The notes under the pieces are model-generated. The model worked only from the letters and a program-made list of their open reading frames with translations, ran no database searches and was not told the DNA's origin. A program made the position numbers and the translations under genes. 64,000 bases of DNA from Microbacterium sp. Root180 (GTDB lineage Bacteria; Actinomycetota; Actinomycetes; Actinomycetales; Microbacteriaceae), in the NCBI RefSeq assembly GCF_001428485.1, contig NZ_LMHS01000001.1:248404-312403 (forward strand), written 5' to 3'. Shown piece after piece: positions 1 to 64,000 of this stretch; within the stretch, counting starts at the first letter, position 1; each line of letters begins with the position of its first letter.

Positions 1-5
1 GCAAC

Positions 6-1292
6 ATGAGCGTCTTCACCCGCTCGCGCAAGTCCGCCCTCGCAGGCGTCGTTGCGCTCGCCGGCGCCAGTGCCCTCGTCCTCGCCGGCTGCGCCGGCGG
101 AGGATCGGGCGGCGAGACCAGCGCACCTCCCACCGAGGAGCGCGACCTCACCCTCAAGATCGGCACGATCCTGCCGCAGACCGGCAACCTGTCGTTCCTC
201 GGACCGCCCGAGGAGGCCGGTGTCGGCCTCGCCGCACAGCACGTCAACGACTCGGCGGCCGACACGGGCCTCACGATCGACGACATCGTCTGGGGCGACT
301 CGGGTGACACCGACAACAAGGCGTACGCGACGACCATCCAGACCCTGATCTCCGAGGGTGTCACGGCTGCCATCGGCGCCGCGTCCTCCGGTGTGACGAA
401 GCTGTTCCTCGATGACGCCGTCGCCGCGGGCATCATCGTGTTCTCGCCGGCCAACACGTCGCTCGACTTCACGTCGTGGGACGACGACGGCCTGTACTGG
501 CGCACCGCCCCGTCCGACACCCTCCAGGGCGAGGTCCTCGGCAACCTGGTCGCCGAAGACGGACACGAGAATGTCGCGGTCCTGTACCTCAACGACTCGT
601 ACGGCACCGGCCTCAACGAGGTCTTCCAGGAGACCTTCACGGGCGCCGGCGGCACGATCGTCGAGGAGCAGTCCTACAACACGGGCGACACCTCGTTCGA
701 CGCGCAGATCAGCGCGCTGATGGCCTCGAACCCCGACGCCATCGTGCTCATCACGTTCGATGAGATCTACACGATCGGACCGGCGCTGCTGGCCGCGGGC
801 TACCCCGCCGACCAGCTGTACCTCGTCGACGGCAACCTGAAGAACTTCGGCGCCGACGAGAAGTGGCCCGCTGGTTCGAGCATGGAAGGCGCCAAGGGCA
901 CCACGCCCGCCGGCCCGCTCGAGGCCGACTCCGGCTTCCAGGACGAGCTCAACGAGTGGTGGACCGGCGAGGGCAACTCCGAGCTGACCGACTTCTCGTA
1001 CGCCAACGAGTCCTACGACGCGGTCATCCTGCTCGCGCTCGCTTCGCTCGCGGCCAACTCGACCGACGCGGCCGACGTGGCCGGCAAGCTGCAGGAAGTC
1101 TCCGGCGGCTCGGGCGAGGGTGAGAAGTGCGACACGTACGCGGACTGCGCCGACATCATCCTCGGTGGCGGCGTCGCTGACTACGACGGTCACTCGGGCC
1201 CGGTCACGTTCGACGAGAACGGCGACCCGACGGAGGCCACCATCGGTGTCTTCGTCTACGGACCCGACAACATGAACACGCGCGTCAGCTGA
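6..1292 (+). CDS. Branched-chain amino-acid-type ABC transporter substrate-binding lipoprotein
   Basis: This 428-residue protein has a lipoprotein signal: a basic N-terminus, a hydrophobic stretch and a lipobox ending LAGC at Cys29, followed by a Gly/Ser linker. The rest is a type I periplasmic-binding (Leu/Ile/Val-binding) fold, with a KIGTILPQTGNLSFLGPPE-like opening that is typical of LivJ/LivK proteins. It should capture an amino acid or related small ligand outside the membrane and hand it to a LivHM permease. Genes for exactly such a transporter (livHMGF) lie just downstream on the opposite strand, so the pair probably works together although convergently transcribed. The ATG at base 6 is so near the window edge that the ribosome-binding site cannot be judged. 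Ligand specificity is not readable from sequence. Confidence 0.93.
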   Translation: MSVFTRSRKSALAGVVALAGASALVLAGCAGGGSGGETSAPPTEERDLTLKIGTILPQTGNLSFLGPPEEAGVGLAAQHVNDSAADTGLTIDDIVWGDSGDTDNKAYATTIQTLISEGVTAAIGAASSGVTKLFLDDAVAAGIIVFSPANTSLDFTSWDDDGLYWRTAPSDTLQGEVLGNLVAEDGHENVAVLYLNDSYGTGLNEVFQETFTGAGGTIVEEQSYNTGDTSFDAQISALMASNPDAIVLITFDEIYTIGPALLAAGYPADQLYLVDGNLKNFGADEKWPAGSSMEGAKGTTPAGPLEADSGFQDELNEWWTGEGNSELTDFSYANESYDAVILLALASLAANSTDAADVAGKLQEVSGGSGEGEKCDTYADCADIILGGGVADYDGHSGPVTFDENGDPTEATIGVFVYGPDNMNTRVS

Positions 1293-1306
1293 TCTGATTC
1301 GCAAGG

Positions 1307-1336
1307 AAGGGCCCCGGAGCGATCCGGGGCCCTTTC
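1307..1336 (+). terminator. Rho-independent terminator after the binding-protein gene
   Basis: A perfect 12-bp stem (1307-1318 with 1323-1334) closes on a GCGA tetraloop and runs into a short T tract. It sits 14 bases after the stop codon. This is the clearest intrinsic terminator in the window. Confidence 0.85.
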
Positions 1337-1353
1337 CATGTGTCCGCGGTCGC

Positions 1354-1599
1354 CTATGTCGCGGTGAGCCCGGCGCGCCAGCGCGCGTGCTCGCGCGCGA
1401 AGAGCACGGCGAGGATCCCCCAGACGCCGACGTCGTCGGCGAGTCCGAGCGGGCCGAAGAACAGCTCCGGGATCAGGTCGATCGGTGCCACGGCGTAGAC
1501 GATCGCCGCGGCCCCCGCGACCCAGGTCGTCGGCGCCAGCCGATGCTCGCGGTCCTTGACCGCCCTCACGAAGCTCCACATGGCTTCAGTGTGCGCCAT
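1354..1599 (-). CDS. DUF1232 (YkvA-like) small membrane protein
   Basis: This 81-residue protein contains the DUF1232 core: a hydrophobic stretch followed by YAVAPIDLIPELFFGPLG and LADDVGV, the family's hallmark P-x-D-L-I-P...DD pattern. It is probably a one- or two-pass membrane protein, and the family has no assigned biochemical role. The frame stays open upstream to 1674, but that extension would run through the 19-bp hairpin at 1648-1689, so the ATG at 1599 is preferred. It lies between the binding-protein gene and the convergent liv operon with no sign of shared function. Confidence 0.75.
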   Translation of the reverse strand: MAHTEAMWSFVRAVKDREHRLAPTTWVAGAAAIVYAVAPIDLIPELFFGPLGLADDVGVWGILAVLFAREHARWRAGLTAT

Positions 1600-1647
1600 C
1601 GCGGCCCAGATCAGCCGCGGGTTCGCGCTGAGCGAAAGCCGGTGAAC

Positions 1648-1689
1648 GAAAGAGGAGAGCGGATGCCGCAGCATCCGCTCTCCTCTTTC
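1648..1689. terminator. Bidirectional terminator hairpin after livF
   Basis: A perfect 19-bp inverted repeat (1648-1666 with 1671-1689) closes on a 4-nt loop, with CTCTTTC on one flank and its complement on the other. It lies 12 bases past the livF stop codon, so it most likely ends the liv operon. Confidence 0.8.
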
Positions 1690-1700
1690 CTGTCGCGTGA

Positions 1701-2552
1701 TCAGTTGGTCTCGGAGCCGAGCGAGCCCAGGTAGAGGCCGATGACCTTCGGATCGTTGAGCAGGTCGCGGCCGCTGCCGTGGTACGCGTCGCGCCCCTGG
1801 TCGAGCACGTAGCCGCGATCGCAGATCTGCAGGCAGCGACGGGCGTTCTGCTCGACCATGATCGTCGTGACGCCGGCCTTGTTGATGTCGGAGACGCGGA
1901 TGAACGCGTCGTCCTGACGGACGGGCGACAGGCCGGCCGACGGCTCGTCGAGGAGCAGCACGGCCGGGTCCATCATGAGCGCCCGCGACATCGCCACCAT
2001 CTGGCGCTCACCGCCCGAGAGCGAGCCCGCGCGCTGCTTGAGGCGCTTGCCCAGCTCGGCGAAGATGCTCGTCACGAAGTCGAGGCGCTCGGCGTACTGC
2101 TTGGGAGCCTGGTAGAGGCCCATCTGCAGGTTCTCCTCGATGGTGAGCGAGGGGAACACGTTGTTCGTCTGCGGGACGAACCCGACGCCTTTGCTGACGA
2201 GCTTGTCGGACTTGAGTCCGATGACGCTGTCGCCGTTGACGTTGATCTCGCCGGAGCGCACCTTCACCATGCCGAAGATCGACTTCAGCAGCGTGGACTT
2301 CCCGGCGCCGTTGGGCCCGATGATGCCGATCAGCTCGCCCTTGTGTGCGACCAGGTTGGCGCCGTTGATGATGTTGATGCCCGGAAGGTAACCGGCGTAG
2401 AGGTCATTGACCTCGACGACGACCTCGTCGGTCCTCATCCCCTCCACGCGAGCGGCGTCGGCGGCGGGAACGGCGGAACCGGGCGTGCGGGCGCTGCCCG
2501 ACGGCGCACCCGCGTCCGCCGGAACGGCCGCGGCGTTCGAAGCGTCGGTCAC
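1701..2552 (-). CDS. livF: LivF-type ABC transporter ATP-binding protein
   Basis: This ATPase of a branched-chain amino-acid-type importer has 283 residues. About 45 residues of low-complexity Ala/Pro/Ser sequence precede the nucleotide-binding domain, which holds Walker A GPNGAGKST, signature LSGGERQM and Walker B VLLLDEPSAGLSP, where the last part is the LivF subgroup signature. The start is a GTG overlapping the livG stop (GTGA), which implies translational coupling. It is the last gene of livHMGF and is followed by a strong terminator. The extended N-terminal tail is longer than in well-studied LivF proteins; a shorter form starting near residue 39 (MRTDEVVVEV) is possible. Confidence 0.92.
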   Translation of the reverse strand: MTDASNAAAVPADAGAPSGSARTPGSAVPAADAARVEGMRTDEVVVEVNDLYAGYLPGINIINGANLVAHKGELIGIIGPNGAGKSTLLKSIFGMVKVRSGEINVNGDSVIGLKSDKLVSKGVGFVPQTNNVFPSLTIEENLQMGLYQAPKQYAERLDFVTSIFAELGKRLKQRAGSLSGGERQMVAMSRALMMDPAVLLLDEPSAGLSPVRQDDAFIRVSDINKAGVTTIMVEQNARRCLQICDRGYVLDQGRDAYHGSGRDLLNDPKVIGLYLGSLGSETN

Positions 2553-3595
2553 TTGTTCTCCTCCTCGGCCTCGGCGATCGCAGCCTCTTCGGCCTCTTTG
2601 ATCTCCTCCAGCAGTTCGACGGCGGCGGTGTCGAGCTCGCCCGCCACGCGGCCGGTCACCACGCCGAGGTCGACGTCCTGGTGACTGCCGAGATAGGCGT
2701 CGATCACGGCCTTGTCCTGCATCACCGTCTCGGGCGGACCCTCTGCGACGACGCGACCCTCGGCCATCACGACCACCCAGTCAGCGATGTGGCGGACCAT
2801 GTGCATGTCGTGCTCGACGAAGAGCACGGTCATCCCGAGGTCCTTCAGATCGAGGATGTGGTCGAGGAGCGACTCGGTGAGAGCCGGGTTCACACCGGCC
2901 ATGGGCTCGTCGAGCATGACGAGGGTCGGGTCGCTCATGAGGGCACGGGCCATCTCGAGCAGCTTGCGCTGCCCACCCGAGAGCGAGGCGGCGTAGTCGT
3001 CGGCCTTCGCGTCGAGCTTGAACCGCGCGAGCAGGTCCATGGCCTTGTCTTCGTTCGCGTCGTCCTGCTTGCGCCACACGGCCGGGATGATGCTCGACCA
3101 GAGGCGCTCGCCCTTCTGCTGCGTCGCGCCCAGCTTCATGTTCTCGAGAACCGTGAGGAGCGAGAGCGCCTTGGTGAGCTGGAACGTGCGGACCTGGCCC
3201 ATGCGGGCGACCTTGAACGACGGGATCCCCGACAGGTTCTTCCCGTCGAACGACCACGTGCCCGAGTTGGGCTTGTCGAAGCCGCACAGCAGGTTGAACA
3301 GCGTCGTCTTCCCCGCGCCGTTCGGGCCGATGAGGGCCGTGATCGCGCCGCGGGGAATCTCGAGGTGCTCCACATCGACGGCCGTGAGGCCGCCGAAACG
3401 CCGCGTGATGTTGTCGATCACCATGATCGGGTCGTTCTTGGCGACGCCGGGTACGGAATCACCCTTCGCGAGCCCGGTCGTCTTGGGGCGTCGGATGCTG
3501 CCGGTCGCGGTCGTGACCGCGCCGGTGGGCGTCGAGCCGGCTGCCGGCGGCGTTGCGCCGCCGGCCCCGGGCTCGGGAGTGCTGTTACTTGACAA
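2549..3595 (-). CDS. livG: LivG-type ABC transporter ATP-binding protein
   Basis: This is the second ATPase of the importer, 348 residues long. Walker A is GPNGAGKTT, the signature is LSGGQRKLLEMARAL, and Walker B is VMLDEPMAGVNP, a LivG hallmark. A Pro/Ala/Gly-rich leader of roughly 55 residues precedes the domain, and a Glu/Ala-rich acidic tail of about 40 residues follows it; both are extra to the usual 250-260-residue LivG. The start is a TTG at 3595 with a GGGAG Shine-Dalgarno seven bases upstream, so it overlaps livM by 11 bases. It should pair with LivF beneath the LivHM channel. Confidence 0.92.
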   Translation of the reverse strand: MSSNSTPEPGAGGATPPAAGSTPTGAVTTATGSIRRPKTTGLAKGDSVPGVAKNDPIMVIDNITRRFGGLTAVDVEHLEIPRGAITALIGPNGAGKTTLFNLLCGFDKPNSGTWSFDGKNLSGIPSFKVARMGQVRTFQLTKALSLLTVLENMKLGATQQKGERLWSSIIPAVWRKQDDANEDKAMDLLARFKLDAKADDYAASLSGGQRKLLEMARALMSDPTLVMLDEPMAGVNPALTESLLDHILDLKDLGMTVLFVEHDMHMVRHIADWVVVMAEGRVVAEGPPETVMQDKAVIDAYLGSHQDVDLGVVTGRVAGELDTAAVELLEEIKEAEEAAIAEAEEENK

Positions 3596-4562
3596 AGGTC
3601 AGCTCCCTCTTGTTGCCGAAGATGCCCTGCGGGCGGAAGATCACGATCAGCATGAGCGCGACACCCACGAGGATGAAGCGGAGCGTGCCCGCCTGCACGG
3701 ACGAGATGGGCAGGACGCCCGAGTTCGCCAGCGCCGGGAGGACGTTTCCGAGGAAGCCCATGATCACCCAGAAGATCACCGAGCCGACGACGGGACCGAA
3801 CACGGTCGCCGCACCGCCGAGCAGCAGGATCGTCCAGATGAAGAACGTGAGCGAGGTCGTATAGGTGGCGGGCACCACGGCCGACGGGAGCGCGAAGACC
3901 ACGCCGCCCAGCGCACCGAAGACGCCACCGATGATCAGCGCCTGCATCTTGTAGGCGAAGACGTTCTTGCCGAGCGAGCGCACGGCGTCCTCGTCCTCGC
4001 GGATGCCCTTGAGCACGCGACCCCACGGGCTGCGCATGAGCGCCCACACGAGGTAGACCGCGATCGCCAGCAGGATGATGCCGAACACGCGCACCCACAG
4101 CTGGTCGGCCGTCCACGTCCACGGGCCGAAGCCGTACGTCCCCTCCGGGAATGGATTGGCTGCCCGGAATCCCGCGTGGTATCCGCCCAGACCGTCCGCC
4201 GAGTTCGTCCACTCGTCGAACAGCTGCGTCGTCAGCGCCAGGCGGATGATCTCGGCCGCCGCGATGGTGACGATGGCGAGATAGTCGGCGCGCAGACGCA
4301 GTGTCGGGATACCGAGGATGATCGCGAAGACCACAGAGGCGAGGCATCCGACGATGATGCCCACCCACCACGGCCACCCGAAGGTGAGGATCGAGATCGC
4401 GTAGCCGTAGGCGCCGAGCGCCATGAAGCCCGCCATACCGAAGTTGAGCAGGCCCGCGTAGCCGAAGTGCACCGCGAGACCGGTCGCCGCAAGGGCGTAC
4501 GCGATCGTCTCGGGACTGAACAGCCAGTAAGCCGTGTTGTTGAGAATCTGTCCCCAATCCAT
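3585..4562 (-). CDS. livM: LivM-type branched-chain amino-acid ABC transporter permease
   Basis: This 325-residue multi-pass membrane protein has the LivM pattern: alternating hydrophobic helices, a central GIPTLRLRADYLAIVT-like coupling segment and the C-terminal GIFGNKRE motif after the last helix. It forms the translocation pore with LivH. The start is ATG at 4562, three bases after the livH stop, and the gene runs into livG with an 11-base overlap. This fits a single livHMGF transcript. Confidence 0.92.
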   Translation of the reverse strand: MDWGQILNNTAYWLFSPETIAYALAATGLAVHFGYAGLLNFGMAGFMALGAYGYAISILTFGWPWWVGIIVGCLASVVFAIILGIPTLRLRADYLAIVTIAAAEIIRLALTTQLFDEWTNSADGLGGYHAGFRAANPFPEGTYGFGPWTWTADQLWVRVFGIILLAIAVYLVWALMRSPWGRVLKGIREDEDAVRSLGKNVFAYKMQALIIGGVFGALGGVVFALPSAVVPATYTTSLTFFIWTILLLGGAATVFGPVVGSVIFWVIMGFLGNVLPALANSGVLPISSVQAGTLRFILVGVALMLIVIFRPQGIFGNKRELTFVK

Positions 4563-4565
4563 GGC

Positions 4566-7734
<3,169 letters not shown>

Positions 7735-7768
7735 TCCGGGAGCGGATGCCGGTCGTTACTCTGTGCTC

Positions 7769-8392
7769 ATGATCCGGCAGCGCACGCACCCGGCCGCGAC
7801 CCTGCGCACGACGCGCCTCGAGGCGTTCACCGACGGCGTCTTCGCGATCGCGGCGACCCTGCTCGTCCTCGACCTGACCACCCACGACTTGGGTTCTGTG
7901 TCGACCGACGTCCAGATGTGGTCCGCACTCGGCGACATGGGGTATCTCTTCGTCAACTTCGCGCTGAGCTTCGTCTTGCTGTGCCTGCTGTGGATGGTGC
8001 ACGTGCAGCAGTTCGAGCACGTCGCCCGTGTCGACTCGACGATGGTCTGGCTCAACAACGGCCGTCTGCTGTTCGTCGTCCTCGTGCCGTTCGCCACCAA
8101 CCTCACGACCGAGTATTCGGAGTTCGTGGCCGCGCGGCTGGCGATGCCGGTCACCTTCTTCCTCGCCATCCTGTTCAGCTGGCTGCAGTGGCAATGGGCG
8201 GTGCGCAAGCGCGACGTCATGCTGCCCGATCTGACAGCCGCCGATGCCGCGGCCTACGGTCGCTCATCGCTCAGCGCGCTGATCATCGCCGCGACCGTGG
8301 TGGTGCTCGCGCCGTGGATCGGCTCCGCCGCGTTCCTGCTGTTCCTGCTGGACGGCGTGCTCACCCGCGTGCTCCACGGCCGGGGCGACTGA
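7769..8392 (+). CDS. TMEM175/DUF1211-family membrane protein (putative potassium channel)
   Basis: This 207-residue protein has six likely membrane helices. Helix 1 carries RLEAFTDGVFAIAATLLVLD, matching the R-x(3)-F-[ST]-D-G-V-x-A-I filter signature of the TMEM175 family (DUF1211). Bacterial members are potassium-permeable tetrameric channels; function here is inferred from family membership. ATG 7769 is chosen, and a GTG six bases upstream is an alternative. It follows guaB closely and is convergent with the MFS gene. Confidence 0.85.
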   Translation: MIRQRTHPAATLRTTRLEAFTDGVFAIAATLLVLDLTTHDLGSVSTDVQMWSALGDMGYLFVNFALSFVLLCLLWMVHVQQFEHVARVDSTMVWLNNGRLLFVVLVPFATNLTTEYSEFVAARLAMPVTFFLAILFSWLQWQWAVRKRDVMLPDLTAADAAAYGRSSLSALIIAATVVVLAPWIGSAAFLLFLLDGVLTRVLHGRGD

Positions 8393-8410
8393 CCGGGGGG
8401 CACGCGCGAA

Positions 8411-8440
8411 GGCGGCGGTCGCGGATGCCGCGCCGCCGCC
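8411..8440. terminator. GC-rich hairpin between convergent genes
   Basis: A 13-bp stem with one bulged base (8411-8424 with 8428-8440, ATG loop) fills the 60-base gap between two converging genes. It lacks a clear T tract, so terminator function is probable rather than certain. Confidence 0.5.
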
Positions 8441-8452
8441 CCTCACGTCGGT

Positions 8453-9922
8453 TCAGCCGATCGGCTGCAGCTCGGCCTCGGGTTCGGCGGCGGCGGCGAC
8501 CGCGGCATCCGTCTGCGTCTCCGACCGCCCCGCCGGAAGCAGCAGCGCCACGAACGTCGCCGCCAGCAGCACGGCTGCGCCGGTGAAGACCGCCGGTCGT
8601 GCCGCGTCCACGTAGAGGTCGGCGGTGAGCGCTCCGCCGGCTCCGACGAAGATCGCCGTCATGACGGCCGTGCCCAGGGCGACGCCCAGTTCGCGAACGG
8701 TCGAGTTCACGCCGGACGCCTTCGCGTGGTCGATGAGTCCGAGGGTCGCCAGCAGCGCCGTCGCCGATGGGGCGAACACGAGGGCCATGCCGATCCCCGC
8801 CATCAGGAAGGGTGCGATCAGGCTCGGGTACGGCGTGTCGGGTGTCATGATCGCGGCGATCCAGCCGAGCGCGACGGCCTGCAGTGCGAGTCCTGTGACC
8901 ATGAGCGCGCGCGTGCCGACCCGCGGCGCGATCATGCCGGCGATCGGCGCCACGAACATCGGCGCGAGGGTCCAGGGGGTCGTCTGCAGCGCGGCCTCGA
9001 AGGGCGTCGAGCCCTGAACGACCTGCAGGTACTGGATGAGGATGAACACCGAGCCGAACGTGCCGAAGCTGAACGCGAAGCCGATCACGTTCGTGACAGA
9101 GAACGAGCGGTCGCGGAACAGCCGCAGCGGCACGAGCGGCGCGGCCGTGCGGGCCTGCCAGAGCACGAACGCGACCACGAACAGCGCGCCGACGATCAGC
9201 TCGGCGATCACGCCGGCCGAGCCCCAGCCGTCGTCGTTGCCGCGCACGATCGCGTGCACGAGCGCCAGCACGCCGGCGGCCGCCAGGATCGCCCCGGGGA
9301 CGTCGATGCGGGCGCGCGCGCCGAAGTCGTTGCGCAGCACGATCAGCGCGAGGGGGATGGCGATGATCGCGACGGGGACGTTGATCCAGAAGATGGCCTG
9401 CCAGTCCCAGCCCTCCATGATCGCGCCGCCGACGAGCGGACCGACCGCGACGCCGAGCCCGGAGATGCCGCCCCAGATGCCGATCGCCAGCGGACGCCGG
9501 GCGGGCGATACCGCGCCGCTGAGGAGCGCCAGCGACAGCGGCATCACGCCGGCGGCGCCGAGGCCCTGGAAGGCGCGCGCGGCGATGAGCTGCTCGGGGT
9601 CGGAGCTGAGCGCGGCGAGCACCGATCCGATGCCGAACACGGCGATGCCGATCACGAAGACGGTACGACGGCCGAAGCGGTCGCCGAGAGCCGACGCGAT
9701 GAGGATCGCACCGGCGAACGCGAGCGTGTAGGCGTTCACGAACCACTGCAGCTCTTCGACCGAGGCGCCCATCTGCGCGTGCAGCACCGGCAGAGCGTTG
9801 GTCATGACGAGGTTGTCGAGCGTGGCCATGAACATCGGGAGCGATGCCGCGGCCACGATGAGGGCGAAGGGCCGGGACCTGCGGCCGGTCTTCGCCGGCG
9901 AGGAAGAGGTGTCGGTGGTCAT
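8453..9922 (-). CDS. DHA2-type (EmrB/QacA-like) MFS drug efflux transporter
   Basis: This 489-residue protein has about 14 membrane helices. Motif A appears as ALGDRFGRRTVFVIG after helix 2, and helix 1 has the MATLDNLVMTNALPVLHAQMG-type sequence of the DHA2 family. Such proteins export hydrophobic or cationic drugs using the proton gradient. It is transcribed divergently from a TetR gene. The intervening DNA holds two matching operator half-palindromes placed on its probable promoter, so local repression by that TetR is very likely. The start is ATG 9922 with GGAG upstream. Confidence 0.93.
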   Translation of the reverse strand: MTTDTSSSPAKTGRRSRPFALIVAAASLPMFMATLDNLVMTNALPVLHAQMGASVEELQWFVNAYTLAFAGAILIASALGDRFGRRTVFVIGIAVFGIGSVLAALSSDPEQLIAARAFQGLGAAGVMPLSLALLSGAVSPARRPLAIGIWGGISGLGVAVGPLVGGAIMEGWDWQAIFWINVPVAIIAIPLALIVLRNDFGARARIDVPGAILAAAGVLALVHAIVRGNDDGWGSAGVIAELIVGALFVVAFVLWQARTAAPLVPLRLFRDRSFSVTNVIGFAFSFGTFGSVFILIQYLQVVQGSTPFEAALQTTPWTLAPMFVAPIAGMIAPRVGTRALMVTGLALQAVALGWIAAIMTPDTPYPSLIAPFLMAGIGMALVFAPSATALLATLGLIDHAKASGVNSTVRELGVALGTAVMTAIFVGAGGALTADLYVDAARPAVFTGAAVLLAATFVALLLPAGRSETQTDAAVAAAAEPEAELQPIG

Positions 9923-9935
9923 CGGAGTCTCCGGT

Positions 9936-9993
9936 AGTAATTGGATGATTACTTGCGAGAGTTAACGTAGTAATCGAATGATTACAAAGTCAA
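9936..9993. promoter_or_regulatory. Twin TetR operators and MFS promoter
   Basis: Two near-identical palindromic sites, GTAATtggatgATTAC (9937-9952) and GTAATcgaatgATTAC (9970-9985), lie 33 bp apart centre to centre, three helical turns on the same face. On the minus strand, a -35 TTGACT (9988-9993) and a -10 TACGTT (9964-9969) are separated by 18 bp. The second operator fills that spacer exactly. On the plus strand, ATTACA (9981-9986) and GATAAC (10004-10009), 17 bp apart, could drive the TetR gene, so binding would also autoregulate it. Confidence 0.75.
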
Positions 9994-10017
9994 GTCATTC
10001 GCTGATAACCTGTGGAG

Positions 10018-10686
10018 ATGACTTCAGCGAGCGTGGACGACAAGGCGGCGGTCGCCCAGACACACGCGGGAAAGCGGCTGTCCTCCGTCGAGCGACGCCG
10101 CCAGATCCTCGTCGCCGCGCTCGCCGTCTTCGGCGCGCGGGGGTACGAAGGAGCCACGACCGACGAGGTCGCGCGCGCCGCGGGCGTCAGCCAGCCCTAT
10201 GTGGTGCGGCTCTTCGGCTCGAAGGAGAACCTGTTCCTCGCGGCGATCGAGGACGCCCTCGCCCGTATGCTCGCGGGCTTCCGCGCGGCCCTCGCCGACA
10301 CCGGCGCCGCACGCGAGCCCGGCATCACGGAGGAGAAGGCCGCCGCCCAGCGGATCGGCCAGGCATATGTCGACCTTCTGGCGGTGCGCGGTCTGCACCA
10401 GACGCTCGCGCACGCCTACCTGCTCGGCAGCCATCCCGTGATCGGGGCGGCCGCGCGCAAGGGCTTCGCGAACGTGTGGCGCTTCTTCCGCGACGAGATG
10501 GGCCTCGATGCGGATGAGGCTCGCGCATTCATGGCCGAGGGGATGCTGATCAGCACGATGATCGGGCTGCGCATCGTCGACGACTACGGATCGGACCCGC
10601 AGATCACCGAACTCTTCCGGTCATGCTTCCCCACCGAGCTGCCCCACATCCTCGAGGTTCTCCCGCGCGGCGCCGACCGCTGGTGA
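10018..10686 (+). CDS. TetR/AcrR-family transcriptional regulator of the adjacent MFS pump
   Basis: This 222-residue repressor has an N-terminal helix-turn-helix (RRRQILVAALAVFGARGYEG, then TTDEVARAAGVSQPYVVRLFGSKENL) and a variable ligand-binding C-terminal half. It is divergent from a DHA2 efflux gene and should control it through the two operators at 9936-9985. The candidate promoter places the transcription start near 10016, so the mRNA may be leaderless from ATG 10018; GTG 10012 is the alternative start. The inducer is unknown. Confidence 0.92.
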   Translation: MTSASVDDKAAVAQTHAGKRLSSVERRRQILVAALAVFGARGYEGATTDEVARAAGVSQPYVVRLFGSKENLFLAAIEDALARMLAGFRAALADTGAAREPGITEEKAAAQRIGQAYVDLLAVRGLHQTLAHAYLLGSHPVIGAAARKGFANVWRFFRDEMGLDADEARAFMAEGMLISTMIGLRIVDDYGSDPQITELFRSCFPTELPHILEVLPRGADRW

Positions 10687-10733
10687 GTCCGCGGACGTTC
10701 CGTGCAGACCGTCCCCGGCGTAGGGTCGGGGGC

Positions 10734-11018
10734 ATGTGCCGGAACATCCACACACTCCACAACTTCGAGCCCGCCGCATCCTCCGACGAGGTCCACGCCG
10801 CGGCGCTCCAGTACGTGCGCAAGATCGCGGGCACGACGAAGCCGTCCAAGGCCAACCAGGAAGCCTTCGACCGCGCGGTGCACGAGATCTCCCACATCAC
10901 GCAGCACCTGCTCGACGATCTCGTCGCCGTGGCGCCGCCGAAGAACCGCGAGACCGAGGCGGCCAAGGCGCGCGAGCGCGCGATCAAGTCCGGCCGCTAC
11001 GCCGCGCCGGCCGCCTGA
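10734..11018 (+). CDS. DUF2277-family small protein
   Basis: This 94-residue protein begins MCRNIHTLHNFEPAAS and continues with the conserved AALQYVRKIAGTTKPSKANQ block, which together identify the DUF2277 family. Members are small cytoplasmic proteins of unknown function; the invariant Cys2-Arg3-Asn4-Ile5 start may be functional. The preceding frame is open, but the family always begins at this Met, so ATG 10734 is firm. No functional link to its neighbours is apparent. Confidence 0.88.
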   Translation: MCRNIHTLHNFEPAASSDEVHAAALQYVRKIAGTTKPSKANQEAFDRAVHEISHITQHLLDDLVAVAPPKNRETEAAKARERAIKSGRYAAPAA

Positions 11019-11085
11019 GCCGCTGAGGTAGTCTGGTCGGCTCCCCTCCGGCGCCGGTGCCGCGCGGAGCAGACAGGGAAAGACC

Positions 11086-12775
11086 GTGGGCTACATCGAC
11101 ATCGCCGCCGTCTCGTACGCGCTGCCGGACGGCCGGCCACTGCTGGACGAGGTGTCGTTCCGCGTCGGTGAGGGGTCGACCACCGCCCTCATCGGCCAGA
11201 ACGGCGCCGGCAAGACGACGCTGCTGCGGATCGTGCGCGGCGAGATCGCGCCGCACTCGGGAGTCGTGTCGATCGACGGCGGGCTCGGAGTCATGGACCA
11301 GTTCGTCGGCCACGGCGTCGCCGGGCAGACCGTGCACGACCTTCTCATCGCGGTCGCCCCCGACCGCGTCCGCCGCGCCGCGCGGGAGCTCGAGGACTCC
11401 GAGGCCGCGATCATCGAACGCGACGACCTCGAGACGCAGATGAGGTACGCCGGAGCGCTCGCCGACTACGCCGAGGCCGGCGGGTACGAGTACGAGACCG
11501 TGTGGGACACCTGCACGACCGCCGCGCTCGGCATCCCGTTCCCGCGTGCCCGGTTCCGCGAGCTGACGACGCTGTCGGGGGGGAGAGCAGAAGCGGCTCG
11601 CGCTCGAGGCGCTGCTGCGCGGGCCCGACCAGGTCCTGCTGCTCGACGAACCCGACAACTACCTCGACGTGCCCGGCAAGCGCTGGCTCGAGGAGCGGCT
11701 GCGCGAGACCCCGAAGACCGTGCTGCTCGTGTCGCACGATCGTGAGCTGCTCGCCCGCGCGGCGGATCGCATCGTGACGCTCGAGGCGGGCGGCGCGGGC
11801 AGCACGGCCTGGGTGCACGGCGGCGGGTTCCGCTCCTACCATCGGGCACGCGATGAGCGGATGCTGCGCCTCGACGAGCTGCGCCGGCGGTGGGACGAGC
11901 AGCACGCGAAGTTGAAGGCGCTCGTCGCGACGCTCAAGGTCAAGGCCACCGCGAATGACTCCTTCACGTCGAGGTACCGGGCCGCCCAGACCCGGCTGCG
12001 CAAGTTCGAGGAGGCCGGGCCGCCGCAGGAGCGTCCGCCCGAGCAGGACCTCGCGCTGAGGCTGAGGGGCGCCCGCACGGGCAAGCGCGCGGTCGTCGCC
12101 GAGCGGCTCGAGCTCACGGGGCTCATGCAGCCGTTCGACCTGGAGGTGTGGTTCGGCGACCGCGTCGCGGTGCTCGGATCCAACGGATCGGGCAAGTCGC
12201 ACTTCCTGAGGCTCCTCGCGCGCGGCGGCACCGACCCCGACGCCCGGCTCGGCCACGTCACGACGACGGGTGCCGGGCTCGACCCGGTGGCCCACGCGGG
12301 CCGCGCGATCCTGGGCGCCCGCGTCGTGCCGGGGTGGTTCGCGCAGACCCATCGGCATCCCGAGTTCGCCGGGCGGACGCTGCTGGACATCCTGCACCGC
12401 GGCGAGGATGCCCGCGCCGGGCTGCCTAGGGATGCCGCGAGCTCGGCCCTCGACCGCTACGGCCTCGTCTCCCAGGCGGAGCAGGCGTTCGACAGTCTGT
12501 CGGGCGGCCAGCAGGCGCGGTTCCAGATCCTGCTCCTCGAGCTCTCCGGCGCGACGCTGCTGCTGCTGGACGAGCCGACCGACAACCTGGACCTCGTCTC
12601 GGCCGAGGCGCTGCAGGACGCCCTGGCGAGGTTCGAGGGCACCGTCCTCGCCGTGACCCACGATCGCTGGCTCGCCAAGAGCTTCGACCGATTCGTGGTC
12701 TTCGGCGGCGACGGGCGGGTGTACGAGGCCGACGCGCCGGTCTGGGATGAGGCGCGCGTCGCGCGCGAGCGCTGA
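11086..12775 (+). pseudogene. ABC-F family ATPase interrupted by a single-base frameshift
   Basis: Read through one correction, this is a 562-residue ABC-F protein with two nucleotide-binding domains and no membrane segments. The first has Walker A GQNGAGKTT; the second has Walker A GSNGSGKSH, signature LSGGQQAR and Walker B LLLLDEPTDNLD. ABC-F proteins act on ribosomes in antibiotic protection or translation control. At 11577-11590, just inside the first signature motif (LSGG), a G-run is followed by one extra A. The correct reading EQKRLALEALLRGPDQVLL resumes in the +1 frame; without correction, translation ends at 11745. The rest is intact, so this is either a very recent mutation or a sequencing error. 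The start is GTG 11086 after AGGGAAAG. Confidence 0.85.
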
Positions 12776-12803
12776 CGGATGCCTCGGCCCGAGGTATCCG
12801 TCA
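12773..12803 (+). terminator. Hairpin at the end of the ABC-F gene
   Basis: A 15-bp stem with one mismatch (12773-12787 with 12789-12803) includes the stop codon itself. There is no T tract. It separates the ABC-F gene from the guaB3 cluster. Confidence 0.5.
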
Positions 12804-12855
12804 GCTCGTGTCTCGGGCGCCCATCGGCCCGGCGGGTAGGCTGGGGGGCGTGAGC

Positions 12856-13974
12856 ATGGAGATCGAACTCGGCCGCGCCAAGCGCGCACGCCGCGCGTAC
12901 ACGTTCGACGACATCGCGGTCGTGCCCTCGCGGCGCACCCGCAACCCGGAGGACGTCTCGACCACGTGGACGATCGACGCGTTCAGCTTCGACATCCCGG
13001 TGCTCGGCGCCCCCATGGACTCCGTCGTCAGTCCGCAGACGGCGATCATGCTCGGACAGCTCGGCGGCCTCGGCGTGCTCGACCTCGAGGGCCTGTGGAC
13101 GCGCTATGACGACCCGGCGCCGTTGCTCGCCGAGATCGCCGGCCTCGAGAAGGCCGCCGCGACCCGCCGCATGCAGGAGCTCTACACCGAGCCGATCAAG
13201 CCCGAGCTCGTCCGCGACCGCCTGGCCGAGATCCGCGCCGCGGGCGTCACGGTCGCCGGCGCGCTCACTCCGCAGCGCACGCAGGAGCTCTACGAGACCG
13301 TCGTCGCGGCGGGGGTCGACCTGTTCGTGATCCGTGGCACCACCGTGTCGGCCGAGCATGTCTCGTCCGTCGACCAGCCGCTGAACCTCAAGAAGTTCAT
13401 CTACGACCTCGACGTGCCTGTCATCGTCGGCGGTGCCGCGACCTACACCGCCGCCCTCCACCTCATGCGCACCGGTGCGGCCGGCGTTCTCGTCGGCTTC
13501 GGCGGGGGAGCGGCATCCACCACTCGCGCCACCCTCGGACTCCACGCGCCCATGGCCACCGCCGTGGCCGACGTCGCCGGTGCGCGTCGCGACTACCTCG
13601 ACGAATCGGGCGGCCGCTACGTGCACGTCATCGCCGACGGCGGCGTGGGCACCTCGGGTGACATCGTCAAGGCGCTCGCGATGGGCGCCGACGCCGTCAT
13701 GCTCGGTGTCGCACTGGCGCGGGCGACGGATGCTCCGGGTCGGGGCTTCCACTGGGGTCCCGAAGCCCACCACCCCAAGCTGCCGCGCGGCCGCCGCGTG
13801 AGGGTCGACCAGGTCGCCTCGCTCGAGGAGATCCTGTACGGCCCCGCGCCCGTCGCGGACGGCACGGCGAACCTCATCGGCGCCCTGCGCAAGTCGATGG
13901 CCACGACCGGGTACTCCGACCTCAAGGAGTTCCAGCGGGTCGAGGTCGTGGTCGCGCCCTACAGCGCGGGATGA
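12856..13974 (+). CDS. GuaB3-type IMP dehydrogenase paralog without CBS domains
   Basis: This 372-residue TIM-barrel protein of the GuaB3 family begins with the family signature EIELGRAKRARRAYTFDDIA. It lacks the CBS pair of GuaB. At the catalytic-loop position where GuaB has Cys312 it has GGGAASTTR with Ser221, so ordinary IMPDH covalent chemistry is not expected. The actinobacterial GuaB3 role is unsettled, and cyanobacterial relatives have been linked to GMP reduction. ATG 12856 is preferred because the G-rich Shine-Dalgarno then has seven-base spacing; GTG 12850 is possible. It begins a guaB3–SURF1–DUF3817–guaA operon, and its stop overlaps the SURF1 start (ATGA). Confidence 0.9.
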   Translation: MEIELGRAKRARRAYTFDDIAVVPSRRTRNPEDVSTTWTIDAFSFDIPVLGAPMDSVVSPQTAIMLGQLGGLGVLDLEGLWTRYDDPAPLLAEIAGLEKAAATRRMQELYTEPIKPELVRDRLAEIRAAGVTVAGALTPQRTQELYETVVAAGVDLFVIRGTTVSAEHVSSVDQPLNLKKFIYDLDVPVIVGGAATYTAALHLMRTGAAGVLVGFGGGAASTTRATLGLHAPMATAVADVAGARRDYLDESGGRYVHVIADGGVGTSGDIVKALAMGADAVMLGVALARATDAPGRGFHWGPEAHHPKLPRGRRVRVDQVASLEEILYGPAPVADGTANLIGALRKSMATTGYSDLKEFQRVEVVVAPYSAG

Positions 13975-14891
13975 CCGAGTCCGATCCTCAGCCGGCACCG
14001 GAGGCGCCTTCGCCTGCGGACGCCGAGTCCCCCGCGGCCGCCGACGTGCCCGCGGTCTTCCCGCCGACGCTGCGCGAGGTGATGCTTCGCCCGCAGTGGA
14101 TCGGGATGCTGCTGCTCTGCCTGCTGGTCGCCGGGGTCTTCGCGTGGCTCGGGCAGTGGCAGCTGAGCCGCGCCGTCGACACCGACCCGCTGCCGCCGGG
14201 AGCGACCGAGGAGCTGCGCCCTCTCGCGGATGTCGCGGCGCCGGGGGAGCTCATCCCGGAACCGGTCGTGGGGCAGCGGGTCACCGTGGAGGGCTTCTGG
14301 ATGCCCGGCGACTTCCTCGTCGTCTCGTCGCGATTCAACGACGACGTCGAGGGGTACTGGGTCACCGGGCAGCTGCGGATCGCCGGAACCGACGAGCCCA
14401 CGTCGGTGGCCGTCGCGCTCGGATGGGCGCCGACTCTCGACGAGGCGCAGGCTGCCGCGGAAGAGTTCGATGGCGGGGCAGCGGCCGCGGTCCGGACGCC
14501 GGTCACCGTGACCGGCAGGCTCATCTCCGACGAAGGGCCCGTGCCGCCTCCGCGCCGCGCAGATCCGCAGACGCTGACGCGGATGTCGCCGGCGGCACTG
14601 CTCGGCCAGTGGGACGACGTCGAGGGGCTCAACGTCTACCGGCCCTACGTCGCGTCTGCGGAGGCCCCCTCTCCGCTCGTCGACATCTCCTCGCCCGCGC
14701 CCGACGAGGGATCGGCGATCAACTGGCTGAACATCTTCTACGCGGCCGAGTGGGCGATCTTCGCCGGCTTCGCCTTCTACCTCTGGTACCGGCTGGCCCG
14801 TGACGCCTGGGAGAAGGAGGTCGAGGATCTCCTCGACGAGGCCGCGGACGAGGCATCCGCTCCGGAAAACACGCCGGAATCCCGCGGCTAG
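13971..14891 (+). CDS. SURF1-family cytochrome c oxidase assembly protein
   Basis: This 306-residue protein has one membrane helix near residues 43-62 (the GMLLLCLLVAGVFAWLGQWQ segment, with the typical W-x-G-x-W-Q-L motif) and a second near residue 260, with an extracytoplasmic domain between. SURF1 proteins help insert haem into the aa3 oxidase subunit I. A Pro/Ala-rich cytoplasmic leader of about 35 residues precedes the first helix. It is translationally coupled to guaB3 by an ATGA overlap. Finding it inside a purine operon is a conserved actinobacterial arrangement, not evidence of a shared pathway. Confidence 0.92.
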   Translation: MTESDPQPAPEAPSPADAESPAAADVPAVFPPTLREVMLRPQWIGMLLLCLLVAGVFAWLGQWQLSRAVDTDPLPPGATEELRPLADVAAPGELIPEPVVGQRVTVEGFWMPGDFLVVSSRFNDDVEGYWVTGQLRIAGTDEPTSVAVALGWAPTLDEAQAAAEEFDGGAAAAVRTPVTVTGRLISDEGPVPPPRRADPQTLTRMSPAALLGQWDDVEGLNVYRPYVASAEAPSPLVDISSPAPDEGSAINWLNIFYAAEWAIFAGFAFYLWYRLARDAWEKEVEDLLDEAADEASAPENTPESRG

Positions 14892-14900
14892 ACTGGATCC

Positions 14901-15442
14901 ATGCCCCGCGCCCCGAAGCTCGCCTCCTTCCCGGCCATCCGCGGAGCCCTGAAGTTCTACCAGGTCTGCGCGATCATCACCGGCATCGGGCTGCTGCTGC
15001 TCGTGGCAGAGATGATCCTGAAGTACACGCCGATCCACGTCGAGCTGTTCCTCGGCGGATCCGGGGGCTTCCTGTGGTTCGCGCCCGTCATCGCCGGGCC
15101 CGGCTGCGAGTGGTGGTCGCTGTTCGCGCCGATGACCAACGACTGCGAGATGATCTCGACGGGTGACGGGTTCAACCTGTCGCTGTTCATCCTCGTGGCG
15201 CACGGCTGGTTCTACGTCGTCTACCTCTTCTCGTGCTTCCGCGTGTGGAGCCTGATGCGCTGGCCGTTCGGCCGGTTCATCGTCCTGGCGCTCGGCGGCA
15301 TCGTGCCGCTGCTGTCGTTCTTCATGGAGGCCAAGGTCGGTCGCGAGGTCACCTCGTACCTGAAGACGCGCGAGGATGCCGAGCTGCACTCGCAGGCCGG
15401 CCACTCGACCCTCACCCACGCGATCCCCACGGAGAACAAGCG

Positions 15443-15446
<4 letters not shown>
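14901..15446 (+). CDS. DUF3817 membrane protein
   Basis: This 181-residue protein has three to four hydrophobic helices and the DUF3817 layout: [20 protein letters not shown] at the start, then a [11 protein letters not shown] segment and a final helix before GREVTSY. Helix 1 is followed by a Cys-containing extracytoplasmic loop (GPGCEWW and NDCEM) that is longer than in short DUF3817 proteins and could form a disulfide. The function is unknown. Its stop codon overlaps the TTG start of guaA. Confidence 0.85.
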
Positions 15447-17028
<1,582 letters not shown>

Positions 17029-17033
17029 CGGGT

Positions 17034-18428
17034 GTGACGACGTTTCCGGATGCCTCGTACCTGATCCTGTCGAGCAGGCTGATCCCCGACCACGACGGCG
17101 GGTACGCGATGGCCATCCTGTCGCGGGCGCGCCAGATGGCGGCGGCGGGTGTCGACGGCGGACGCGGCCCGCTCATCCTCACGTTCGACCCCGGGACGCC
17201 GGCCGACCATGCGCGCCACCGCCGCGCCTTCGACGAGCGAGAGCTGATCGTCGGCCCCGACCGCATGCGGAATCTCTTCGACGAGGCATCCGCTCCCTCC
17301 GGCGGCGCGGCCGCGTGGCTGCTCGAGGCCGCGGAGACCGGCGGGCCCGACCCGGCGCTCGAGTACCGGCGCGTCGACGACGCCGAAGGGCGTCCGATCG
17401 TGGGGCTGCCGGTGATCCACGGCGACCCCGACTGGCACATCACCTCCGCACCCGTCGCCGTGTACGGGCGGGACGGCGCCGTCGCGGGAGTCGTCGCCGG
17501 GTTCGGCGCCCTGTACCGTGCGTGGCTCGCCGACGTCGTGGCGCAGCTGCGCGCAGCATCCGGCGACACGCCCGTCGTCGTGATCTGCGAATCCCGGCAG
17601 CTCGGCGAGCTCATCGCCGGGTGGAGCGATCCCGGGGTGCGGCTGATCCACTCCATCCACACGATCCACCTCGAGCCGCCGCACACGCCCGACGCGCCGC
17701 TCAACCCGCTCTGGACCCGCTGGTTCACGCTCGCCGAGCGATTCGATGCCGTGCTCTGGCTGAGCGAGGCGCAGCGATCCGACGTCATCCAGCGCTTCGG
17801 CGAGGAGGGCGTGCACCTCGTGATCCCGGCCGGCGTGCCCGCGGCCTCCACCGTCGTCCCCGGGTCCGAGCGCGTGCCGGGCCGCGTCGTCATGCTCAAC
17901 CGGCTCGCACCGGGCAAGCGCGTGGACCACGCGATCCGCGCGTTCCGCGGCGTGCTCGAGGCCGTCCCGCACGCGACGCTCGACATCTACGGCGGCGGCG
18001 CCGAGCACGACGCGCTGCAGGCGCTCATCGAGGAGCTCGGGCTGACCGCTCACGTCGTGCTGCGCGGGATCACCGGAGAGCCCGAGCGCGTGCTGGATGC
18101 GGCATCCGCCTTCCTCACGACCTCGGCGTTCGAGGGTCAGGCGCTCGCGATCGTCGAGGCGATGGTGCGCGGGACCCCCGTCGTCGCGTACGACGTGCCC
18201 TACGGTCCACGCGACCATCTCGCGAACGGCGGCGGGGTGCTCGTGCCCGACGGCGACGAGACCGCCCTCGCCGCCGCGATCGTGCGGGTGATCGCCGACC
18301 CCGAGGAGCACGCTCGCCTGTCGCGCGAGGCCGCGCAGATGGCACGGCGGGTCGATCCCGACCGAGTCACGGAGGCCCTCGCCCAGGCCGTGGCCGACGT
18401 GCTCGCCGCCCCGTCGCGCCGGGTCTGA
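17034..18428 (+). CDS. GT4-family glycosyltransferase (TagE-like)
   Basis: This 464-residue glycosyltransferase has a GT-B fold. The N-terminal half opens with a GGYAMAILSRARQMA segment seen in teichoic-acid-type alpha-glucosyltransferases. The C-terminal half is a classic Glycos_transf_1 domain with NRLAPGKRVDHAIRAF, LDIYGGGAEHDAL and the E-x7-E region FEGQALAIVEAM. A role in decorating a cell-wall polymer is plausible but inferred. GTG 17034 lies seven bases after guaA, so it may be co-transcribed with the purine operon. Confidence 0.88.
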   Translation: MTTFPDASYLILSSRLIPDHDGGYAMAILSRARQMAAAGVDGGRGPLILTFDPGTPADHARHRRAFDERELIVGPDRMRNLFDEASAPSGGAAAWLLEAAETGGPDPALEYRRVDDAEGRPIVGLPVIHGDPDWHITSAPVAVYGRDGAVAGVVAGFGALYRAWLADVVAQLRAASGDTPVVVICESRQLGELIAGWSDPGVRLIHSIHTIHLEPPHTPDAPLNPLWTRWFTLAERFDAVLWLSEAQRSDVIQRFGEEGVHLVIPAGVPAASTVVPGSERVPGRVVMLNRLAPGKRVDHAIRAFRGVLEAVPHATLDIYGGGAEHDALQALIEELGLTAHVVLRGITGEPERVLDAASAFLTTSAFEGQALAIVEAMVRGTPVVAYDVPYGPRDHLANGGGVLVPDGDETALAAAIVRVIADPEEHARLSREAAQMARRVDPDRVTEALAQAVADVLAAPSRRV

Positions 18429-18437
18429 CCCCCTCGA

Positions 18438-18452
18438 TCCGCCGAGGGCGGA
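18438..18452. promoter_or_regulatory. Palindrome upstream of the tandem clpP genes
   Basis: TCCGCCGAGGGCGGA is a perfect 15-bp palindrome (6-3-6) in the 79-base gap between the glycosyltransferase and the first ClpP gene. It could be a regulator site for the clpP pair, for instance for the ClgR/PopR-like protein encoded at 22616-22978. It could equally be a weak terminator; there is no T tract. Confidence 0.35.
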
Positions 18453-18507
18453 GCCGCCCACGGCGGAATCGGATGCCGCGCCCCGCCGCCGCGCGCAGGC
18501 TGGGGCC

Positions 18508-19137
18508 ATGGCTGAAGAAGGCAGGATCCCCCAGTTCGGGGCCGAGGCGCGACGCGAGCTGTTCCATCAGCGCGTGCTCGTGCTGGACGGTCCGCTCGAC
18601 GACGACAACGGCACCCTCATCGCGACGCAGCTGCTCGCGCTGGCCGCCGAGGACGAGGCATCCGATATCGCACTGTGGATCCACTCGCCCGGTGGTTCGG
18701 TGCCGTCGATGCTCGCGATCCGCGACATCATGCGGCTGATCCCGAACGATGTCGCGACCCTCGCGCTGGGGCTCGCCTGCAGCGCCGGGCAGTTCCTGCT
18801 CTCCGCCGGCACGCGCGGGAAGCGCCGGGCGCTCCCGCACGCGAGGATCCTCATGCACCAGGGATCGTCGGGCATCGGGGGGTCGACCGTCGACGTCGAG
18901 GTGCAGGCCGACGACCTGCGCCACATGCGCGACACGGTGCTCGGGCTCATCTCTGAAGACACCGGGCAGGACCTCGATCGCATCTTCGAGGACTCGCTGC
19001 ACGACCGCTGGTACACGGCCGCTGAGGCGCTGGACTACGGATTCATCGACGGCATCGTCGACGACTTCGCGCAGGTCGTGTCGCGGCGCCGCCGGCCCGC
19101 AGGTCTCGGTCTCGGCCCGGCGGAGGTGGCGGCATGA
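18508..19137 (+). CDS. ClpP-family serine protease subunit, catalytic triad intact
   Basis: This 209-residue ClpP homolog matches the family length. The triad is visible: Ser92 in LACSAGQFLLSAG, His117 in ILMHQGS and Asp166 in HDRWYTAAEAL. The oxyanion region reads HSPGGSVPSM. ClpP forms tetradecameric proteolytic chambers fed by AAA+ partners such as ClpX or ClpC. No ATPase gene is adjacent, so this is likely an accessory pair beside the main clpP1P2–clpX locus elsewhere (inference). It overlaps the next clpP by ATGA, which suggests the two products are made together and may co-assemble. Confidence 0.92.
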   Translation: MAEEGRIPQFGAEARRELFHQRVLVLDGPLDDDNGTLIATQLLALAAEDEASDIALWIHSPGGSVPSMLAIRDIMRLIPNDVATLALGLACSAGQFLLSAGTRGKRRALPHARILMHQGSSGIGGSTVDVEVQADDLRHMRDTVLGLISEDTGQDLDRIFEDSLHDRWYTAAEALDYGFIDGIVDDFAQVVSRRRRPAGLGLGPAEVAA

Positions 19138-19721
19138 GCTCGTACACGATCCCGAACGTCGTGGCGCAGCATCCCCGCGGCGACCGCGTCATGGACGTCT
19201 ACTCGCACCTGCTGTCAGAGCGCGTGGTGTACCTCGGCACCGGCATCGACGCGGGTGTCGCGAACGCGCTGATCGCCCAGCTGCTCCACCTCGATGCCGA
19301 CAGTCCCGAGCGCGACATCCAGCTGTACATCAACTGCGAGGGCGGCGACCCGGCCGCGATGCTCGCGGTGTACGACACCATGCAGCACGTGCGGCCGGAT
19401 GTCGCGACCACCGTCGTCGGTCAGGCGATCGGCGTCGGTGCGGTGATGCTCGCGGCGGGCGCGGCCGGCAAGCGCGCGGTGCTGCCGCACGCTCGTGTGG
19501 TGCTTCATCAGCCGGCCGGGCAGGGCAGGGGAGCGATTCCGGATCTCATCCTGCAGGCCGACGAGCTGGTCCGCGTGCGCGGGGACGTCGAGGCGATCCT
19601 CGCGCGGCACACGGGGAAGGATGCCGCGCGGCTGCGGTCCGACACCGACCGCGACCGCGTCTTCACCGCCGTCGACGCGGTCGCGTACGGCCTCGCGGAC
19701 CGCGTGCTCGAGGAGCGGTGA
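19134..19721 (+). CDS. ClpP-like subunit lacking the catalytic serine
   Basis: This 195-residue ClpP paralog starts inside the stop codon of the previous gene. The active-site segment reads GQAIGVGAVMLAAG where ClpP has GQAASMGAFLL, so the nucleophile position is Gly100. His125 (VVLHQPAG) and Asp174 (DRDRVF) remain. The oxyanion strand is also altered, with CEGGDPAAM instead of the usual SPGGS. It should be proteolytically dead, like cyanobacterial/plastid ClpR. A structural or regulatory role within a mixed ring with the preceding subunit is the simplest reading. Confidence 0.9.
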   Translation: MSSYTIPNVVAQHPRGDRVMDVYSHLLSERVVYLGTGIDAGVANALIAQLLHLDADSPERDIQLYINCEGGDPAAMLAVYDTMQHVRPDVATTVVGQAIGVGAVMLAAGAAGKRAVLPHARVVLHQPAGQGRGAIPDLILQADELVRVRGDVEAILARHTGKDAARLRSDTDRDRVFTAVDAVAYGLADRVLEER

Positions 19722-19745
19722 GCGGACCGGCCGGGCCGCCCGAGG

Positions 19746-19942
19746 CGGTCAGGGCCGCGCGGCGCGGACGGCGGCGGCCGTGCACAACGTCGGCGATGAG
19801 GCCGATCCGGGCGCGGGATGACACGTGTCTGGGCGCGTCATGGGCGGAATGCCGACGTTGCGCACGCCGCGCGCGGGTGAGGCAGGGGGGGTGAGGCGGG
19901 GAGCCCCGCCGGTCAGGGCCGCGCGGCGCGGACGGCGGCGGC
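19746..19942. repeat. Perfect 33-bp direct repeat, 164 bp apart
   Basis: The 33 bases at 19746-19778 recur without change at 19910-19942. The second copy covers the last codons and stop of the metallo-hydrolase gene, so the first copy looks like a duplicated 3' end left in the intergenic region. The DNA between the copies is GC-rich and without a gene. Confidence 0.7.
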
Positions 19943-20626
19943 GACGTCGTCCGGTGAGCCCTGCCACGGCGCGCCGTGACCGGGCAGCACCCAGGTCGCA
20001 CCGAGTCCGGCGAGGCGGTCGAGCGAGTCGAGTGCGCGGTCGGGCTCGTCGGTGAACGGCGCCGGCTGCAGGCCGGTCGCCCCGGTGAGGACGTGCCGCG
20101 TCGTCAGGGCATCGCCGACGAACACGGCCTCGGCGGCCGGGACGTGCACCGCGATGCTTCCCGGGGAGTGGCCGGGAAGCGCGATCACGCGTGGGGCGCC
20201 GGGTAGGTCGAGCACGTCGCCGTCGCCGACCTCGATCACCTCGGTGAGGTACTCGGTGCGCCAGCCGCGCTTGCGCAGGGCATAGGTGAAGAAGCCGAAC
20301 GTCGGTCCGAGGCGCATCGGTCCCATCGACGTCTTCGGCTTGTCGCCGCCGCGGGCGCGGTCGGCATCGGCGGTGTGGACGTAGACGGGAACCCCGTGCT
20401 CGCGACGCAGTCGCTCGGCGAACCCGATGTGGTCGCTGTCGCCGTGGGTCAGCACCAGCCCCTTCACGTCGGCCGGGGTGCGATCGATCGCGGCGAGCTC
20501 CGTCTGCAGGTCGTCCCAGTGTCCGGGCAGCCCGGCGTCGATCAGGGTGACCCCCTCCGGCGTGACCACGAGGTAGGCGGCGACGACGTCATTGCCGATG
20601 CGGTGAAGATGTGGGCCGAGTCGCAT
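19913..20626 (-). CDS. Metallo-beta-lactamase-fold hydrolase
   Basis: This 237-residue MBL-fold protein has the metal motif THGDSDH (a HxDxDH variant of the usual HxHxDH), a distal LPGHSPGS histidine, VFVGDAL and a final LPGHG. The substrate is not predictable; relatives include thioesterase- and lactonase-like enzymes. It is divergent from a TetR gene with operator palindromes between them, so it is probably induced by whatever that repressor senses. The start is ATG 20626 with GGAGG upstream on the minus strand. Confidence 0.88.
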   Translation of the reverse strand: MRLGPHLHRIGNDVVAAYLVVTPEGVTLIDAGLPGHWDDLQTELAAIDRTPADVKGLVLTHGDSDHIGFAERLRREHGVPVYVHTADADRARGGDKPKTSMGPMRLGPTFGFFTYALRKRGWRTEYLTEVIEVGDGDVLDLPGAPRVIALPGHSPGSIAVHVPAAEAVFVGDALTTRHVLTGATGLQPAPFTDEPDRALDSLDRLAGLGATWVLPGHGAPWQGSPDDVAAAVRAARP

Positions 20627-20652
20627 GAGATTCCTCCGAGCTTGCGTGTAGG

Positions 20653-20684
20653 CTATGGTACATAGCTATCATAGCTTACGTCAA
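20653..20684. promoter_or_regulatory. Divergent promoter with TetR-type palindromes
   Basis: Two overlapping perfect palindromes, CTATGgtaCATAG (20653-20665) and AGCTATcATAGCT (20664-20676), lie between the hydrolase and TetR genes. On the minus strand, TTGACG (20679-20684) and TACCAT (20655-20660) form a good -35/-10 pair with an 18-bp spacer. The second palindrome sits inside that spacer, the usual place for a repressor operator. Confidence 0.7.
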
Positions 20685-20704
20685 TAGCCATGAAGGAGGA
20701 TCGG

Positions 20705-21223
20705 ATGCCGACACCCGACCGCACATCCCTGGCCGCGATCGTCGAGGCGGGCAGGCAGCTGCTCGAACTCGGCGGCCCCTCCAGGGTCACCATGCAGGCC
20801 GTCGCCGAGCGGGTGGGCGTGCGTGCTCCTTCGCTCTACAAGCGCGTGCGCGACCGCGATGCGCTCCTTCGCCTCGTCGCAGAGTCCGGTGTGGACGACC
20901 TGGGTGGCCGGCTCGCAGCATCCGATGGCTCTCTCCCGGCGCTGGCGCGCGCCTACCGCGCCTTCGCCCACGCGAACCCCGAGGCCTTCCGGCTCATGTA
21001 TTCGATCTCGGGGAGCGACGAGGCCCTCCGGCGCGCCAGTGAACCCGTGCTGCGCGGCGCCCGCGCAGCGGTGGGCGAGGCGCGGGCGCTCGAGGAGGCG
21101 CGGCTGCTCACCGCCTGGGCGACCGGGTTCGTCAACATGGAGCTCTCCGGCGCGTTCCGCCTCGGCGGCGACGTGGACGAAGCCTTCGAGTACGGGCTCG
21201 CTCGGCTCGCGGCGACGCGCTAA
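20705..21223 (+). CDS. TetR-family regulator with WHG-type C-terminal domain
   Basis: This 172-residue repressor has an N-terminal HTH in RVTMQAVAERVGVRAPSLYK and RVRDRDALLRLVAE. Its C-terminal part (YRAFAHANPEAFRLMYSISG) resembles the WHG domain of one TetR subgroup. ATG 20705 is chosen because AGGAGG lies five bases before it; an in-frame ATG at 20690 would overlap that Shine-Dalgarno sequence. It most likely controls the divergent metallo-hydrolase gene and itself. Its stop overlaps the convergent LigD-type gene by four bases. Confidence 0.9.
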   Translation: MPTPDRTSLAAIVEAGRQLLELGGPSRVTMQAVAERVGVRAPSLYKRVRDRDALLRLVAESGVDDLGGRLAASDGSLPALARAYRAFAHANPEAFRLMYSISGSDEALRRASEPVLRGARAAVGEARALEEARLLTAWATGFVNMELSGAFRLGGDVDEAFEYGLARLAATR

Positions 21224-22464
21224 CCCGCGTCTGGTCGACCCGGCCACACCCTGCCGGCCCAGGGGTCGTAGTCGGCGATCAGCGCCTCCTGCTCGGGGCG
21301 CTCGGACTCGGGCACGTGCTGCAGGTTGACGCGCACGCGATACCAGAGCGAGCTCGATCCGCGCATGCCGTCGACGAGGACGTCGGCGGGGTGGAGCAGG
21401 CCCGAGGTGGACGGATGCTTCGCCTGCCACTCCTCGAGTGCGTCGAGCGCTTCCGGCTTGGTCTTGGTGCGCGCGATCTCGATGAGCGGCATCGTGGACT
21501 GCCGGCGGCCCTCGCCGTCGCCGGCGCGCGGCGGCTTCTCGGCGGGGCCGAGCTGCTCGGCCAGGGCGAGCAGCCCCTCGAGGCTGCCGACCGCCTCGTC
21601 GATGCCGCGGTGGGGGTCGCCGATCGCGGCGAAGCGCTCCCTCACCGACGCGATCGTGAACTCCTCGGGCCGGCGGACGCCGACCTCGTCCCACTCCATC
21701 GGCGTCGAGACGCGCGCGTCGGGCAGTGGGCGGATCGAGTAGGCAGATGCCACCGTGCGATCCTTCGCGTTCTGGTTGAAGTCGACGAACACGCTCTCGC
21801 CGCGCTCCTCCTTCCACCACCGGGCCGTGGCGAGCCCCGGTGCGCGGTTCTCGACTTCGCGGGCGAGGGTCTCGGCCGCGAGGCGCACCTGCTTGTAGTC
21901 CCACTCCGGTGCGATGCGCACGAGGATGTGCAGGCCGCGCGAACCGCTCGTCTTGGGCCAGCCCACGAGTCCGACGTCGTCGAGCACCTCCCGGGCCACC
22001 ATCGCGACGTCGACGATCTGCGACCAGTCCACGCCGGGCATGGGGTCGAGGTCGATGCGCAGCTCGTCGGGGTGGTCGAGGTCCTCGGCCCGCACCGGGT
22101 GCGGGTTGAGGTCGAGGCACCCCAGGTTCACGACCCACGCCAGGCCTGCGGCATCCCGGATCACCGCCTCTTCGGCGGACGTGCCGCGTGCGTACTGGAG
22201 CGTCGCGGTGTCGACGAACTCGGGATGGTTCTCGGGCACGCGCTTCTGGAAGAACGCCTCCTGATCGATGCCCTTCACGAAGCGCTTCAGCACCATCGGC
22301 CGACCGCCCGCCCCGCGCAGCGCGCCCTCGGCGACGGCGAGGTAGTACTGCACGATCTCGAGCTTGGTGATGCCCGGCTGCGGGAAGACGATCTTGTCGG
22401 GGCTCGACACCCGCACCTCGTGCCCCTCGACGTCGAGGAAGACTTCCTTGCGGGCTGGGCTCAC
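21220..22464 (-). CDS. ligD: LigD-type polymerase/primase domain protein (non-homologous end joining)
   Basis: This 414-residue protein belongs to the archaeo-eukaryotic primase superfamily as the LigD polymerase domain. Recognisable blocks are SSPDKIVFPQPGITKLEIVQYY, KTSGSRGLHILVRI, the metal-binding DLDP pair in LRIDLDPMPG and the VFVDFNQNAKDRTVASAYS segment. It adds nucleotides during bacterial end joining. The ligase and nuclease domains of full LigD are absent, so it is a stand-alone polymerase; Ku and a ligase must be encoded elsewhere if the pathway operates. About 90 extra C-terminal residues follow the core. GTG 22464 is taken as the start although the frame stays open further upstream. 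Confidence 0.88.
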   Translation of the reverse strand: MSPARKEVFLDVEGHEVRVSSPDKIVFPQPGITKLEIVQYYLAVAEGALRGAGGRPMVLKRFVKGIDQEAFFQKRVPENHPEFVDTATLQYARGTSAEEAVIRDAAGLAWVVNLGCLDLNPHPVRAEDLDHPDELRIDLDPMPGVDWSQIVDVAMVAREVLDDVGLVGWPKTSGSRGLHILVRIAPEWDYKQVRLAAETLAREVENRAPGLATARWWKEERGESVFVDFNQNAKDRTVASAYSIRPLPDARVSTPMEWDEVGVRRPEEFTIASVRERFAAIGDPHRGIDEAVGSLEGLLALAEQLGPAEKPPRAGDGEGRRQSTMPLIEIARTKTKPEALDALEEWQAKHPSTSGLLHPADVLVDGMRGSSSLWYRVRVNLQHVPESERPEQEALIADYDPWAGRVWPGRPDAG

Positions 22465-22547
22465 CCGCCCCACGCTAGCGCCGCCCGCCGACGCGGGCCA
22501 GGCCCGGGCCGCGCCAGAGGCCGGGCGCCGGGCCAGAGGTCGAGCGT

Positions 22548-22606
22548 GGGGCGGATCTCGTCCGTTGGGGCGCATATCGTCCGCCCCGACGGACGAATGC
22601 CGCCCC
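22548..22606. repeat. Three copies of an 18-bp unit (two direct, one inverted)
   Basis: GGGGCGGATCTCGTCCGT (22548-22565), GGGGCGCATATCGTCCGC (22567-22584) and the inverted ACGGACGAATGCCGCCCC (22589-22606) share a GGGGCGGnnnTCGTCCG core. Copies two and three can pair as a stem-loop. They fill most of the gap between the HTH gene and the LigD-type gene, and could be an operator array, a terminator or a dispersed genomic repeat. Confidence 0.55.
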
Positions 22607-22615
22607 GAACCCGGG

Positions 22616-22978
22616 TCAGGCGGCGAGGGAGTATGCCGCGCGAGTGCCGACGACGGCGTGCGCGGCGGCGCGGGCGGCGGCGTGGTCGCGCAGCTCGTCG
22701 GCGACGGCGGCGGTCAGCTCGACGAGGGTGACGTCGAGCGCCCCGGCGACGGCGGCGATCATCTCGCTCGAGGGCTCCTTGAGTCCGCGCTCGATCTCGG
22801 ACAGATACTGCGGCGACACGCCTGCCCGCTCGGCGGTGTCGGCCAGGCGCTCGCCGCGCTCGTGCCGCAGGCGGCGCAGCTGGTCGCCGAGCGCATCGCG
22901 CCACAGCGGTTCGGGCTCACGCGGCGAGCGGGGCGAGCGCGGCGCGGGCTTCGTCGGCAGCGGGATGATCTCGGCCAT
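22616..22978 (-). CDS. XRE-family HTH regulator, ClgR/PopR-like
   Basis: This 120-residue protein has a basic Pro-rich N-terminal tail and one HTH_3 domain (residues about 30-85: LRRLRHERGERLADTAERAG, SPQYLSEIERGLKEPSSEM). The YLSEIERGxKEPSSE block is characteristic of the ClgR/PopR group, which activates clp protease genes in actinobacteria. A tandem clpP pair lies 3.5 kb away, so it may regulate that pair; this is inference from family and proximity. The C-terminal half is Ala-rich and helical. The start is ATG 22978. Confidence 0.85.
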   Translation of the reverse strand: MAEIIPLPTKPAPRSPRSPREPEPLWRDALGDQLRRLRHERGERLADTAERAGVSPQYLSEIERGLKEPSSEMIAAVAGALDVTLVELTAAVADELRDHAAARAAAHAVVGTRAAYSLAA

Positions 22979-23031
22979 GCGGTCACGATAGAACGCGGAT
23001 GCCGAGCCGGCGCCCCGTTCCGCTCAGAGCA

Positions 23032-23118
23032 GAACGGCCGCCGCGGCCGTTCGATGTCGGCGAGTTGCCAAGACAGGCCGGCATCCGACGCGTGCCACCG
23101 GCGTGTCTTGGCGACTCG
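23032..23118. repeat. Two intergenic hairpins: 21-nt palindrome and 15-bp long-loop stem
   Basis: A perfect 9-bp stem (23032-23040 with 23044-23052) is followed by a 15-bp stem with one mismatch (23061-23075 with 23104-23118) whose 28-nt loop has its own GCCGG/CCGGC complementarity. No gene fits in this 211-base gap between the HTH gene and the Bax-inhibitor gene. The elements resemble dispersed intergenic repeats. Confidence 0.55.
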
Positions 23119-23143
23119 AGTGTCGGTGGTGCCGGGCATGCGA

Positions 23144-23173
23144 AACGGCCGCCCGGAGAACCGGACGGCCGTT
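23144..23173 (-). terminator. Terminator of the Bax-inhibitor-1-like gene
   Basis: A 13-bp stem with one mismatch (23144-23156 with 23161-23173, 4-nt loop) lies 16 bases past the stop codon. On the minus-strand transcript it ends in a short run of T. Confidence 0.65.
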
Positions 23174-23189
23174 CGAGAAGACGCTGCGG

Positions 23190-24110
23190 CTAGTTGCTGC
23201 CGCGGACGATCGCGATGATGCGCAGGATCTCGATGTAGAGCCAGACGACGGTCACCATGATGCCGAAGCCGCCGAGCCAGCCGTACTGACGGGGAGCGCC
23301 GTTGCGCACACCCTGCTGGATCGAATCGAAGTCCAGCACGAGCGAGTACGCGGCCATGATGACGACGAGGACGCCGATGATGAGGCCCAGCGGGATGCTG
23401 AAGCCGCCGATGCCGATCGAGGTGCCGAGCAGGCCCCAGGGGTCGGAGTTCACACCGGTCCACACGAGGACGAGGTTCAGCAGCGAGAAGACCAGGTAGC
23501 CGACCATCGCGATCATGAAGACCTTGGTGGCCTTCTTCGAGGCGCGGATCTTGCCGCTCGCGAACAGGGCGAGCGTCACACCGACGACCGACAGGGTGCC
23601 GAGCGTCGCCTGCAGGACGATGCCCTCCCACTGGATCTCGAAGAACGCCGAGATCCCGCCGACGAACAGTCCCTCGAAGGCGGCGTAGCCGAAGATGAGC
23701 GCCGGGCGGATCTTCTTGCGCGAGGTGAAGATCACGACGAGCGAGAGCACGAAGCCGCCCATCAGGCCGATGATCCACGGCATCAGCGTGGGCTGGCCGG
23801 TCTCGGCGACGGGGGACATGGTCCAGACCCAGCCGGCGACGGCGGTCACGAGGAGGACGGCGAAGAGTCCGACCGTCTTCCAGATCGTGTCCTCGATCGT
23901 CATGCGGTCGGTCTCGATGGCGCCGGCCGACGGGGCAGCGTACATTCCCTCGAGCTGAGCCTGGGCTGCGGCATCCACTCCGGCGTGCTGCGCCGAGGCG
24001 GTCTGCGTCTGCGCTGCGGGGGGCTGGAGTCCGGGGCGACCGGGGTAGGTCTTGGCGGCCTTCGAATCCTGGAAGGCCGGGTTGTTGAACGCGGGGTTGT
24101 CGAGGGCCAC
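23190..24110 (-). CDS. Bax inhibitor-1/YccA-family membrane protein
   Basis: This 306-residue protein has a soluble Asn/Ala/Gln-rich N-terminus of about 85 residues followed by seven hydrophobic helices in the Bax-inhibitor-1-like (YccA) arrangement, ending with LYIEILRIIAIVRGSN. Bacterial members are linked to calcium/proton leak or to FtsH modulation. The actinobacterial YccA form usually has this extended N-terminus with NPAF repeats (DNPAFNNPAFQD). GTG 24110 is chosen; GTG 24119 is three codons upstream. It stands alone between terminator-like elements and a divergent GDPD gene. Confidence 0.9.
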   Translation of the reverse strand: MALDNPAFNNPAFQDSKAAKTYPGRPGLQPPAAQTQTASAQHAGVDAAAQAQLEGMYAAPSAGAIETDRMTIEDTIWKTVGLFAVLLVTAVAGWVWTMSPVAETGQPTLMPWIIGLMGGFVLSLVVIFTSRKKIRPALIFGYAAFEGLFVGGISAFFEIQWEGIVLQATLGTLSVVGVTLALFASGKIRASKKATKVFMIAMVGYLVFSLLNLVLVWTGVNSDPWGLLGTSIGIGGFSIPLGLIIGVLVVIMAAYSLVLDFDSIQQGVRNGAPRQYGWLGGFGIMVTVVWLYIEILRIIAIVRGSN

Positions 24111-24263
24111 TGCTCTCACACTCCAAGTCACGGGTTGCACAGCACGGTGCTGTTGATCAACATTATCCGACGTCGCGAAGTCGATGGAGTCTGCGGGCTG
24201 TGAGACGGCTTTGAGCGGATGCCGCGTCCGGCCGGGTCGCAGCGCCGCGGGTACCCTGGAACG

Positions 24264-25271
24264 ATGCCGCGCCGGACCCCGCTCGTGATCGGTCATCGCG
24301 GCGCCCCGGGGTATCGCCCCGAGCACTCGCGATCGTCGTACGACCTCGCCCTCGAGCTCGGCGTCGACGGCGTGGAGCCCGACATCGTCGTGTCGTCGGA
24401 CGGCGTGCTCGTGGTGCGCCACGAGAACGAGATCTCGGGCACGACCGACATCGCGGACCGCCTGGAGTACAAGGACCGCCGCACCACGAAGACCGTCGAC
24501 GGCGCCGAGCTGACCGGCTGGTTCACCGAGGACTTCACGTGGGACGAGCTGTCGACGCTCGGATGCCGCGAACGGCTGCCCGCGCTGCGCCCGTCGAGCG
24601 CGACGTTCGACGACCTGCAGCCGGTGCTGCGACTGCGCGACGTCCTCGACCTCGTGCGCGACGCCTCGCTCGCGCAGGGACGTGAGATCGGCGTGGTGCT
24701 CGAGATCAAGCACGCCACCTACTTCGCCTCGCTCGGGTGGGACATCGCCGAGCTCGTGGACGCCGAGCTGCGCGCGGCCGGGTGGGCCGCGGGTGCCCTT
24801 CCGCTCACCATCGAGTCGTTCGAGTCCACGGTGCTCTTCCGGCTGCAGGAGCGCGGCATCCGAGCGTCCTACATCTATCTGCTCGAAGCCGCCGGCCGCC
24901 CTTTCGATCTCCTGTCGCAGCAGGGCAGGGCGGCGCTCACCTACAAGCAGACCGCCGCGCCGAAGGGGCTCGACGGACTCGTCGGTCGTGTCGACGGCAT
25001 CAGCGTCGACAAGCGCATGATCCTGGCACCCGACAAGCTGGGCCGCCTCGGCAGCTCGACGGTCGTCGCGGACGCGCACGAACGGGGTCTTCGCGTGTTC
25101 ACCTGGACGTGCCGGCCCGAGAACAGCTTCCTCATCGGGCAGTTCCGTCGGCGGGGCGAGCCGGCCGCCTTCGGTGACTGGCAGGCGGAGTGGGCCGTGA
25201 TCAGGGATGCCGGAATCGACGGCGTCTTCGTCGACCATCCCGACCTCGGCGTGGCGTTCTTCGGTTCCTGA
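24264..25271 (+). CDS. Glycerophosphodiester phosphodiesterase
   Basis: This 335-residue GDPD-family TIM barrel has the hallmark start LVIGHRGAPGYRPEHS (catalytic His-Arg and Glu), then EPDIVVSSDGVLVVRHE with the metal-binding acidic residues, and the late VFTWTCRPENSF and GVFVDHPD motifs. It hydrolyses glycerophosphodiesters to glycerol-3-phosphate plus alcohol. No signal peptide is visible, so it is probably cytoplasmic. The ATG at 24264 starts at the conserved N-terminus of the fold. It is followed within 40 bases by an ABC exporter, possibly in the same transcript. Confidence 0.93.
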   Translation: MPRRTPLVIGHRGAPGYRPEHSRSSYDLALELGVDGVEPDIVVSSDGVLVVRHENEISGTTDIADRLEYKDRRTTKTVDGAELTGWFTEDFTWDELSTLGCRERLPALRPSSATFDDLQPVLRLRDVLDLVRDASLAQGREIGVVLEIKHATYFASLGWDIAELVDAELRAAGWAAGALPLTIESFESTVLFRLQERGIRASYIYLLEAAGRPFDLLSQQGRAALTYKQTAAPKGLDGLVGRVDGISVDKRMILAPDKLGRLGSSTVVADAHERGLRVFTWTCRPENSFLIGQFRRRGEPAAFGDWQAEWAVIRDAGIDGVFVDHPDLGVAFFGS

Positions 25272-25306
25272 CGATCCCGCGAGAGCGGTATGAGATGGTG
25301 AGTCCC

Positions 25307-26332
25307 ATGACTTCCCCCGGCATCGTCGCGCAAGGAGTCCGTCGCTCGTTCGGTGAGATCCAGGCGGTGCGCAGCGTGACGCTGCAGGCGCACGCCGGCC
25401 GTGTGACGGGGCTCGTCGGACCCAACGGCTCGGGCAAGACCACTCTTCTCCTCATGCTCGCATCGCTCCTCGCGCCCGACGCCGGCTCGATCCGGATCGA
25501 GGGCGTCGACCCCGTCACCGACCCGCACGCCGCGCGGGCGCTCATCGGCTGGATGCCCGACGCGCTGGGCGCGTGGGGATCGCTGACCTCGCGCGAGACG
25601 CTCGTCGTGACGGGGCAGCTGTACGGGATGCCGAAGCCCGTCGCCGCCGCACGCGCCGAGGCCCTGCTCGCCGAGGTGGGGCTGACCGGGCTCGCCGACT
25701 CAGCCGCGAAGGTGCTCTCCCGCGGGCAGAAGCAGCGTCTCGGCCTCGCCCGCGCACTCGTCCACGAGCCGCGCGTGCTGCTGCTCGACGAGCCCGCGTC
25801 CGGTCTGGACCCGCAGGCCCGCATCGATCTGCGGGTGCTGCTGCGGCGCTTCGCGGCAGAAGGGCGCACGGTGCTCGTGTCGAGCCACATCCTGAGCGAG
25901 CTCGAAGAGGTCGTCGACGATGCGGTCTTCCTGCTCGAGGGCGAGACCGTCGACACCCGCCGTGTGGAAGCGGCCGCACGCCGGGCCCGCCCGTGGCGCG
26001 TGCGGATCGCCGGGGCCGAGGCATCCGCCGCCGCCCCGCAGATCGCAGAAGCCCTCGGCTCCGTCGCCCGCGTCGACCGTCGCGACGTCATCGTCGACTT
26101 CGAGTCCGACGAGGCGGCGGCGCGTGCGCTGCACGCGCTGGTGAGCGCGGGTCTCGCGGTGGCGGAGTTCGCGGCCGCGCAGGGCAGCCTCGAGCACACG
26201 TTCCTCGATCTCGGCAAGGGGGTGCCTCCCGCGGCTCCTCCGGACGCCGCTCCGCCGGGTGCCCTGCCGCCGACGACTCTTCCCGAGGCATCCGCCGACC
26301 GTCCCGACGCCGACGAGGAGGTCGCCCCGTGA
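25307..26332 (+). CDS. ABC transporter ATP-binding protein (CcmA/NatA-like)
   Basis: This 341-residue ABC-2-type ATPase has Walker A GPNGSGKTT, a signature region LSRGQKQRLGLARAL (LSRGQ in place of LSGGQ), Walker B VLLLDEPASGLDP and a final switch His in SSHILSE. A C-terminal regulatory domain (residues about 220-300) is followed by a Pro/Ala-rich tail of about 35 residues. It partners with the permease whose GTG start overlaps its stop. The substrate is unknown. Confidence 0.9.
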   Translation: MTSPGIVAQGVRRSFGEIQAVRSVTLQAHAGRVTGLVGPNGSGKTTLLLMLASLLAPDAGSIRIEGVDPVTDPHAARALIGWMPDALGAWGSLTSRETLVVTGQLYGMPKPVAAARAEALLAEVGLTGLADSAAKVLSRGQKQRLGLARALVHEPRVLLLDEPASGLDPQARIDLRVLLRRFAAEGRTVLVSSHILSELEEVVDDAVFLLEGETVDTRRVEAAARRARPWRVRIAGAEASAAAPQIAEALGSVARVDRRDVIVDFESDEAAARALHALVSAGLAVAEFAAAQGSLEHTFLDLGKGVPPAAPPDAAPPGALPPTTLPEASADRPDADEEVAP

Positions 26333-27432
26333 ACGCTCAGCGCCTCGGCACCATCGTCCGCCTCGAATTGACGCAGCGCACGCGCAGCGTCGCCTGGTAC
26401 GTCCTGCTCGGTGTCTTCGCGCTCCTGCTCGTGATCGTGACGGCGCTGTCGTTCATGGCCTTCAGCTGGTCGTCGCGGGAGCAGGGATCGGCGATTTTCT
26501 CGACGATCGTCTACATCACCCTGCTGCTCGTCGTCCTGGTCTCGCCGACCCTCAGCGGCAACTCGATCAACGGCGATCGCGACGCCGCGACGCTCGCGCC
26601 GGTGCAGGTGACGCTCGCGACGACCGCCGACATCCTCGTCGGCAAGTTCCTCGCGGCGTGGATCACCGGCCTCGCGTTCGTCGCGGTCTCGATCCCGTTC
26701 CTCGTGATCGCGACCCTGTCCGGGGGAGCGGATGCCGCGACCATCGCGGTCTCGCTGCTCGTGCTGATCGTCGAGGTCGGCATCATCGCCGCCATCGGCG
26801 TCGCGCTGAGCGGCATCATCGCGCGGCCGCTGTTCTCGGTCGCGACGACGTACCTCGTGGTCGCGGCGCTCGTGATCGGCACGCCGATCGCGTTCGCGCT
26901 CGTCGGAGCCACCATGCGCACCGAACAGACGTACAACAACCGGTCGATCGACTGGGAGTCGTACGAGGACGGCGAGTTCCCGTGCATGCCCGGTGAGACG
27001 CCGACCGATGACTACCCGTGCGTGCAGGATCCGACGCCGGAGTGCGGCGAATGGACCACGTACACGAACGAGGTGGTGCGGTTCGATCGCGTCTGGTGGG
27101 TCCTCGCGGCGAATCCGTTCGTGATTCTCGCCGACGCGACCCCGACGACGTTCGACTCGAGCGGATACCCGGTCGACCTCTTCGGGCAGATCAAGCTGGG
27201 CGTCCGCGCTGCCCAGCAGCCGCCGGCGGCCGAGGTGACGTGGGACGAGTGCAGTCCCGAGTCGTTGGAGGATCAGCAGCCCACGCCCGAGGAGATCATC
27301 GCGCAGTCGACCCCGAGCTGGTTCGTCGGCCTGAGCCTGCAGCTCCTCCTCGCGGCGGGACTGCTGTGGTGGGCGTGGTCGCGCACGAACACCCCGGCTC
27401 GCCGGTTGCCTCCGGGCACTCGCATCGCGTGA
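26329..27432 (+). CDS. ABC transporter permease with a large Cys-containing loop
   Basis: This 367-residue ABC-2-type permease has about six helices. After helix 5 there is an unusual hydrophilic insertion of roughly 130 residues containing four Cys (FPCMPGE, YPCVQD, TPECGEW and WDECSPES) before the last helix. It is presumably extracytoplasmic and disulfide-stabilised. The start is GTG 26329 overlapping the ATPase stop, with GAGGAGG seven bases upstream. The pair probably exports or flips an unknown substrate. Confidence 0.88.
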   Translation: MNAQRLGTIVRLELTQRTRSVAWYVLLGVFALLLVIVTALSFMAFSWSSREQGSAIFSTIVYITLLLVVLVSPTLSGNSINGDRDAATLAPVQVTLATTADILVGKFLAAWITGLAFVAVSIPFLVIATLSGGADAATIAVSLLVLIVEVGIIAAIGVALSGIIARPLFSVATTYLVVAALVIGTPIAFALVGATMRTEQTYNNRSIDWESYEDGEFPCMPGETPTDDYPCVQDPTPECGEWTTYTNEVVRFDRVWWVLAANPFVILADATPTTFDSSGYPVDLFGQIKLGVRAAQQPPAAEVTWDECSPESLEDQQPTPEEIIAQSTPSWFVGLSLQLLLAAGLLWWAWSRTNTPARRLPPGTRIA

Positions 27433-27445
27433 CGACCTCAGAAGT

Positions 27446-27520
27446 GCAACCATAGGGTTGCTATTCTTCGCCACTCGTGTCATCCTTGCGGTGCAGATAA
27501 AGTGCAACACACAGGTTGCA
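27446..27520. promoter_or_regulatory. Two ArsR-type operators upstream of the AHSA1–ArsR pair
   Basis: Two similar inverted repeats occur: GCAACCatagGGTTGC (27446-27461) and TGCAACacacagGTTGCA (27503-27520). Both are preceded by AAGTGCAAC-type sequence, giving a shared form AAGTGCAAC-n4/5-GGTTGC-AT. They lie before the AHSA1 gene and are the obvious binding sites for the ArsR repressor encoded two genes on. A GATAAA between them (27496-27501) may be the -10. Confidence 0.65.
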
Positions 27521-27546
27521 TGTCTGCGGAGAGAGGAACGATCATC

Positions 27547-28026
27547 GTGAGCATGACAGTCAACCCGTCCTCGGTCGTCGACGACTCCGCCTTCACCGTG
27601 CGGCGAACGATCCGCATCGCCGCTCCGGTGCACAAGGTGTGGCAGGCGGTCACCGAACCCGCGCACATCTCGAGGTGGTTCGGGCAGGCAGCGTTCGAGG
27701 GCACGCACGCCGGTGCCCTCGGAACCCTGACCTGGCCCGATCGCGACCCGATCCCGGTCCGCATCGAGGCGATCGACGAACTGCGGCTCGTCTCGTACCG
27801 ATGGGGCAACGACGACGCCAGCGGCGTGGTCCCCGACACACTCGACGACGCCCGCTCGACCGTCTTCACCTTCACGCTCGTCGAGGTCGAAGGCGGCACC
27901 GAGCTGACGGTCGTCGAGACGGGCTTCGAGAACACGTCCGACCCCGCGGCGAACCTCGTCGACCACCGTGATGGTTGGAACGGCGAGCTCGACAAGCTCG
28001 TCGCCCTGCTCGAGAGCGGCTCGTGA
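27547..28026 (+). CDS. SRPBCC (AHSA1-like) domain protein
   Basis: This 159-residue START-like protein has the AHSA1 pattern: RTIRIAAPVHKVWQAVTEPAHISRWFGQ at the start and GGTELTVVETGFE near the end, with a final HRDGWNGELDKLVALLE helix. Such proteins bind hydrophobic ligands or act as Hsp90 co-chaperone relatives. Pairing with an ArsR repressor is a common actinobacterial module whose inducer is unknown. GTG 27547 is chosen, with GAGAGG about ten bases upstream. The start of the next gene overlaps its stop. Confidence 0.88.
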   Translation: MSMTVNPSSVVDDSAFTVRRTIRIAAPVHKVWQAVTEPAHISRWFGQAAFEGTHAGALGTLTWPDRDPIPVRIEAIDELRLVSYRWGNDDASGVVPDTLDDARSTVFTFTLVEVEGGTELTVVETGFENTSDPAANLVDHRDGWNGELDKLVALLESGS

Positions 28027-28340
28027 CGACAGCGACGCTGGTTCCGGTGTTCGCCGCACTCGGCGACGAGACCCGGTGGAGCATCCTGGCTGCGCTCGGG
28101 GAGGGCGACGCGTCGGCGTCCGCCCTCGCCGGGCGGCTCCCGGTCACGCGCCAGGCCATCGCGAAGCACCTCGCCGTGCTGCAGGAGGTGGGACTCGTCG
28201 AGTCCGTGCGCGTCGGCCGCGAGGTGCGCTATCGCATCATCGGTGCCCAGTTGAGTGCGACCGCGCGCCGACTCGATGCCGTCGGCGTCGAGTGGGACCG
28301 CCGCCTGGCGGCGATCAAGGAGATCGCCGAAGGGCTCTGA
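28023..28340 (+). CDS. ArsR-family transcriptional repressor
   Basis: This 105-residue winged-helix protein has PVFAALGDETRWSILAALGE (helix 1-2) and LPVTRQAIAKHLAVLQEVGLVES (recognition helix). It has none of the Cys pairs of metal-sensing ArsR proteins, so it probably senses an organic ligand or acts as a constitutive repressor of its own operon. The start is GTG 28023 within the GTGA overlap with the AHSA1 gene. The two inverted repeats at 27446-27520 are its likely targets. Confidence 0.9.
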   Translation: MTTATLVPVFAALGDETRWSILAALGEGDASASALAGRLPVTRQAIAKHLAVLQEVGLVESVRVGREVRYRIIGAQLSATARRLDAVGVEWDRRLAAIKEIAEGL

Positions 28341-28431
28341 CCCGCGGCATCCGCATGCTCGGCGGCTCGCGCATCGCCTGAGCCTCTGGGAGTCCGTCTG
28401 TGCAGGGCCGAGCCCCGGCATCCGCTCGGCA

Positions 28432-28508
28432 GTTCTGAGGAGATCGGCGGTTTCGCGGGCCAGATCGGGCTGTGCGATCCGGAGAACCGCAGATCTCCGG
28501 AGAACCGC
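28432..28508. repeat. Imperfect 21-bp inverted repeat containing a 13-bp direct repeat
   Basis: Arms 28432-28452 and 28485-28505 match at 18 of 21 positions as an inverted repeat with a 32-nt loop. Within the right side, TCCGGAGAACCGC occurs twice (28478-28490 and 28496-28508). The element lies in the 222-base gap between arsR and the MOSC gene, where no gene is seen. It looks REP-like. Confidence 0.5.
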
Positions 28509-28562
28509 GCGCTTCGCGGCGAGGGGCGGATGCCGCGCACATCCGGGCGGTAGCGTTCTCGC

Positions 28563-29381
28563 GTGCAGGTGACCAGGGTTCGCACGTATCCGGTGAAGTC
28601 GTTGGCCGGGTTCGACGTCGACGCCGCGACCGTCCAGCCGTGGGGGCTCGCCGGCGACCGTCGCTGGGGCGTCGTCGATCCCGACGGGGAGCCCATCACC
28701 GCCCGCGAGGCCAACGCGCTGCTGGGTCTGACGGCGGTGATCGGCGACGACGGTGCGCTGATGCTCGGCGACCGCGCCGGCGGTGCGCTGCGCATCCGCG
28801 AGCCGAGGGATGCCGCGCCCGTCTCGGTCGGTCACTCCCGGCAGGGCTCGGCTCTGCCGGCCGGTGCCGACGCCGACGACTGGGTGAGCGCGCGGATCGG
28901 CCGTCCGGCGCGCCTGGTGTGGCAGAGCGACCCGCGGGTGCGCACGGTCAACCCCGCGCACGGCGGGCTGCCGGGTGATCGCGTGTCGCTGGCGGACGTG
29001 GGCCCACTGCTGCTGGTGAGCGAGTCGTCGATGGCCCAGCTGAACCGCTGGACGGACGACGAGACGGCCGAGCTCGACATCCTGCGCTTCCGCCCGAACG
29101 TGAGCATCGACGGCGACCCCGATGACCCGTTCGCCGAGGACGCCTGGCCCTTCGTGACGCTCGGCGCCGTGCGCTTCCGCGTGAGCGGCGTGTGCGACCG
29201 GTGCGTCATGACGACGATCGACCCCGACACGCTCGCCCGCGGCAAAGAGCCGATACGGACCCTCGCGAAGCACCGGCGGTGGGACGGGAAGACGTGGTTC
29301 GGCGTGTGGCTCGTTCCCGACCTCGCCGCATCGCCTGACGCGGCCGTCGTGAGGGTCGGCGACGCGGTCCTCCCCGGCTGA
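28563..29381 (+). CDS. MOSC domain protein
   Basis: This 272-residue protein has an N-terminal MOSC beta-barrel domain (VTRVRTYPVKSLAGFDVDAA, then PWGLAGDRRWGVVD) and a C-terminal MOSC domain with RFRPNVSIDG and VCDRCVMTTIDPDTL, where the conserved Cys sits. Family members (YcbX/mARC-like) handle molybdenum-cofactor-linked reductions of N-hydroxylated compounds. Here a partner reductase is not adjacent. GTG 28563 is the start, in agreement with the family N-terminus. Confidence 0.9.
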   Translation: MQVTRVRTYPVKSLAGFDVDAATVQPWGLAGDRRWGVVDPDGEPITAREANALLGLTAVIGDDGALMLGDRAGGALRIREPRDAAPVSVGHSRQGSALPAGADADDWVSARIGRPARLVWQSDPRVRTVNPAHGGLPGDRVSLADVGPLLLVSESSMAQLNRWTDDETAELDILRFRPNVSIDGDPDDPFAEDAWPFVTLGAVRFRVSGVCDRCVMTTIDPDTLARGKEPIRTLAKHRRWDGKTWFGVWLVPDLAASPDAAVVRVGDAVLPG

Positions 29382-29692
29382 CCCTGGTCGAGGCGTTCGC
29401 TGCGCACACCGGGCTCCCGCACCTCTCGATCCCGTGGTCCGTGGTGGCGGGAATCGGCGTGGCGGGTTCCCGCCACGCCGAAAAAGGCTGGTCGTGTCGT
29501 GCACGGGTTGTGCATTCTGTCGCATATACGGTGTTGCTCGAGGCTTCCCCAGAGCCTCACACCTGCCGGCCCCCCGCTCGCCCGACTCTTCAGCGCGACG
29601 GATCTGGTAGGGGAAGCGGTCCGGATCACCCCCTGATTCCCGGACCGCTTCACCCTTTCTGCCGGTGCCTCGCCGGACTCATGCCCCGGGCG
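29382..29692. other. Intergenic region with two hairpins between convergent genes
   Basis: No gene is supported in these 311 bases. They contain a perfect 11-bp stem with a 2-nt loop (29456-29466 with 29469-29479) and a perfect 12-bp stem with a 15-nt loop (29613-29624 with 29640-29651). Either could terminate the convergent MOSC and peptidase genes, although neither has a strong T tract. Confidence 0.5.
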
Positions 29693-30370
29693 TCATGCTT
29701 CGGCGTTGAGGAGCTCCCACGTGCCCTCGGAGATGACGCGGATGCTGCCGTCCACCACGGCGATCGCCGTCTGCTCGTCGATGGCGTAGGCCGGGTGCCC
29801 GATCTTCGCCGCCCAGCGGTGCGCGGCCTCCGTCGTGTTCGACGTCCACCCGGGGTAGTCGAGGTGGGGGAAGATCGAGAAGTCGACGACGCCGAGCGTC
29901 TCGTCGGTGCCCCCGGGCTCCTGGTCGACGAACTCCGGACCGATGCGCGGAGTCATCACCATGCTGCCGGCGCTGACGCCCACCCACACCGTGTCGGGGA
30001 GCGACGGGAGCAGCGCGGCCAGGCCGGATCGCCGCATCCATCGCGCGAGGTAGACGGCTTCGCCGCCGTCGACCAGCAGTACGTCGGCGTCGCGGACCCA
30101 CGGAACCCAGCGGTCTTCGCCGATGCTCTCCAGCGCGGTGAGCTCGAGGACGCCGACCGATTTCCAGCCGAGGCCGACGAGGCTCTGCTCGCCGGGCCAG
30201 GCCGCCGCCGTCGACCTCCAGACCGACTGCGGCGAGCACGCGGGCTGACCCCACTGCGCCGTCGGGACGAAGAGCGCGTCGGACTCCTCGATGGGCTTGC
30301 CGAGCAGCTCGACGAGTGCCTCGCGGATCGATGCGTTGGTGATGCCGCCGGATGTGAGGAGGAGTTTCAC
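29693..30370 (-). CDS. Peptidase S51 family protein (dipeptidase E-like)
   Basis: This 225-residue protein of the PepE/cyanophycinase family has the nucleophile elbow VWVGVSAGSMVM, with the catalytic Ser in GxSAGS. Upstream is LLVDGGEAVYLARWM, matching the family's G-G-N/E region, and the N-terminus LLLTSGGITNASIREAL is typical of S51. It probably cleaves Asp-containing dipeptides in the cytoplasm. GTG 30370 overlaps the patatin-gene stop (GTGA), so the two are translationally coupled. Confidence 0.87.
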   Translation of the reverse strand: MKLLLTSGGITNASIREALVELLGKPIEESDALFVPTAQWGQPACSPQSVWRSTAAAWPGEQSLVGLGWKSVGVLELTALESIGEDRWVPWVRDADVLLVDGGEAVYLARWMRRSGLAALLPSLPDTVWVGVSAGSMVMTPRIGPEFVDQEPGGTDETLGVVDFSIFPHLDYPGWTSNTTEAAHRWAAKIGHPAYAIDEQTAIAVVDGSIRVISEGTWELLNAEA

Positions 30371-31167
30371 CGGTCGCCTTTCGTGAGGGGAGCGGGGTGC
30401 GTCGCGTCGAGCCGCGCGCCCATTGTGCCGAGGGCCGCGGTCGCCGCGCGACGGCCTTCGGCGATGAGACGGGGGACGTCCCGCATGGACCATTGCGCCA
30501 TGCGCTCCATCTCGGGCTGGATCAGCACCGTCGACGGGTCGGCGATGAGCTCGGAGATCTTCGTGCTCGTGCGCATCATCCGCACGTTCTCCCACTTCGC
30601 GTGCAGGTGCACGACGATCACGCGATCGGCGCCGAGCTTTCGGGCGGCCGAGTGCGGCACGTTGTCGACCATCCCGCCGTCGGCCAGCAGCCGGCCGCCG
30701 AGGCGCACCGGCGGGAGCAGGCCCGGCACGGCGATCGACGCCCGCAGGGCCGCACTCAGCGGACCGTGGTCGATCGTGACGGCCTGGCGCGTCCGCAGAT
30801 CGGTCGCGACCGCGCCGAACCGACGGGGGAGGTCTTCGATGCGGGGATCCTCGCCGAGCAGCCGGTGGATGGCGTCGGTGACGACGCGCGTATCGAGGAG
30901 TCCCCACCTCGGCTGGAAGGTCCAGGCCGCGATGCGGCTCCACCGGAAGCGGCGCGCGATCTGCTCGATCTCGGCACCGTCGAGGCCGGCGGCGAAGGCG
31001 CAGCCCACGAGCGCGCCGGAGCTGGTGCCCGTCACGACGTGGGGACGGATGCCGCGTTCCTCGAGCACCTGCAGCACCCCGACGTGCGCCGCGCCGAACG
31101 CGCCGCCACCGCTGAGCGCGATCCCGAGGCGGGTGTCGTCGGCGGGTGGAGTGGGGTCACGGGGCAC
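30367..31167 (-). CDS. Patatin-like phospholipase (RssA-like)
   Basis: This 266-residue patatin-family acyl hydrolase shows the glycine-rich oxyanion motif SGGGAFGAAH, the nucleophile motif GTSSGAL (GxSxG) and the catalytic Asp in LLADGGMVDNVPHSAARKLGAD. No signal peptide is seen, so it should act on cytoplasmic or membrane-inner-leaflet lipids. GTG 31167 is chosen; the frame remains open to 31263, but that part overlaps the probable promoter of the divergent surface-protein gene. Confidence 0.88.
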   Translation of the reverse strand: MPRDPTPPADDTRLGIALSGGGAFGAAHVGVLQVLEERGIRPHVVTGTSSGALVGCAFAAGLDGAEIEQIARRFRWSRIAAWTFQPRWGLLDTRVVTDAIHRLLGEDPRIEDLPRRFGAVATDLRTRQAVTIDHGPLSAALRASIAVPGLLPPVRLGGRLLADGGMVDNVPHSAARKLGADRVIVVHLHAKWENVRMMRTSTKISELIADPSTVLIQPEMERMAQWSMRDVPRLIAEGRRAATAALGTMGARLDATHPAPLTKGDR

Positions 31168-31247
31168 GTCGTGAACGTACCACCGGGCTGTGACGGTCGT
31201 GCGGGCACGGAGCTGTGCAAAAACTGAGGGAGCGCGGAGGGTTTTTG

Positions 31248-31356
31248 TTGGCGCGATCACCAATATTCAGTACGGTAAGGAGCACTGTGCACTTCCTGGA
31301 AGTGCTCTGCATTCGGGGGAATGCAGGTCGGGGGACCCGAAATCTGATGTCCCGAC
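31248..31356 (+). promoter_or_regulatory. Promoter and structured leader of the giant surface-protein gene
   Basis: Within a 356-base gene-free gap (31168-31523), TTGGCG (31248-31253) and TACGGT (31271-31276) form a -35/-10 pair with exactly 17 bp between. Downstream come a 17-nt palindrome GCACTTCCTGGAAGTGC (31289-31305), a 7-bp stem-loop (31308-31314 with 31319-31325) and a third possible stem (31327-31332 with 31351-31356). The octamer TCGGGGGA occurs at 31313-31320 and 31328-31335. This could be an RNA leader or a regulator-binding array. The remaining bases to 31523 show no further recognisable element except an AGGA before the start codon. Confidence 0.5.
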
Positions 31357-31523
31357 TGTGCTCTCCGAGTGACGGATGCTGCGCGTCCCAGCCGCGCGGC
31401 AGTGGACATACTCGGCTGCGCTCGCCCGCGGCTGCCCGATGAAGGCCGGACGGCGCTCGCTCGCGCGCGCCGTGGGCCTTCGTCGGCAAGCCTCGGCACG
31501 TTCGGCGACGAAACAGGACGCAG

Positions 31524-34500
31524 ATGACGCACCACCCCGCAGCAGCCCGTGATACCCGTGCCGGCCGATTCCGCCGGCTGACCGCGGCTGCGACCGTGGC
31601 GGTGCTCGCCGTCGGCATGGCCGTGGCCCTTCCGCTGACGGCGGTCGCGGCACCGCCTGTCGCGTCGGACGGCGGCGGCTTCACCGGCATCGACGTGTCG
31701 GCCGGAGCATCCAATGTGCTCGCCTCGGGCAACGGCCAGGTCAGCATCGACGCGTCCAACGTCGCCGGCGTGGAGCTGTACAACGCCACCGCGGTCGCGA
31801 TCCTGCCCGTCGGCGTCACCTATGTGCCCGGCTCGTCGCTGCCCGGGGCTCCGAACGCCGTCGGCGACCCGCTCATCCGCACCTACATTCCTGACCCGGC
31901 CGAGCCGACGGTGACGGCCCAGCTGCTGCAGTGGGCGAACGTCGCCGACCTGCCGGTGGGTGCGGACCTGACTCTCTCCTTCGACCTCGTCGCCGACAAC
32001 GCCCTCTACCCGGTCGGCGCGAGCTTCACGGTCGACGTGGGCGTCTATGCGAACACGAACGAGCGGATCGTTCCGGTGGTGACGATCCCCACCGACGGAA
32101 CGCCGCCCGTCGTCACGCGCGCGACGCACGGCGGCGACGACACGGAGACGCTGACGATCAGCGCCATCCGGCTGACGAAGCGCAACCTCGAGGCCGAAGC
32201 CGAGGTCTACCGCGGGCCGGCCAACGCCACCCGCTACGAGCTCACCGTGGTCACCGCCGACGAAGCCGGCACACAGGGTGCGGTCGTCACCGACCTCGTG
32301 CCGGCGCAGTTCCAGGTGACCGACTGTGCGCTGGGCGACGTCGCGTGCACCTCGGAGATCGTCGAGATCGACGGCGAGACCTTCACCCGCCTCACATGGG
32401 ATCTCGGCGCCATCCCCGCCGAAACCACCGTCCGACTGGAATACCGGGCGTTCGTCGGACTGCAGGAGATCACCGCGCCTGACGGCGTCGCCGACGGCGC
32501 GCCCACGCGCCCCGGCCCCACCGGCACGAGCATCGAGAACACGGCGCAGGTCACCGGAACCTACGGCGGCTCCGTCGTCGAGGGCGGGTCCGCCGAGGTC
32601 ACGGCGACAGCCGACGCGACGGTGCGACTGCTCGACGTCGGTGTGGTGAAGTCCGTCGCCGCCGGTGAGTTCACCGCCGGCGGCACGACGAGATTCACCC
32701 TCGCCCTCCGCACCAGCCAGTACGTCACCACCGGCGACGTCGTCGTCACCGACGCCCTGTCCGACGGACTGTGCCCCGTCGTGCCGGCCGGTGTCCCCAC
32801 CACGGGAGCGTGGCCCGCGGAGTGCCCAGCGCCCGGGAGCACTGCCGACACGGTCGTCGGAGGGACGATGACGAACGTCGTCGCCAACGCCGACGGCACG
32901 TTCGTCGTGACCTTCGCCGTTCCCGGCGGCACGCTGGCGGCGGATGCCGATACCGCGATCGTCTACACCGCCTACATGCGGGCGGCCTACCAGGACGGGT
33001 CGCCCACCTCGACCGGTGACGTCGTCACGAACGAGGTGGAGGTGGAGGGGACCACCAGCCCCGCCGCCGGCAACACCGTCGACACGGGCGACGTCGAGTC
33101 GAGCAACGGCTCCTCGGCCTCGCTGGCCACCTCCGACCTGTCGATGTCGAAGACGGTGTGGAGCAACCCCGACCGGCAGGCGATCACCGGCGCGGGCGGC
33201 GTGGGCGGCGTGACGTGCGCGACGGCACCCGCGGGGGAGTACGTCGCGAGCGACGGCCCGCGTCTGCAGCTCGGCGACCTCGCCTGCTTCCGCATCCGGA
33301 TCGACTTCACCAGCGGCGCCTCCACCCGCAACCCGATCCTGGCCGACTTCCTCCCGCCGGGAACGGAGTTCGTCGCGTGGGCGGAGGGTCCCGGCAACAC
33401 CGCCGACGCCGAGCGCGTCACCACGGGCGCGCGGTGGCTGCTCGGCACCCCCAACCCGGACGGCTCGCGCTACGTGCCCGGGGGCGGGGTCTCCGTCATC
33501 GACATCCTCGCCAGGGTCACGGCGGTTCCCGGTGCCGGCGACGACATCGACATCACCGGAAATCTCGCCAAGCTCCGCTACGTGAGCAGCGAGGGAACGG
33601 TGCGCGCGGCGCGCGACGAGGTCGACCTCTCGCTGGCCCCCACCGTGCCGCTCGGGCTCGACAAGCGCGTGAACGGCGCCGCCAGCGCCGCCGTGCAGGA
33701 GGGGCAGTCGGCCACCTTCACCATCGGTGTCACCCACCAGGGCACCGCGGCCGACGGCAACGCCTATCCGCTCAGCAGCGCGACCGTGTGGGATGCGCTG
33801 CCCGCGGGCTTCGAGTGCGCAGACATCACCGCGAGCACCCCGGCATCCACGTCCTGCGCGACGTCGACGACGGGTCCGACGAGCGGACGCGACGTCGTCG
33901 TGTGGAACCTGAGCGCAGCGGCGCTCGGCGCCGACGGCCTGCTGACCGCCGGCGAGACCGTCACCGTGACCTACAGCCTCACCATTCCGACCCCGCTGTC
34001 GATCTCCTCGTCGCACACCAACGAGGCGGCGGTCACGCTCTACACGGCCCCGACGACCGACGGCACACCGGATTCCGCGGGCGACGTGTCCTTCTTCCCG
34101 GAGAACGACCTCGGCGCCAATCCCGGCATCACCCCGAACGCGCCCGAGGCGAGCGACACCGCGACGGTGACCCTCGCCGACGCGAACGTGGCCAAGCAGG
34201 TGGCCGCCACCGGGGTGAACGGCCCCGGCAACAGCGCCCTGACGCAGGCGACGATCGGCGAGTCGGTGAGCTACGCGTATACCGTCACCATCCCCGCCCG
34301 CACCAGCGTGTTCTCGGGCATCCTCGACGACGGCCTGCCCACCGGCGGGCTTCTCGTGCAGACCGGTGACCCGACCCTCACGACCTCGCCCGCCGGCATC
34401 GCCGTCGGCGCGGGATGCACGGCGGATGCCTCAGAGTTCCGACTCTGCGACGACGGCACCCTCCGCTTCCCGACGACCTGGACGAATTCGACCGCGACTC

Positions 34501-37500
34501 CCGCGGTGTTCACGGTGACGCTGCCCACGCGCGTCGTCGACGTCGCCGGCAACATCCACGGCACGTCGATCCCCAACACGGCGACCTTCCGCAGCGCCCT
34601 CACCGTGAACGGCAGCCTCACCCAGCGGGGCACGGCCTCGGCATCCATCGCGGTCGTCGAGCCTTCCGCCGCACTGGCCAAGACGTCGTCGGCGACCGCC
34701 GTCGCGGGCGGCTCGACCGTCAACTACACCCTCACGGCGACCAACGCGGCCGGCCGGCCGCCGCTGTTCGACGGTGTCGTCGTAGACTGCGTGCCCGCCG
34801 CCCTCGCGGTCGGCACCCTGCCGGGCGCGATCGCCGGGCCGGTCGCCGGCACCGGATCCAACGGCTGCCCCACGGGGACCCAGCGGCTGACGTGGACGCT
34901 CTCGGGACCGCTTCTGGCGGGCGTCGCACAGTCGATCCAGTACCCGGTGACGGTCCCGACGGGCGCCGCGTCGGGACAGCAGTACACCAACAACGCCACC
35001 CTCTCCGGTTCCTCCGTGCAGGGAGCGGTGACCGGCGAGCGGACCTACCAGGCGCTCGCGTCACGGACGATCACCGTCAACCGCGCTTCGCTCGTGAAGA
35101 CGACGTCCAGCGCGACCGTCGTCCCCGGCCAGAGCATCACCTGGACGGTCACCGCGACCGTCCCCGCCAATGTGCAGCTGTTCAACGCGGCCTTCGTCGA
35201 CGTGATCCCGACGCCGTTCGGCAACGCGGCCGCGGTGACGTCGTGGTCGGTCTCGTGCGGCGGCGGCGACGCGGCCTGGATCGGCGACTGCCTGCCGGCG
35301 ACCCTCCTGACCGCGAGTCCTGCGAGCAACCTCGGCGTGTACCTCGGCAACATCGCCCCGGCGGCCGCCTCGCGCACGGTCACCCTGACGCTCACGACGC
35401 GCCTGCCCGCGAACACCACGTCGGTGCAGGGCGCGAACCTCACGAACACGGCGCAGTTCCGCTGGAACTACACCGCGCAGACGCCGCCGACCGCGACCAA
35501 CGCGACGTGGAGCACCAACGTCAGCGCCAGCGCGGTGACACAGGTCCGCGACCCCCAGGTCACGGTCACGAAGGCGGTGAGCACCGCGCAGCCGGCTCAG
35601 GGCGAGACGTTCACCTACACCGTGACCGCGGTCACCACCGCGGGCACCCGCAACGTCCCGGCCTTCAACGTCGCGATCGTCGACACCGTGCCCGCGGGAG
35701 TGGTCCCGCTCGATGCGGCCGGCGACCCGCTCGCGAACGGCGGCAGCACCGTGAGCGGAGGGGTGTGGAACTCCACCGCCCGCACGCTCACCTGGACGGT
35801 CGCCACGCTCGCGCCCGGGGCGGCGAACACCGTCACCCGCACGTATCCCGCGCGACTTGCACCCGCGTCGAGCCTCACCGGCGCCGCGCTCACCAACTCC
35901 GTGCGGCCCCAGTCGTGGACGTCGCTCGACTCGGCCGGCAAGACCTACGGACCGGGCACGGCGGCGACGGCGACCGTCACGCCGCAGTTCCCGCTCATCG
36001 CCACCGCCAAGGCCCAGGTCTCACCGGCCAACCCGGTGTACATCGGCCAGGAGGTGTCGTTCCGTCTCGAGCTCACGAACACCGGCGGGGGAGCCGCCGC
36101 GTCGCTCGACGCCGTCGACACCCTCCCCGCGGGCTGGACCTATGTGGCCGACTCCGCCGCCGTCACGGTGCGCACCGGGAGCGCGGTCGCCGTCGAGCCG
36201 ACGATCACCGGCCAGACGCTCCGCTGGAACGACGTGGGCGGGAGCTCCGTCGACCTGCTCGCCAACGAGCGCATCGTCGTCACCTACCGTGCGGTCGCCG
36301 GTCCGTCCGCCCAGGTCGGCCTGAGCGTGGCGCACACCAACACCGCCGTCGCCGCCGATGTCACCGATGCGACCGGAGGCACGTCCTACAACGGCGGCGC
36401 CGGCAGCTACATCGGCGCCTCCGGCACGGCCACGGCGCGGATCGCCGCGGCGGACCTGCGCATCACCAAGACCGCGAACGACGACTTCGTCGCGGGCGGA
36501 TCGGGCACCTACACGCTCACGGTCACGAACGCGGGACCGGATGCCGCCACCGGCGTCACCGTCGTCGACACCGTCACCGCTCCGACCGGCGTCACCGTCG
36601 TCGGCGCCACGGGAACCGGCTGGTCGTGCTCGGCGCCGTCCGACGGTTCGATCACGTGCACACGCACGAACGCCGCCGACACACTCGCGTCGGGCGCTTC
36701 CTGGACGCTCACGGTCACGGCTGCGGTCGCGGCATCCGTCGTCGACGGCACGCAGATCCCGAACACGGCGACGGTCTCGGCACGCACCGAGGATCGCACC
36801 CCCGGCAACAACAGCGCCTCGGCGACGGCGACGGTGAGGGCGCAGGCCGACCTCGCTGTCACCAAGACGCCGACGCGCACGACCGCCACCGCCGGAACGG
36901 CGCTCGGCTGGACGATCTCGCTCGTCAACCTCGGACCATCGGTCTCGCGAGGATCCGCCGGGTCGCCGATCGTTCTCACCGATGTTCTTCCGTCCGCGGT
37001 CACCGGTGTGCAGGTGGGCACTGTCACGGACGGCGTGGACTGCGAGATCACGGGCGGAACGCTCACCTGTGAGGTGCCCTTCGACCTCGCCGTCGGCGAC
37101 GGCGTCTCGGTCGCCTTGGACGGGACGATCGCCTCGTCTGCGGCACCCGGCTCCACGATCAGCAATACCGCGCGGGTCACCCCGGTGACCACCGATCCTG
37201 TCGCCGGCAACAACTCGTCGACCGCCACGACCACCGTCGACGTGGTGGAGGCGCTGTCGGTCTCCAAGAGCATCATCGCGCCGCAGCCGCCCGTGGTGGT
37301 GCCCGGGCAGACACTCACCTACCGCATCGCGGTGACCAACGCCGGGCCGTCGGACGCCCGTGGGGTGACCGTGCTCGACGACCTCCCGGTGGGCTTGACG
37401 TTCTCGTCCATCGTCGCGGGCGGGTCAAGCTGGACGGCGACGGCCCAGGGCGGCGACATCCTGTTCATGCTCTCGGGCAACCTCGCCGCCGGCGCGTCGA

Positions 37501-40500
37501 CGCAGTTCGACTTCGTCGCGACGGTCGGCGCGGGCGTCATCGGCGACCTCACCAACACGGCCGTGGTGTCATCCACGTGGCGGGCGAACCAGGACACCGC
37601 GTCGGTCACGACGGGATCCACCGCCTCCTCCGACCTCGCCCTCACCAAGACCGTTGATGCGGCAGAGATCGTCGCGGGCGGCGACACCGCGGCGACCTAC
37701 ACGCTGTCGGTGGTCAACCTCGGACCGTCCGACGCCGTCGGGTCGATCACCGTGACCGACCTGCTTCCTGCCGGTATGAGCCTGGTCGACGCGCCCCCGG
37801 CAGGGTGCGAGGTGACCGAGGTGTCGGGACGCGTGCAGGTCCAGTGCGACAAAGCAGACGGACTGGATGTCGCGGAGGACCCGTGGACCATCGAGCTGCC
37901 CGTTCTCGTCGACGCCGACGTCACCGATTCGGCGCTCACGAACAGCGCGACCGTCACCTCGCCGACGCCCGACCCCGACCTGACGAACAACACCGACACC
38001 GCCGCACTGCCGGTCCTCCAGCGCGCCGCGCTCACCGTCACCAAGGAGGCCGCGCCGACGGTCGTCGCCGGCGAGCAGGTCACTTGGACGGTCACGGTCG
38101 CCAACGACGGCCCGTCCGACGCGCAGGCCGTCACGCTGACCGACGACCTCGACGATCGCCTGACACTCGTGAGCGCCGAATCCGAGACCGACAGGGTCGA
38201 CTGCACCGGCACGACCGAGGTGGTCTGCACCATCGGCACGCTGCCCGCCGGGGAATCGGTCGTCATCGAGATCGTCGCCACCGTGGCCTCGTCGGTGCCC
38301 GACGGAACCAGCATCCCGAACACCGCTTCCGCACAGTCGACGACGATCGACCCGGTCACGGGTGAGCCCGCGACCGCCGAGGGCGAGGACGCCGTCGAGG
38401 TGATCGCCGTGACGGCGCTGACCCTCGTGAAGCAGGCCGTCGAAGACGTGGTCGACGCCGGCGATGTGGCGTCGTTCACGTTGCGCCTCGTCAACGACGG
38501 GCCGTCGGATGCCGCAGACCCGGTCACGATCGTCGACACGCTGCCCGCGGGCATGACCTACCTCGCCGCGTCGACGTCCGGCGGACCGGGCGCGTGGGAC
38601 TGCGTCATCGACGGACAGGTGCTCACGTGCGAGCTCACCGACGAGGGCGATGTCGTCACGCTGGCGGCGGGCGCGACCGCACCGCTGCTCGCCGTGTCGG
38701 CGACGATCGGCGCGGACCAGAGCGCCGGTACGCTCACCAACACCGCTGTGGCGTCGTCGCCGTCCTCGCCCGACGGTGCGGAGGACGAGGCACCCGTCAC
38801 GGTCGTCACGCACGCCGATCTGGAGCTTGTCAAGTCGCACGACCCGAGCGCCGTGCCCACGGCCGGCCTTCCGTTCGAATGGACGCTCGCGGTGACGAAC
38901 CACGGTCCGTCGGACTCGGTCGCGACGGCCGATGACCCGATCCTCGTGCGCGACACGCTGCCCGAGGGTGTGACCCTCGCGGGAACGCCTGCGTCCGGCG
39001 GTGTCGACACCGTGTGCACGGTGGTCGATCCCGGCGCCGATCCCCAGGTGGTCGAGTGCGAGCGCACGACGACGCTGCCGACGGGGGAGACGCTCGAGCT
39101 GACGCTCGCCGTCGACATCGCCGAGACGGCGTCCGGTGCCCTCACCAACACGGCGACGGTCTTCCCGGGACTCACCCCGCAGCCCGACGGCAACCCGTGG
39201 CCCGACACCGACACGGACACGATCACGGTCATCGAGGTCGCCGACCTGTCGATCGAGAAGGAGACCGTCACCGATCCGGTGGTGGCCGGTGGCGCGATCT
39301 CCTGGACCGTGACCGTCCGCAACCTCGGTCCGTCCGACTCCGACGCGTCGCCCGCAGCGCCGATCACCGTCGTCGACACGCTGCCCGCCGGCGTCACGGG
39401 GGCGACCGCCTCCGGCGAGGGCTGGGACTGCACGCCGCTCGCGCTCACCGACGATGGGCGTGAGCAGGTCGAGTGCACGCGCGACACGACGCTGCTGGTC
39501 GAGGCTGCGCCCGAGATCACGGTGACGGGCGTCGTCTCGGCATCGGTGCAGGGCTCGATCACGAACATCGCCGTGGTCACGCCTGGGCTCACGCAGCAGC
39601 CGCAGGACGGCCCCGGACCGGACGAGGCGACCGCGACTGACGAGGTGACCGAGAGTGCCGATCTGGCGCTCACGAAGACGATCGCCCGCACCATCACCGC
39701 GGGTGGGACCGGCGAGTACCGGCTCAGCATCGTCAACCTCGGCCCGTCCGACGCGCGGGGCGTCGTCATCACCGACACGCTTCCCGCCGGACTGAGCTAC
39801 GCCGGGATCGCCGTCTCGACGGACGGCTTCACATGGAGCTGCGAGCCCGACGAGATCGAGCCGACCACCGTCGTCTGCGACCTCGCCGAGCCGATTCCGG
39901 CCGGTGAGACGATCGTGCTCGATGTGACGGTCGACGCGGAGTCCCAGTTGGAGGGCGACCTCGAGAACACTGCCGTCGTGAGCGCGGCCACCCCCGATCC
40001 CGACCTCGAGAACAACTCGTCGTCGGTATCCGGCACGGTGAGCGAGCTCGCCGATCTCGCGATCGTCAAGCAGGCGGTCGGAGAACCGCGGGTGGGGGAG
40101 CAGTTCAGCTACACGCTGACGGTGACCAACGCCGGGCCCTCGGATGCTCGTGGCATCGTGATCGAGGATGCCGTGCCTGCGCAGCTCACCGTCGACGCGA
40201 TCGACGCGGGTACCTGGACGTGCGCCGTGGTTCCCGCCGAAGGGGCGCCCACGGACATCACGTGCCTCCGGCCGCAGCTCGCGTCGGGCGGCACCGCGCC
40301 GGTGATCACCGTCACCGTCACGGTGCTCCCCGCGGCCTACCCGGCCGTGTCGAACACCGCGACCGTCACGGCGGCCACGCCGGAGGATCCGGACACGCTC
40401 GCCGACAACACGTCGACGGTCACCTCCACCGTCCCCGCGCTCAGCAGCCTGTCGATCACGAAGGAGCTCACCTCGACGCTGTACGCCGGCTTCACCGGGG

Positions 40501-40928
40501 CCTACACGATCACCGTCACGAACGGGGGCCCGACGGCCGATCCCGGCCCGATCACGGTCACCGACGTGCTGCCGTCGGGGCTGACGTACCGCAGCGCGAC
40601 CCTCGACGGGGTCGCGACCACCTGCGAGGTCGCCGGGCGCGAAGTGACCTGCACGGTCGGTCCGCTGGAAGCGGGGGAGAGCACGGTCCTCGTCCTCACC
40701 GTGAACGTGGCGGCGGATGCCTCGGGATCGCTCCAGAACACCGCGACGGTCTCCTCGGTCGCCGACCCCGACAGCCCCTCCGCCACGGCGACGGGCAACG
40801 TGGACCGCTCGCTCCTCGCGGCAACCGGAACGGCGCTCGGCCTGCTTCCGGCGATGGCGGTGCTCCTGCTGCTCCTCGGGCTGTACCTCGTGCGTCGCGC
40901 GCGGCGCCGGGAGATCGTCGAGCCGTAG
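31524..40928 (+). CDS. Giant secreted DUF11-repeat surface protein with LAXTG sorting signal
   Basis: This 3,134-residue cell-surface protein takes 15% of the window. A long signal peptide (residues 1 to about 48, ending near AVAAPP) precedes a region of divergent beta-sandwich repeats to about residue 1640. At least eleven DUF11-type repeats of 127-141 residues follow, each marked by N-x-GPSDA/S, then a DTLPAG/DxLP segment and NTA near the end. The first of these motifs lie near residues 1669, 1801, 1937 and 2064, and the last near 2999. The C-terminus has LAATG at 3098-3102, a hydrophobic helix and RRARRRE: a cell-wall anchor for a class E (LAXTG) sortase. No enzymatic domain was recognised. 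It is probably an adhesin, stalk or S-layer-like filament. Confidence 0.92.
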   Translation: MTHHPAAARDTRAGRFRRLTAAATVAVLAVGMAVALPLTAVAAPPVASDGGGFTGIDVSAGASNVLASGNGQVSIDASNVAGVELYNATAVAILPVGVTYVPGSSLPGAPNAVGDPLIRTYIPDPAEPTVTAQLLQWANVADLPVGADLTLSFDLVADNALYPVGASFTVDVGVYANTNERIVPVVTIPTDGTPPVVTRATHGGDDTETLTISAIRLTKRNLEAEAEVYRGPANATRYELTVVTADEAGTQGAVVTDLVPAQFQVTDCALGDVACTSEIVEIDGETFTRLTWDLGAIPAETTVRLEYRAFVGLQEITAPDGVADGAPTRPGPTGTSIENTAQVTGTYGGSVVEGGSAEVTATADATVRLLDVGVVKSVAAGEFTAGGTTRFTLALRTSQYVTTGDVVVTDALSDGLCPVVPAGVPTTGAWPAECPAPGSTADTVVGGTMTNVVANADGTFVVTFAVPGGTLAADADTAIVYTAYMRAAYQDGSPTSTGDVVTNEVEVEGTTSPAAGNTVDTGDVESSNGSSASLATSDLSMSKTVWSNPDRQAITGAGGVGGVTCATAPAGEYVASDGPRLQLGDLACFRIRIDFTSGASTRNPILADFLPPGTEFVAWAEGPGNTADAERVTTGARWLLGTPNPDGSRYVPGGGVSVIDILARVTAVPGAGDDIDITGNLAKLRYVSSEGTVRAARDEVDLSLAPTVPLGLDKRVNGAASAAVQEGQSATFTIGVTHQGTAADGNAYPLSSATVWDALPAGFECADITASTPASTSCATSTTGPTSGRDVVVWNLSAAALGADGLLTAGETVTVTYSLTIPTPLSISSSHTNEAAVTLYTAPTTDGTPDSAGDVSFFPENDLGANPGITPNAPEASDTATVTLADANVAKQVAATGVNGPGNSALTQATIGESVSYAYTVTIPARTSVFSGILDDGLPTGGLLVQTGDPTLTTSPAGIAVGAGCTADASEFRLCDDGTLRFPTTWTNSTATPAVFTVTLPTRVVDVAGNIHGTSIPNTATFRSALTVNGSLTQRGTASASIAVVEPSAALAKTSSATAVAGGSTVNYTLTATNAAGRPPLFDGVVVDCVPAALAVGTLPGAIAGPVAGTGSNGCPTGTQRLTWTLSGPLLAGVAQSIQYPVTVPTGAASGQQYTNNATLSGSSVQGAVTGERTYQALASRTITVNRASLVKTTSSATVVPGQSITWTVTATVPANVQLFNAAFVDVIPTPFGNAAAVTSWSVSCGGGDAAWIGDCLPATLLTASPASNLGVYLGNIAPAAASRTVTLTLTTRLPANTTSVQGANLTNTAQFRWNYTAQTPPTATNATWSTNVSASAVTQVRDPQVTVTKAVSTAQPAQGETFTYTVTAVTTAGTRNVPAFNVAIVDTVPAGVVPLDAAGDPLANGGSTVSGGVWNSTARTLTWTVATLAPGAANTVTRTYPARLAPASSLTGAALTNSVRPQSWTSLDSAGKTYGPGTAATATVTPQFPLIATAKAQVSPANPVYIGQEVSFRLELTNTGGGAAASLDAVDTLPAGWTYVADSAAVTVRTGSAVAVEPTITGQTLRWNDVGGSSVDLLANERIVVTYRAVAGPSAQVGLSVAHTNTAVAADVTDATGGTSYNGGAGSYIGASGTATARIAAADLRITKTANDDFVAGGSGTYTLTVTNAGPDAATGVTVVDTVTAPTGVTVVGATGTGWSCSAPSDGSITCTRTNAADTLASGASWTLTVTAAVAASVVDGTQIPNTATVSARTEDRTPGNNSASATATVRAQADLAVTKTPTRTTATAGTALGWTISLVNLGPSVSRGSAGSPIVLTDVLPSAVTGVQVGTVTDGVDCEITGGTLTCEVPFDLAVGDGVSVALDGTIASSAAPGSTISNTARVTPVTTDPVAGNNSSTATTTVDVVEALSVSKSIIAPQPPVVVPGQTLTYRIAVTNAGPSDARGVTVLDDLPVGLTFSSIVAGGSSWTATAQGGDILFMLSGNLAAGASTQFDFVATVGAGVIGDLTNTAVVSSTWRANQDTASVTTGSTASSDLALTKTVDAAEIVAGGDTAATYTLSVVNLGPSDAVGSITVTDLLPAGMSLVDAPPAGCEVTEVSGRVQVQCDKADGLDVAEDPWTIELPVLVDADVTDSALTNSATVTSPTPDPDLTNNTDTAALPVLQRAALTVTKEAAPTVVAGEQVTWTVTVANDGPSDAQAVTLTDDLDDRLTLVSAESETDRVDCTGTTEVVCTIGTLPAGESVVIEIVATVASSVPDGTSIPNTASAQSTTIDPVTGEPATAEGEDAVEVIAVTALTLVKQAVEDVVDAGDVASFTLRLVNDGPSDAADPVTIVDTLPAGMTYLAASTSGGPGAWDCVIDGQVLTCELTDEGDVVTLAAGATAPLLAVSATIGADQSAGTLTNTAVASSPSSPDGAEDEAPVTVVTHADLELVKSHDPSAVPTAGLPFEWTLAVTNHGPSDSVATADDPILVRDTLPEGVTLAGTPASGGVDTVCTVVDPGADPQVVECERTTTLPTGETLELTLAVDIAETASGALTNTATVFPGLTPQPDGNPWPDTDTDTITVIEVADLSIEKETVTDPVVAGGAISWTVTVRNLGPSDSDASPAAPITVVDTLPAGVTGATASGEGWDCTPLALTDDGREQVECTRDTTLLVEAAPEITVTGVVSASVQGSITNIAVVTPGLTQQPQDGPGPDEATATDEVTESADLALTKTIARTITAGGTGEYRLSIVNLGPSDARGVVITDTLPAGLSYAGIAVSTDGFTWSCEPDEIEPTTVVCDLAEPIPAGETIVLDVTVDAESQLEGDLENTAVVSAATPDPDLENNSSSVSGTVSELADLAIVKQAVGEPRVGEQFSYTLTVTNAGPSDARGIVIEDAVPAQLTVDAIDAGTWTCAVVPAEGAPTDITCLRPQLASGGTAPVITVTVTVLPAAYPAVSNTATVTAATPEDPDTLADNTSTVTSTVPALSSLSITKELTSTLYAGFTGAYTITVTNGGPTADPGPITVTDVLPSGLTYRSATLDGVATTCEVAGREVTCTVGPLEAGESTVLVLTVNVAADASGSLQNTATVSSVADPDSPSATATGNVDRSLLAATGTALGLLPAMAVLLLLLGLYLVRRARRREIVEP

Positions 40929-40953
40929 GAGGCGACACACTCGATCCTCGGGT

Positions 40954-40974
40954 CGCGGCGGTGCTTCCGCCGCG
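40954..40974 (+). terminator. Hairpin after the surface-protein gene
   Basis: A perfect 8-bp GC stem (40954-40961 with 40967-40974) with a TGCTT loop lies 26 bases past the stop codon. There is no T tract, so it is a probable but unproven terminator. Confidence 0.5.
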
Positions 40975-41063
40975 GCTCGGGGGCGGGTGCGGAGCGCTCG
41001 ATCCAGCAGCCGGCGCTTGTCAACCCGTGTGGTCGACCAGGATCGCCCGAATAGCCTGGCCGC

Positions 41064-41786
41064 ATGACAGCGACGGAACTCTGGCTCGTGCGACACGGGG
41101 AGAGCGTCGCCAACGTCGCAGCGACGCGCGCCGAGCGGGAAGGGCTGGAGGTCATCCCCATCGATCTCCGCGACGCCGACGTGCCTCTCTCGGAGGCCGG
41201 CCGCGAGCAGGCCTCGGCGCTGGCTGACTGGATGGTGCGCGCCGGTCAGGGGATCGACGCGTTCTATGCGTCGCCGTACCTCCGCGCGAGGGAGACACTG
41301 AGCATCGCCCTGGGCGGCGGAACGGACCGCGCCTTGATCGTCGATGAGCGACTGCGTGATCGCGAGCTCGGCATTCTCGACCTCCTCACGCGGAGCGGTG
41401 TCGCGCGGCGGCATCCCGAAGAAGCCCAGCGGCGCCGGCACCTCGGCAAGTACTACCATCGCCCGGCGGGTGGCGAGTCATGGGCCGACGTCGCGCTGCG
41501 GCTGCGCTCCTTCCTGGGAGACCTCGCGGAGACCGATCATGCCCGAGTCATGATCGTCGCGCATGACGCCGTCGTCATGCTGATCCTCTCGCTCCTGCTG
41601 CCTCTGGACGAGCCCGCGCTCCTCGAGTTCGCGGCTTCCCATACCGTCCTCAACGCCTCGGTCACCCACCTCGTCCGCGCCGGCGACGGGTGGTCGCTGG
41701 AGCAGTTCTCCGATGTGTCGCACCTCGCTGCGGAGGGCGCGCCGGTCACCGTGCATCCGGGGAGCCCTGATGTCGAACCCGAGTGA
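41064..41786 (+). CDS. Histidine phosphatase family protein
   Basis: This 240-residue protein of the phosphoglycerate-mutase-like superfamily has the catalytic LVRHGESVAN motif near residue 10, the later ASPYLRARETLSIA block and the second catalytic His in MIVAHDAVVM. It is likely a small-molecule phosphatase; the substrate is not readable. The ATG start has no strong Shine-Dalgarno sequence. Its 3' end overlaps the nnrD start by 17 bases, so the two are co-translated. Confidence 0.9.
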   Translation: MTATELWLVRHGESVANVAATRAEREGLEVIPIDLRDADVPLSEAGREQASALADWMVRAGQGIDAFYASPYLRARETLSIALGGGTDRALIVDERLRDRELGILDLLTRSGVARRHPEEAQRRRHLGKYYHRPAGGESWADVALRLRSFLGDLAETDHARVMIVAHDAVVMLILSLLLPLDEPALLEFAASHTVLNASVTHLVRAGDGWSLEQFSDVSHLAAEGAPVTVHPGSPDVEPE

Positions 41787-42615
41787 GCAGGTGACCGCGG
41801 AGGTCCTCCGCTCGTGGGGCGTGCCCGACCCGGGCGAGTCGAAGAAGTCGCGCGGGCGGATCGTCGTCGTGGGCGGATCCCGCCGCACGCCCGGTGCGGT
41901 CACGCTCGCCGGCGAAGCGGCGCTCCGTGTCGGCGCGGGTCGTCTCGGCCTGCTCGTGCCCGCGTCGATCGAGTCGCAGCTGGGCATCGCAATTCCCGAG
42001 GCGGCGGTGATGGCGCTTCCCGGCGACTCCGACGATCCCATCCCGCCGTCGATCGGCGAGGAGCTGCGGGCGGCGGATGCGGTCCTCGTCGGGCCGGGCT
42101 TCGACGACCCCGGCGAGACGCGCGCAACTCTTCTCGCGGTCGCGGCGTGGGAACCGGCCTGTCTCGTTCTGGACGCGTTCGGCCTGGGGGTCTTGCCCGA
42201 GGTCGAACGCGATACGCTGCCGGACCTCCTCGTGCTGAACCCGAACCGTGAGGAAGCCTCCCTCCTGCTCGATCGCGAACTCGACGCCGACGACGCGCTG
42301 AGCGATCTGCGGGAGATCGCGGAGCGCTATCGCGCCGTCGTGAACTGCTACGGCGACGTGGTCGCGCCCGGCGGCTCGAGCTGGTCGATCCACGGCGGGG
42401 GAGCGGGTCTGGGCACGTCGGGAAGCGGCGACGTCCTGGCGGGCGCCATCGCGGGATTCGCCGCGCGCGGCATCGAACCCGGTCGAGCTGCGGTGTGGGG
42501 CAGCTGGGTGCACGCCCGGGCGGGAGACCGTCTGACGGCGCGCACGGGCATCGGATTCCTCGCGCGCGAACTCGCAGCCGAGCTCACCCCGGCGCTGGCG
42601 GAGGTGACGGGCTGA
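41770..42615 (+). CDS. nnrD: ADP-dependent NAD(P)H-hydrate dehydratase
   Basis: This 281-residue ribokinase-fold enzyme repairs damaged NAD(P)HX. Family features are RGRIVVVGGSRRTPGAVTLAGEAALRVGAG at the N-terminus, ADAVLVGPGF, LVLNPNREEASLLL and the nucleotide-binding GTSGSGDVLAGAIAGFAARG near the C-terminus. It lacks the epimerase (NnrE) half found in fused YjeF proteins. ATG 41770 has GGGGAG upstream and lies inside the preceding phosphatase gene. Confidence 0.92.
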   Translation: MSNPSEQVTAEVLRSWGVPDPGESKKSRGRIVVVGGSRRTPGAVTLAGEAALRVGAGRLGLLVPASIESQLGIAIPEAAVMALPGDSDDPIPPSIGEELRAADAVLVGPGFDDPGETRATLLAVAAWEPACLVLDAFGLGVLPEVERDTLPDLLVLNPNREEASLLLDRELDADDALSDLREIAERYRAVVNCYGDVVAPGGSSWSIHGGGAGLGTSGSGDVLAGAIAGFAARGIEPGRAAVWGSWVHARAGDRLTARTGIGFLARELAAELTPALAEVTG

Positions 42616-42731
42616 GGAAGCTCTCCACTCGGGGTGCGCCGGGCGAGGGCGATCCGGTGCGCCCGCTACCACACGGTCCGGCCGGGGGGAACCCCGAGAG
42701 GTCCGACGTCATCACGCGGTAGACCTGAGTC

Positions 42732-43082
42732 ATGGAGCGCGTGAACTATTCCGGTGACAGCTTCCTCACAGGGAGTGCGATCGCGCACGCCCTGCTCCAG
42801 TACGCCCAGGCTCTCGCGCAGGCGGGCGAAGCCGCCACCGTCGAGATCCCGATGGTGCAGCCCGACGGGCACCGGGGAATGGCCGAAGTGCTGGTCGGCC
42901 CGTCCAGCCAGCTCATCGCGACCGGCGCGGATGTCGACCTGCCGGAAATCGAGGACGCCACGCTCGTGCAGGAGCTCCTCGCCAAGACCAGGCAGCTGCG
43001 CCGTCAGAACTCGCCCACGGTGAGCGCCCCGGTCGACGAGCCTGACACGGACGCGCAGTACTACTCGGAGTACGGGATCTGA
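42732..43082 (+). CDS. Hypothetical protein, 116 residues
   Basis: No family was recognised. The protein has an amphipathic N-terminal helix (GSAIAHALLQYAQALAQAGE), a central beta-like stretch ending VLVGPSSQLIATGADVDL, and a polar tail with acidic residues and YYSEYGI at the end. It is soluble with no signal peptide. Third-position GC is as high as in its neighbours, which supports real coding, and it has no overlapping credible gene. The ATG lies about 115 bases after nnrD, so it may have its own promoter. Confidence 0.65.
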   Translation: MERVNYSGDSFLTGSAIAHALLQYAQALAQAGEAATVEIPMVQPDGHRGMAEVLVGPSSQLIATGADVDLPEIEDATLVQELLAKTRQLRRQNSPTVSAPVDEPDTDAQYYSEYGI

Positions 43083-43241
43083 GGCTCAGCCGTCCTTCCT
43101 GACGCGCAGCAGTCGCCGGTGCGCACCCGGCATCGCCTGGCCGCGGTGTCCTCACTCCCGCGGAGCCCGCGGCGCTAGCACGAGCCGCGGTGTCCGTCCA
43201 GGGCCGCTGTCCGGACGGCGACGAGGCCTACCGTGGGCCTC

Positions 43242-43460
43242 ATGATCGAATCGACTGAGGACGGCATGACCGCGGAGGACAAGCGTCGCGATCAGCTCCT
43301 GCGCGCGGAGAATTCGACCGAGGCGGACGCGGCGCCGCGCATCGTCGTGTCGCACGGTCCCGACGCAACCCGCATCGACATCGCGGACACCGCCGCGGTC
43401 CGGCCGGGTCCCGGCCCAGGGATGGGTGAGGACTCGGAATCGACGCCCGAGCAGCCCTAG
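43242..43460 (+). CDS. Small hypothetical protein, 72 residues
   Basis: No family was recognised. The short, acidic protein (MIESTEDGMTAEDKRRDQLL..., with a Gly/Pro/Glu-rich C-terminus) is probably partly disordered. Its stop is one base before the GTG of the acyl-CoA dehydrogenase homolog, so it looks like the first gene of that operon or a leader peptide for it. ATG 43242 is chosen; GTG 43233 is in frame. Coding status is moderately supported. Confidence 0.5.
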   Translation: MIESTEDGMTAEDKRRDQLLRAENSTEADAAPRIVVSHGPDATRIDIADTAAVRPGPGPGMGEDSESTPEQP

Positions 43461-43461
43461 C

Positions 43462-44562
43462 GTGAGCGCCGCACGACCGCCGTCGACCCCGGAGCCCGCG
43501 CTCGGGCGGTCGTTCCTCTCCGACCGCGATGCGGCTCTCGCCCCATCGACATCCGGATGGTCGGATGCTGCGGGCGTCGTCGTCGGCGACATCCCGTCCG
43601 CCGTCGCATGGTGTGTCGACGTCGGACGAACGGCGCCGCGGATCGGCGAGGGCGCCACCGCGGATCTCTGGGAGATCCTCGCCGACACGGCGTACCGGGA
43701 TGTCGCGCTCGCGCGCATGCTCGAACCCCACCTCGACGCGCTCGGCATCCTGACGCAGGCGGGAACGGACCTCGATGGTGACCGCGATCCGTGGGGGCTG
43801 CGGTCGGTCGGAGTCGACGCCGGTTCGTCGTGGGGTGTCTTCGCCGCCGAGGGAGCCGGTTTGAGACTCGAGGCGCACGAGACGGCGTCGGGGTGGATCC
43901 TGGAGGGAACCAAGCCGTGGTGCTCGCTCGCCGCGCACCTCACCCACGCGCTGGTCACCGCCTTCGTCGGAGCGGAGCGACGCCTCTTCGCCGTCTCGCT
44001 CGGGCAGCCGGGCGTCGCGGCGCACGACGGACCGTGGATCGCACGCGGACTGCGCGACGTCGTCAGCGCGTCGGTCGACTTCGCCGGTGCGGCGGCGGTG
44101 CCCGTCGGCGACGTCGGGTGGTACCTGCGCCGTCCCGGATTCGCGTGGGGAGGCATGTCGGTCGCTGCTTGCTGGTGGGGCGGGGCTCTCGGGCTGCGCG
44201 ATGCGCTCGCCGTCGCCGCCGCTTCGGAGCGCGCCGATCAGGTCGCCCTGGTTCATCTCGGACGGGCGGATGCCGCGCTGTGGGCCGCCCGCGCGGTGCT
44301 GCGCGAAGCGGCTGACCTCGTCGATCGCCGCAGCACGACCGACATGCGGCTTCTCGCCGAGCGCGTCCGAGGGACCACGGCGGATGCGGCGACCCGGGTC
44401 CTGTCCGAGTCGGATGCCGCACTGGGCCCGCTGCCGTTGGTCGCCGACGAGCGGCACGCCCAGCGTGTCGCCGACCTTCACCTCTACCTCCGGCAGCATC
44501 ACGGAATGCGCGACTCCGCGCGGCTCGGTCGACTCGTGCTCGAGGCGGAAGGCTCGCCGTGA
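43462..44562 (+). CDS. Acyl-CoA dehydrogenase-like flavoprotein
   Basis: This 366-residue protein has acyl-CoA dehydrogenase architecture: a helical N-domain, a mid beta-domain (GWILEGTKPWCSLAAHLTHALV, the family's G-x-K-x-W/F-x-S block) and a helical C-domain ending in the LHLYLRQHHGMRDSARLG segment. It is somewhat short and the N-terminal region is divergent. No catalytic Glu could be assigned with confidence, so the substrate may not be an ordinary acyl-CoA. It starts a three-gene block with 4-base overlaps (GTGA to the PIG-L fusion), which argues for a single pathway with the deacetylase, methyltransferase and glycosyltransferase. Confidence 0.85.
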   Translation: MSAARPPSTPEPALGRSFLSDRDAALAPSTSGWSDAAGVVVGDIPSAVAWCVDVGRTAPRIGEGATADLWEILADTAYRDVALARMLEPHLDALGILTQAGTDLDGDRDPWGLRSVGVDAGSSWGVFAAEGAGLRLEAHETASGWILEGTKPWCSLAAHLTHALVTAFVGAERRLFAVSLGQPGVAAHDGPWIARGLRDVVSASVDFAGAAAVPVGDVGWYLRRPGFAWGGMSVAACWWGGALGLRDALAVAAASERADQVALVHLGRADAALWAARAVLREAADLVDRRSTTDMRLLAERVRGTTADAATRVLSESDAALGPLPLVADERHAQRVADLHLYLRQHHGMRDSARLGRLVLEAEGSP

Positions 44563-45941
44563 GCGGCGGGTTCAGCCACCTCGACCCGGGTACTCCGGAG
44601 ACGCAGTGGCAGGACGCCCTCGGCCGGCGCACCGTCTCCGACCTGGATGCCGACCTCGACTTCCTGGTCGTGGTCGCCGCGCACCCCGACGATGAGACGC
44701 TCGGGGCGGCAGGCCTCATGTCCCGCGCTGCGAGGAGCGGCATCCCGATCGCCGTCGTGGTCGCCAGCGACGGCGAGGGTTCGCATCCCGCGTCGCCCAC
44801 TCACACTCGGCAGGAGTTGGCTCGGCTGCGGAGGATCGAGACAGCGCGCGCGGTCTCGCTGGTCGCGCCGGAAGCCGACGTCCGGTTCCTCGGCCTGCCC
44901 GACGGCGAACTCGACACGCACTTGGCCGCACTGGGCGCGGGCGTCGCGCTCGTCGTCGACGGACCGGCAGCCGCGACGGCCGGCCGGGTGCTGGTCGCCG
45001 CGCCGTGGTCGGGCGACGGGCACCGCGATCACCGCGTCGTCGCGGAGGTCTGCGCTGCCGTCTGCGCCAGTCGCGGCATCCGGCATGTCGGCTACCCCGT
45101 ATGGGTCTGGCACTGGGGGAGCACGGAGGATCTGCCGTGGTCCCGGGCGCGCGCGCTCCGGCTCGATCCCGAGGAGGCGGACCGGAAGCGCCGGGCGATC
45201 GCGTGCCACACGACCCAGATCGAGCCCCTCTCGTCGCAGCAGGGAGACGAGGTCCTGCTGCACGCGGGCATGCGATCCCATTTCGAGCGCGATGTCGAGA
45301 TCTTCCTCGTCGAGGGCGAGCCGGGCGAGAGCACGGCCGGTCTGGACGCCGCGTGGTTCGACGACTTCTACGACCGCAACGGCGACGACCCCTGGGGCTT
45401 CGAGACCCGGTGGTACGAGGAGCGCAAGCGCAGCATCCTGCTCGCGTCGCTGCCCGAGCGGCAGCTCGGCCGCGTGCTCGAGGTGGGCTGTTCCACCGGT
45501 GTCCTGACCGCTGAGCTTGCCGAACGCGCCGATGCGGTCGTGGCGATGGACCCAGCCCAGATCGCCGTGACGCGGGCACGCGAGCGAATCGGCGACGATC
45601 CTCGCGTGACCGTGCTGCGCGGAACAGCCCCCGACGATTGGCCCGAGGGTGAGTTCGACACGATCGTGCTGTCGGAGGTCGGCTACTACCTGTCCGCGTC
45701 CGACCTGAACCGCCTGCTCCACCGGGTGCGGGGGTCGCTCAGCGAGCGAGGCTGCGTGGTCGCGTGCCATTGGCGGCATCCTGTCGCCGAGTACCCGCAG
45801 ACCGGTGACGACGTGCACGACGTCCTGCACGAGCTGATCGAGTGGCAGACGCTGGTCACGCATCGCGAACGCGACTTCGTGCTCGACATCTTCGCGCCGC
45901 ACACGGCGAAGTCCGTGGCTGAACGCGAGGGTCTCGTATGA
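44559..45941 (+). CDS. PIG-L deacetylase fused to a NodS-like SAM methyltransferase
   Basis: This 460-residue two-domain enzyme combines functions that are often separate. Residues about 25-240 are a PIG-L/LmbE zinc deacetylase with AHPDDETLGAAG (H42-E46) and the metal-binding GHRDH (H155, H158). Residues about 255-455 are a class I SAM methyltransferase closest to NodS: DPWGFETRWYEERKRSILLASLP, LEVGCSTGVLT (from Glu308), then IVLSEVGYYL and VVACHWRHP. PIG-L enzymes remove acetyl from N-acetylglucosamine units; NodS methylates a deacetylated sugar amine. The fusion therefore suggests sequential N-deacetylation and N-methylation of one substrate (inference). The start is GTG 44559, overlapping the previous stop. 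Confidence 0.88.
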   Translation: MSGGFSHLDPGTPETQWQDALGRRTVSDLDADLDFLVVVAAHPDDETLGAAGLMSRAARSGIPIAVVVASDGEGSHPASPTHTRQELARLRRIETARAVSLVAPEADVRFLGLPDGELDTHLAALGAGVALVVDGPAAATAGRVLVAAPWSGDGHRDHRVVAEVCAAVCASRGIRHVGYPVWVWHWGSTEDLPWSRARALRLDPEEADRKRRAIACHTTQIEPLSSQQGDEVLLHAGMRSHFERDVEIFLVEGEPGESTAGLDAAWFDDFYDRNGDDPWGFETRWYEERKRSILLASLPERQLGRVLEVGCSTGVLTAELAERADAVVAMDPAQIAVTRARERIGDDPRVTVLRGTAPDDWPEGEFDTIVLSEVGYYLSASDLNRLLHRVRGSLSERGCVVACHWRHPVAEYPQTGDDVHDVLHELIEWQTLVTHRERDFVLDIFAPHTAKSVAEREGLV

Positions 45942-46663
45942 CCCGCCCCGCTGCCGAGGCGATGGTCGTGGTCGTCCCGGTCCGGAATGAGGCGGAGCTG
46001 CTCCCACGCAGCCTGCGCGCACTCACGGTCGCGGTGGAGTCCGCCCGCGACGCGCAGCTGCAGTGCGAGGTCCGCATCGTGCTGGATGCTTGCACCGACG
46101 CCTCCGGTGCCATCGCCGCCGGCTTCGACTTCACGATCCTGGAGTGCGACGCGGTTCGTGTCGGTGCCGCCCGGCGCTTCGGCGTCGCGGCAGGTCTCCG
46201 CGGCCTCGAGGACGTCGCCGCGGATCGCGTGTGGCTCGCGAGCACCGATGCGGATTCGCAGGTGCCACCCCACTGGCTCGTCCACCAGCGCGCGGTCTCC
46301 TGCGCGGCCGACGTCTACCTCGGGACCGTGCGACCGGACTTCGGCGACCTCGCGCCGATCCAGCGGGACCGGTGGCGCCGGACGCACCCGCGCGGACGTG
46401 TCAATCGCAACGTGCACGGGGCGAACCTCGGCGTGCGGGCGCAGACCTACCTCGATGCCGGAGGCTTCGCATCGATCGGCGAGCATGAGGACGTCGACCT
46501 CGTCGCTCGCTGCCGGGCGCTGGGCGCCGTCGTCGTCGGCGATGACGACGCCGAGGTGCTGACGTCGGGTCGATTCGTCGGGCGCACACCGGGCGGCTAC
46601 GCGGAGTTCCTTCGCCGGCAGTCCGCGGACCTCGTCGGCGACGCGACCGCCGAGGCTCCCTGA
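45938..46663 (+). CDS. GT2-family glycosyltransferase
   Basis: This 241-residue GT-A glycosyltransferase has an N-terminal VVVVPVRNEAELLPRSLRAL, a DxD-like STDADSQVP near residue 105 and the later GGFASIGEHEDVDLVARCRALG acceptor-side motif (ED). It lacks membrane helices. It is coupled to the upstream fusion gene by an ATGA overlap and ends the operon. It could attach the sugar that the PIG-L domain deacetylates; donor and acceptor are unknown. Confidence 0.88.
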   Translation: MTRPAAEAMVVVVPVRNEAELLPRSLRALTVAVESARDAQLQCEVRIVLDACTDASGAIAAGFDFTILECDAVRVGAARRFGVAAGLRGLEDVAADRVWLASTDADSQVPPHWLVHQRAVSCAADVYLGTVRPDFGDLAPIQRDRWRRTHPRGRVNRNVHGANLGVRAQTYLDAGGFASIGEHEDVDLVARCRALGAVVVGDDDAEVLTSGRFVGRTPGGYAEFLRRQSADLVGDATAEAP

Positions 46664-46717
46664 GGCGGGAGCCCGCTCAGACCTTCGGAGTGGACGCGAC
46701 GGCGCCGACCTTCCGCC

Positions 46718-46747
46718 TTGAATCTCACAATGTTGGTGACTAACATT
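46718..46747 (+). promoter_or_regulatory. Autoregulated leaderless promoter of the TetR–ABC operon
   Basis: TTGAAT (46718-46723) and TAACAT (46741-46746) form a -35/-10 pair with a 17-bp spacer. An inverted repeat AATGTTGGTgACTAACATT (46729-46747, one mismatch) covers the spacer and -10. The expected transcription start coincides with the GTG at 46753, so the mRNA would be leaderless. Confidence 0.7.
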
Positions 46748-46752
46748 AGGGC

Positions 46753-47301
46753 GTGACGAGGACTCAGAGAACACGCGCTTCTCTGTTGCGATCGGCGATG
46801 GAGCTGTTCGAGGAGCGCGGCTACGATGCGACGACCGCAGCGGCGATCGCCGCGCGCGCCGGTGTGACCGAGATGACCTTCTTCCGGCACTTCCCGTCGA
46901 AGGACGCGGTCTTGATCGAGGATCCGTACGATCCCGTCATCGCGGATGCGATCGAGAGGCAGCCCGCAGAGATGCCTCCGCTGGCCGCTGCAGCTGCCGG
47001 CGTGAGGGATGCGTGGACATCCCTTCCTGCTCCCGCCAGCTCCGAGGTCCGGGATCGACTCCGGGTGGTTTCGCGGACCCCGTCCCTCCGCGGTGCCCTG
47101 GCGCGCAACAGCGTGCAGACCGAGCGTGCAATTGCCGACGCGCTCGTCGCGCGCGGCTCAGATCCCGGTGATGCCCGGATCGCGGCCTCCGCGACGTTGG
47201 GGGCCTTGAACGCCTCACTTCTCGACTGGGCGGACGGCGAGGATGCCGATCTCGGCACGGCCATAGACGCTGCGCTCCGTGTACTCGGAAACGAACGATG
47301 A
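46753..47301 (+). CDS. TetR-family regulator of the adjacent ABC transporter
   Basis: This 182-residue repressor has the HTH RASLLRSAMELFEERGYDATTAAAIAARAG, then EMTFFRHFPSKDAVL. The C-terminal part is short. Its stop overlaps the start of the ABC ATPase (ATGA), so repressor and transporter form one operon. The palindrome on its own promoter indicates autorepression relieved by a substrate or drug. The start is GTG 46753, probably leaderless. Confidence 0.9.
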   Translation: MTRTQRTRASLLRSAMELFEERGYDATTAAAIAARAGVTEMTFFRHFPSKDAVLIEDPYDPVIADAIERQPAEMPPLAAAAAGVRDAWTSLPAPASSEVRDRLRVVSRTPSLRGALARNSVQTERAIADALVARGSDPGDARIAASATLGALNASLLDWADGEDADLGTAIDAALRVLGNER

Positions 47302-48017
47302 ACGTTCGTCTGGAAGCTGCGGCCGCCACTCGCGTCTTCTCCAGCGAGGCAGGGATCTTCGACGTCGACCTCCAGCTCGCCGCGGGGCGGATCGTCGCGC
47401 TCATCGGCCTGAATGGCGCAGGCAAGACGACGCTGATGCGGGTGTTGCTGGGAATGCTGCGTCCCGACAGCGGCGAGGTGCGGCTCGGCGGGTTCCGGTT
47501 GGCGGAGGCGCCGCTCGAAGAGTGGGCGCACGTCGGGCACCTGGTTGAATACCCGCTCGCTTATCCGGAGCTCTCCGCGCGCCGGAATCTGGAGCTCAGC
47601 GCCAGATTGCGCGGCGTCCTCGATGTCGAGTCCGCCGTTGATCGGATCATGTCGGAGCTGGCTCTCGACGCCTACGCCGGCCGCCGCTATCGGGCGCTGT
47701 CGCTCGGCAACAAGCAACGGATCGGGATCGCTGCGGCGCTCGTGCATGATCCGCGAGTGATCGTCCTCGACGAACCGACGAATTCGCTCGACCCGGCCGG
47801 CGTGATCCGTCTGCGCGAGAGCCTGGTGAGGCGGGCGGGGGCTGGCGCCGCCGTCCTGGTGAGCAGTCACCATCTCGACGAGGTCGCGCGCATCGCGGAT
47901 CGCATCGTCGTGATGAACGCAGGGAGGCTCATCGGCGATCTGGAGGTCGCCACACCTGATATCGAGCACGCGTTCTTCGAAGCGGTCAGAGCGGATGACG
48001 AGCGGATGGCGACATGA
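47298..48017 (+). CDS. ABC transporter ATP-binding protein
   Basis: This 239-residue ABC-2-type ATPase has Walker A GLNGAGKTT, signature LSLGNKQRIGIAAAL (LSLGN form, common in bacitracin/lantibiotic-export-like ATPases), Walker B VIVLDEPTNSLDP and switch His in VSSHHLDE. It is coupled to the TetR gene before and the permease after by ATGA overlaps. The substrate is unknown; an antimicrobial-efflux or lantibiotic-immunity-like role is possible. Confidence 0.9.
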   Translation: MNVRLEAAAATRVFSSEAGIFDVDLQLAAGRIVALIGLNGAGKTTLMRVLLGMLRPDSGEVRLGGFRLAEAPLEEWAHVGHLVEYPLAYPELSARRNLELSARLRGVLDVESAVDRIMSELALDAYAGRRYRALSLGNKQRIGIAAALVHDPRVIVLDEPTNSLDPAGVIRLRESLVRRAGAGAAVLVSSHHLDEVARIADRIVVMNAGRLIGDLEVATPDIEHAFFEAVRADDERMAT

Positions 48018-48766
48018 AGGCGGCGCTGTGGGCCGAAGGGATGAAGCTGGCCGGATCGACCGTGGGCCGGGTCGGCTCCGTTGCCGTGGTGGTGGGGGTA
48101 TCCGTGCTCAGCGGCTCGATGCTGCTGGCCGCCCACTCCGACGACGCGCAGCTGCTGGCCAAGCTCGGCCCGGTGGCGAGCGGCGACTGGACGGGCTTCC
48201 TGCTCGGCGCGGCCCAGATCACGGGGGCGGGCGGCATGGGTGGCTTCGCCGTCGTGCTGGCGTGGATGTTCGGTCGCGAGTTCGGTGACGGCACGATCAC
48301 GGGGTTGTTCGCCCTTCCGGTGAGACGGTCGACGATCTCGCTCGCCAAGTTGCTCGTGTACGCCGCGTGGGCCGTGGCGATGAGTGCCGCGCTCGGACTC
48401 TCACTCCTGTTCGTCGGACTGATCGCCGGCCTCGGCCCGCTCACCACCGCCGACGCGGAGTCACTTGTTCGCCAGTTCGCATTGGGCGTGATGTCCGCGG
48501 CGATCGCGATTCCTGTGGCGTGGGCGGCGACGCTGAGCCGCTCCGTGCTGGGCGGGGTGAGCGTCGCCATCGCACTGGTGGTCGTCGCCCAGGTGTCCGT
48601 GCTGGCCGGTATCGGTGGATGGATGCCGCTCGCTGCGCCCGCGCTGTGGGCGGTCTCGGGCGGGACGGCCGTCTCACCACTGCAGCTCGTGCTGGTCGTT
48701 CCGTTCGCCGCTGCGGCGGTGATCGCCACGGCCATCACCTGGGCGCGCCTGCAGCTGGACCGGTGA
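48014..48766 (+). CDS. ABC transporter permease
   Basis: This 250-residue ABC-2-type permease has six predicted helices and the GREFGDGTITGLFALPVRRSTI coupling segment, seen in lantibiotic-immunity and bacitracin-type permeases. It forms the transporter with the preceding ATPase and overlaps it by ATGA. Only 17 bases separate it from the convergent ktrA gene. Confidence 0.87.
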   Translation: MKAALWAEGMKLAGSTVGRVGSVAVVVGVSVLSGSMLLAAHSDDAQLLAKLGPVASGDWTGFLLGAAQITGAGGMGGFAVVLAWMFGREFGDGTITGLFALPVRRSTISLAKLLVYAAWAVAMSAALGLSLLFVGLIAGLGPLTTADAESLVRQFALGVMSAAIAIPVAWAATLSRSVLGGVSVAIALVVVAQVSVLAGIGGWMPLAAPALWAVSGGTAVSPLQLVLVVPFAAAAVIATAITWARLQLDR

Positions 48767-48783
48767 GAGGAGGGCGGCGACCG

Positions 48784-49482
48784 TCACCGCAGTTGCGCGA
48801 AGGCCTCGGCGTCCCTTGTGGGTCCGACGACGAGAATCGTGTCGCCCGCCTCGAGAACGGTGGTGTTGTCCGCGTTCGTCCAGGCCTGATCGCCGTGCTG
48901 GTAGGCGGCGATGGTGATTCCGTGGCTCCGTCGGATGTTCGTGTCGCCCAGCGCGACACCCTGGATCCTCGCCGGAGCCGGGGCCTTGACGAGGGCGTAG
49001 CCCGGTGCCACCTCGATGTAGTCGAGTGCGGCGCCGCGAACGAGGTGCGCGACGCGGCGACCCATGTCCTTCTCGGGGTAGATGACGTGATGGACGCCGA
49101 GTTGCTCGAGAATCTGGCCATGTCGGTCGTCGACGGCCTTCGCCCAGATGACGGGGATGTTCATGCTCAGCAGAACCGAGCAGGTCAGGATCGATGCCGA
49201 GATGTCGCCGCCGATCGCGACGACCACCCGATCGAACTCGTCGATCGCCAGTTGGTTCAGCGCCTCGACCCTCGTCGAATCTGCGCGGACGACCTGAGTC
49301 AGCTCACCGTTCAGCGACTGAACGAGTTCTTCGTCCACATCGATCCCCAGTACCTCCGTCCCGCCGGACATGAGCTCGAGCGCCAAGGCGCTGCCGAAGC
49401 GGCCGAGGCCGATCACCGCGACGGAGTCGGCCTCGGCGATACGACGTGACGTGTCGTTGGAGAAGATCGAGAACTTAGCCAA
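48784..49482 (-). CDS. ktrA: KtrA/TrkA-type potassium channel regulatory subunit
   Basis: This 232-residue RCK protein has an N-terminal Rossmann RCK_N domain with VAVIGLGRFGSALALEL and VLGIDVDEELVQSL, and a C-terminal RCK_C (TrkA-C) domain from about residue 145 (GYALVKAPAPARIQGVALGD). It gates the KtrB channel in response to ATP/ADP or c-di-AMP. Translation starts at TTG 49482 and overlaps the ktrB stop by eight bases, so synthesis is coupled to the channel subunit. Confidence 0.93.
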   Translation of the reverse strand: MAKFSIFSNDTSRRIAEADSVAVIGLGRFGSALALELMSGGTEVLGIDVDEELVQSLNGELTQVVRADSTRVEALNQLAIDEFDRVVVAIGGDISASILTCSVLLSMNIPVIWAKAVDDRHGQILEQLGVHHVIYPEKDMGRRVAHLVRGAALDYIEVAPGYALVKAPAPARIQGVALGDTNIRRSHGITIAAYQHGDQAWTNADNTTVLEAGDTILVVGPTRDAEAFAQLR

Positions 49483-50851
49483 TGGCGGGCCTCTCTTTCG
49501 GGAATTCGTAAAGGATCCGGCGCTCGCGCAGGGCGATCGCGGAACCCAGGGTCAATGGGCCCAGCCTGCCGAGGAACATCAGGGCGACGAGCACGATCTG
49601 TGCGGGTTCGGACAAGTCTGCGGTGATACCTGTGGAGAGACCGACCGTCGCGAACGCCGAGACAGATTCGAAGAGGGCGCGGTCGAGTTCCTCGCCGGTC
49701 AGGAGCATGAGGAGGCCTGCACCGGAGACGACCGCTGCCACCGCGAGCAGCACCACAGTGATCGCCTGACGGTGCACCGCGCGGGAGAGTCGCTTGCCGA
49801 AGATGTTCACCGCTCCATCACCGCGCAGCTCGGTCATCATGATGAAGAACAGCACGGCGAAGGTCGTGACCTTGATGCCGCCGGCTGTGCCCGCGGGTCC
49901 GCCGCCGATGAACATCAGCACGTCCATTCCGAGCCACGTTTCGTCGTACATGGCGCCGATGTCGACAGAGTTGAAGCCGGCGGTGCGGGTTTGGACGGAC
50001 TGGAAGAATCCCGCCAGCACCCGTGCCCACGGATCCAGGTTCCCGAACGTGGCCGGGTTGTTCCACTCGATCAGCGTGATGTACGCGGTCCCAGCGATCA
50101 GAAGCACGCCCGACGCCCACACCACGATCTTCGTGTTCATCGACCAGTGCAGGGGACGGCGGAACTCCTTGCGGAGCTGGAAGAGGACGGGAAATCCCAA
50201 CCCGCCGAGGATGATCGCCGCCGCGATCGGCAGGCAGATGAACGGATCGTCGACGAACCCCATGAGGTTGTCGCTGTACAGCGCGAAGCCTGCATTGTTG
50301 AATGCGGAGACGGCGTGGAAGAGGGCGAACCACGACGCTTCGCCCAGCGAATACCCGTATCCCGCGAGGAAGCGGACGAACAGCATCCCGAACGTGACCG
50401 CTTCGATGATGAGTGACGTGAGGACGATGCCGCGTGCCACCCCGCGGACGTCGTCGAGGCCGACTGATTTCGCTTCCGCCGCGGTGTTCAGCCGTGAGCG
50501 CACGGTGAACTTCCGTGCCAGCACCAAGCCCACCAGAGCCGCGAAGATCATGATCCCCAGTCCGCCGACCTGGATCAGAAGGAGGATCACGACCTGTCCG
50601 AACGGCGACCAGAATGTCGGAGTGTCGACCACCGTCAGGCCCGTCACACACACGGCACTCGTCGAGGTGAACAGTGCCTGCACGATGGTCGCGCCGCCCG
50701 GGCCCGTCTTCGAGATCGGAAGCATCAGCAGGGCGGTGCCCACCACGATCGCGAGTCCGAATCCGCCTGCGACCGCCTGGGCCGGATGAAGTCGGAACCG
50801 GGCCCGTCGCGAACGTGCCCGCTCGGCCCTCGACCGACGCCGGATGCTCAC
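49475..50851 (-). CDS. ktrB: KtrB/TrkH-type potassium uptake channel subunit
   Basis: This 458-residue membrane protein has the four M1-P-M2 repeats of the Trk/Ktr superfamily; selectivity-filter segments are visible as SAVCVTGLTVVD, SAFNNAGFALYS, RTAGFNSVDIG and SAFATVGLSTGI. With KtrA it forms a potassium importer. The N-terminus is very Arg-rich. GTG 50851 is taken as start; TTG 50857 two codons earlier is the alternative. Gene order ktrB–ktrA is standard for Ktr operons. Confidence 0.93.
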   Translation of the reverse strand: MSIRRRSRAERARSRRARFRLHPAQAVAGGFGLAIVVGTALLMLPISKTGPGGATIVQALFTSTSAVCVTGLTVVDTPTFWSPFGQVVILLLIQVGGLGIMIFAALVGLVLARKFTVRSRLNTAAEAKSVGLDDVRGVARGIVLTSLIIEAVTFGMLFVRFLAGYGYSLGEASWFALFHAVSAFNNAGFALYSDNLMGFVDDPFICLPIAAAIILGGLGFPVLFQLRKEFRRPLHWSMNTKIVVWASGVLLIAGTAYITLIEWNNPATFGNLDPWARVLAGFFQSVQTRTAGFNSVDIGAMYDETWLGMDVLMFIGGGPAGTAGGIKVTTFAVLFFIMMTELRGDGAVNIFGKRLSRAVHRQAITVVLLAVAAVVSGAGLLMLLTGEELDRALFESVSAFATVGLSTGITADLSEPAQIVLVALMFLGRLGPLTLGSAIALRERRILYEFPKERPAIG

Positions 50852-50999
50852 CGCCAAACTGTAGCGCCCTTGCCCGCCCCATGCCTGGCTCCCCGACGGC
50901 AGAGGCCCCGCGATCCCTGAGACCGCGCTGCCTGCCCATCAAGTCTCGTCATCCTCGGAAGGTGACCCGATTCGGCCACGATGGATGGACAATCGTGTC

Positions 51000-52163
51000 A
51001 TGGCACGCTTTGCGTGGACGCAGAGAGCCCACCTCGAGGCCGCCGCGATGCGGATCGAGACGCGGCTGCACCGCCGCGGGGTGCTCGATGCGCGACGCTT
51101 CGCCGTGCGCACCGAGGCGCGCGCGATCGTGGTGGCGACCCTCGCCTTCGGAGCCGGGCTTGCCGGCGGCGCTGTGGGGTTCTGGGGTCGCGCGGTGCCG
51201 GTGTGGGAGGGCGCGTCGGTCGGCGCGGGCGGCATCGCTGTCGCAGCATCCATCACCCTCGCCACCGCGTCGGTGAGCTACCGCCTCGCGGCTCGCGATC
51301 CGATGCAGGCGTGGCTCAAGGACATCGCCCGCTCCCGGCGGGTATGGATGACCTCGGCGCTCGCAGTCTCACTCGCCGCGGTGTTCGGAATGATCCTGTG
51401 GATGCTGTTCCACGCAGCGTCGCTGATCTGGCCCGGGGTCGCCGTCGATACGCTGACGGCGACCATGATCGTCGCTCTCGTGGCCGGTACCTCCGGCTAC
51501 ACCGCGTTCACCGTCGCCGCGCACGTCACCCCGAGCCGGCTCGTGGTGCTGCTGTTCGCCGTCGTGGCGACAGGGTTCGCCGTGAGTGTCGCGACGACGC
51601 GCGACGACGGCTGGTACCAGTACCACTTCAGTGAGCTCGGTGGTCGCGGCGGTGTCACGGGAGCGATCTTCAACGCAACGCTCATCCTGGCGGGCGGGGT
51701 GACAGCGCTGCTCGCGCTCTACCTGCTGACGAGCCTGGAGCAGTGGGCGCACACCGAACCGCGACTGACGCGCGCGCGGATGATCATCGTGTTCGCGGTG
51801 TTCCTCGCGCTCGCGGCGTGCTTCATCGGGGCGGCTCTCGTGCCGGTCACCACCAGCCAGGTGGGCCACAACGTCTTCGCGATCGGGATGGCCGTGGTCT
51901 TCGGGGCGTTCCTGCTCGGCCTGCGCTGGATACTGCCGTGCCTGCCGCGCGCGATGATCGCGTTCGCCGTCGCGGTCGCGAGCGGCATCGTCTTCTCCGC
52001 GGTCCTGTTCTGGGTCGGGTACTACACCCTCGCGACCCACGAGATGATCTGCGCCGGACTGGTGGTGGGGTGCCTGCTGCTGTTCACGCGCACCCTTGCG
52101 GTGGCCGAGAGAGCAGCATCGGCAGCGCCGGCCGCCGATGTCGCCGCCGAAACCGATCGCTGA
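51000..52163 (+). CDS. Multi-pass membrane protein, DUF998-like
   Basis: This 387-residue protein has about eight to nine hydrophobic helices and a short basic N-terminus. A segment around residue 205-235 (YQYHFSELGGRGGVTGAIFN) resembles the F-S-x-L-G...FN motif of the DUF998 family, so that assignment is tentative. No catalytic motif was found. ATG 51000 is selected, with an in-frame ATG at 50985. It is divergent from ktrB. Confidence 0.7.
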   Translation: MARFAWTQRAHLEAAAMRIETRLHRRGVLDARRFAVRTEARAIVVATLAFGAGLAGGAVGFWGRAVPVWEGASVGAGGIAVAASITLATASVSYRLAARDPMQAWLKDIARSRRVWMTSALAVSLAAVFGMILWMLFHAASLIWPGVAVDTLTATMIVALVAGTSGYTAFTVAAHVTPSRLVVLLFAVVATGFAVSVATTRDDGWYQYHFSELGGRGGVTGAIFNATLILAGGVTALLALYLLTSLEQWAHTEPRLTRARMIIVFAVFLALAACFIGAALVPVTTSQVGHNVFAIGMAVVFGAFLLGLRWILPCLPRAMIAFAVAVASGIVFSAVLFWVGYYTLATHEMICAGLVVGCLLLFTRTLAVAERAASAAPAADVAAETDR

Positions 52164-52254
52164 GACCCGGCCCGCTCCTCGGACTGGTCCAGTCGAGCCG
52201 TCCCTGAGGGTCGATCCTCTTGTGTCCGCCGCATCGCCTGGTGAGAGTGGGGGC

Positions 52255-52755
52255 ATGGCCTTTGTGCGCGTGCTCTCCTTCTTCCTGGCACTGCTGGTGG
52301 GCGTGGCTCTCCTCGCTGCGGCGGTGTTCGTCGTGGGGGTACGCACTCGGACTCCCCGCGTGCTGCGCTTCGCGCGTGAGATGCAGCGGGACGTGATCAA
52401 TCCCGGAGCGTTGCGGGATGCCGGTACCCCCGGATCCCCCTGGGCCGTCGTCCGCGCACCCGGCGGGGTCAGCGGCAGGGTCTACGACACGCCTGTCGGG
52501 GTTCAGCGCGTCGGCGACGAGCTGTACATCTCGCTGCCCTACGGCGAGGGGACCCAGTGGCTGCGCAACGTCCGCGCCGCGGGCGGCGCGACCTTGCTCC
52601 ACGACGGTCACGAGATCGAAGCGACGGCACCCGAGCTCGTTCCCATCGGCCAGACGCCGATGGCCGCCGCCGATCGGATCGCCATCTGGGTCTTCGGCGT
52701 CACACACGCGCTGCGGCTGCATGCGGCGTCCTCGGTACCCGTCGCCGCCCGATAG
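52255..52755 (+). CDS. Membrane-anchored protein with F420/DDN-like (nitroreductase) fold
   Basis: This 166-residue protein has one N-terminal membrane helix (residues 6-28) and a C-terminal beta-barrel domain. The segment QRVGDELYISLPYGEGTQWL, followed by RNVRAAGGATLLHDGHEIEA, resembles the deazaflavin-dependent nitroreductase (DUF385) family that binds F420. The fit is moderate. ATG 52255 is preceded by a G-rich Shine-Dalgarno. It lies just ahead of the arylsulfatase pseudogene. Confidence 0.7.
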   Translation: MAFVRVLSFFLALLVGVALLAAAVFVVGVRTRTPRVLRFAREMQRDVINPGALRDAGTPGSPWAVVRAPGGVSGRVYDTPVGVQRVGDELYISLPYGEGTQWLRNVRAAGGATLLHDGHEIEATAPELVPIGQTPMAAADRIAIWVFGVTHALRLHAASSVPVAAR

Positions 52756-52851
52756 ACCCACCGCGGAGGTGTCACTCACAGAGGGTGAGGTGGCGGCCCG
52801 GTCGCTCGCGCTACGTTGCAGTCGCCGGCCACTCACCCTGGAGGATTCGTC

Positions 52852-55218
52852 TTGGTTCCTGATCGTCACGCGCGCAGCATCCTGCCGATTCCCGACCGTC
52901 AGGCGCCCGGTCTCACGACGTACGACGCGAAGGACTCTGACACGTCGTATCCGCCGATCACACCGCTGCTGCCACCCGAAGGCGCACCGAACGTGCTCGT
53001 CATCCTGATCGACGACACCGGGTTCGGGGCATCCAGCGCGTTCGGCGGACCGTGTGGCCACGCCGACGGCGGAGCGGCTCGCGGCCGGGGGTTTGAAGTT
53101 CAACCGGTTCCACACCACAGCGCTGTGCGCACCGACGCGCGCAGCGCTGCTGAGCGGCCGCAACCACCACTCCGTCGGCATGGGCAGCGTCACCGAGACG
53201 GCGACCTCTGCACCAGGGAACAGCTCGCTGCGGCCGAACACCAAGGCCCCGTTGGCGATGACGCTGAAACTGAACGGCTATTCGACGGCGCAGTTCGGGA
53301 AGTGTCACGAGGTGCCGGTGTGGCAGACCTCGCCGATGGGACCGTTCGATGCGTGGCCGTCCGGTGGTGGCGGTTTCGAGACGTTCTACGGCTTCATCGG
53401 CGGCGAGACCAACCAGTGGGAGCCGGCTCTGTATGACGGGACGACGGCGGTCGAGGCGCCGGCCACCCCCGAGGAGGGGTATCACCTCACCGAGGATCTC
53501 GCGGATCGGGCGGTGAGCTGGATCCGCACCCAGAACGCGCTCATGCCCGACAAGCCGTTCTTCGTCTACTTCGCGCCCGGCGCGACGCACGCACCCCACC
53601 ATGTGCCGCAGGAGTGGGCCGACAAGTACAAAGGCGCCTTCGCCGACGGGTGGGATGCGCAGCGGGAGCGCACGTTCGCACAGCAGAAAGAGCTGGGAGT
53701 CATCCCCGCCGACACAGAGCTCACGCCACGCCACCCGGAGATCCCTGCGTGGGATGACATGCCCGCCGAGCTCAAGCCGGTGCTCGAGCGGCAGATGGAG
53801 ATGTACGCGGGCTTCCTCGAGCACACCGACCACCACGTCGGCCGAGTGATCGACGCCATCGAAGACCTCGGCGTCCTCGACAACACACTGATCTACTACA
53901 TCATCGGCGACAACGGCGCCTCGGCAGAGGGCACGCTGAACGGTGCGTTCAACGAGATGGCGAACTTCAACGGCATGGCGGCGTTGGAGACCCCCGAGTA
54001 CCCCTTGTCGAGAATCGACGAGCTCGGCACCCCCACGTCGTACAACCACTATGCGGTGGGCTGGGCGTGGGCGATGAACGCCCCGTTCCAGTGGAGCAAG
54101 CAGGTCGCCTCGCATTGGGGTGGCACGCGCAACGGCACGATCGTGCATTGGCCGAAGGGAATCGCGGAGAAGGGCGGGTTGCGCTCCCAGTTCACGCACG
54201 TCATCGACCTCGCGCCCACCGTGCTCGAGGCGGCGGGACTCCCGGAACCGACGATCGTCAACGGTGTGCAGCAGTCGCCGATCGAGGGCACGAGCATGCT
54301 CTACACGTTCGACCAGCCGGACACCGCGGAGCGGCACGACCTGCAGTACTTCGAGATGTTCGGCAACCGGGGCATCTACTTCAGGGGGTGGAGCGCGGTC
54401 ACCAAGCACCGCACCCCGTGGATCATGACCGGCGGCGCAGTGCCCGCGTTCGACGACGACGTCTGGGAGCTCTACGACGGCACGACCGACTACAGTCAGG
54501 CCCGCAATCTGGTCGCCGACCAGCCCGAGAGGCTGCACGATCTGCAGCGACTCTGGCTCATCGAAGCCGTGAAGTACAACGTGCTGCCCATCGATGACCG
54601 CGGCGCGGAACGAATGAACCCCGAGCTCGCCGGCCGCCCCACCCTGATCCACGGCACCTCTCAGCTGCTGTATCCAGGGATGGGGAGGCTGTCCGAGAAC
54701 AGTGTCATCAGCATCAAGAACAAGTCCTTCGCCGTCACCGCTGAGGTCGACGTGCCGGCACGCGGAGCGGAGGGCGTGATCATCGCCCAGGGCGGAGCGT
54801 TCGGCGGGTGGAGCCTCTACTTCACCGCCGGCGCCATGGCGTTCACCTACAACTAGTCGGCCTGCAACAGTTCACCACCAACGCGGATTCGAGACTGGAT
54901 GCCGGCAAGCACCAGGTGCGCGTGGAGTTCGCCTACGACGGCGGCGGTCTCGCCAAGGGCGGCGACGTCACTCTCTACTACGACGGCAACCCGGTCGGCA
55001 CCGGGCGCGTCGGCGCCACCCAGGCCATGATCTTCTCCGCCGACGAGACCACCGACGTCGGCTACGAATCCGGAACCACCGTCAGCGCCGAGTACACCGC
55101 ACAGACCAGCCGCTTCACCGGCAAGATCCGCTGGGTGCAGATCGACACCGGCGAGGATGACCACGACCACCTCATCGACCCCGACGAACGACTCCGCATC
55201 GCCATCGCACGCCAATAG
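52852..55218 (+). pseudogene. Arylsulfatase gene with two compensating frameshifts
   Basis: Corrected, this is a 788-residue sulfatase of normal length. The formylglycine-modification motif CAPTR (CxPxR) at 53126-53140 and metal-site blocks VLVILIDDTGFG and GDNGAS are present, as is a C-terminal beta-rich domain with YYDG. Translation breaks twice: an extra base near 53055 (GGPC, then ATPTAERL resumes one frame over) and a missing base near 54853, where TAG interrupts FTYN|LVGLQQF. Every other region reads as a well-conserved enzyme, so recent decay or sequence error are both possible. The start is TTG 52852 with GGAGG seven bases upstream. The maturase (FGE) is not in the window. Confidence 0.85.
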
Positions 55219-55265
55219 CGGGAACCGGTCACCACGAGCCGGCGACGGATCGAGCGCGCCATCCA

Positions 55266-55280
55266 CCCGCCACAGGCGGG
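55266..55280. terminator. Short hairpin between convergent genes
   Basis: CCCGCC (55266-55271) pairs with GGCGGG (55275-55280) across ACA, five bases before the end of the acetyltransferase gene. It is small and without a T tract; function is tentative. Confidence 0.35.
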
Positions 55281-55285
55281 CTAGC

Positions 55286-55897
55286 TCACGCTGAGGGTGC
55301 CGCGAGATGGGTGTCGGCCTGTGTGGATTCCCATTCGTCTCGGGTGATGGCGTATTCGACGGCGCCGAGCTCGCTGCCGGTGCGGTCGTCGTTCTCCTCG
55401 TAGAAGGTGCGGACGTACTGGAGGCCGGCTGAGGACATGGTGGTCCGGGATCGTTCGTTCACCGTCATGGTGAGAGCGAACACGCGTTGCATGTCGAGGT
55501 CTCGGAACGCGTGACGCACCATCTCGCGTGCACCCTCGGTGGCCAGTCCCTTGCCCCAGTGCCGCCGGAGCAGTCGGTACCCCAGCTCGGCCTGCCCCGG
55601 GAGGAGGGTTTCCCCTCCCCAGCCGGCAGGCTGCAGCAACCACCAGCCGACGAACTCGTCGTCGACGAACCCGACCCAGAATCCGAGCCCCGCGACGGGC
55701 TCTGCTGTCTCGAGCCGGAGCCCGTGAGCGTTTTCGACTTGGGCGCGGGTGCGACCGCGACCGTCACGGCTCAAGTAGCGCATCACCTCCGGGTCGGAGT
55801 CCAACTCGACCTCGAGTTCCAGATGCTCATCGCCCAAGGGGATCAGTCGGATTCGGTCTGTCTGCAACGTCGCCTGAGACACAGAGCCATACTGCAC
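55286..55897 (-). CDS. GNAT-family acetyltransferase (RimJ/RimL-like)
   Basis: This 203-residue GNAT protein has the acetyl-CoA loop pattern QAELGYRLLRRHWGKGLATEGARE (R/Q-x-x-G-x-G/A) and an N-terminal ATLQTDRIRLIPLGDEHLE that is typical of the RimJ/RimL N-terminal acetyltransferase branch. The target is unknown; ribosomal-protein or small-molecule amines are typical. GTG 55897 is chosen, with AGGA six bases upstream. The start context is more AT-rich than the body. Confidence 0.9.
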   Translation of the reverse strand: MQYGSVSQATLQTDRIRLIPLGDEHLELEVELDSDPEVMRYLSRDGRGRTRAQVENAHGLRLETAEPVAGLGFWVGFVDDEFVGWWLLQPAGWGGETLLPGQAELGYRLLRRHWGKGLATEGAREMVRHAFRDLDMQRVFALTMTVNERSRTTMSSAGLQYVRTFYEENDDRTGSELGAVEYAITRDEWESTQADTHLAAPSA

Positions 55898-56123
55898 CAC
55901 CCGTCCTTACGAGAAAATGTTCTCGAGATTGTCGACGGTCTCGTTGAGGACGCCGCGATTGGATCTGGGCACGCGCCATGCATTGTGGCTCGGAAGGGAT
56001 GCGCTGAGGATGCAACCCATACTGTTAGCCTCGAGCACCGTACTGATGCGGGCGGCCACGCAGTTGCAGAAGAAATTCAAACATGCCCAAGACTTTGGCG
56101 TCTCCGACAACCGGGAGGCTCTG

Positions 56124-56357
56124 GTGACCACGCGAAAGATCTCAATCGAGCTGTCCGAAGATGAGGTGCTCGTACTCTTCGAATGGCTGCACCGCGTCAA
56201 CGAGAGCCCTCAGATCGAGTTTGAGGATCAAGCTGAGCAGCGAGTCGTGTGGGATCTCGAGGCTGCGCTGGAGTCGGCCAATCCTGCGTTGTTCGCGAGC
56301 GACTACAGGGTGCACCTGCGGGAGGCCAGGGATCGCGTCAGGGATCCCGATGAGTGA
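56124..56357 (+). CDS. Small hypothetical protein, 77 residues
   Basis: No family was recognised. The protein reads TTRKISIELSEDEVLVLFEWLHRVNESPQIEF and ends DRVRDPDE; it is acidic, helix-rich and soluble, and reminiscent of small helical nucleotide-binding or antitoxin-like proteins, although no motif proves it. GTG 56124 is preceded by GGGAGG at five bases, which is strong support. Base composition is less GC-rich than its neighbours, and it lies beside a tRNA-like sequence, so it may have been acquired. The frame stays open upstream to 55917, but without a comparable ribosome site. Confidence 0.6.
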   Translation: MTTRKISIELSEDEVLVLFEWLHRVNESPQIEFEDQAEQRVVWDLEAALESANPALFASDYRVHLREARDRVRDPDE

Positions 56358-56504
56358 TCAGACTCGCGGCCGCGGCGCGTGTGAGCATTGTGAGGACCGC
56401 TGATCGCCATGCATGCCCACGAAAAGTGTGGGCAAAAGGCCCTTTGCGGAGAAACCTGAGAACCGAGATCCCCGTCGGAACAAGGGATCGGAGCCCTCGT
56501 GAAG

Positions 56505-56580
56505 TGGACGCGACGGCGGGAGTCGAACCCGCAGCGCTCCCGGGTATGAGCCGGTGCCCGGGACCGCCCGGATCGCCGCG
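56505..56580 (-). tRNA. tRNA-like sequence with CAT anticodon (possible degenerate tRNA-Met/Ile2)
   Basis: This 76-nt minus-strand sequence folds like a tRNA. The 7-bp acceptor stem (one G-T pair) is followed by an encoded CCA end at 56505-56507. The T-arm GCGGG-TTCGACT-CCCGC fits the TTCRANY consensus, and the 7-nt anticodon loop CTCATAC gives CAT. Weak points are A instead of T at position 8, a 6-nt D-loop without the usual A-G-Y start and one mismatch at the anticodon-stem base. It is therefore either a divergent minor tRNA or a tRNA remnant; the surrounding 310 bases (56358-56667) hold no gene. Confidence 0.5.
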
Positions 56581-56667
56581 ATGAGGCAAAACTAGTCCCG
56601 ATCCGCGCCTTTGCACATAACCGTTAACCGAGGTTTCGCTGTGAGTCTCGGCATGACGCCGGCCGCC

Positions 56668-57147
56668 TCAGCGGATGTCGGTCAGAAGCGCCCGCAGGTG
56701 CTCGACGACGAACGCGTGATCGTCGGCCTGCGGCAGTCCCGAGACTCCGACCGTGCCGACCATCCCGACGCCGGCGATCGTGATCGGGAACACTCCGCCG
56801 TGCGCAGCGTAGAGCACCGGGTCGAGCCGTGCATCGGTGTCGAAGTCCTTGCCAACGGCGCGGAACGACAGCCCGACACCGTACGAGGACCGTCCGTACC
56901 GGCGGGCGACACGGGTCTTGCGCTCGAGCCAGCCGTCGTTGTCGGCGCTCGATCCCGGCAGTGCGGAGTGGAAGATGCGCGCCTCGCCCAGCGTGATCCC
57001 GATCACGATCGGCAGACGAGCGGATGCCGCCGCCTCGCGCATGCGGGAGCCCAGCGTCCAGGCATCCGTCACATCGAAGCGGGGGAGGACCAGCTCGGCC
57101 TCCTCGCGCTCGACGCGGGCGAGGGTCGTGCGGGCGTCTTCGCTCAT
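56668..57147 (-). CDS. UPF0303 (GlcG/HbpS-like heme-degrading domain) protein
   Basis: This 159-residue protein matches the UPF0303/DUF336 family, with the helix-loop FDVTDAWTLGSRMREAA, LPIVIGITLGEARIFHSALPGSSADN, then VFPITIAGVGMVGTVGVSGLPQADDHAFVVE, the family's glycine-rich core. Relatives include haem-binding/degrading HbpS-like proteins. It is soluble with no signal peptide. ATG 57147 is the start. It lies next to, and parallel with, a WYL regulator gene but not in overlap. Confidence 0.85.
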   Translation of the reverse strand: MSEDARTTLARVEREEAELVLPRFDVTDAWTLGSRMREAAASARLPIVIGITLGEARIFHSALPGSSADNDGWLERKTRVARRYGRSSYGVGLSFRAVGKDFDTDARLDPVLYAAHGGVFPITIAGVGMVGTVGVSGLPQADDHAFVVEHLRALLTDIR

Positions 57148-57271
57148 GCGTCGACGGTACCGCGCCGGCCCGATGCCGAGCGCTGCAGTTTCCTGCGACC
57201 GCTGCGTCGCGAAGCGCAGCACTCGCAGCAAAGTGCAGCGGTCGGCGCCACGAGGCGCCGAGCCCGCACGC

Positions 57272-58291
57272 CTAGCCGGCGACGCCCGCCCTCTGCGCAG
57301 CGCGCTCGGGCGGCACCTCGGGCGGGGGAGCGTCGAGCGCTCGCAGCATCCGCTCCAGCACTTCGCGCAGCTCCTCGCGCGCCGGCGAGGCGAGGTCGGT
57401 GGTGTACTCGACGCCGGCGGGGATCCACGTGAGGCCGTACATCGTCTCGCGGAAGTCCGCGCCGCCGACGGGCCACCGGGTGCGTCCGTCGCCCTCGTCC
57501 GATGCACCCTGCCCCCACTGCCCGAAGAGCTCGCGCATCGCATCGAGCGAGAGGTCCATCACGGCATCCGCCTCGACCGCCTGCCGCACCCACGAGCGGG
57601 CGACGAAGATGAACTCCTCGACCTGCTCGGCGGTCAGCGGCCGCGGCTCGAACAGCACGCGCGTGTGCTCGACGCCGGTGAGCCGGTCGACGCGGAAGGT
57701 GCGCCAGTCCTCCTTCTCGACGTCCCAGCACAGCAGGTACCAGTGGCGATCGGCCGGCGCGAGGGAGTGCGGCTCGACCCGCCGCACCGTGACCTCGCCG
57801 GATGCCGCGGTGTAGGTGAATCGCACGCGCTCGTGGTCGCGACAGGCCAGGGCGAGTTCCCCCAGCACCTCGCTCGACACCGCAGCCCCGGCGTTCAGGC
57901 CCGCCGGCTGCACTGTCTCGGCCAGGGCGTTGACGCGGCGGCGCAGCGGCGCGGGCAGCACCTGCTCGAGCTTGGCGAGTGCCGTGATGGTCGTCTCGGG
58001 ACCGCTGACGAGACGCTGGGATGCCGCCACCCGCAGCCCGATCGCCATGGCCACAGCCTCTTCGTCGGTGAGGAGGAGCGGAGGCACGGCGCTGCCGGCC
58101 TCGAGGCGGTAGCCGCCCGCGGCGCCCGAGATCGACTCGATGCGGTAGCCGAGTTCACGCAGCCGCTCGACGTCCCGGCGGACCGTCCGATCGGTCACGC
58201 CGAGCCGATCGGCGAGCTCGGACCCCGGCCAGTGCCGGTGGGTCTGCAGCAGATTGAGCAGCGACAGCGCTCGGGTGGTCGTATCGGACAT
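57272..58291 (-). CDS. WYL-domain HTH transcriptional regulator (YafY-type)
   Basis: This 339-residue protein has an N-terminal HTH_11 (TRALSLLNLLQTHRHWPGSELADRLGVTDRTVRRDVERLRELGY) followed by a WYL domain (residues about 140-220: VRFTYTAASGEVTVRRVEPHSL, then HWYLLCWDVEKEDWRTFRVDRL) and a WCX-like C-terminal part. WYL domains sense small ligands or nucleic acids. It is divergent from a DrrAB-like exporter with a palindrome between, so it probably controls that exporter. ATG 58291 is preferred over a 5' in-frame ATG. Confidence 0.92.
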   Translation of the reverse strand: MSDTTTRALSLLNLLQTHRHWPGSELADRLGVTDRTVRRDVERLRELGYRIESISGAAGGYRLEAGSAVPPLLLTDEEAVAMAIGLRVAASQRLVSGPETTITALAKLEQVLPAPLRRRVNALAETVQPAGLNAGAAVSSEVLGELALACRDHERVRFTYTAASGEVTVRRVEPHSLAPADRHWYLLCWDVEKEDWRTFRVDRLTGVEHTRVLFEPRPLTAEQVEEFIFVARSWVRQAVEADAVMDLSLDAMRELFGQWGQGASDEGDGRTRWPVGGADFRETMYGLTWIPAGVEYTTDLASPAREELREVLERMLRALDAPPPEVPPERAAQRAGVAG

Positions 58292-58312
58292 GCGAAAAGA
58301 TTCCCACACATC

Positions 58313-58331
58313 GCGGACCGAATCTGTCCGC
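58313..58331. promoter_or_regulatory. Putative operator between the WYL regulator and the DrrAB-like exporter
   Basis: GCGGAC-cgaatct-GTCCGC (58313-58331) is a perfect 6-bp inverted repeat in the 61-base divergent gap. A TAGCCT at 58341-58346 could be the -10 for a leaderless transcript starting at the exporter ATG (58353). Binding by the WYL protein is inferred. Confidence 0.5.
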
Positions 58332-58352
58332 AATGGTTCCTAGCCTTGCCTC

Positions 58353-59417
58353 ATGGCGAATGAACCGATCATCGAGGCGCAGGGTCTGACCAAGCGCTTC
58401 TCCGTCAAGAAGAAGACCGTCGAGGCGGTCACCGATCTCACGTTCCAGGTCCAGCGCGGCGAGCTCGTCGCGTTCCTGGGACCCAACGGCGCGGGCAAAT
58501 CCACCAGCCTGCGCATGCTCACCACTCTCATCCCGCCGACCTCGGGCACAGCCCGCGTGGTCGGCTTCGACATCCTGCGACAGCCCGCCGACGTGCGTGC
58601 GCGCATCGGGTACGTCGGGCAGCTCACGAGCGGCAGCTTCGCGCAGCGGGCCCGCGACGAGCTGCTCAGCCAGGGCGCCTTCTACGGCATGTCCAAGGTG
58701 GCATCACGCGCGCGGGCCGACGAGCTCATCGAGTCGCTCGACCTCGCCGGCTTCGCGACCCGCTCCGTGCAGCAGCTGTCGGGGGGTCAGAAGCGGCGCC
58801 TCGACGTCGCGCTCGGCCTGATGCACGCTCCGCCGCTCATCTTCCTCGACGAGCCCTCGACCGGACTCGACCCGCAGAGCCGAGCGAACCTGTGGCAGCA
58901 CATCCTCGATCTGCGCGAGAGATACGGCACGACCGTGTTCCTCACGACCCACTACCTCGAAGAGGCCGACCGCTACGCCGAGCGCGTCATGGTCATGGAC
59001 AAGGGGCGGGTCATCGCCGACGACACCGCTGCGCGACTCAAGGCCGATCTCGCCGGAGACGTCCTCACGCTCGGCTTCGCTTCACCGGCGGATGCCGCGG
59101 CCGCCGTCTCGGTCGTGCAGGGCCTCACCGACCGCGAGGTGCGGCGCGAGGGCGACGCCGAGGTCAGCCTCACGGCTCCCGACGGCGACGCCCTGCTGCC
59201 GGCCGCGGTGCGAGCCCTCGACGCCGCCGGGATCCAGGTCGCGCGCGCGACGGGAGTTCCGCCGACCCTCGACGACGTCTTCCTCGCCCTCACGGGGCGC
59301 ACGCTCCGCGAGGCGGGCGAGGGGTCGGAAGAAGAGACGAACGAGAACCCGGATGCCGCGACCGAGGCATCCGATCCATCCACCGCCGAGGCGGAGAAGT
59401 CGGGAGCCCAGCGATGA
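58353..59417 (+). CDS. DrrA-like ABC exporter ATP-binding protein
   Basis: This 354-residue ATPase of the daunorubicin-resistance (DrrA) family has Walker A GPNGAGKST, signature LSGGQKRRLDVALGL, Walker B LIFLDEPSTGLDP and TTHYLEEADRYAERVMVMDKGRV. A DrrA-type C-terminal domain (ATGVPPTLDDVFLALTG) follows, then an acidic tail. It energises export of a hydrophobic compound together with the next gene, to which it is coupled by an ATGA overlap. Confidence 0.92.
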   Translation: MANEPIIEAQGLTKRFSVKKKTVEAVTDLTFQVQRGELVAFLGPNGAGKSTSLRMLTTLIPPTSGTARVVGFDILRQPADVRARIGYVGQLTSGSFAQRARDELLSQGAFYGMSKVASRARADELIESLDLAGFATRSVQQLSGGQKRRLDVALGLMHAPPLIFLDEPSTGLDPQSRANLWQHILDLRERYGTTVFLTTHYLEEADRYAERVMVMDKGRVIADDTAARLKADLAGDVLTLGFASPADAAAAVSVVQGLTDREVRREGDAEVSLTAPDGDALLPAAVRALDAAGIQVARATGVPPTLDDVFLALTGRTLREAGEGSEEETNENPDAATEASDPSTAEAEKSGAQR

Positions 59418-60211
59418 CCACCCCACAGACCGACGCACGGCCCGACACCGTCGTGCGCGCCAATCCGGCCCGCGACACCTGGAACGTGCTCACACGCGAG
59501 CTCAAGCCGGTCGTACGCGACCCGTTCACGCTGATCTTCAGTCTGGTGCAGCCGCTCGTCTTCCTGGGGCTGTTCGCGCCGTTGCTGATCGGCTCGTCGG
59601 GTCAGCCCGTCGGCGAGACGCTGCAGTGGTTCGTTCCCGGCGTGCTCGTGATGATCGTGCTGTTCGGCACCGGCGCGACCGGCTCGAACCTGCAGTACGA
59701 GATGATGACGGGCTCCCACGAGCGCACGCTGGTCGCGCCGCTCGCGCGATCGTCGCTGCTGGTCGGCCGCGCGCTGAAGGAGGTCGCGCCGATCGTCGTG
59801 CAGGCTCTCCTCATCGTGCTGATCGCGTGGCCCTTCGGCTTCACGATCAACGTGCCGGGCCTCGTGATCGGGCTCGCGCTGCTGGCCGTGTTCGGGGTCG
59901 GTCTGGGCTCGCTCTCCTACACGCTCGCCCTGAAGACCAAGGACCGCGAGTGGCTGTTCTGGGGGGTGCAGCAGACACTGATCTTCCCGCTGCTGATCCT
60001 GTCGGGCATGCTCCTGCCGCTGGACGACGGCCCCGCCTGGATGCGCGCGGTCGCTGCCGTGAACCCGGTCAACTGGGTCGTGCAGGCCGAGCGCGCCCTG
60101 TTCGCCGGGGACCTCGGCGCGATCGAGGTGCTGTGGGGCTGGATCGCCGCCCTCGTGCTCGCGGCGCTCGGCCTGTGGGCCGGCATCCGCGCGATGCGCA
60201 AGAGCAGCTAG
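59414..60211 (+). CDS. DrrB-like ABC-2 exporter permease
   Basis: This 265-residue ABC-2 permease has six helices, with VVRDPFTLIFSLVQPLVFLGLF opening and the family block KTKDREWLFWGVQQTLIFPLLILSGMLLPLD plus NPVNWVVQAERALFAGD, as in DrrB. It pairs with the upstream DrrA-like ATPase. A long inverted repeat lies six bases after its stop and probably ends transcription. Confidence 0.92.
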   Translation: MTTPQTDARPDTVVRANPARDTWNVLTRELKPVVRDPFTLIFSLVQPLVFLGLFAPLLIGSSGQPVGETLQWFVPGVLVMIVLFGTGATGSNLQYEMMTGSHERTLVAPLARSSLLVGRALKEVAPIVVQALLIVLIAWPFGFTINVPGLVIGLALLAVFGVGLGSLSYTLALKTKDREWLFWGVQQTLIFPLLILSGMLLPLDDGPAWMRAVAAVNPVNWVVQAERALFAGDLGAIEVLWGWIAALVLAALGLWAGIRAMRKSS

Positions 60212-60216
60212 GCCGC

Positions 60217-60309
60217 ACGCGTTTCGTCTCGCTCGCTGCGCTCGCTCGCTCAACGACCGGAAGGGCTCGACCCCCGGTCGTTGAGCGAGCGAAGCGAGAC
60301 GAAACGCGT
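60217..60309. repeat. Long intergenic inverted repeat with CGCTCGCT core
   Basis: Arms 60217-60260 (44 nt) and 60274-60309 (36 nt) are inverted copies, differing by an 8-nt bulge within the GCTCGCT tract, around a 13-nt loop. The outer parts ACGCGTTTCGTCTCGCT and GCTCAACGACCGG match perfectly. It probably terminates the exporter transcript and looks like a dispersed palindromic element of this lineage. Confidence 0.75.
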
Positions 60310-60323
60310 GTTCGAATCGTTTC

Positions 60324-60379
60324 TTGCCCGGATGTTTCGGGTGTGGCTAGAGTGACCCACGAGGCGACCGGGGGGTCAC
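60324..60379 (+). promoter_or_regulatory. Promoter and ribosome-site hairpin upstream of the cyclase homolog
   Basis: TTGCCC (60324-60329) and TAGAGT (60348-60353) form a -35/-10 pair with an 18-bp spacer. GTGACCC (60352-60358) can pair with GGGTCAC (60373-60379), a stem that would bury the G-rich ribosome-binding site directly before GTG 60384. Confidence 0.5.
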
Positions 60380-60383
60380 ACGC

Positions 60384-62594
60384 GTGAGCGCGACGACGGA
60401 CACAGGGGCACAGCACACGCCCATCACCGAGGCCGAGCGCCTGCGCGCGCACGAGATCGAGCGGGAAGCCGCGAAGTCCGCTCCCCAGGCCGAACGCAGA
60501 CGGCGTCGCGGGGGACTCAGCATCCAGTCGAAGCTGCTCATCATGCTGCTCTCGGTGAGCCTCATCTCTTCGGTCATCGTGGGCGTCATCGGCTACATCA
60601 ACGGGCGTGAGTCGCTGCAGGCGGCGGCGATCGACCAGTTGACCACGATCCGCGAGCTCAGAGTGAACGAGCTGGAGCACACCCTCGAAGGCGTGCAGAA
60701 GGGCGTTCGCCTCGATTCGCGAAACCTGAGCGCGCAGACGCTCTCCCGAGAGCTCAACGCCGGGTGGGACGACCTCCAGACGCGCGAGCTGTCTCCGGAG
60801 CAGCTGGCCGAGCTCGAGGCGTACTACGCCGACACCTTCAACCCCGAGCTCGAGGCGAGGACGGGGGAGACATACAGCTCGACCGCGTTCATCCCCGAGT
60901 CGAACGCCGGCAAGTGGGCGCAGTATCACTACACGGCGCAGTTCGCAGACTTCGACGAGGCTCTCGCGACGAACACCGCGGCGGACGGCACGCCGTACTC
61001 CGCCGCCGCGGAGCAGTACGGGGACTACCTCACTCGGCTGGTCTCGCAGGTCGGCTACGAAGACCTGCTGGTGCTGAACCTCGACGGCGACGTGGTCTAT
61101 TCGGCCTACAAGGGCGTCGACCTCGGCAGCAATCTGCTCGACGGGCCGTACGAGGACTCGTCGTTGGCCGACGCGTACCGTGAGGTCGTCGCGACGAACA
61201 GCGTGAACGCGGTGAAGACCACCGACTTCGAACGCTGGATCCCGTCTCTGAACATCCCCGCCATGTGGGTCGTGTCACCGATCGGCAACGACTCGACCAT
61301 CACCGGTGTGCTCGCGGCACAGATCCCACTCGACACGATCAACAATGCGATGACCGGCGACCAGCAGTGGAAAGAACAGGGCCTCGGTGACACCGGCGAG
61401 GTCTACGTCGTCGGCCAGGACCACCTGATGCGCAGCATCTCGCGTGAGCTCGTCGAGCATCCCGACCAGTACGCCCAGAAGGCCATCTCGGCGGGAACGC
61501 CGCCGGCGATCGCCGACCGCGTGGTGGCCGTCAACGGCACGGTGCTCCTTCAGCCCATCGACACGGCACCCGTGGTCGAGGCGCTGAAAGGTCGCACCGG
61601 ATCTGGAATCTCGACCTCGTACCTCGGGGACGAGAGCATCGCCGCCTGGACGCCGGTGGAGATCGACGGCCTCAACTGGGTCGCGGTCGCGCGGATCACC
61701 ACCGCAGAGGCCTTCGCGCCGGTCGCAGACTTCACGCGCACGCTCGTGCTGTCGCTGCTCGGCATCGTGCTCGCCGTCAGCGTGCTCTCGCTCCTGCTCG
61801 CGCAGGTGTTCACGCGCCCGATCCGCAAGCTCGTGGATGCCGTGCGACGCATCGCCGGAGGCGACCTCGCCGTCCAGGTGCCGATCGACTCGCGCGACGA
61901 GATCGGCGATCTCGGATCGGCGTTCAACGACATGGCCTCGAGCCTGCGGATCAAGCAGGACCTCATCGACGCCCAGCAGACCGAGAACCGCAAGCTCATG
62001 CTCACCCTCATGCCCGAGGCGGTGGCCAAGCGCTACAAGGACGGGGAGGAGACGATCTCGGAGGAGCACGACAACGTCTCCGTGGTCTTCGCCGAACTCG
62101 TCGGCTTCGAGGAGTACGCCGAGGGTCTCTCCGGGGCGAGCGAGACGTCCCAGCTCAACGCGCTCATGCGAGGCTTCGACGAGGCGGCGCAGAAGGCCGG
62201 CGTCGAGAAGGTGCGGACGCTGCGCGGCGGGTATCTCGCGAGTTCGGGGCTGATCGTGCCGCGTGTGGACAACGTGCGCCGCGCGGTCGACTTCGCGCGG
62301 GAGATGCGATTGGTCGTGCAGCGGTTCAACTCCCAGAACGGCACCGAGCTCGACATCCGTGCGGGCGTCGACACCGGCACGGTCACGAGCGGCCTGGTCG
62401 CGCGGACGAGTCTCGCCTACGACCTGTGGGGCGACGCCGTCAGCCTCGCCTACCGCGTCCGCAGCGTGACCGGCCAGCCCGGCATCTACGTGAGTCAGGC
62501 GGTGCGCGACCGCATGCAGGACAGTGTGACGTTCACGCCGGCAGGCTCCGTCGAACTGCGCGGCACCGCGCAGGACGTGTGGAGGATCGAGTAG
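60384..62594 (+). CDS. Membrane-bound class III adenylate/guanylate cyclase homolog with altered active site
   Basis: This 736-residue receptor-like protein has, in order, a basic cytoplasmic N-terminus, helix 1 (about 50-72), an extracytoplasmic dCache-like sensor (73-450), helix 2 (453-476), HAMP (about 477-530) and a class III cyclase domain (560-736). Catalytic positions are degraded: the first metal Asp is Glu571 (VVFAELVGF), the second is Gly615 (RTLRGGYLAS) and the transition-state Asn is Ser687 (AVSLAYR), although Arg691 remains. It therefore may not make a cyclic nucleotide. Its stop is two bases before an MscS channel gene with a cNMP-type domain, so the pair likely acts together. 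Confidence 0.9.
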   Translation: MSATTDTGAQHTPITEAERLRAHEIEREAAKSAPQAERRRRRGGLSIQSKLLIMLLSVSLISSVIVGVIGYINGRESLQAAAIDQLTTIRELRVNELEHTLEGVQKGVRLDSRNLSAQTLSRELNAGWDDLQTRELSPEQLAELEAYYADTFNPELEARTGETYSSTAFIPESNAGKWAQYHYTAQFADFDEALATNTAADGTPYSAAAEQYGDYLTRLVSQVGYEDLLVLNLDGDVVYSAYKGVDLGSNLLDGPYEDSSLADAYREVVATNSVNAVKTTDFERWIPSLNIPAMWVVSPIGNDSTITGVLAAQIPLDTINNAMTGDQQWKEQGLGDTGEVYVVGQDHLMRSISRELVEHPDQYAQKAISAGTPPAIADRVVAVNGTVLLQPIDTAPVVEALKGRTGSGISTSYLGDESIAAWTPVEIDGLNWVAVARITTAEAFAPVADFTRTLVLSLLGIVLAVSVLSLLLAQVFTRPIRKLVDAVRRIAGGDLAVQVPIDSRDEIGDLGSAFNDMASSLRIKQDLIDAQQTENRKLMLTLMPEAVAKRYKDGEETISEEHDNVSVVFAELVGFEEYAEGLSGASETSQLNALMRGFDEAAQKAGVEKVRTLRGGYLASSGLIVPRVDNVRRAVDFAREMRLVVQRFNSQNGTELDIRAGVDTGTVTSGLVARTSLAYDLWGDAVSLAYRVRSVTGQPGIYVSQAVRDRMQDSVTFTPAGSVELRGTAQDVWRIE

Positions 62595-62596
62595 TC

Positions 62597-64000
62597 ATGG
62601 ATCCGTTCCAGGACGGCTGGCTCGGCTGGGCGATCGCGATCGCGATCGCCGTTCCGGTCGCGCTGGTGATCCTCACCGAGATCCTCGGCGCGCTCACTCG
62701 CCGCGGCAATCCCGCGGCGGGACCGGTCAGGCTGCTGCGCAACTGGATCGTGCCGGTGGCGGCGCTGTTCGCGCTCCTCGTCTTCGCCTTCCAGTCCGAT
62801 GCCGACCAGGTGTGGGCACGGGTGGTCGCCACCGTGCTCGGCTTCCTCCTGATCCTGCTCGTGCTCTCGGCGTTCAACGTCGCGCTCTTCGCCAACGCGA
62901 AGGCGGGCAGCTGGCAGGAGCGCATCCCGTCGATCTTCGTCGAGCTCGCGCGGCTCATCCTCGTCGTCGTCGGACTCGCACTGCTGTTCCAGTGGGTGTG
63001 GGAGGCGGATGTCGCGGGCCTGATCGCTGCGCTCGGCGTGACGTCGATCGTCATCGGCCTAGCCCTGCAGAACGCCGTGGGCGGCGTCATCTCGGGCCTC
63101 CTGCTGCTGTTCGAGCAGCCCTTCAAGATCGGCGACTGGCTGGATGCCGCCGGCGTGCAGGGGCGCGTGATCGAGGTGAACTGGCGTGCCGTGCACATCG
63201 ACACCGGCTCCGGCATCCAGATCATCCCGAACTCGACGCTGTCCGGCGCGTCTTTCACGAACCTGAGCCAGCCGGCCGGTCCGCACCACGTGTCTACGTC
63301 GGTCGCGTTCACGACGGACGACCCGCCGCACGAGGTGATCGCGCTGCTGATCGAGGTGGCGGACTCGCTGCCGATGCGGGCGGGAGAAGAGCGCGCGAGC
63401 GCCGACTACGCGGGGTCGGGCAAGTACTCGGTGAGCCTTCCGATCAACGGGCCGGAGCTCGCGCCGCAGGCGCTCAGCCTGTACCTGGCCTGGCTCTGGT
63501 ACGCGGCACGGCGCCGCGGTCTTGCGCTCGACGGCGATGCGTCCGATCCCATCGCCGAGCCGGGAATGCTCGAGCGTGCGGTCGAGGTCGTCGGGCCCAC
63601 GCTGCACCTGGGGGAGGAGGAGCGCGAACTCGTGCTCGCGACCTCTCACCTCGAGCGGTACGGCCTCGGTGAGATCGTTCAGCCCGAGGGAGTGCTGCCG
63701 CACGACATCCGGTTCATCGTCGACGGTCGCGTGCGGCTCGCGGTCGAAGCGGGCGGCGGACGCCTCGAGTTCGGATCGGCCGAGCCGGGCGACTACGTCG
63801 GCCAGACAGCCCTGACGAGGGAGAAGACCCTCACGACGGCGATCGCCGCCGACGTGCTCACGGTGCTCGTAGTGCCCCTCGCGACGGTCGACGAACTCGT
63901 CCGCTCGCGCCCGCTGCTCGCGCAGGAGATCGGCCAGTCGATCGAGCTCAAGCGCAGACTCGCCGCCGACGCGCTCGCGAGCGCGGGGCTCGTCCGCGGC
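62597..64000 (+). CDS. MscS-family channel with C-terminal cNMP-binding-type domain (3' end outside window)
   Basis: The first 468 codons lie in the window and the gene continues past the edge. Helices near the N-terminus are followed by the MscS pore and beta domain: ALGVTSIVIGLALQNAVGGV, IGDWLDAAGVQGRVIEVNWR and IIPNSTLSGA. From about residue 350 a cyclic-nucleotide-binding-type domain follows (GDYVGQTALTREK). Its phosphate cassette lacks the usual Glu (Gln403) and Arg (Leu412), so it may not bind cAMP/cGMP normally. The architecture is that of bacterial cyclic-nucleotide-gated MscS channels. ATG 62597 is two bases after the cyclase-homolog stop, with GGAGG in the preceding codons. Confidence 0.9.
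   Translation, partial: MDPFQDGWLGWAIAIAIAVPVALVILTEILGALTRRGNPAAGPVRLLRNWIVPVAALFALLVFAFQSDADQVWARVVATVLGFLLILLVLSAFNVALFANAKAGSWQERIPSIFVELARLILVVVGLALLFQWVWEADVAGLIAALGVTSIVIGLALQNAVGGVISGLLLLFEQPFKIGDWLDAAGVQGRVIEVNWRAVHIDTGSGIQIIPNSTLSGASFTNLSQPAGPHHVSTSVAFTTDDPPHEVIALLIEVADSLPMRAGEERASADYAGSGKYSVSLPINGPELAPQALSLYLAWLWYAARRRGLALDGDASDPIAEPGMLERAVEVVGPTLHLGEEERELVLATSHLERYGLGEIVQPEGVLPHDIRFIVDGRVRLAVEAGGGRLEFGSAEPGDYVGQTALTREKTLTTAIAADVLTVLVVPLATVDELVRSRPLLAQEIGQSIELKRRLAADALASAGLVRG

Follow-up and report, generated by a model that had tools for sequence, protein, structure and literature searches.

A Microbacterium operon encoding a flavoenzyme, a PIG-L–NodS-type fusion protein and a GT2 glycosyltransferase, with a proposed role in amino-sugar modification

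Introduction

The rhizobial nodB-nodC-nodS genes combine an N-deacetylase, a GT2 glycosyltransferase and a NodS-family N-methyltransferase, a combination shared by the operon described here. Amino sugars are also oxidised by the flavoenzymes KijD3 and nitrososynthase.

A set with the same four products as this operon (glycosyltransferase, SAM methyltransferase, LmbE and an acyl-CoA dehydrogenase-related protein) has been reported in A. baumannii, where ACICU_02432-02435 are marked as one operon, with no function given in the available part of the source (PMC5660220). There, the PIG-L and methyltransferase proteins are encoded by separate genes, in contrast to the fused gene of Microbacterium. 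Expression of ACICU_02432-02435 falls 31- to 62-fold, in a list shared with ots (trehalose) and catalase genes; the drop is seen in colistin-dependent mutants, one of them with a disrupted lpxC, and not under a tested stress (PMC5660220). The same genes adjoin blsA (PMC6240043), and in Frankia the salt response includes induced deacetylases, glycosyl transferases and an acyl-CoA dehydrogenase, which are not tied to one operon in the part of that report available (PMC5563000). A function for the four-gene set was not found in the literature, a weakly supported negative, with "PIG-L" perhaps badly indexed.

Here, we describe the operon in a 64,000-nucleotide stretch of Microbacterium sp. Root180 DNA (the window), and compare it with related loci in the genus and beyond.

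Results

The operon lies on the forward strand and consists of a flavoenzyme gene with an acyl-CoA-dehydrogenase fold (43462..44562; assigned from a sub-cut-off Pfam match, PDB profile and linkage), a gene for a fusion of a PIG-L N-deacetylase with a NodS-type SAM N-methyltransferase (44559..45941), and a gene for a soluble GT2 glycosyltransferase of 241 residues (45938..46663), joined by GTGA and ATGA overlaps. A 72-residue ORF (43242-43460, forward strand) stops one base before the flavoenzyme ORF, for which an alternative GTG start exists within it, at 43426. The ORF coordinates confirm this layout as proposed in an earlier, sequence-only reading, which had also placed the 72-residue ORF one base before the operon. 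Relatives of this ORF were seen in 67 genomes of the 99 compared within the genus; in the 19 of these that hold the operon (G000 aside), they lie on a different contig or no closer than 139 kb, as read by eye. Because the relatives sit apart from the operon in co-holding genomes, the ORF is not part of the set. At locus L106, outside the 99-genome sample, a relative and the GT2 gene are some 1.3 kb apart.

The fusion and flavoenzyme genes are matched in an identical set of 43 genomes (of 149 genus genomes for the fusion and 148 for the flavoenzyme), and the distance between them is about 60 bases or less in all 43, as read by eye from the coordinates. The locus contains all four families in 30 of 31 cases in the genus and in 25 of the 28 class A loci compared elsewhere. 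The deacetylase–methyltransferase fusion is found at 31/31 genus loci, while outside the genus the two are mostly separate neighbouring genes; further fusions join the GT2 to the flavoenzyme (L133) and a reductase to the GT2 (L084). The set is all-or-none in the genus; mostly unfused, it also occurs in Proteobacteria, Deinococcota, Cyanobacteria and other Actinobacteria, at least four bacterial phyla overall. In Deinococcus radiodurans, a plasmid record carries the methyltransferase. The neighbourhood is therefore conserved well beyond close strains, the test that the sequence-only reading had set itself. Its claim of novelty, a Nod-like logic in a soil-type actinobacterium, is weakened by the same result, as the set spans phyla and has already appeared in print as the A. 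baumannii operon (PMC5660220).

The deacetylase part of the fusion protein (residues 1-256; 44559..45326, forward strand), delimited by alignment A3 and PDB profile, scores 76.1 bits with PIG-L PF02585 (cut-off 28.2). Its two metal-site motifs, AHPDDE (residues 41-46; 44679..44696) and DGHxDH (residues 153-158; 45015..45032), are strictly kept, with His42, Asp44, Asp45 and Glu46, and His155, Asp157 and His158, invariant in 29/29 aligned sequences; the Pfam score and both motifs place it in the PIG-L/LmbE family. The PDB profile matches TT1542, diacetylchitobiose deacetylases, BshB and MshB. The NCBIfam equivalog cut-offs for MshB (27.0 against 224.35 bits), Mca (24.4 against 277.15), BshB1 (29.8 against 182.5) and BshB2 (37.9 against 195.25) are all missed. 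When viral contigs were scanned with the PIG-L alignment, 59 loci showed weak similarity to PIG-L, at 20-50% identity.

In class B (Rubrobacter-like) loci, the PIG-L slot is filled by an unrelated, NodB-type CE4 deacetylase, which is present at 20 of 21 loci where PIG-L is found at none (0/21). NodB scores 121-140 bits with the profile of this CE4 family, whose best PDB matches are chitin and peptidoglycan deacetylases. The replacement of PIG-L by a NodB-type deacetylase therefore supports a deacetylate-then-N-methylate step.

The methyltransferase part (45330..45938, forward strand; alignment A4 and PDB profile) scores 50.5 bits with NodS PF05401, above the curated cut-off of 24 of a loose model that 48 of 149 Actinobacteriota pass. 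An N-terminal NodS-like region carries D-D-P-W (residues 276-279; 45384..45395), of which Asp277, Pro278 and Trp279 are invariant in 34/34 aligned sequences, and the SAM-binding motif E-V-G-C-S-T-G follows (residues 308-314; 45480..45500), with Glu308 and Gly314 invariant in the same 34. The PDB profile matches 4isc best (1.9e-63) and NodS 3ofj second (9e-32). The best 14 PF05401 matches in the 149 Actinobacteriota are 13 operon genes and L112; the latter adjoins a CE4 gene. In a tree whose bootstrap values have not settled, the operon methyltransferases, three NodS proteins and two trifunctional proteins stand apart from six generic methyltransferases (96/96), and NodS groups with the trifunctional proteins (98/90, likewise unsettled). 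One row chosen as an outgroup, L223, proved to be NodS-like and is placed within the operon clade.

By sequence comparison, the operon methyltransferase is close kin of NodS. It is not the nodulation enzyme itself by the NodS equivalog NF041650 (NCBIfam; 53.8 bits against a cut-off of 300), and no nod genes were annotated or matched around the fusion gene in the window by ORF, Pfam and NCBIfam comparison and reading of the neighbours by eye. An anti-phage defence role was considered and rejected, as just the methyltransferase region matches a defence model (mad2, 3.8e-17) and nothing else in the operon does. An AlphaFold2 model of the fusion protein, aligned only with the Microbacterium testaceum homolog, has a mean pLDDT of 61.

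The third gene product belongs to the GT2 family (PF00535, 36.0 bits; cut-off 23.3), with a DAD nucleotide-sugar/metal motif (residues 104-106; 46247..46255, forward strand; alignment A2), whose Asp104 and Asp106 are invariant in 30/30 sequences, and an ED motif. These Pfam scores and motifs bear out the earlier description of a PIG-L–NodS-like fusion (HPDDE, HRDH) followed by a GT2 enzyme. The glycosyltransferase is not NodC-like: it has 241 residues against about 450, and its profile finds one of three NodC proteins, at 30.9 bits.

The first gene product had been read as an acyl-CoA dehydrogenase homolog, a description that holds for the fold and not beyond it, since the sole Pfam match is Acyl-CoA_dh_M at 22.7 bits (cut-off 33.3); Acyl-CoA_dh_N exceeds its cut-off in homologs L133, L134 and L036, including those of Deinococcus and Methylobacterium. 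Against the PDB, the family profile matches DszC (5.4e-26) and methanesulfinate monooxygenase (7.2e-22) ahead of the best dehydrogenase (2.6e-19); DszC, methanesulfinate monooxygenase and TdsC outscore that dehydrogenase by 5 to 22 bits, and seven of the eight best matches are DszC, TdsC, methanesulfinate monooxygenase or "type 2" proteins, the eighth being a dehydrogenase. Among the best 60 of 84 PDB matches, alignments to dehydrogenases end at or before profile position 316, ahead of a C-terminal D-L-x-x-[YF]-L-x-Q block that has no invariant glutamate; we compare this block with what we take to be the position of the catalytic glutamate of acyl-CoA dehydrogenases. A flavin reductase gene was seen in class B operons only and in none of the class A operons read. 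An AlphaFold2 model, aligned only with the Microbacterium testaceum homolog, is too poor to decide (mean pLDDT 45). The profile comparisons suggest that the protein is probably a class D flavin monooxygenase rather than a dehydrogenase, by a small margin, and acyl-group tailoring by this enzyme, as previously supposed, is not supported, with flavin monooxygenases its closest profile relatives and dehydrogenases following closely. In the plasmid records viewed, "acyl-CoA dehydrogenase" is the label of the flavoenzyme, and the methyltransferase is often described in "nodulation" terms; both descriptions are probably misleading.

Of 18 annotated plasmid regions, 9 contain trehalose/GlgE, catalase or Ku/LigD genes, and 13 do when a broader set of gene names is counted; two 40-kb control stretches contain none. 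In this comparison, the gene names were chosen after the regions had been viewed, the regions were hand-picked and the control is small. The 18 regions include two near-identical ones from Acinetobacter and one, from Paraburkholderia, that lacks the flavoenzyme and PIG-L genes. Of 100 genes neighbouring the operon at 11 actinobacterial loci, at most two matched any one family, sigma-70, STAS and SpoIIE being among these families. The TetR–ABC unit proposed as a product exporter lies downstream of the operon in the window alone among 31 genus loci; it does not belong to the set, and that role is not supported. No called gene at the compared loci is related to its ABC permease, and TetR relatives lie some 6 kb from the operon at two loci.

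Discussion

We consider, with modest confidence, that the operon is one copy of a widespread flavoenzyme/N-deacetylase/NodS-type N-methyltransferase/GT2 pathway leading to an N-methylated, oxidised amino-sugar product, probably a stress-protective glycoconjugate or solute. The families and their motifs, the all-or-none linkage, the gene fusions, the NodB-type stand-in for PIG-L and the kinship to NodS are observed; beside them stands the scheme that we infer for reaction order, sugar, oxygenation, substrate, product and stress role in the source organism. The soluble GT2 would move an N-acetylamino sugar, most likely GlcNAc, onto a small acceptor or a short glycan. The PIG-L domain would next strip the N-acetyl group, and the fused methyltransferase, in the genus part of the same polypeptide, would N-methylate the freed amine. 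Oxidation by the flavoenzyme would follow, perhaps at that very nitrogen, in the manner of amino-sugar N-oxygenases, and the product may protect Microbacterium under stress. The Nod-like sequence of glycosyl transfer, N-deacetylation and N-methylation put forward earlier is thus supported as one pathway by the phyla-wide set, the CE4 stand-in and the NodS kinship, without its acyl tailoring and its exporter.

The main competing possibility, credible but clearly less probable, is that the operon modifies a polysaccharide of the cell envelope or a lipid-linked glycan and does not make a free small molecule. Extra glycosyltransferases adjoin the operon in Sphingobium, Novosphingobium and Jiella, a UDP-galactopyranose mutase lies by it in Deinococcus gobiensis, the rhizobial trifunctional protein sits among glycosyltransferases and an ABC transporter, and expression of the A. 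baumannii genes is altered in mutants that include the one with the lpxC disruption (PMC5660220). However, the GT2 is short, no recurring polymerase or flippase was seen by the operon, and the MFS transporter near it in A. johnsonii and Bradyrhizobium would fit small-product export equally well. PIG-L enzymes of known function, moreover, mostly act on small conjugates, which also counts against an envelope role. That the flavoenzyme is a genuine dehydrogenase, introducing a double bond into an acyl chain or some other carbon substrate, with an acylated glycolipid as the product of the operon, is improbable: this would agree with the fold, with the N-terminal domain matches in Deinococcus and Methylobacterium and with a best dehydrogenase at most 22 bits behind DszC, but not with the predominance of monooxygenase and "type 2" proteins among the top PDB matches, the early end of the dehydrogenase alignments or the missing invariant glutamate, and no recurring acyltransferase or acyl-CoA ligase was seen in the annotated plasmid regions.

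The pairing of a PIG-L enzyme with a glycosyltransferase, as in MshA/MshB and BshA/BshB, together with the BshB and MshB matches of the PDB profile, recalls a low-molecular-weight thiol pathway akin to that of mycothiol or bacillithiol, which we regard as very improbable and rejected on the equivalog scores: the MshB, Mca, BshB1 and BshB2 models are missed by a wide margin and the operon has no ligase. The glycosyltransferases of mycothiol and bacillithiol synthesis belong to GT4, in contrast to the operon GT2. For mycothiol itself, a role appears unlikely because the MshB model scores so far below its cut-off. A cluster of unrelated tailoring genes, brought together by chance or specific to one lineage, is scarcely credible; the patchy occurrence of the operon (43 of 149 genus genomes) and its varying flanks would suit such a cluster, which is refuted by the cross-phyla set, the fusions between components and the identical 43 genomes of two of the genes.

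If the chemistry of the amino-sugar pathway holds, it would point to an unnamed amino-sugar metabolite common to at least four phyla, which perhaps helps cells to withstand desiccation, osmotic or oxidative stress, and the step in Nod factor synthesis in which deacetylation is followed by N-methylation would be one instance of a wider logic. That one slot is filled by two unrelated deacetylases gives a clean, testable prediction. A bolder reading, which we offer as speculative and rather doubtful, is that a hitherto unrecognised stress pathway, spread widely by transfer, yields a hydroxylamine- or nitrone-like amino-sugar conjugate, N-methylated and N-oxygenated, as a redox or desiccation protectant, and that rhizobial NodB and NodS were recruited from this older pathway.

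Comparison with Known Systems

Compared with nodB-nodC-nodS, the operon lacks NodA, has an additional flavoenzyme, and encodes a short GT2 unlike NodC, with no nod genes seen around it; class A operons have PIG-L in place of CE4, while class B operons likewise combine a CE4 deacetylase of NodB type with a relative of NodS. The rhizobial trifunctional glycosyltransferase/SAM methyltransferase/polysaccharide deacetylase (L140; relative L142) unites a GT2 and a NodS-type methyltransferase in one protein of 970-1000 residues, and its methyltransferase groups with NodS. Its deacetylase part is known from the L140 annotation alone, the class B profile having found none, and no flavoenzyme gene is annotated alongside at these two loci.

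MshB, BshB and diacetylchitobiose deacetylase share the PIG-L family and its metal motifs with the deacetylase part; the fusion protein falls short of the MshB and BshB cut-offs, and the partner genes of these enzymes are absent from the operon. The best PDB relatives of the flavoenzyme are the class D monooxygenases DszC, TdsC, methanesulfinate monooxygenase, KijD3 (which we take 4kcf/3m9v to be) and nitrososynthase. The amino-sugar N-oxygenases known to us act on nucleotide sugars in antibiotic pathways, and the operon flavoenzyme may differ from them in this. The proposed product would resemble an actinobacterial compound, TMG-chitotriomycin of Streptomyces, which carries an N-methylated glucosamine on a short chito-oligosaccharide.

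Organization of the operon and its linkage within Microbacterium

The operon lies on the forward strand of the window (GC content of approximately 70%) in a source genome of 3.35 Mb in five contigs, and comprises three open reading frames (ORFs): a flavoenzyme gene (43462–44562), a gene that fuses a PIG-L deacetylase to a NodS-type methyltransferase (MT) (44559–45941), and a GT2 gene (45938–46663). The GTGA and then ATGA overlaps at the junctions confirm the compact operon of the sequence-only reading. The PIG-L (76.1 bits) and NodS (50.5 bits) matches of the fusion protein and the GT2 match of the last gene (36.0 bits) all exceed the Pfam cut-offs; the scores of the operon proteins with the NCBIfam models NodS, MshB, Mca, BshB, and MftF are far under the cut-offs. 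The MT part of the 44559–45941 product (residues 268–440) also matches the PADLOC model mad2 (3.8e-17), probably reflecting a related methyltransferase domain in that model.

Relatives of the fusion protein were found in 43 of 149 Microbacterium genomes (E <= 1e-20) and those of the flavoenzyme in 43 of 148; by eye, the two lists are identical, and the two genes are no more than approximately 60 bases apart in all 43. PIG-L and MT are fused in each of the 31 fetched genus loci (M. testaceum NS220 being counted with the genus). Of these, 30 have the complete set of four families, and L107 lacks GT2. As fusion proteins share 44–59% identity inside the genus and their presence is patchy, the operon appears to have been lost or transferred within it.

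Spread and gene order outside the genus

The gene set also occurs outside soil actinobacteria. Matches occur in 31 of 296 Actinobacteriota genomes (E <= 1e-20) and in 51 of 72,556 plasmid records (1e-15), some records in that set being chromosome-sized; the plasmid matches include Acinetobacter (19), Deinococcus (7), Nostoc, Cupriavidus, and Bradyrhizobium, among others. Outside the genus, PIG-L and MT are mostly encoded by separate adjoining genes, and are also fused in a locus from the same order as the genus (L070). By their own profiles, the four families are found within the fetched locus, which is not always within one operon, in 25 of 28 non-genus loci of the PIG-L class; the exceptions lack GT2 (L036), MT and GT2 (L082), or the flavoenzyme and PIG-L (L132). 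The usual order is flavoenzyme, PIG-L, MT, and GT2, with rearrangements in L072, L074, L085, and L115, a convergent GT2 gene in L035, L038, and L134, a PIG-L gene approximately 4 kb off on the opposite strand in L135, and a GT2–flavoenzyme fusion in Methylobacterium (L133), which links further components of the set, as does a reductase–GT2 fusion in L084. The flavoenzyme gene of L033 (7950–8962), from a plasmid of Acinetobacter soli, is broken into a pair of ORFs, whereas other loci have it intact.

Replacement of the deacetylase

A second class of 21 loci, found through their MT, belongs mostly to one family, seemingly including Rubrobacter; L037 and L081 probably represent a single plasmid. 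PIG-L has no match in any of the 21, and a CE4 (NodB-type) deacetylase is present in 20, usually encoded directly upstream of the flavoenzyme; the remaining locus (L119) begins at a contig end. The flavoenzyme is found in 19 and GT2 in 18. The CE4 example in L088 is PF01522 by Pfam, and the best PDB relatives of this CE4 family are chitin and peptidoglycan deacetylases. Rhizobial NodB scores 121–140 bits with the family profile, although CE4 profiles score well generally and no special NodB kinship is claimed. Because two unrelated deacetylases share one slot beside the same MT, removal of an N-acetyl group is predicted to precede N-methylation, and the replacement is the strongest support for this order.

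In 18 of the 21 loci, the MT is followed by a gene of a single cluster (338–401 residues), whose product is an NAD(P)H/FAD oxidoreductase by Pfam in L088 and by annotation in L037; in L084, this gene is fused with GT2. The GT2 ORF is 511–571 residues long in eight loci (L075, L077, L078, L080, L087, L114, L118, and L120); Pfam scans of L078 and L080 gave no match to its C-terminal half.

The flavoenzyme

The first enzyme had been read as an acyl-CoA dehydrogenase homolog that tailors an acyl or other group. Its Pfam match is to the acyl-CoA dehydrogenase middle domain only, below the cut-off, and among the best 60 of 84 PDB matches of a 37-sequence profile, DszC (5.4e-26), "type 2" proteins (4e-25), methanesulfinate monooxygenase (7.2e-22), and TdsC (7.5e-21) all outrank the first dehydrogenases, 2dvl (2.6e-19) and 4u83 (5.7e-19), so that the enzyme is probably not a dehydrogenase. 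A family-invariant His aligns with DszC H97, and a near-invariant Ser with S163. On this sequence evidence, a class D monooxygenase is the likelier assignment. Further down the same 60 matches, 3m9v (6.7e-18) and 4kcf (9.9e-18), which we take to be the sugar N-oxygenase KijD3, and the nitrososynthase 3mxl (5e-15) stand amid many dehydrogenases; that the monooxygenase might act on nitrogen is a guess by analogy. Deinococcus flavoenzymes (L036, 5092–7464; L134, 4911–7259) carry an extra N-terminal region of approximately 420 residues with no convincing Pfam match.

Genomic neighbourhood

Two neighbours assigned to the system by the sequence-only reading are accidental. Relatives of the 72-aa ORF (43242–43460), which has no Pfam match, occur in 67 of 99 genus genomes, many without the operon, and in the 19 of these that hold the operon (G000 aside) they lie, by eye, on a different contig or no closer than 139 kb. 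Outside that sample, L106 has a relative approximately 1.3 kb from its GT2 gene. The TetR–ABC–permease unit, the supposed exporter, is downstream of the operon only in the window among the 31 genus loci; no gene called in the fetched loci is related to its permease, and two loci have TetR relatives, approximately 6 kb from the operon. By eye, the window also holds a 3134-aa ORF (31524–40928) that probably encodes a surface protein, as it contains numerous domain repeats and ends in a hydrophobic, anchor-like C-terminus, and two minus-strand genes resembling TrkA/TrkH potassium uptake (48784–50857), approximately 2 kb downstream of the operon.

Eighteen annotated plasmid regions were read (16 of the 51 matching records and two from a further search, picked for spread); two further regions without annotation are outside this count. 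Trehalose/GlgE, catalase, or Ku/LigD genes occur in nine, and a wider list that adds CsbD, PRC-barrel, ferritin-like, and general or universal stress names covers 13, the names having been picked after reading the regions and the 18 including two similar Acinetobacter plasmids and a Paraburkholderia region without two operon genes. The five regions without listed names are from Deinococcus (two), Paracoccus, Sphingobium, and Jiella. In Comamonas, the four genes lie between otsA and otsB. No listed stress genes were present among the 64 features of two 40-kb control stretches taken from these plasmids, and none was seen by eye next to the operon in the window. Among 100 neighbours in 11 actinobacterial loci, none of the top 25 of 125 families was matched by more than two; those with two include sigma-70, STAS, and SpoIIE.

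In the available text of PMC5660220, A. baumannii ACICU_02432–02435 are marked as a single operon, and their expression falls 31- to 62-fold in two mutants that depend on colistin; the 33-gene list in question also names a catalase and both the synthase and the phosphatase of trehalose-6-phosphate. That text independently supports the stress link. In the available text of PMC6240043, they flank blsA, and neither text assigns them a function.

Relationship to NodS and the Nod-type logic

The MT profile matches 4isc (1.9e-63), presumably a Pseudomonas syringae structural-genomics entry, then NodS (9e-32), and then phosphoethanolamine methyltransferases (6.6e-18). PF05401 matches in 48 of 149 Actinobacteriota; 13 of the best 14 matches (E <= 3.3e-12) are to operon genes and the other is to an MT gene in L112 that adjoins a CE4 gene and not a flavoenzyme gene, and the remaining matches begin at 1.5e-9 and mostly span the general methyltransferase core.

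Rhizobial proteins of 970–1000 aa (L140, 5408–8410; L142, 5510–8422) join GT2 to a NodS-type MT, and L140 is also annotated as a polysaccharide deacetylase. L223 (G139:C1:515313-515864) is a NodS-like MT that groups with the operon family, although P0002 finds no match in its genome at 1e-20. In a tree of 36 operon enzymes, three NodS, these two trifunctional proteins, L223, and six generic methyltransferases, the last six split from all others (96/96). NodS groups with the MT part of the trifunctional proteins (98/90); in this tree, whose bootstrap had not converged, the pair may sit within the operon family or next to it, and it falls inside in another tree with two distant outgroups. The kinship with NodS and the replacement of PIG-L by CE4 support the core logic proposed from sequence, and the operon is a new version of the predicted Nod-type logic of deacetylation and methylation.
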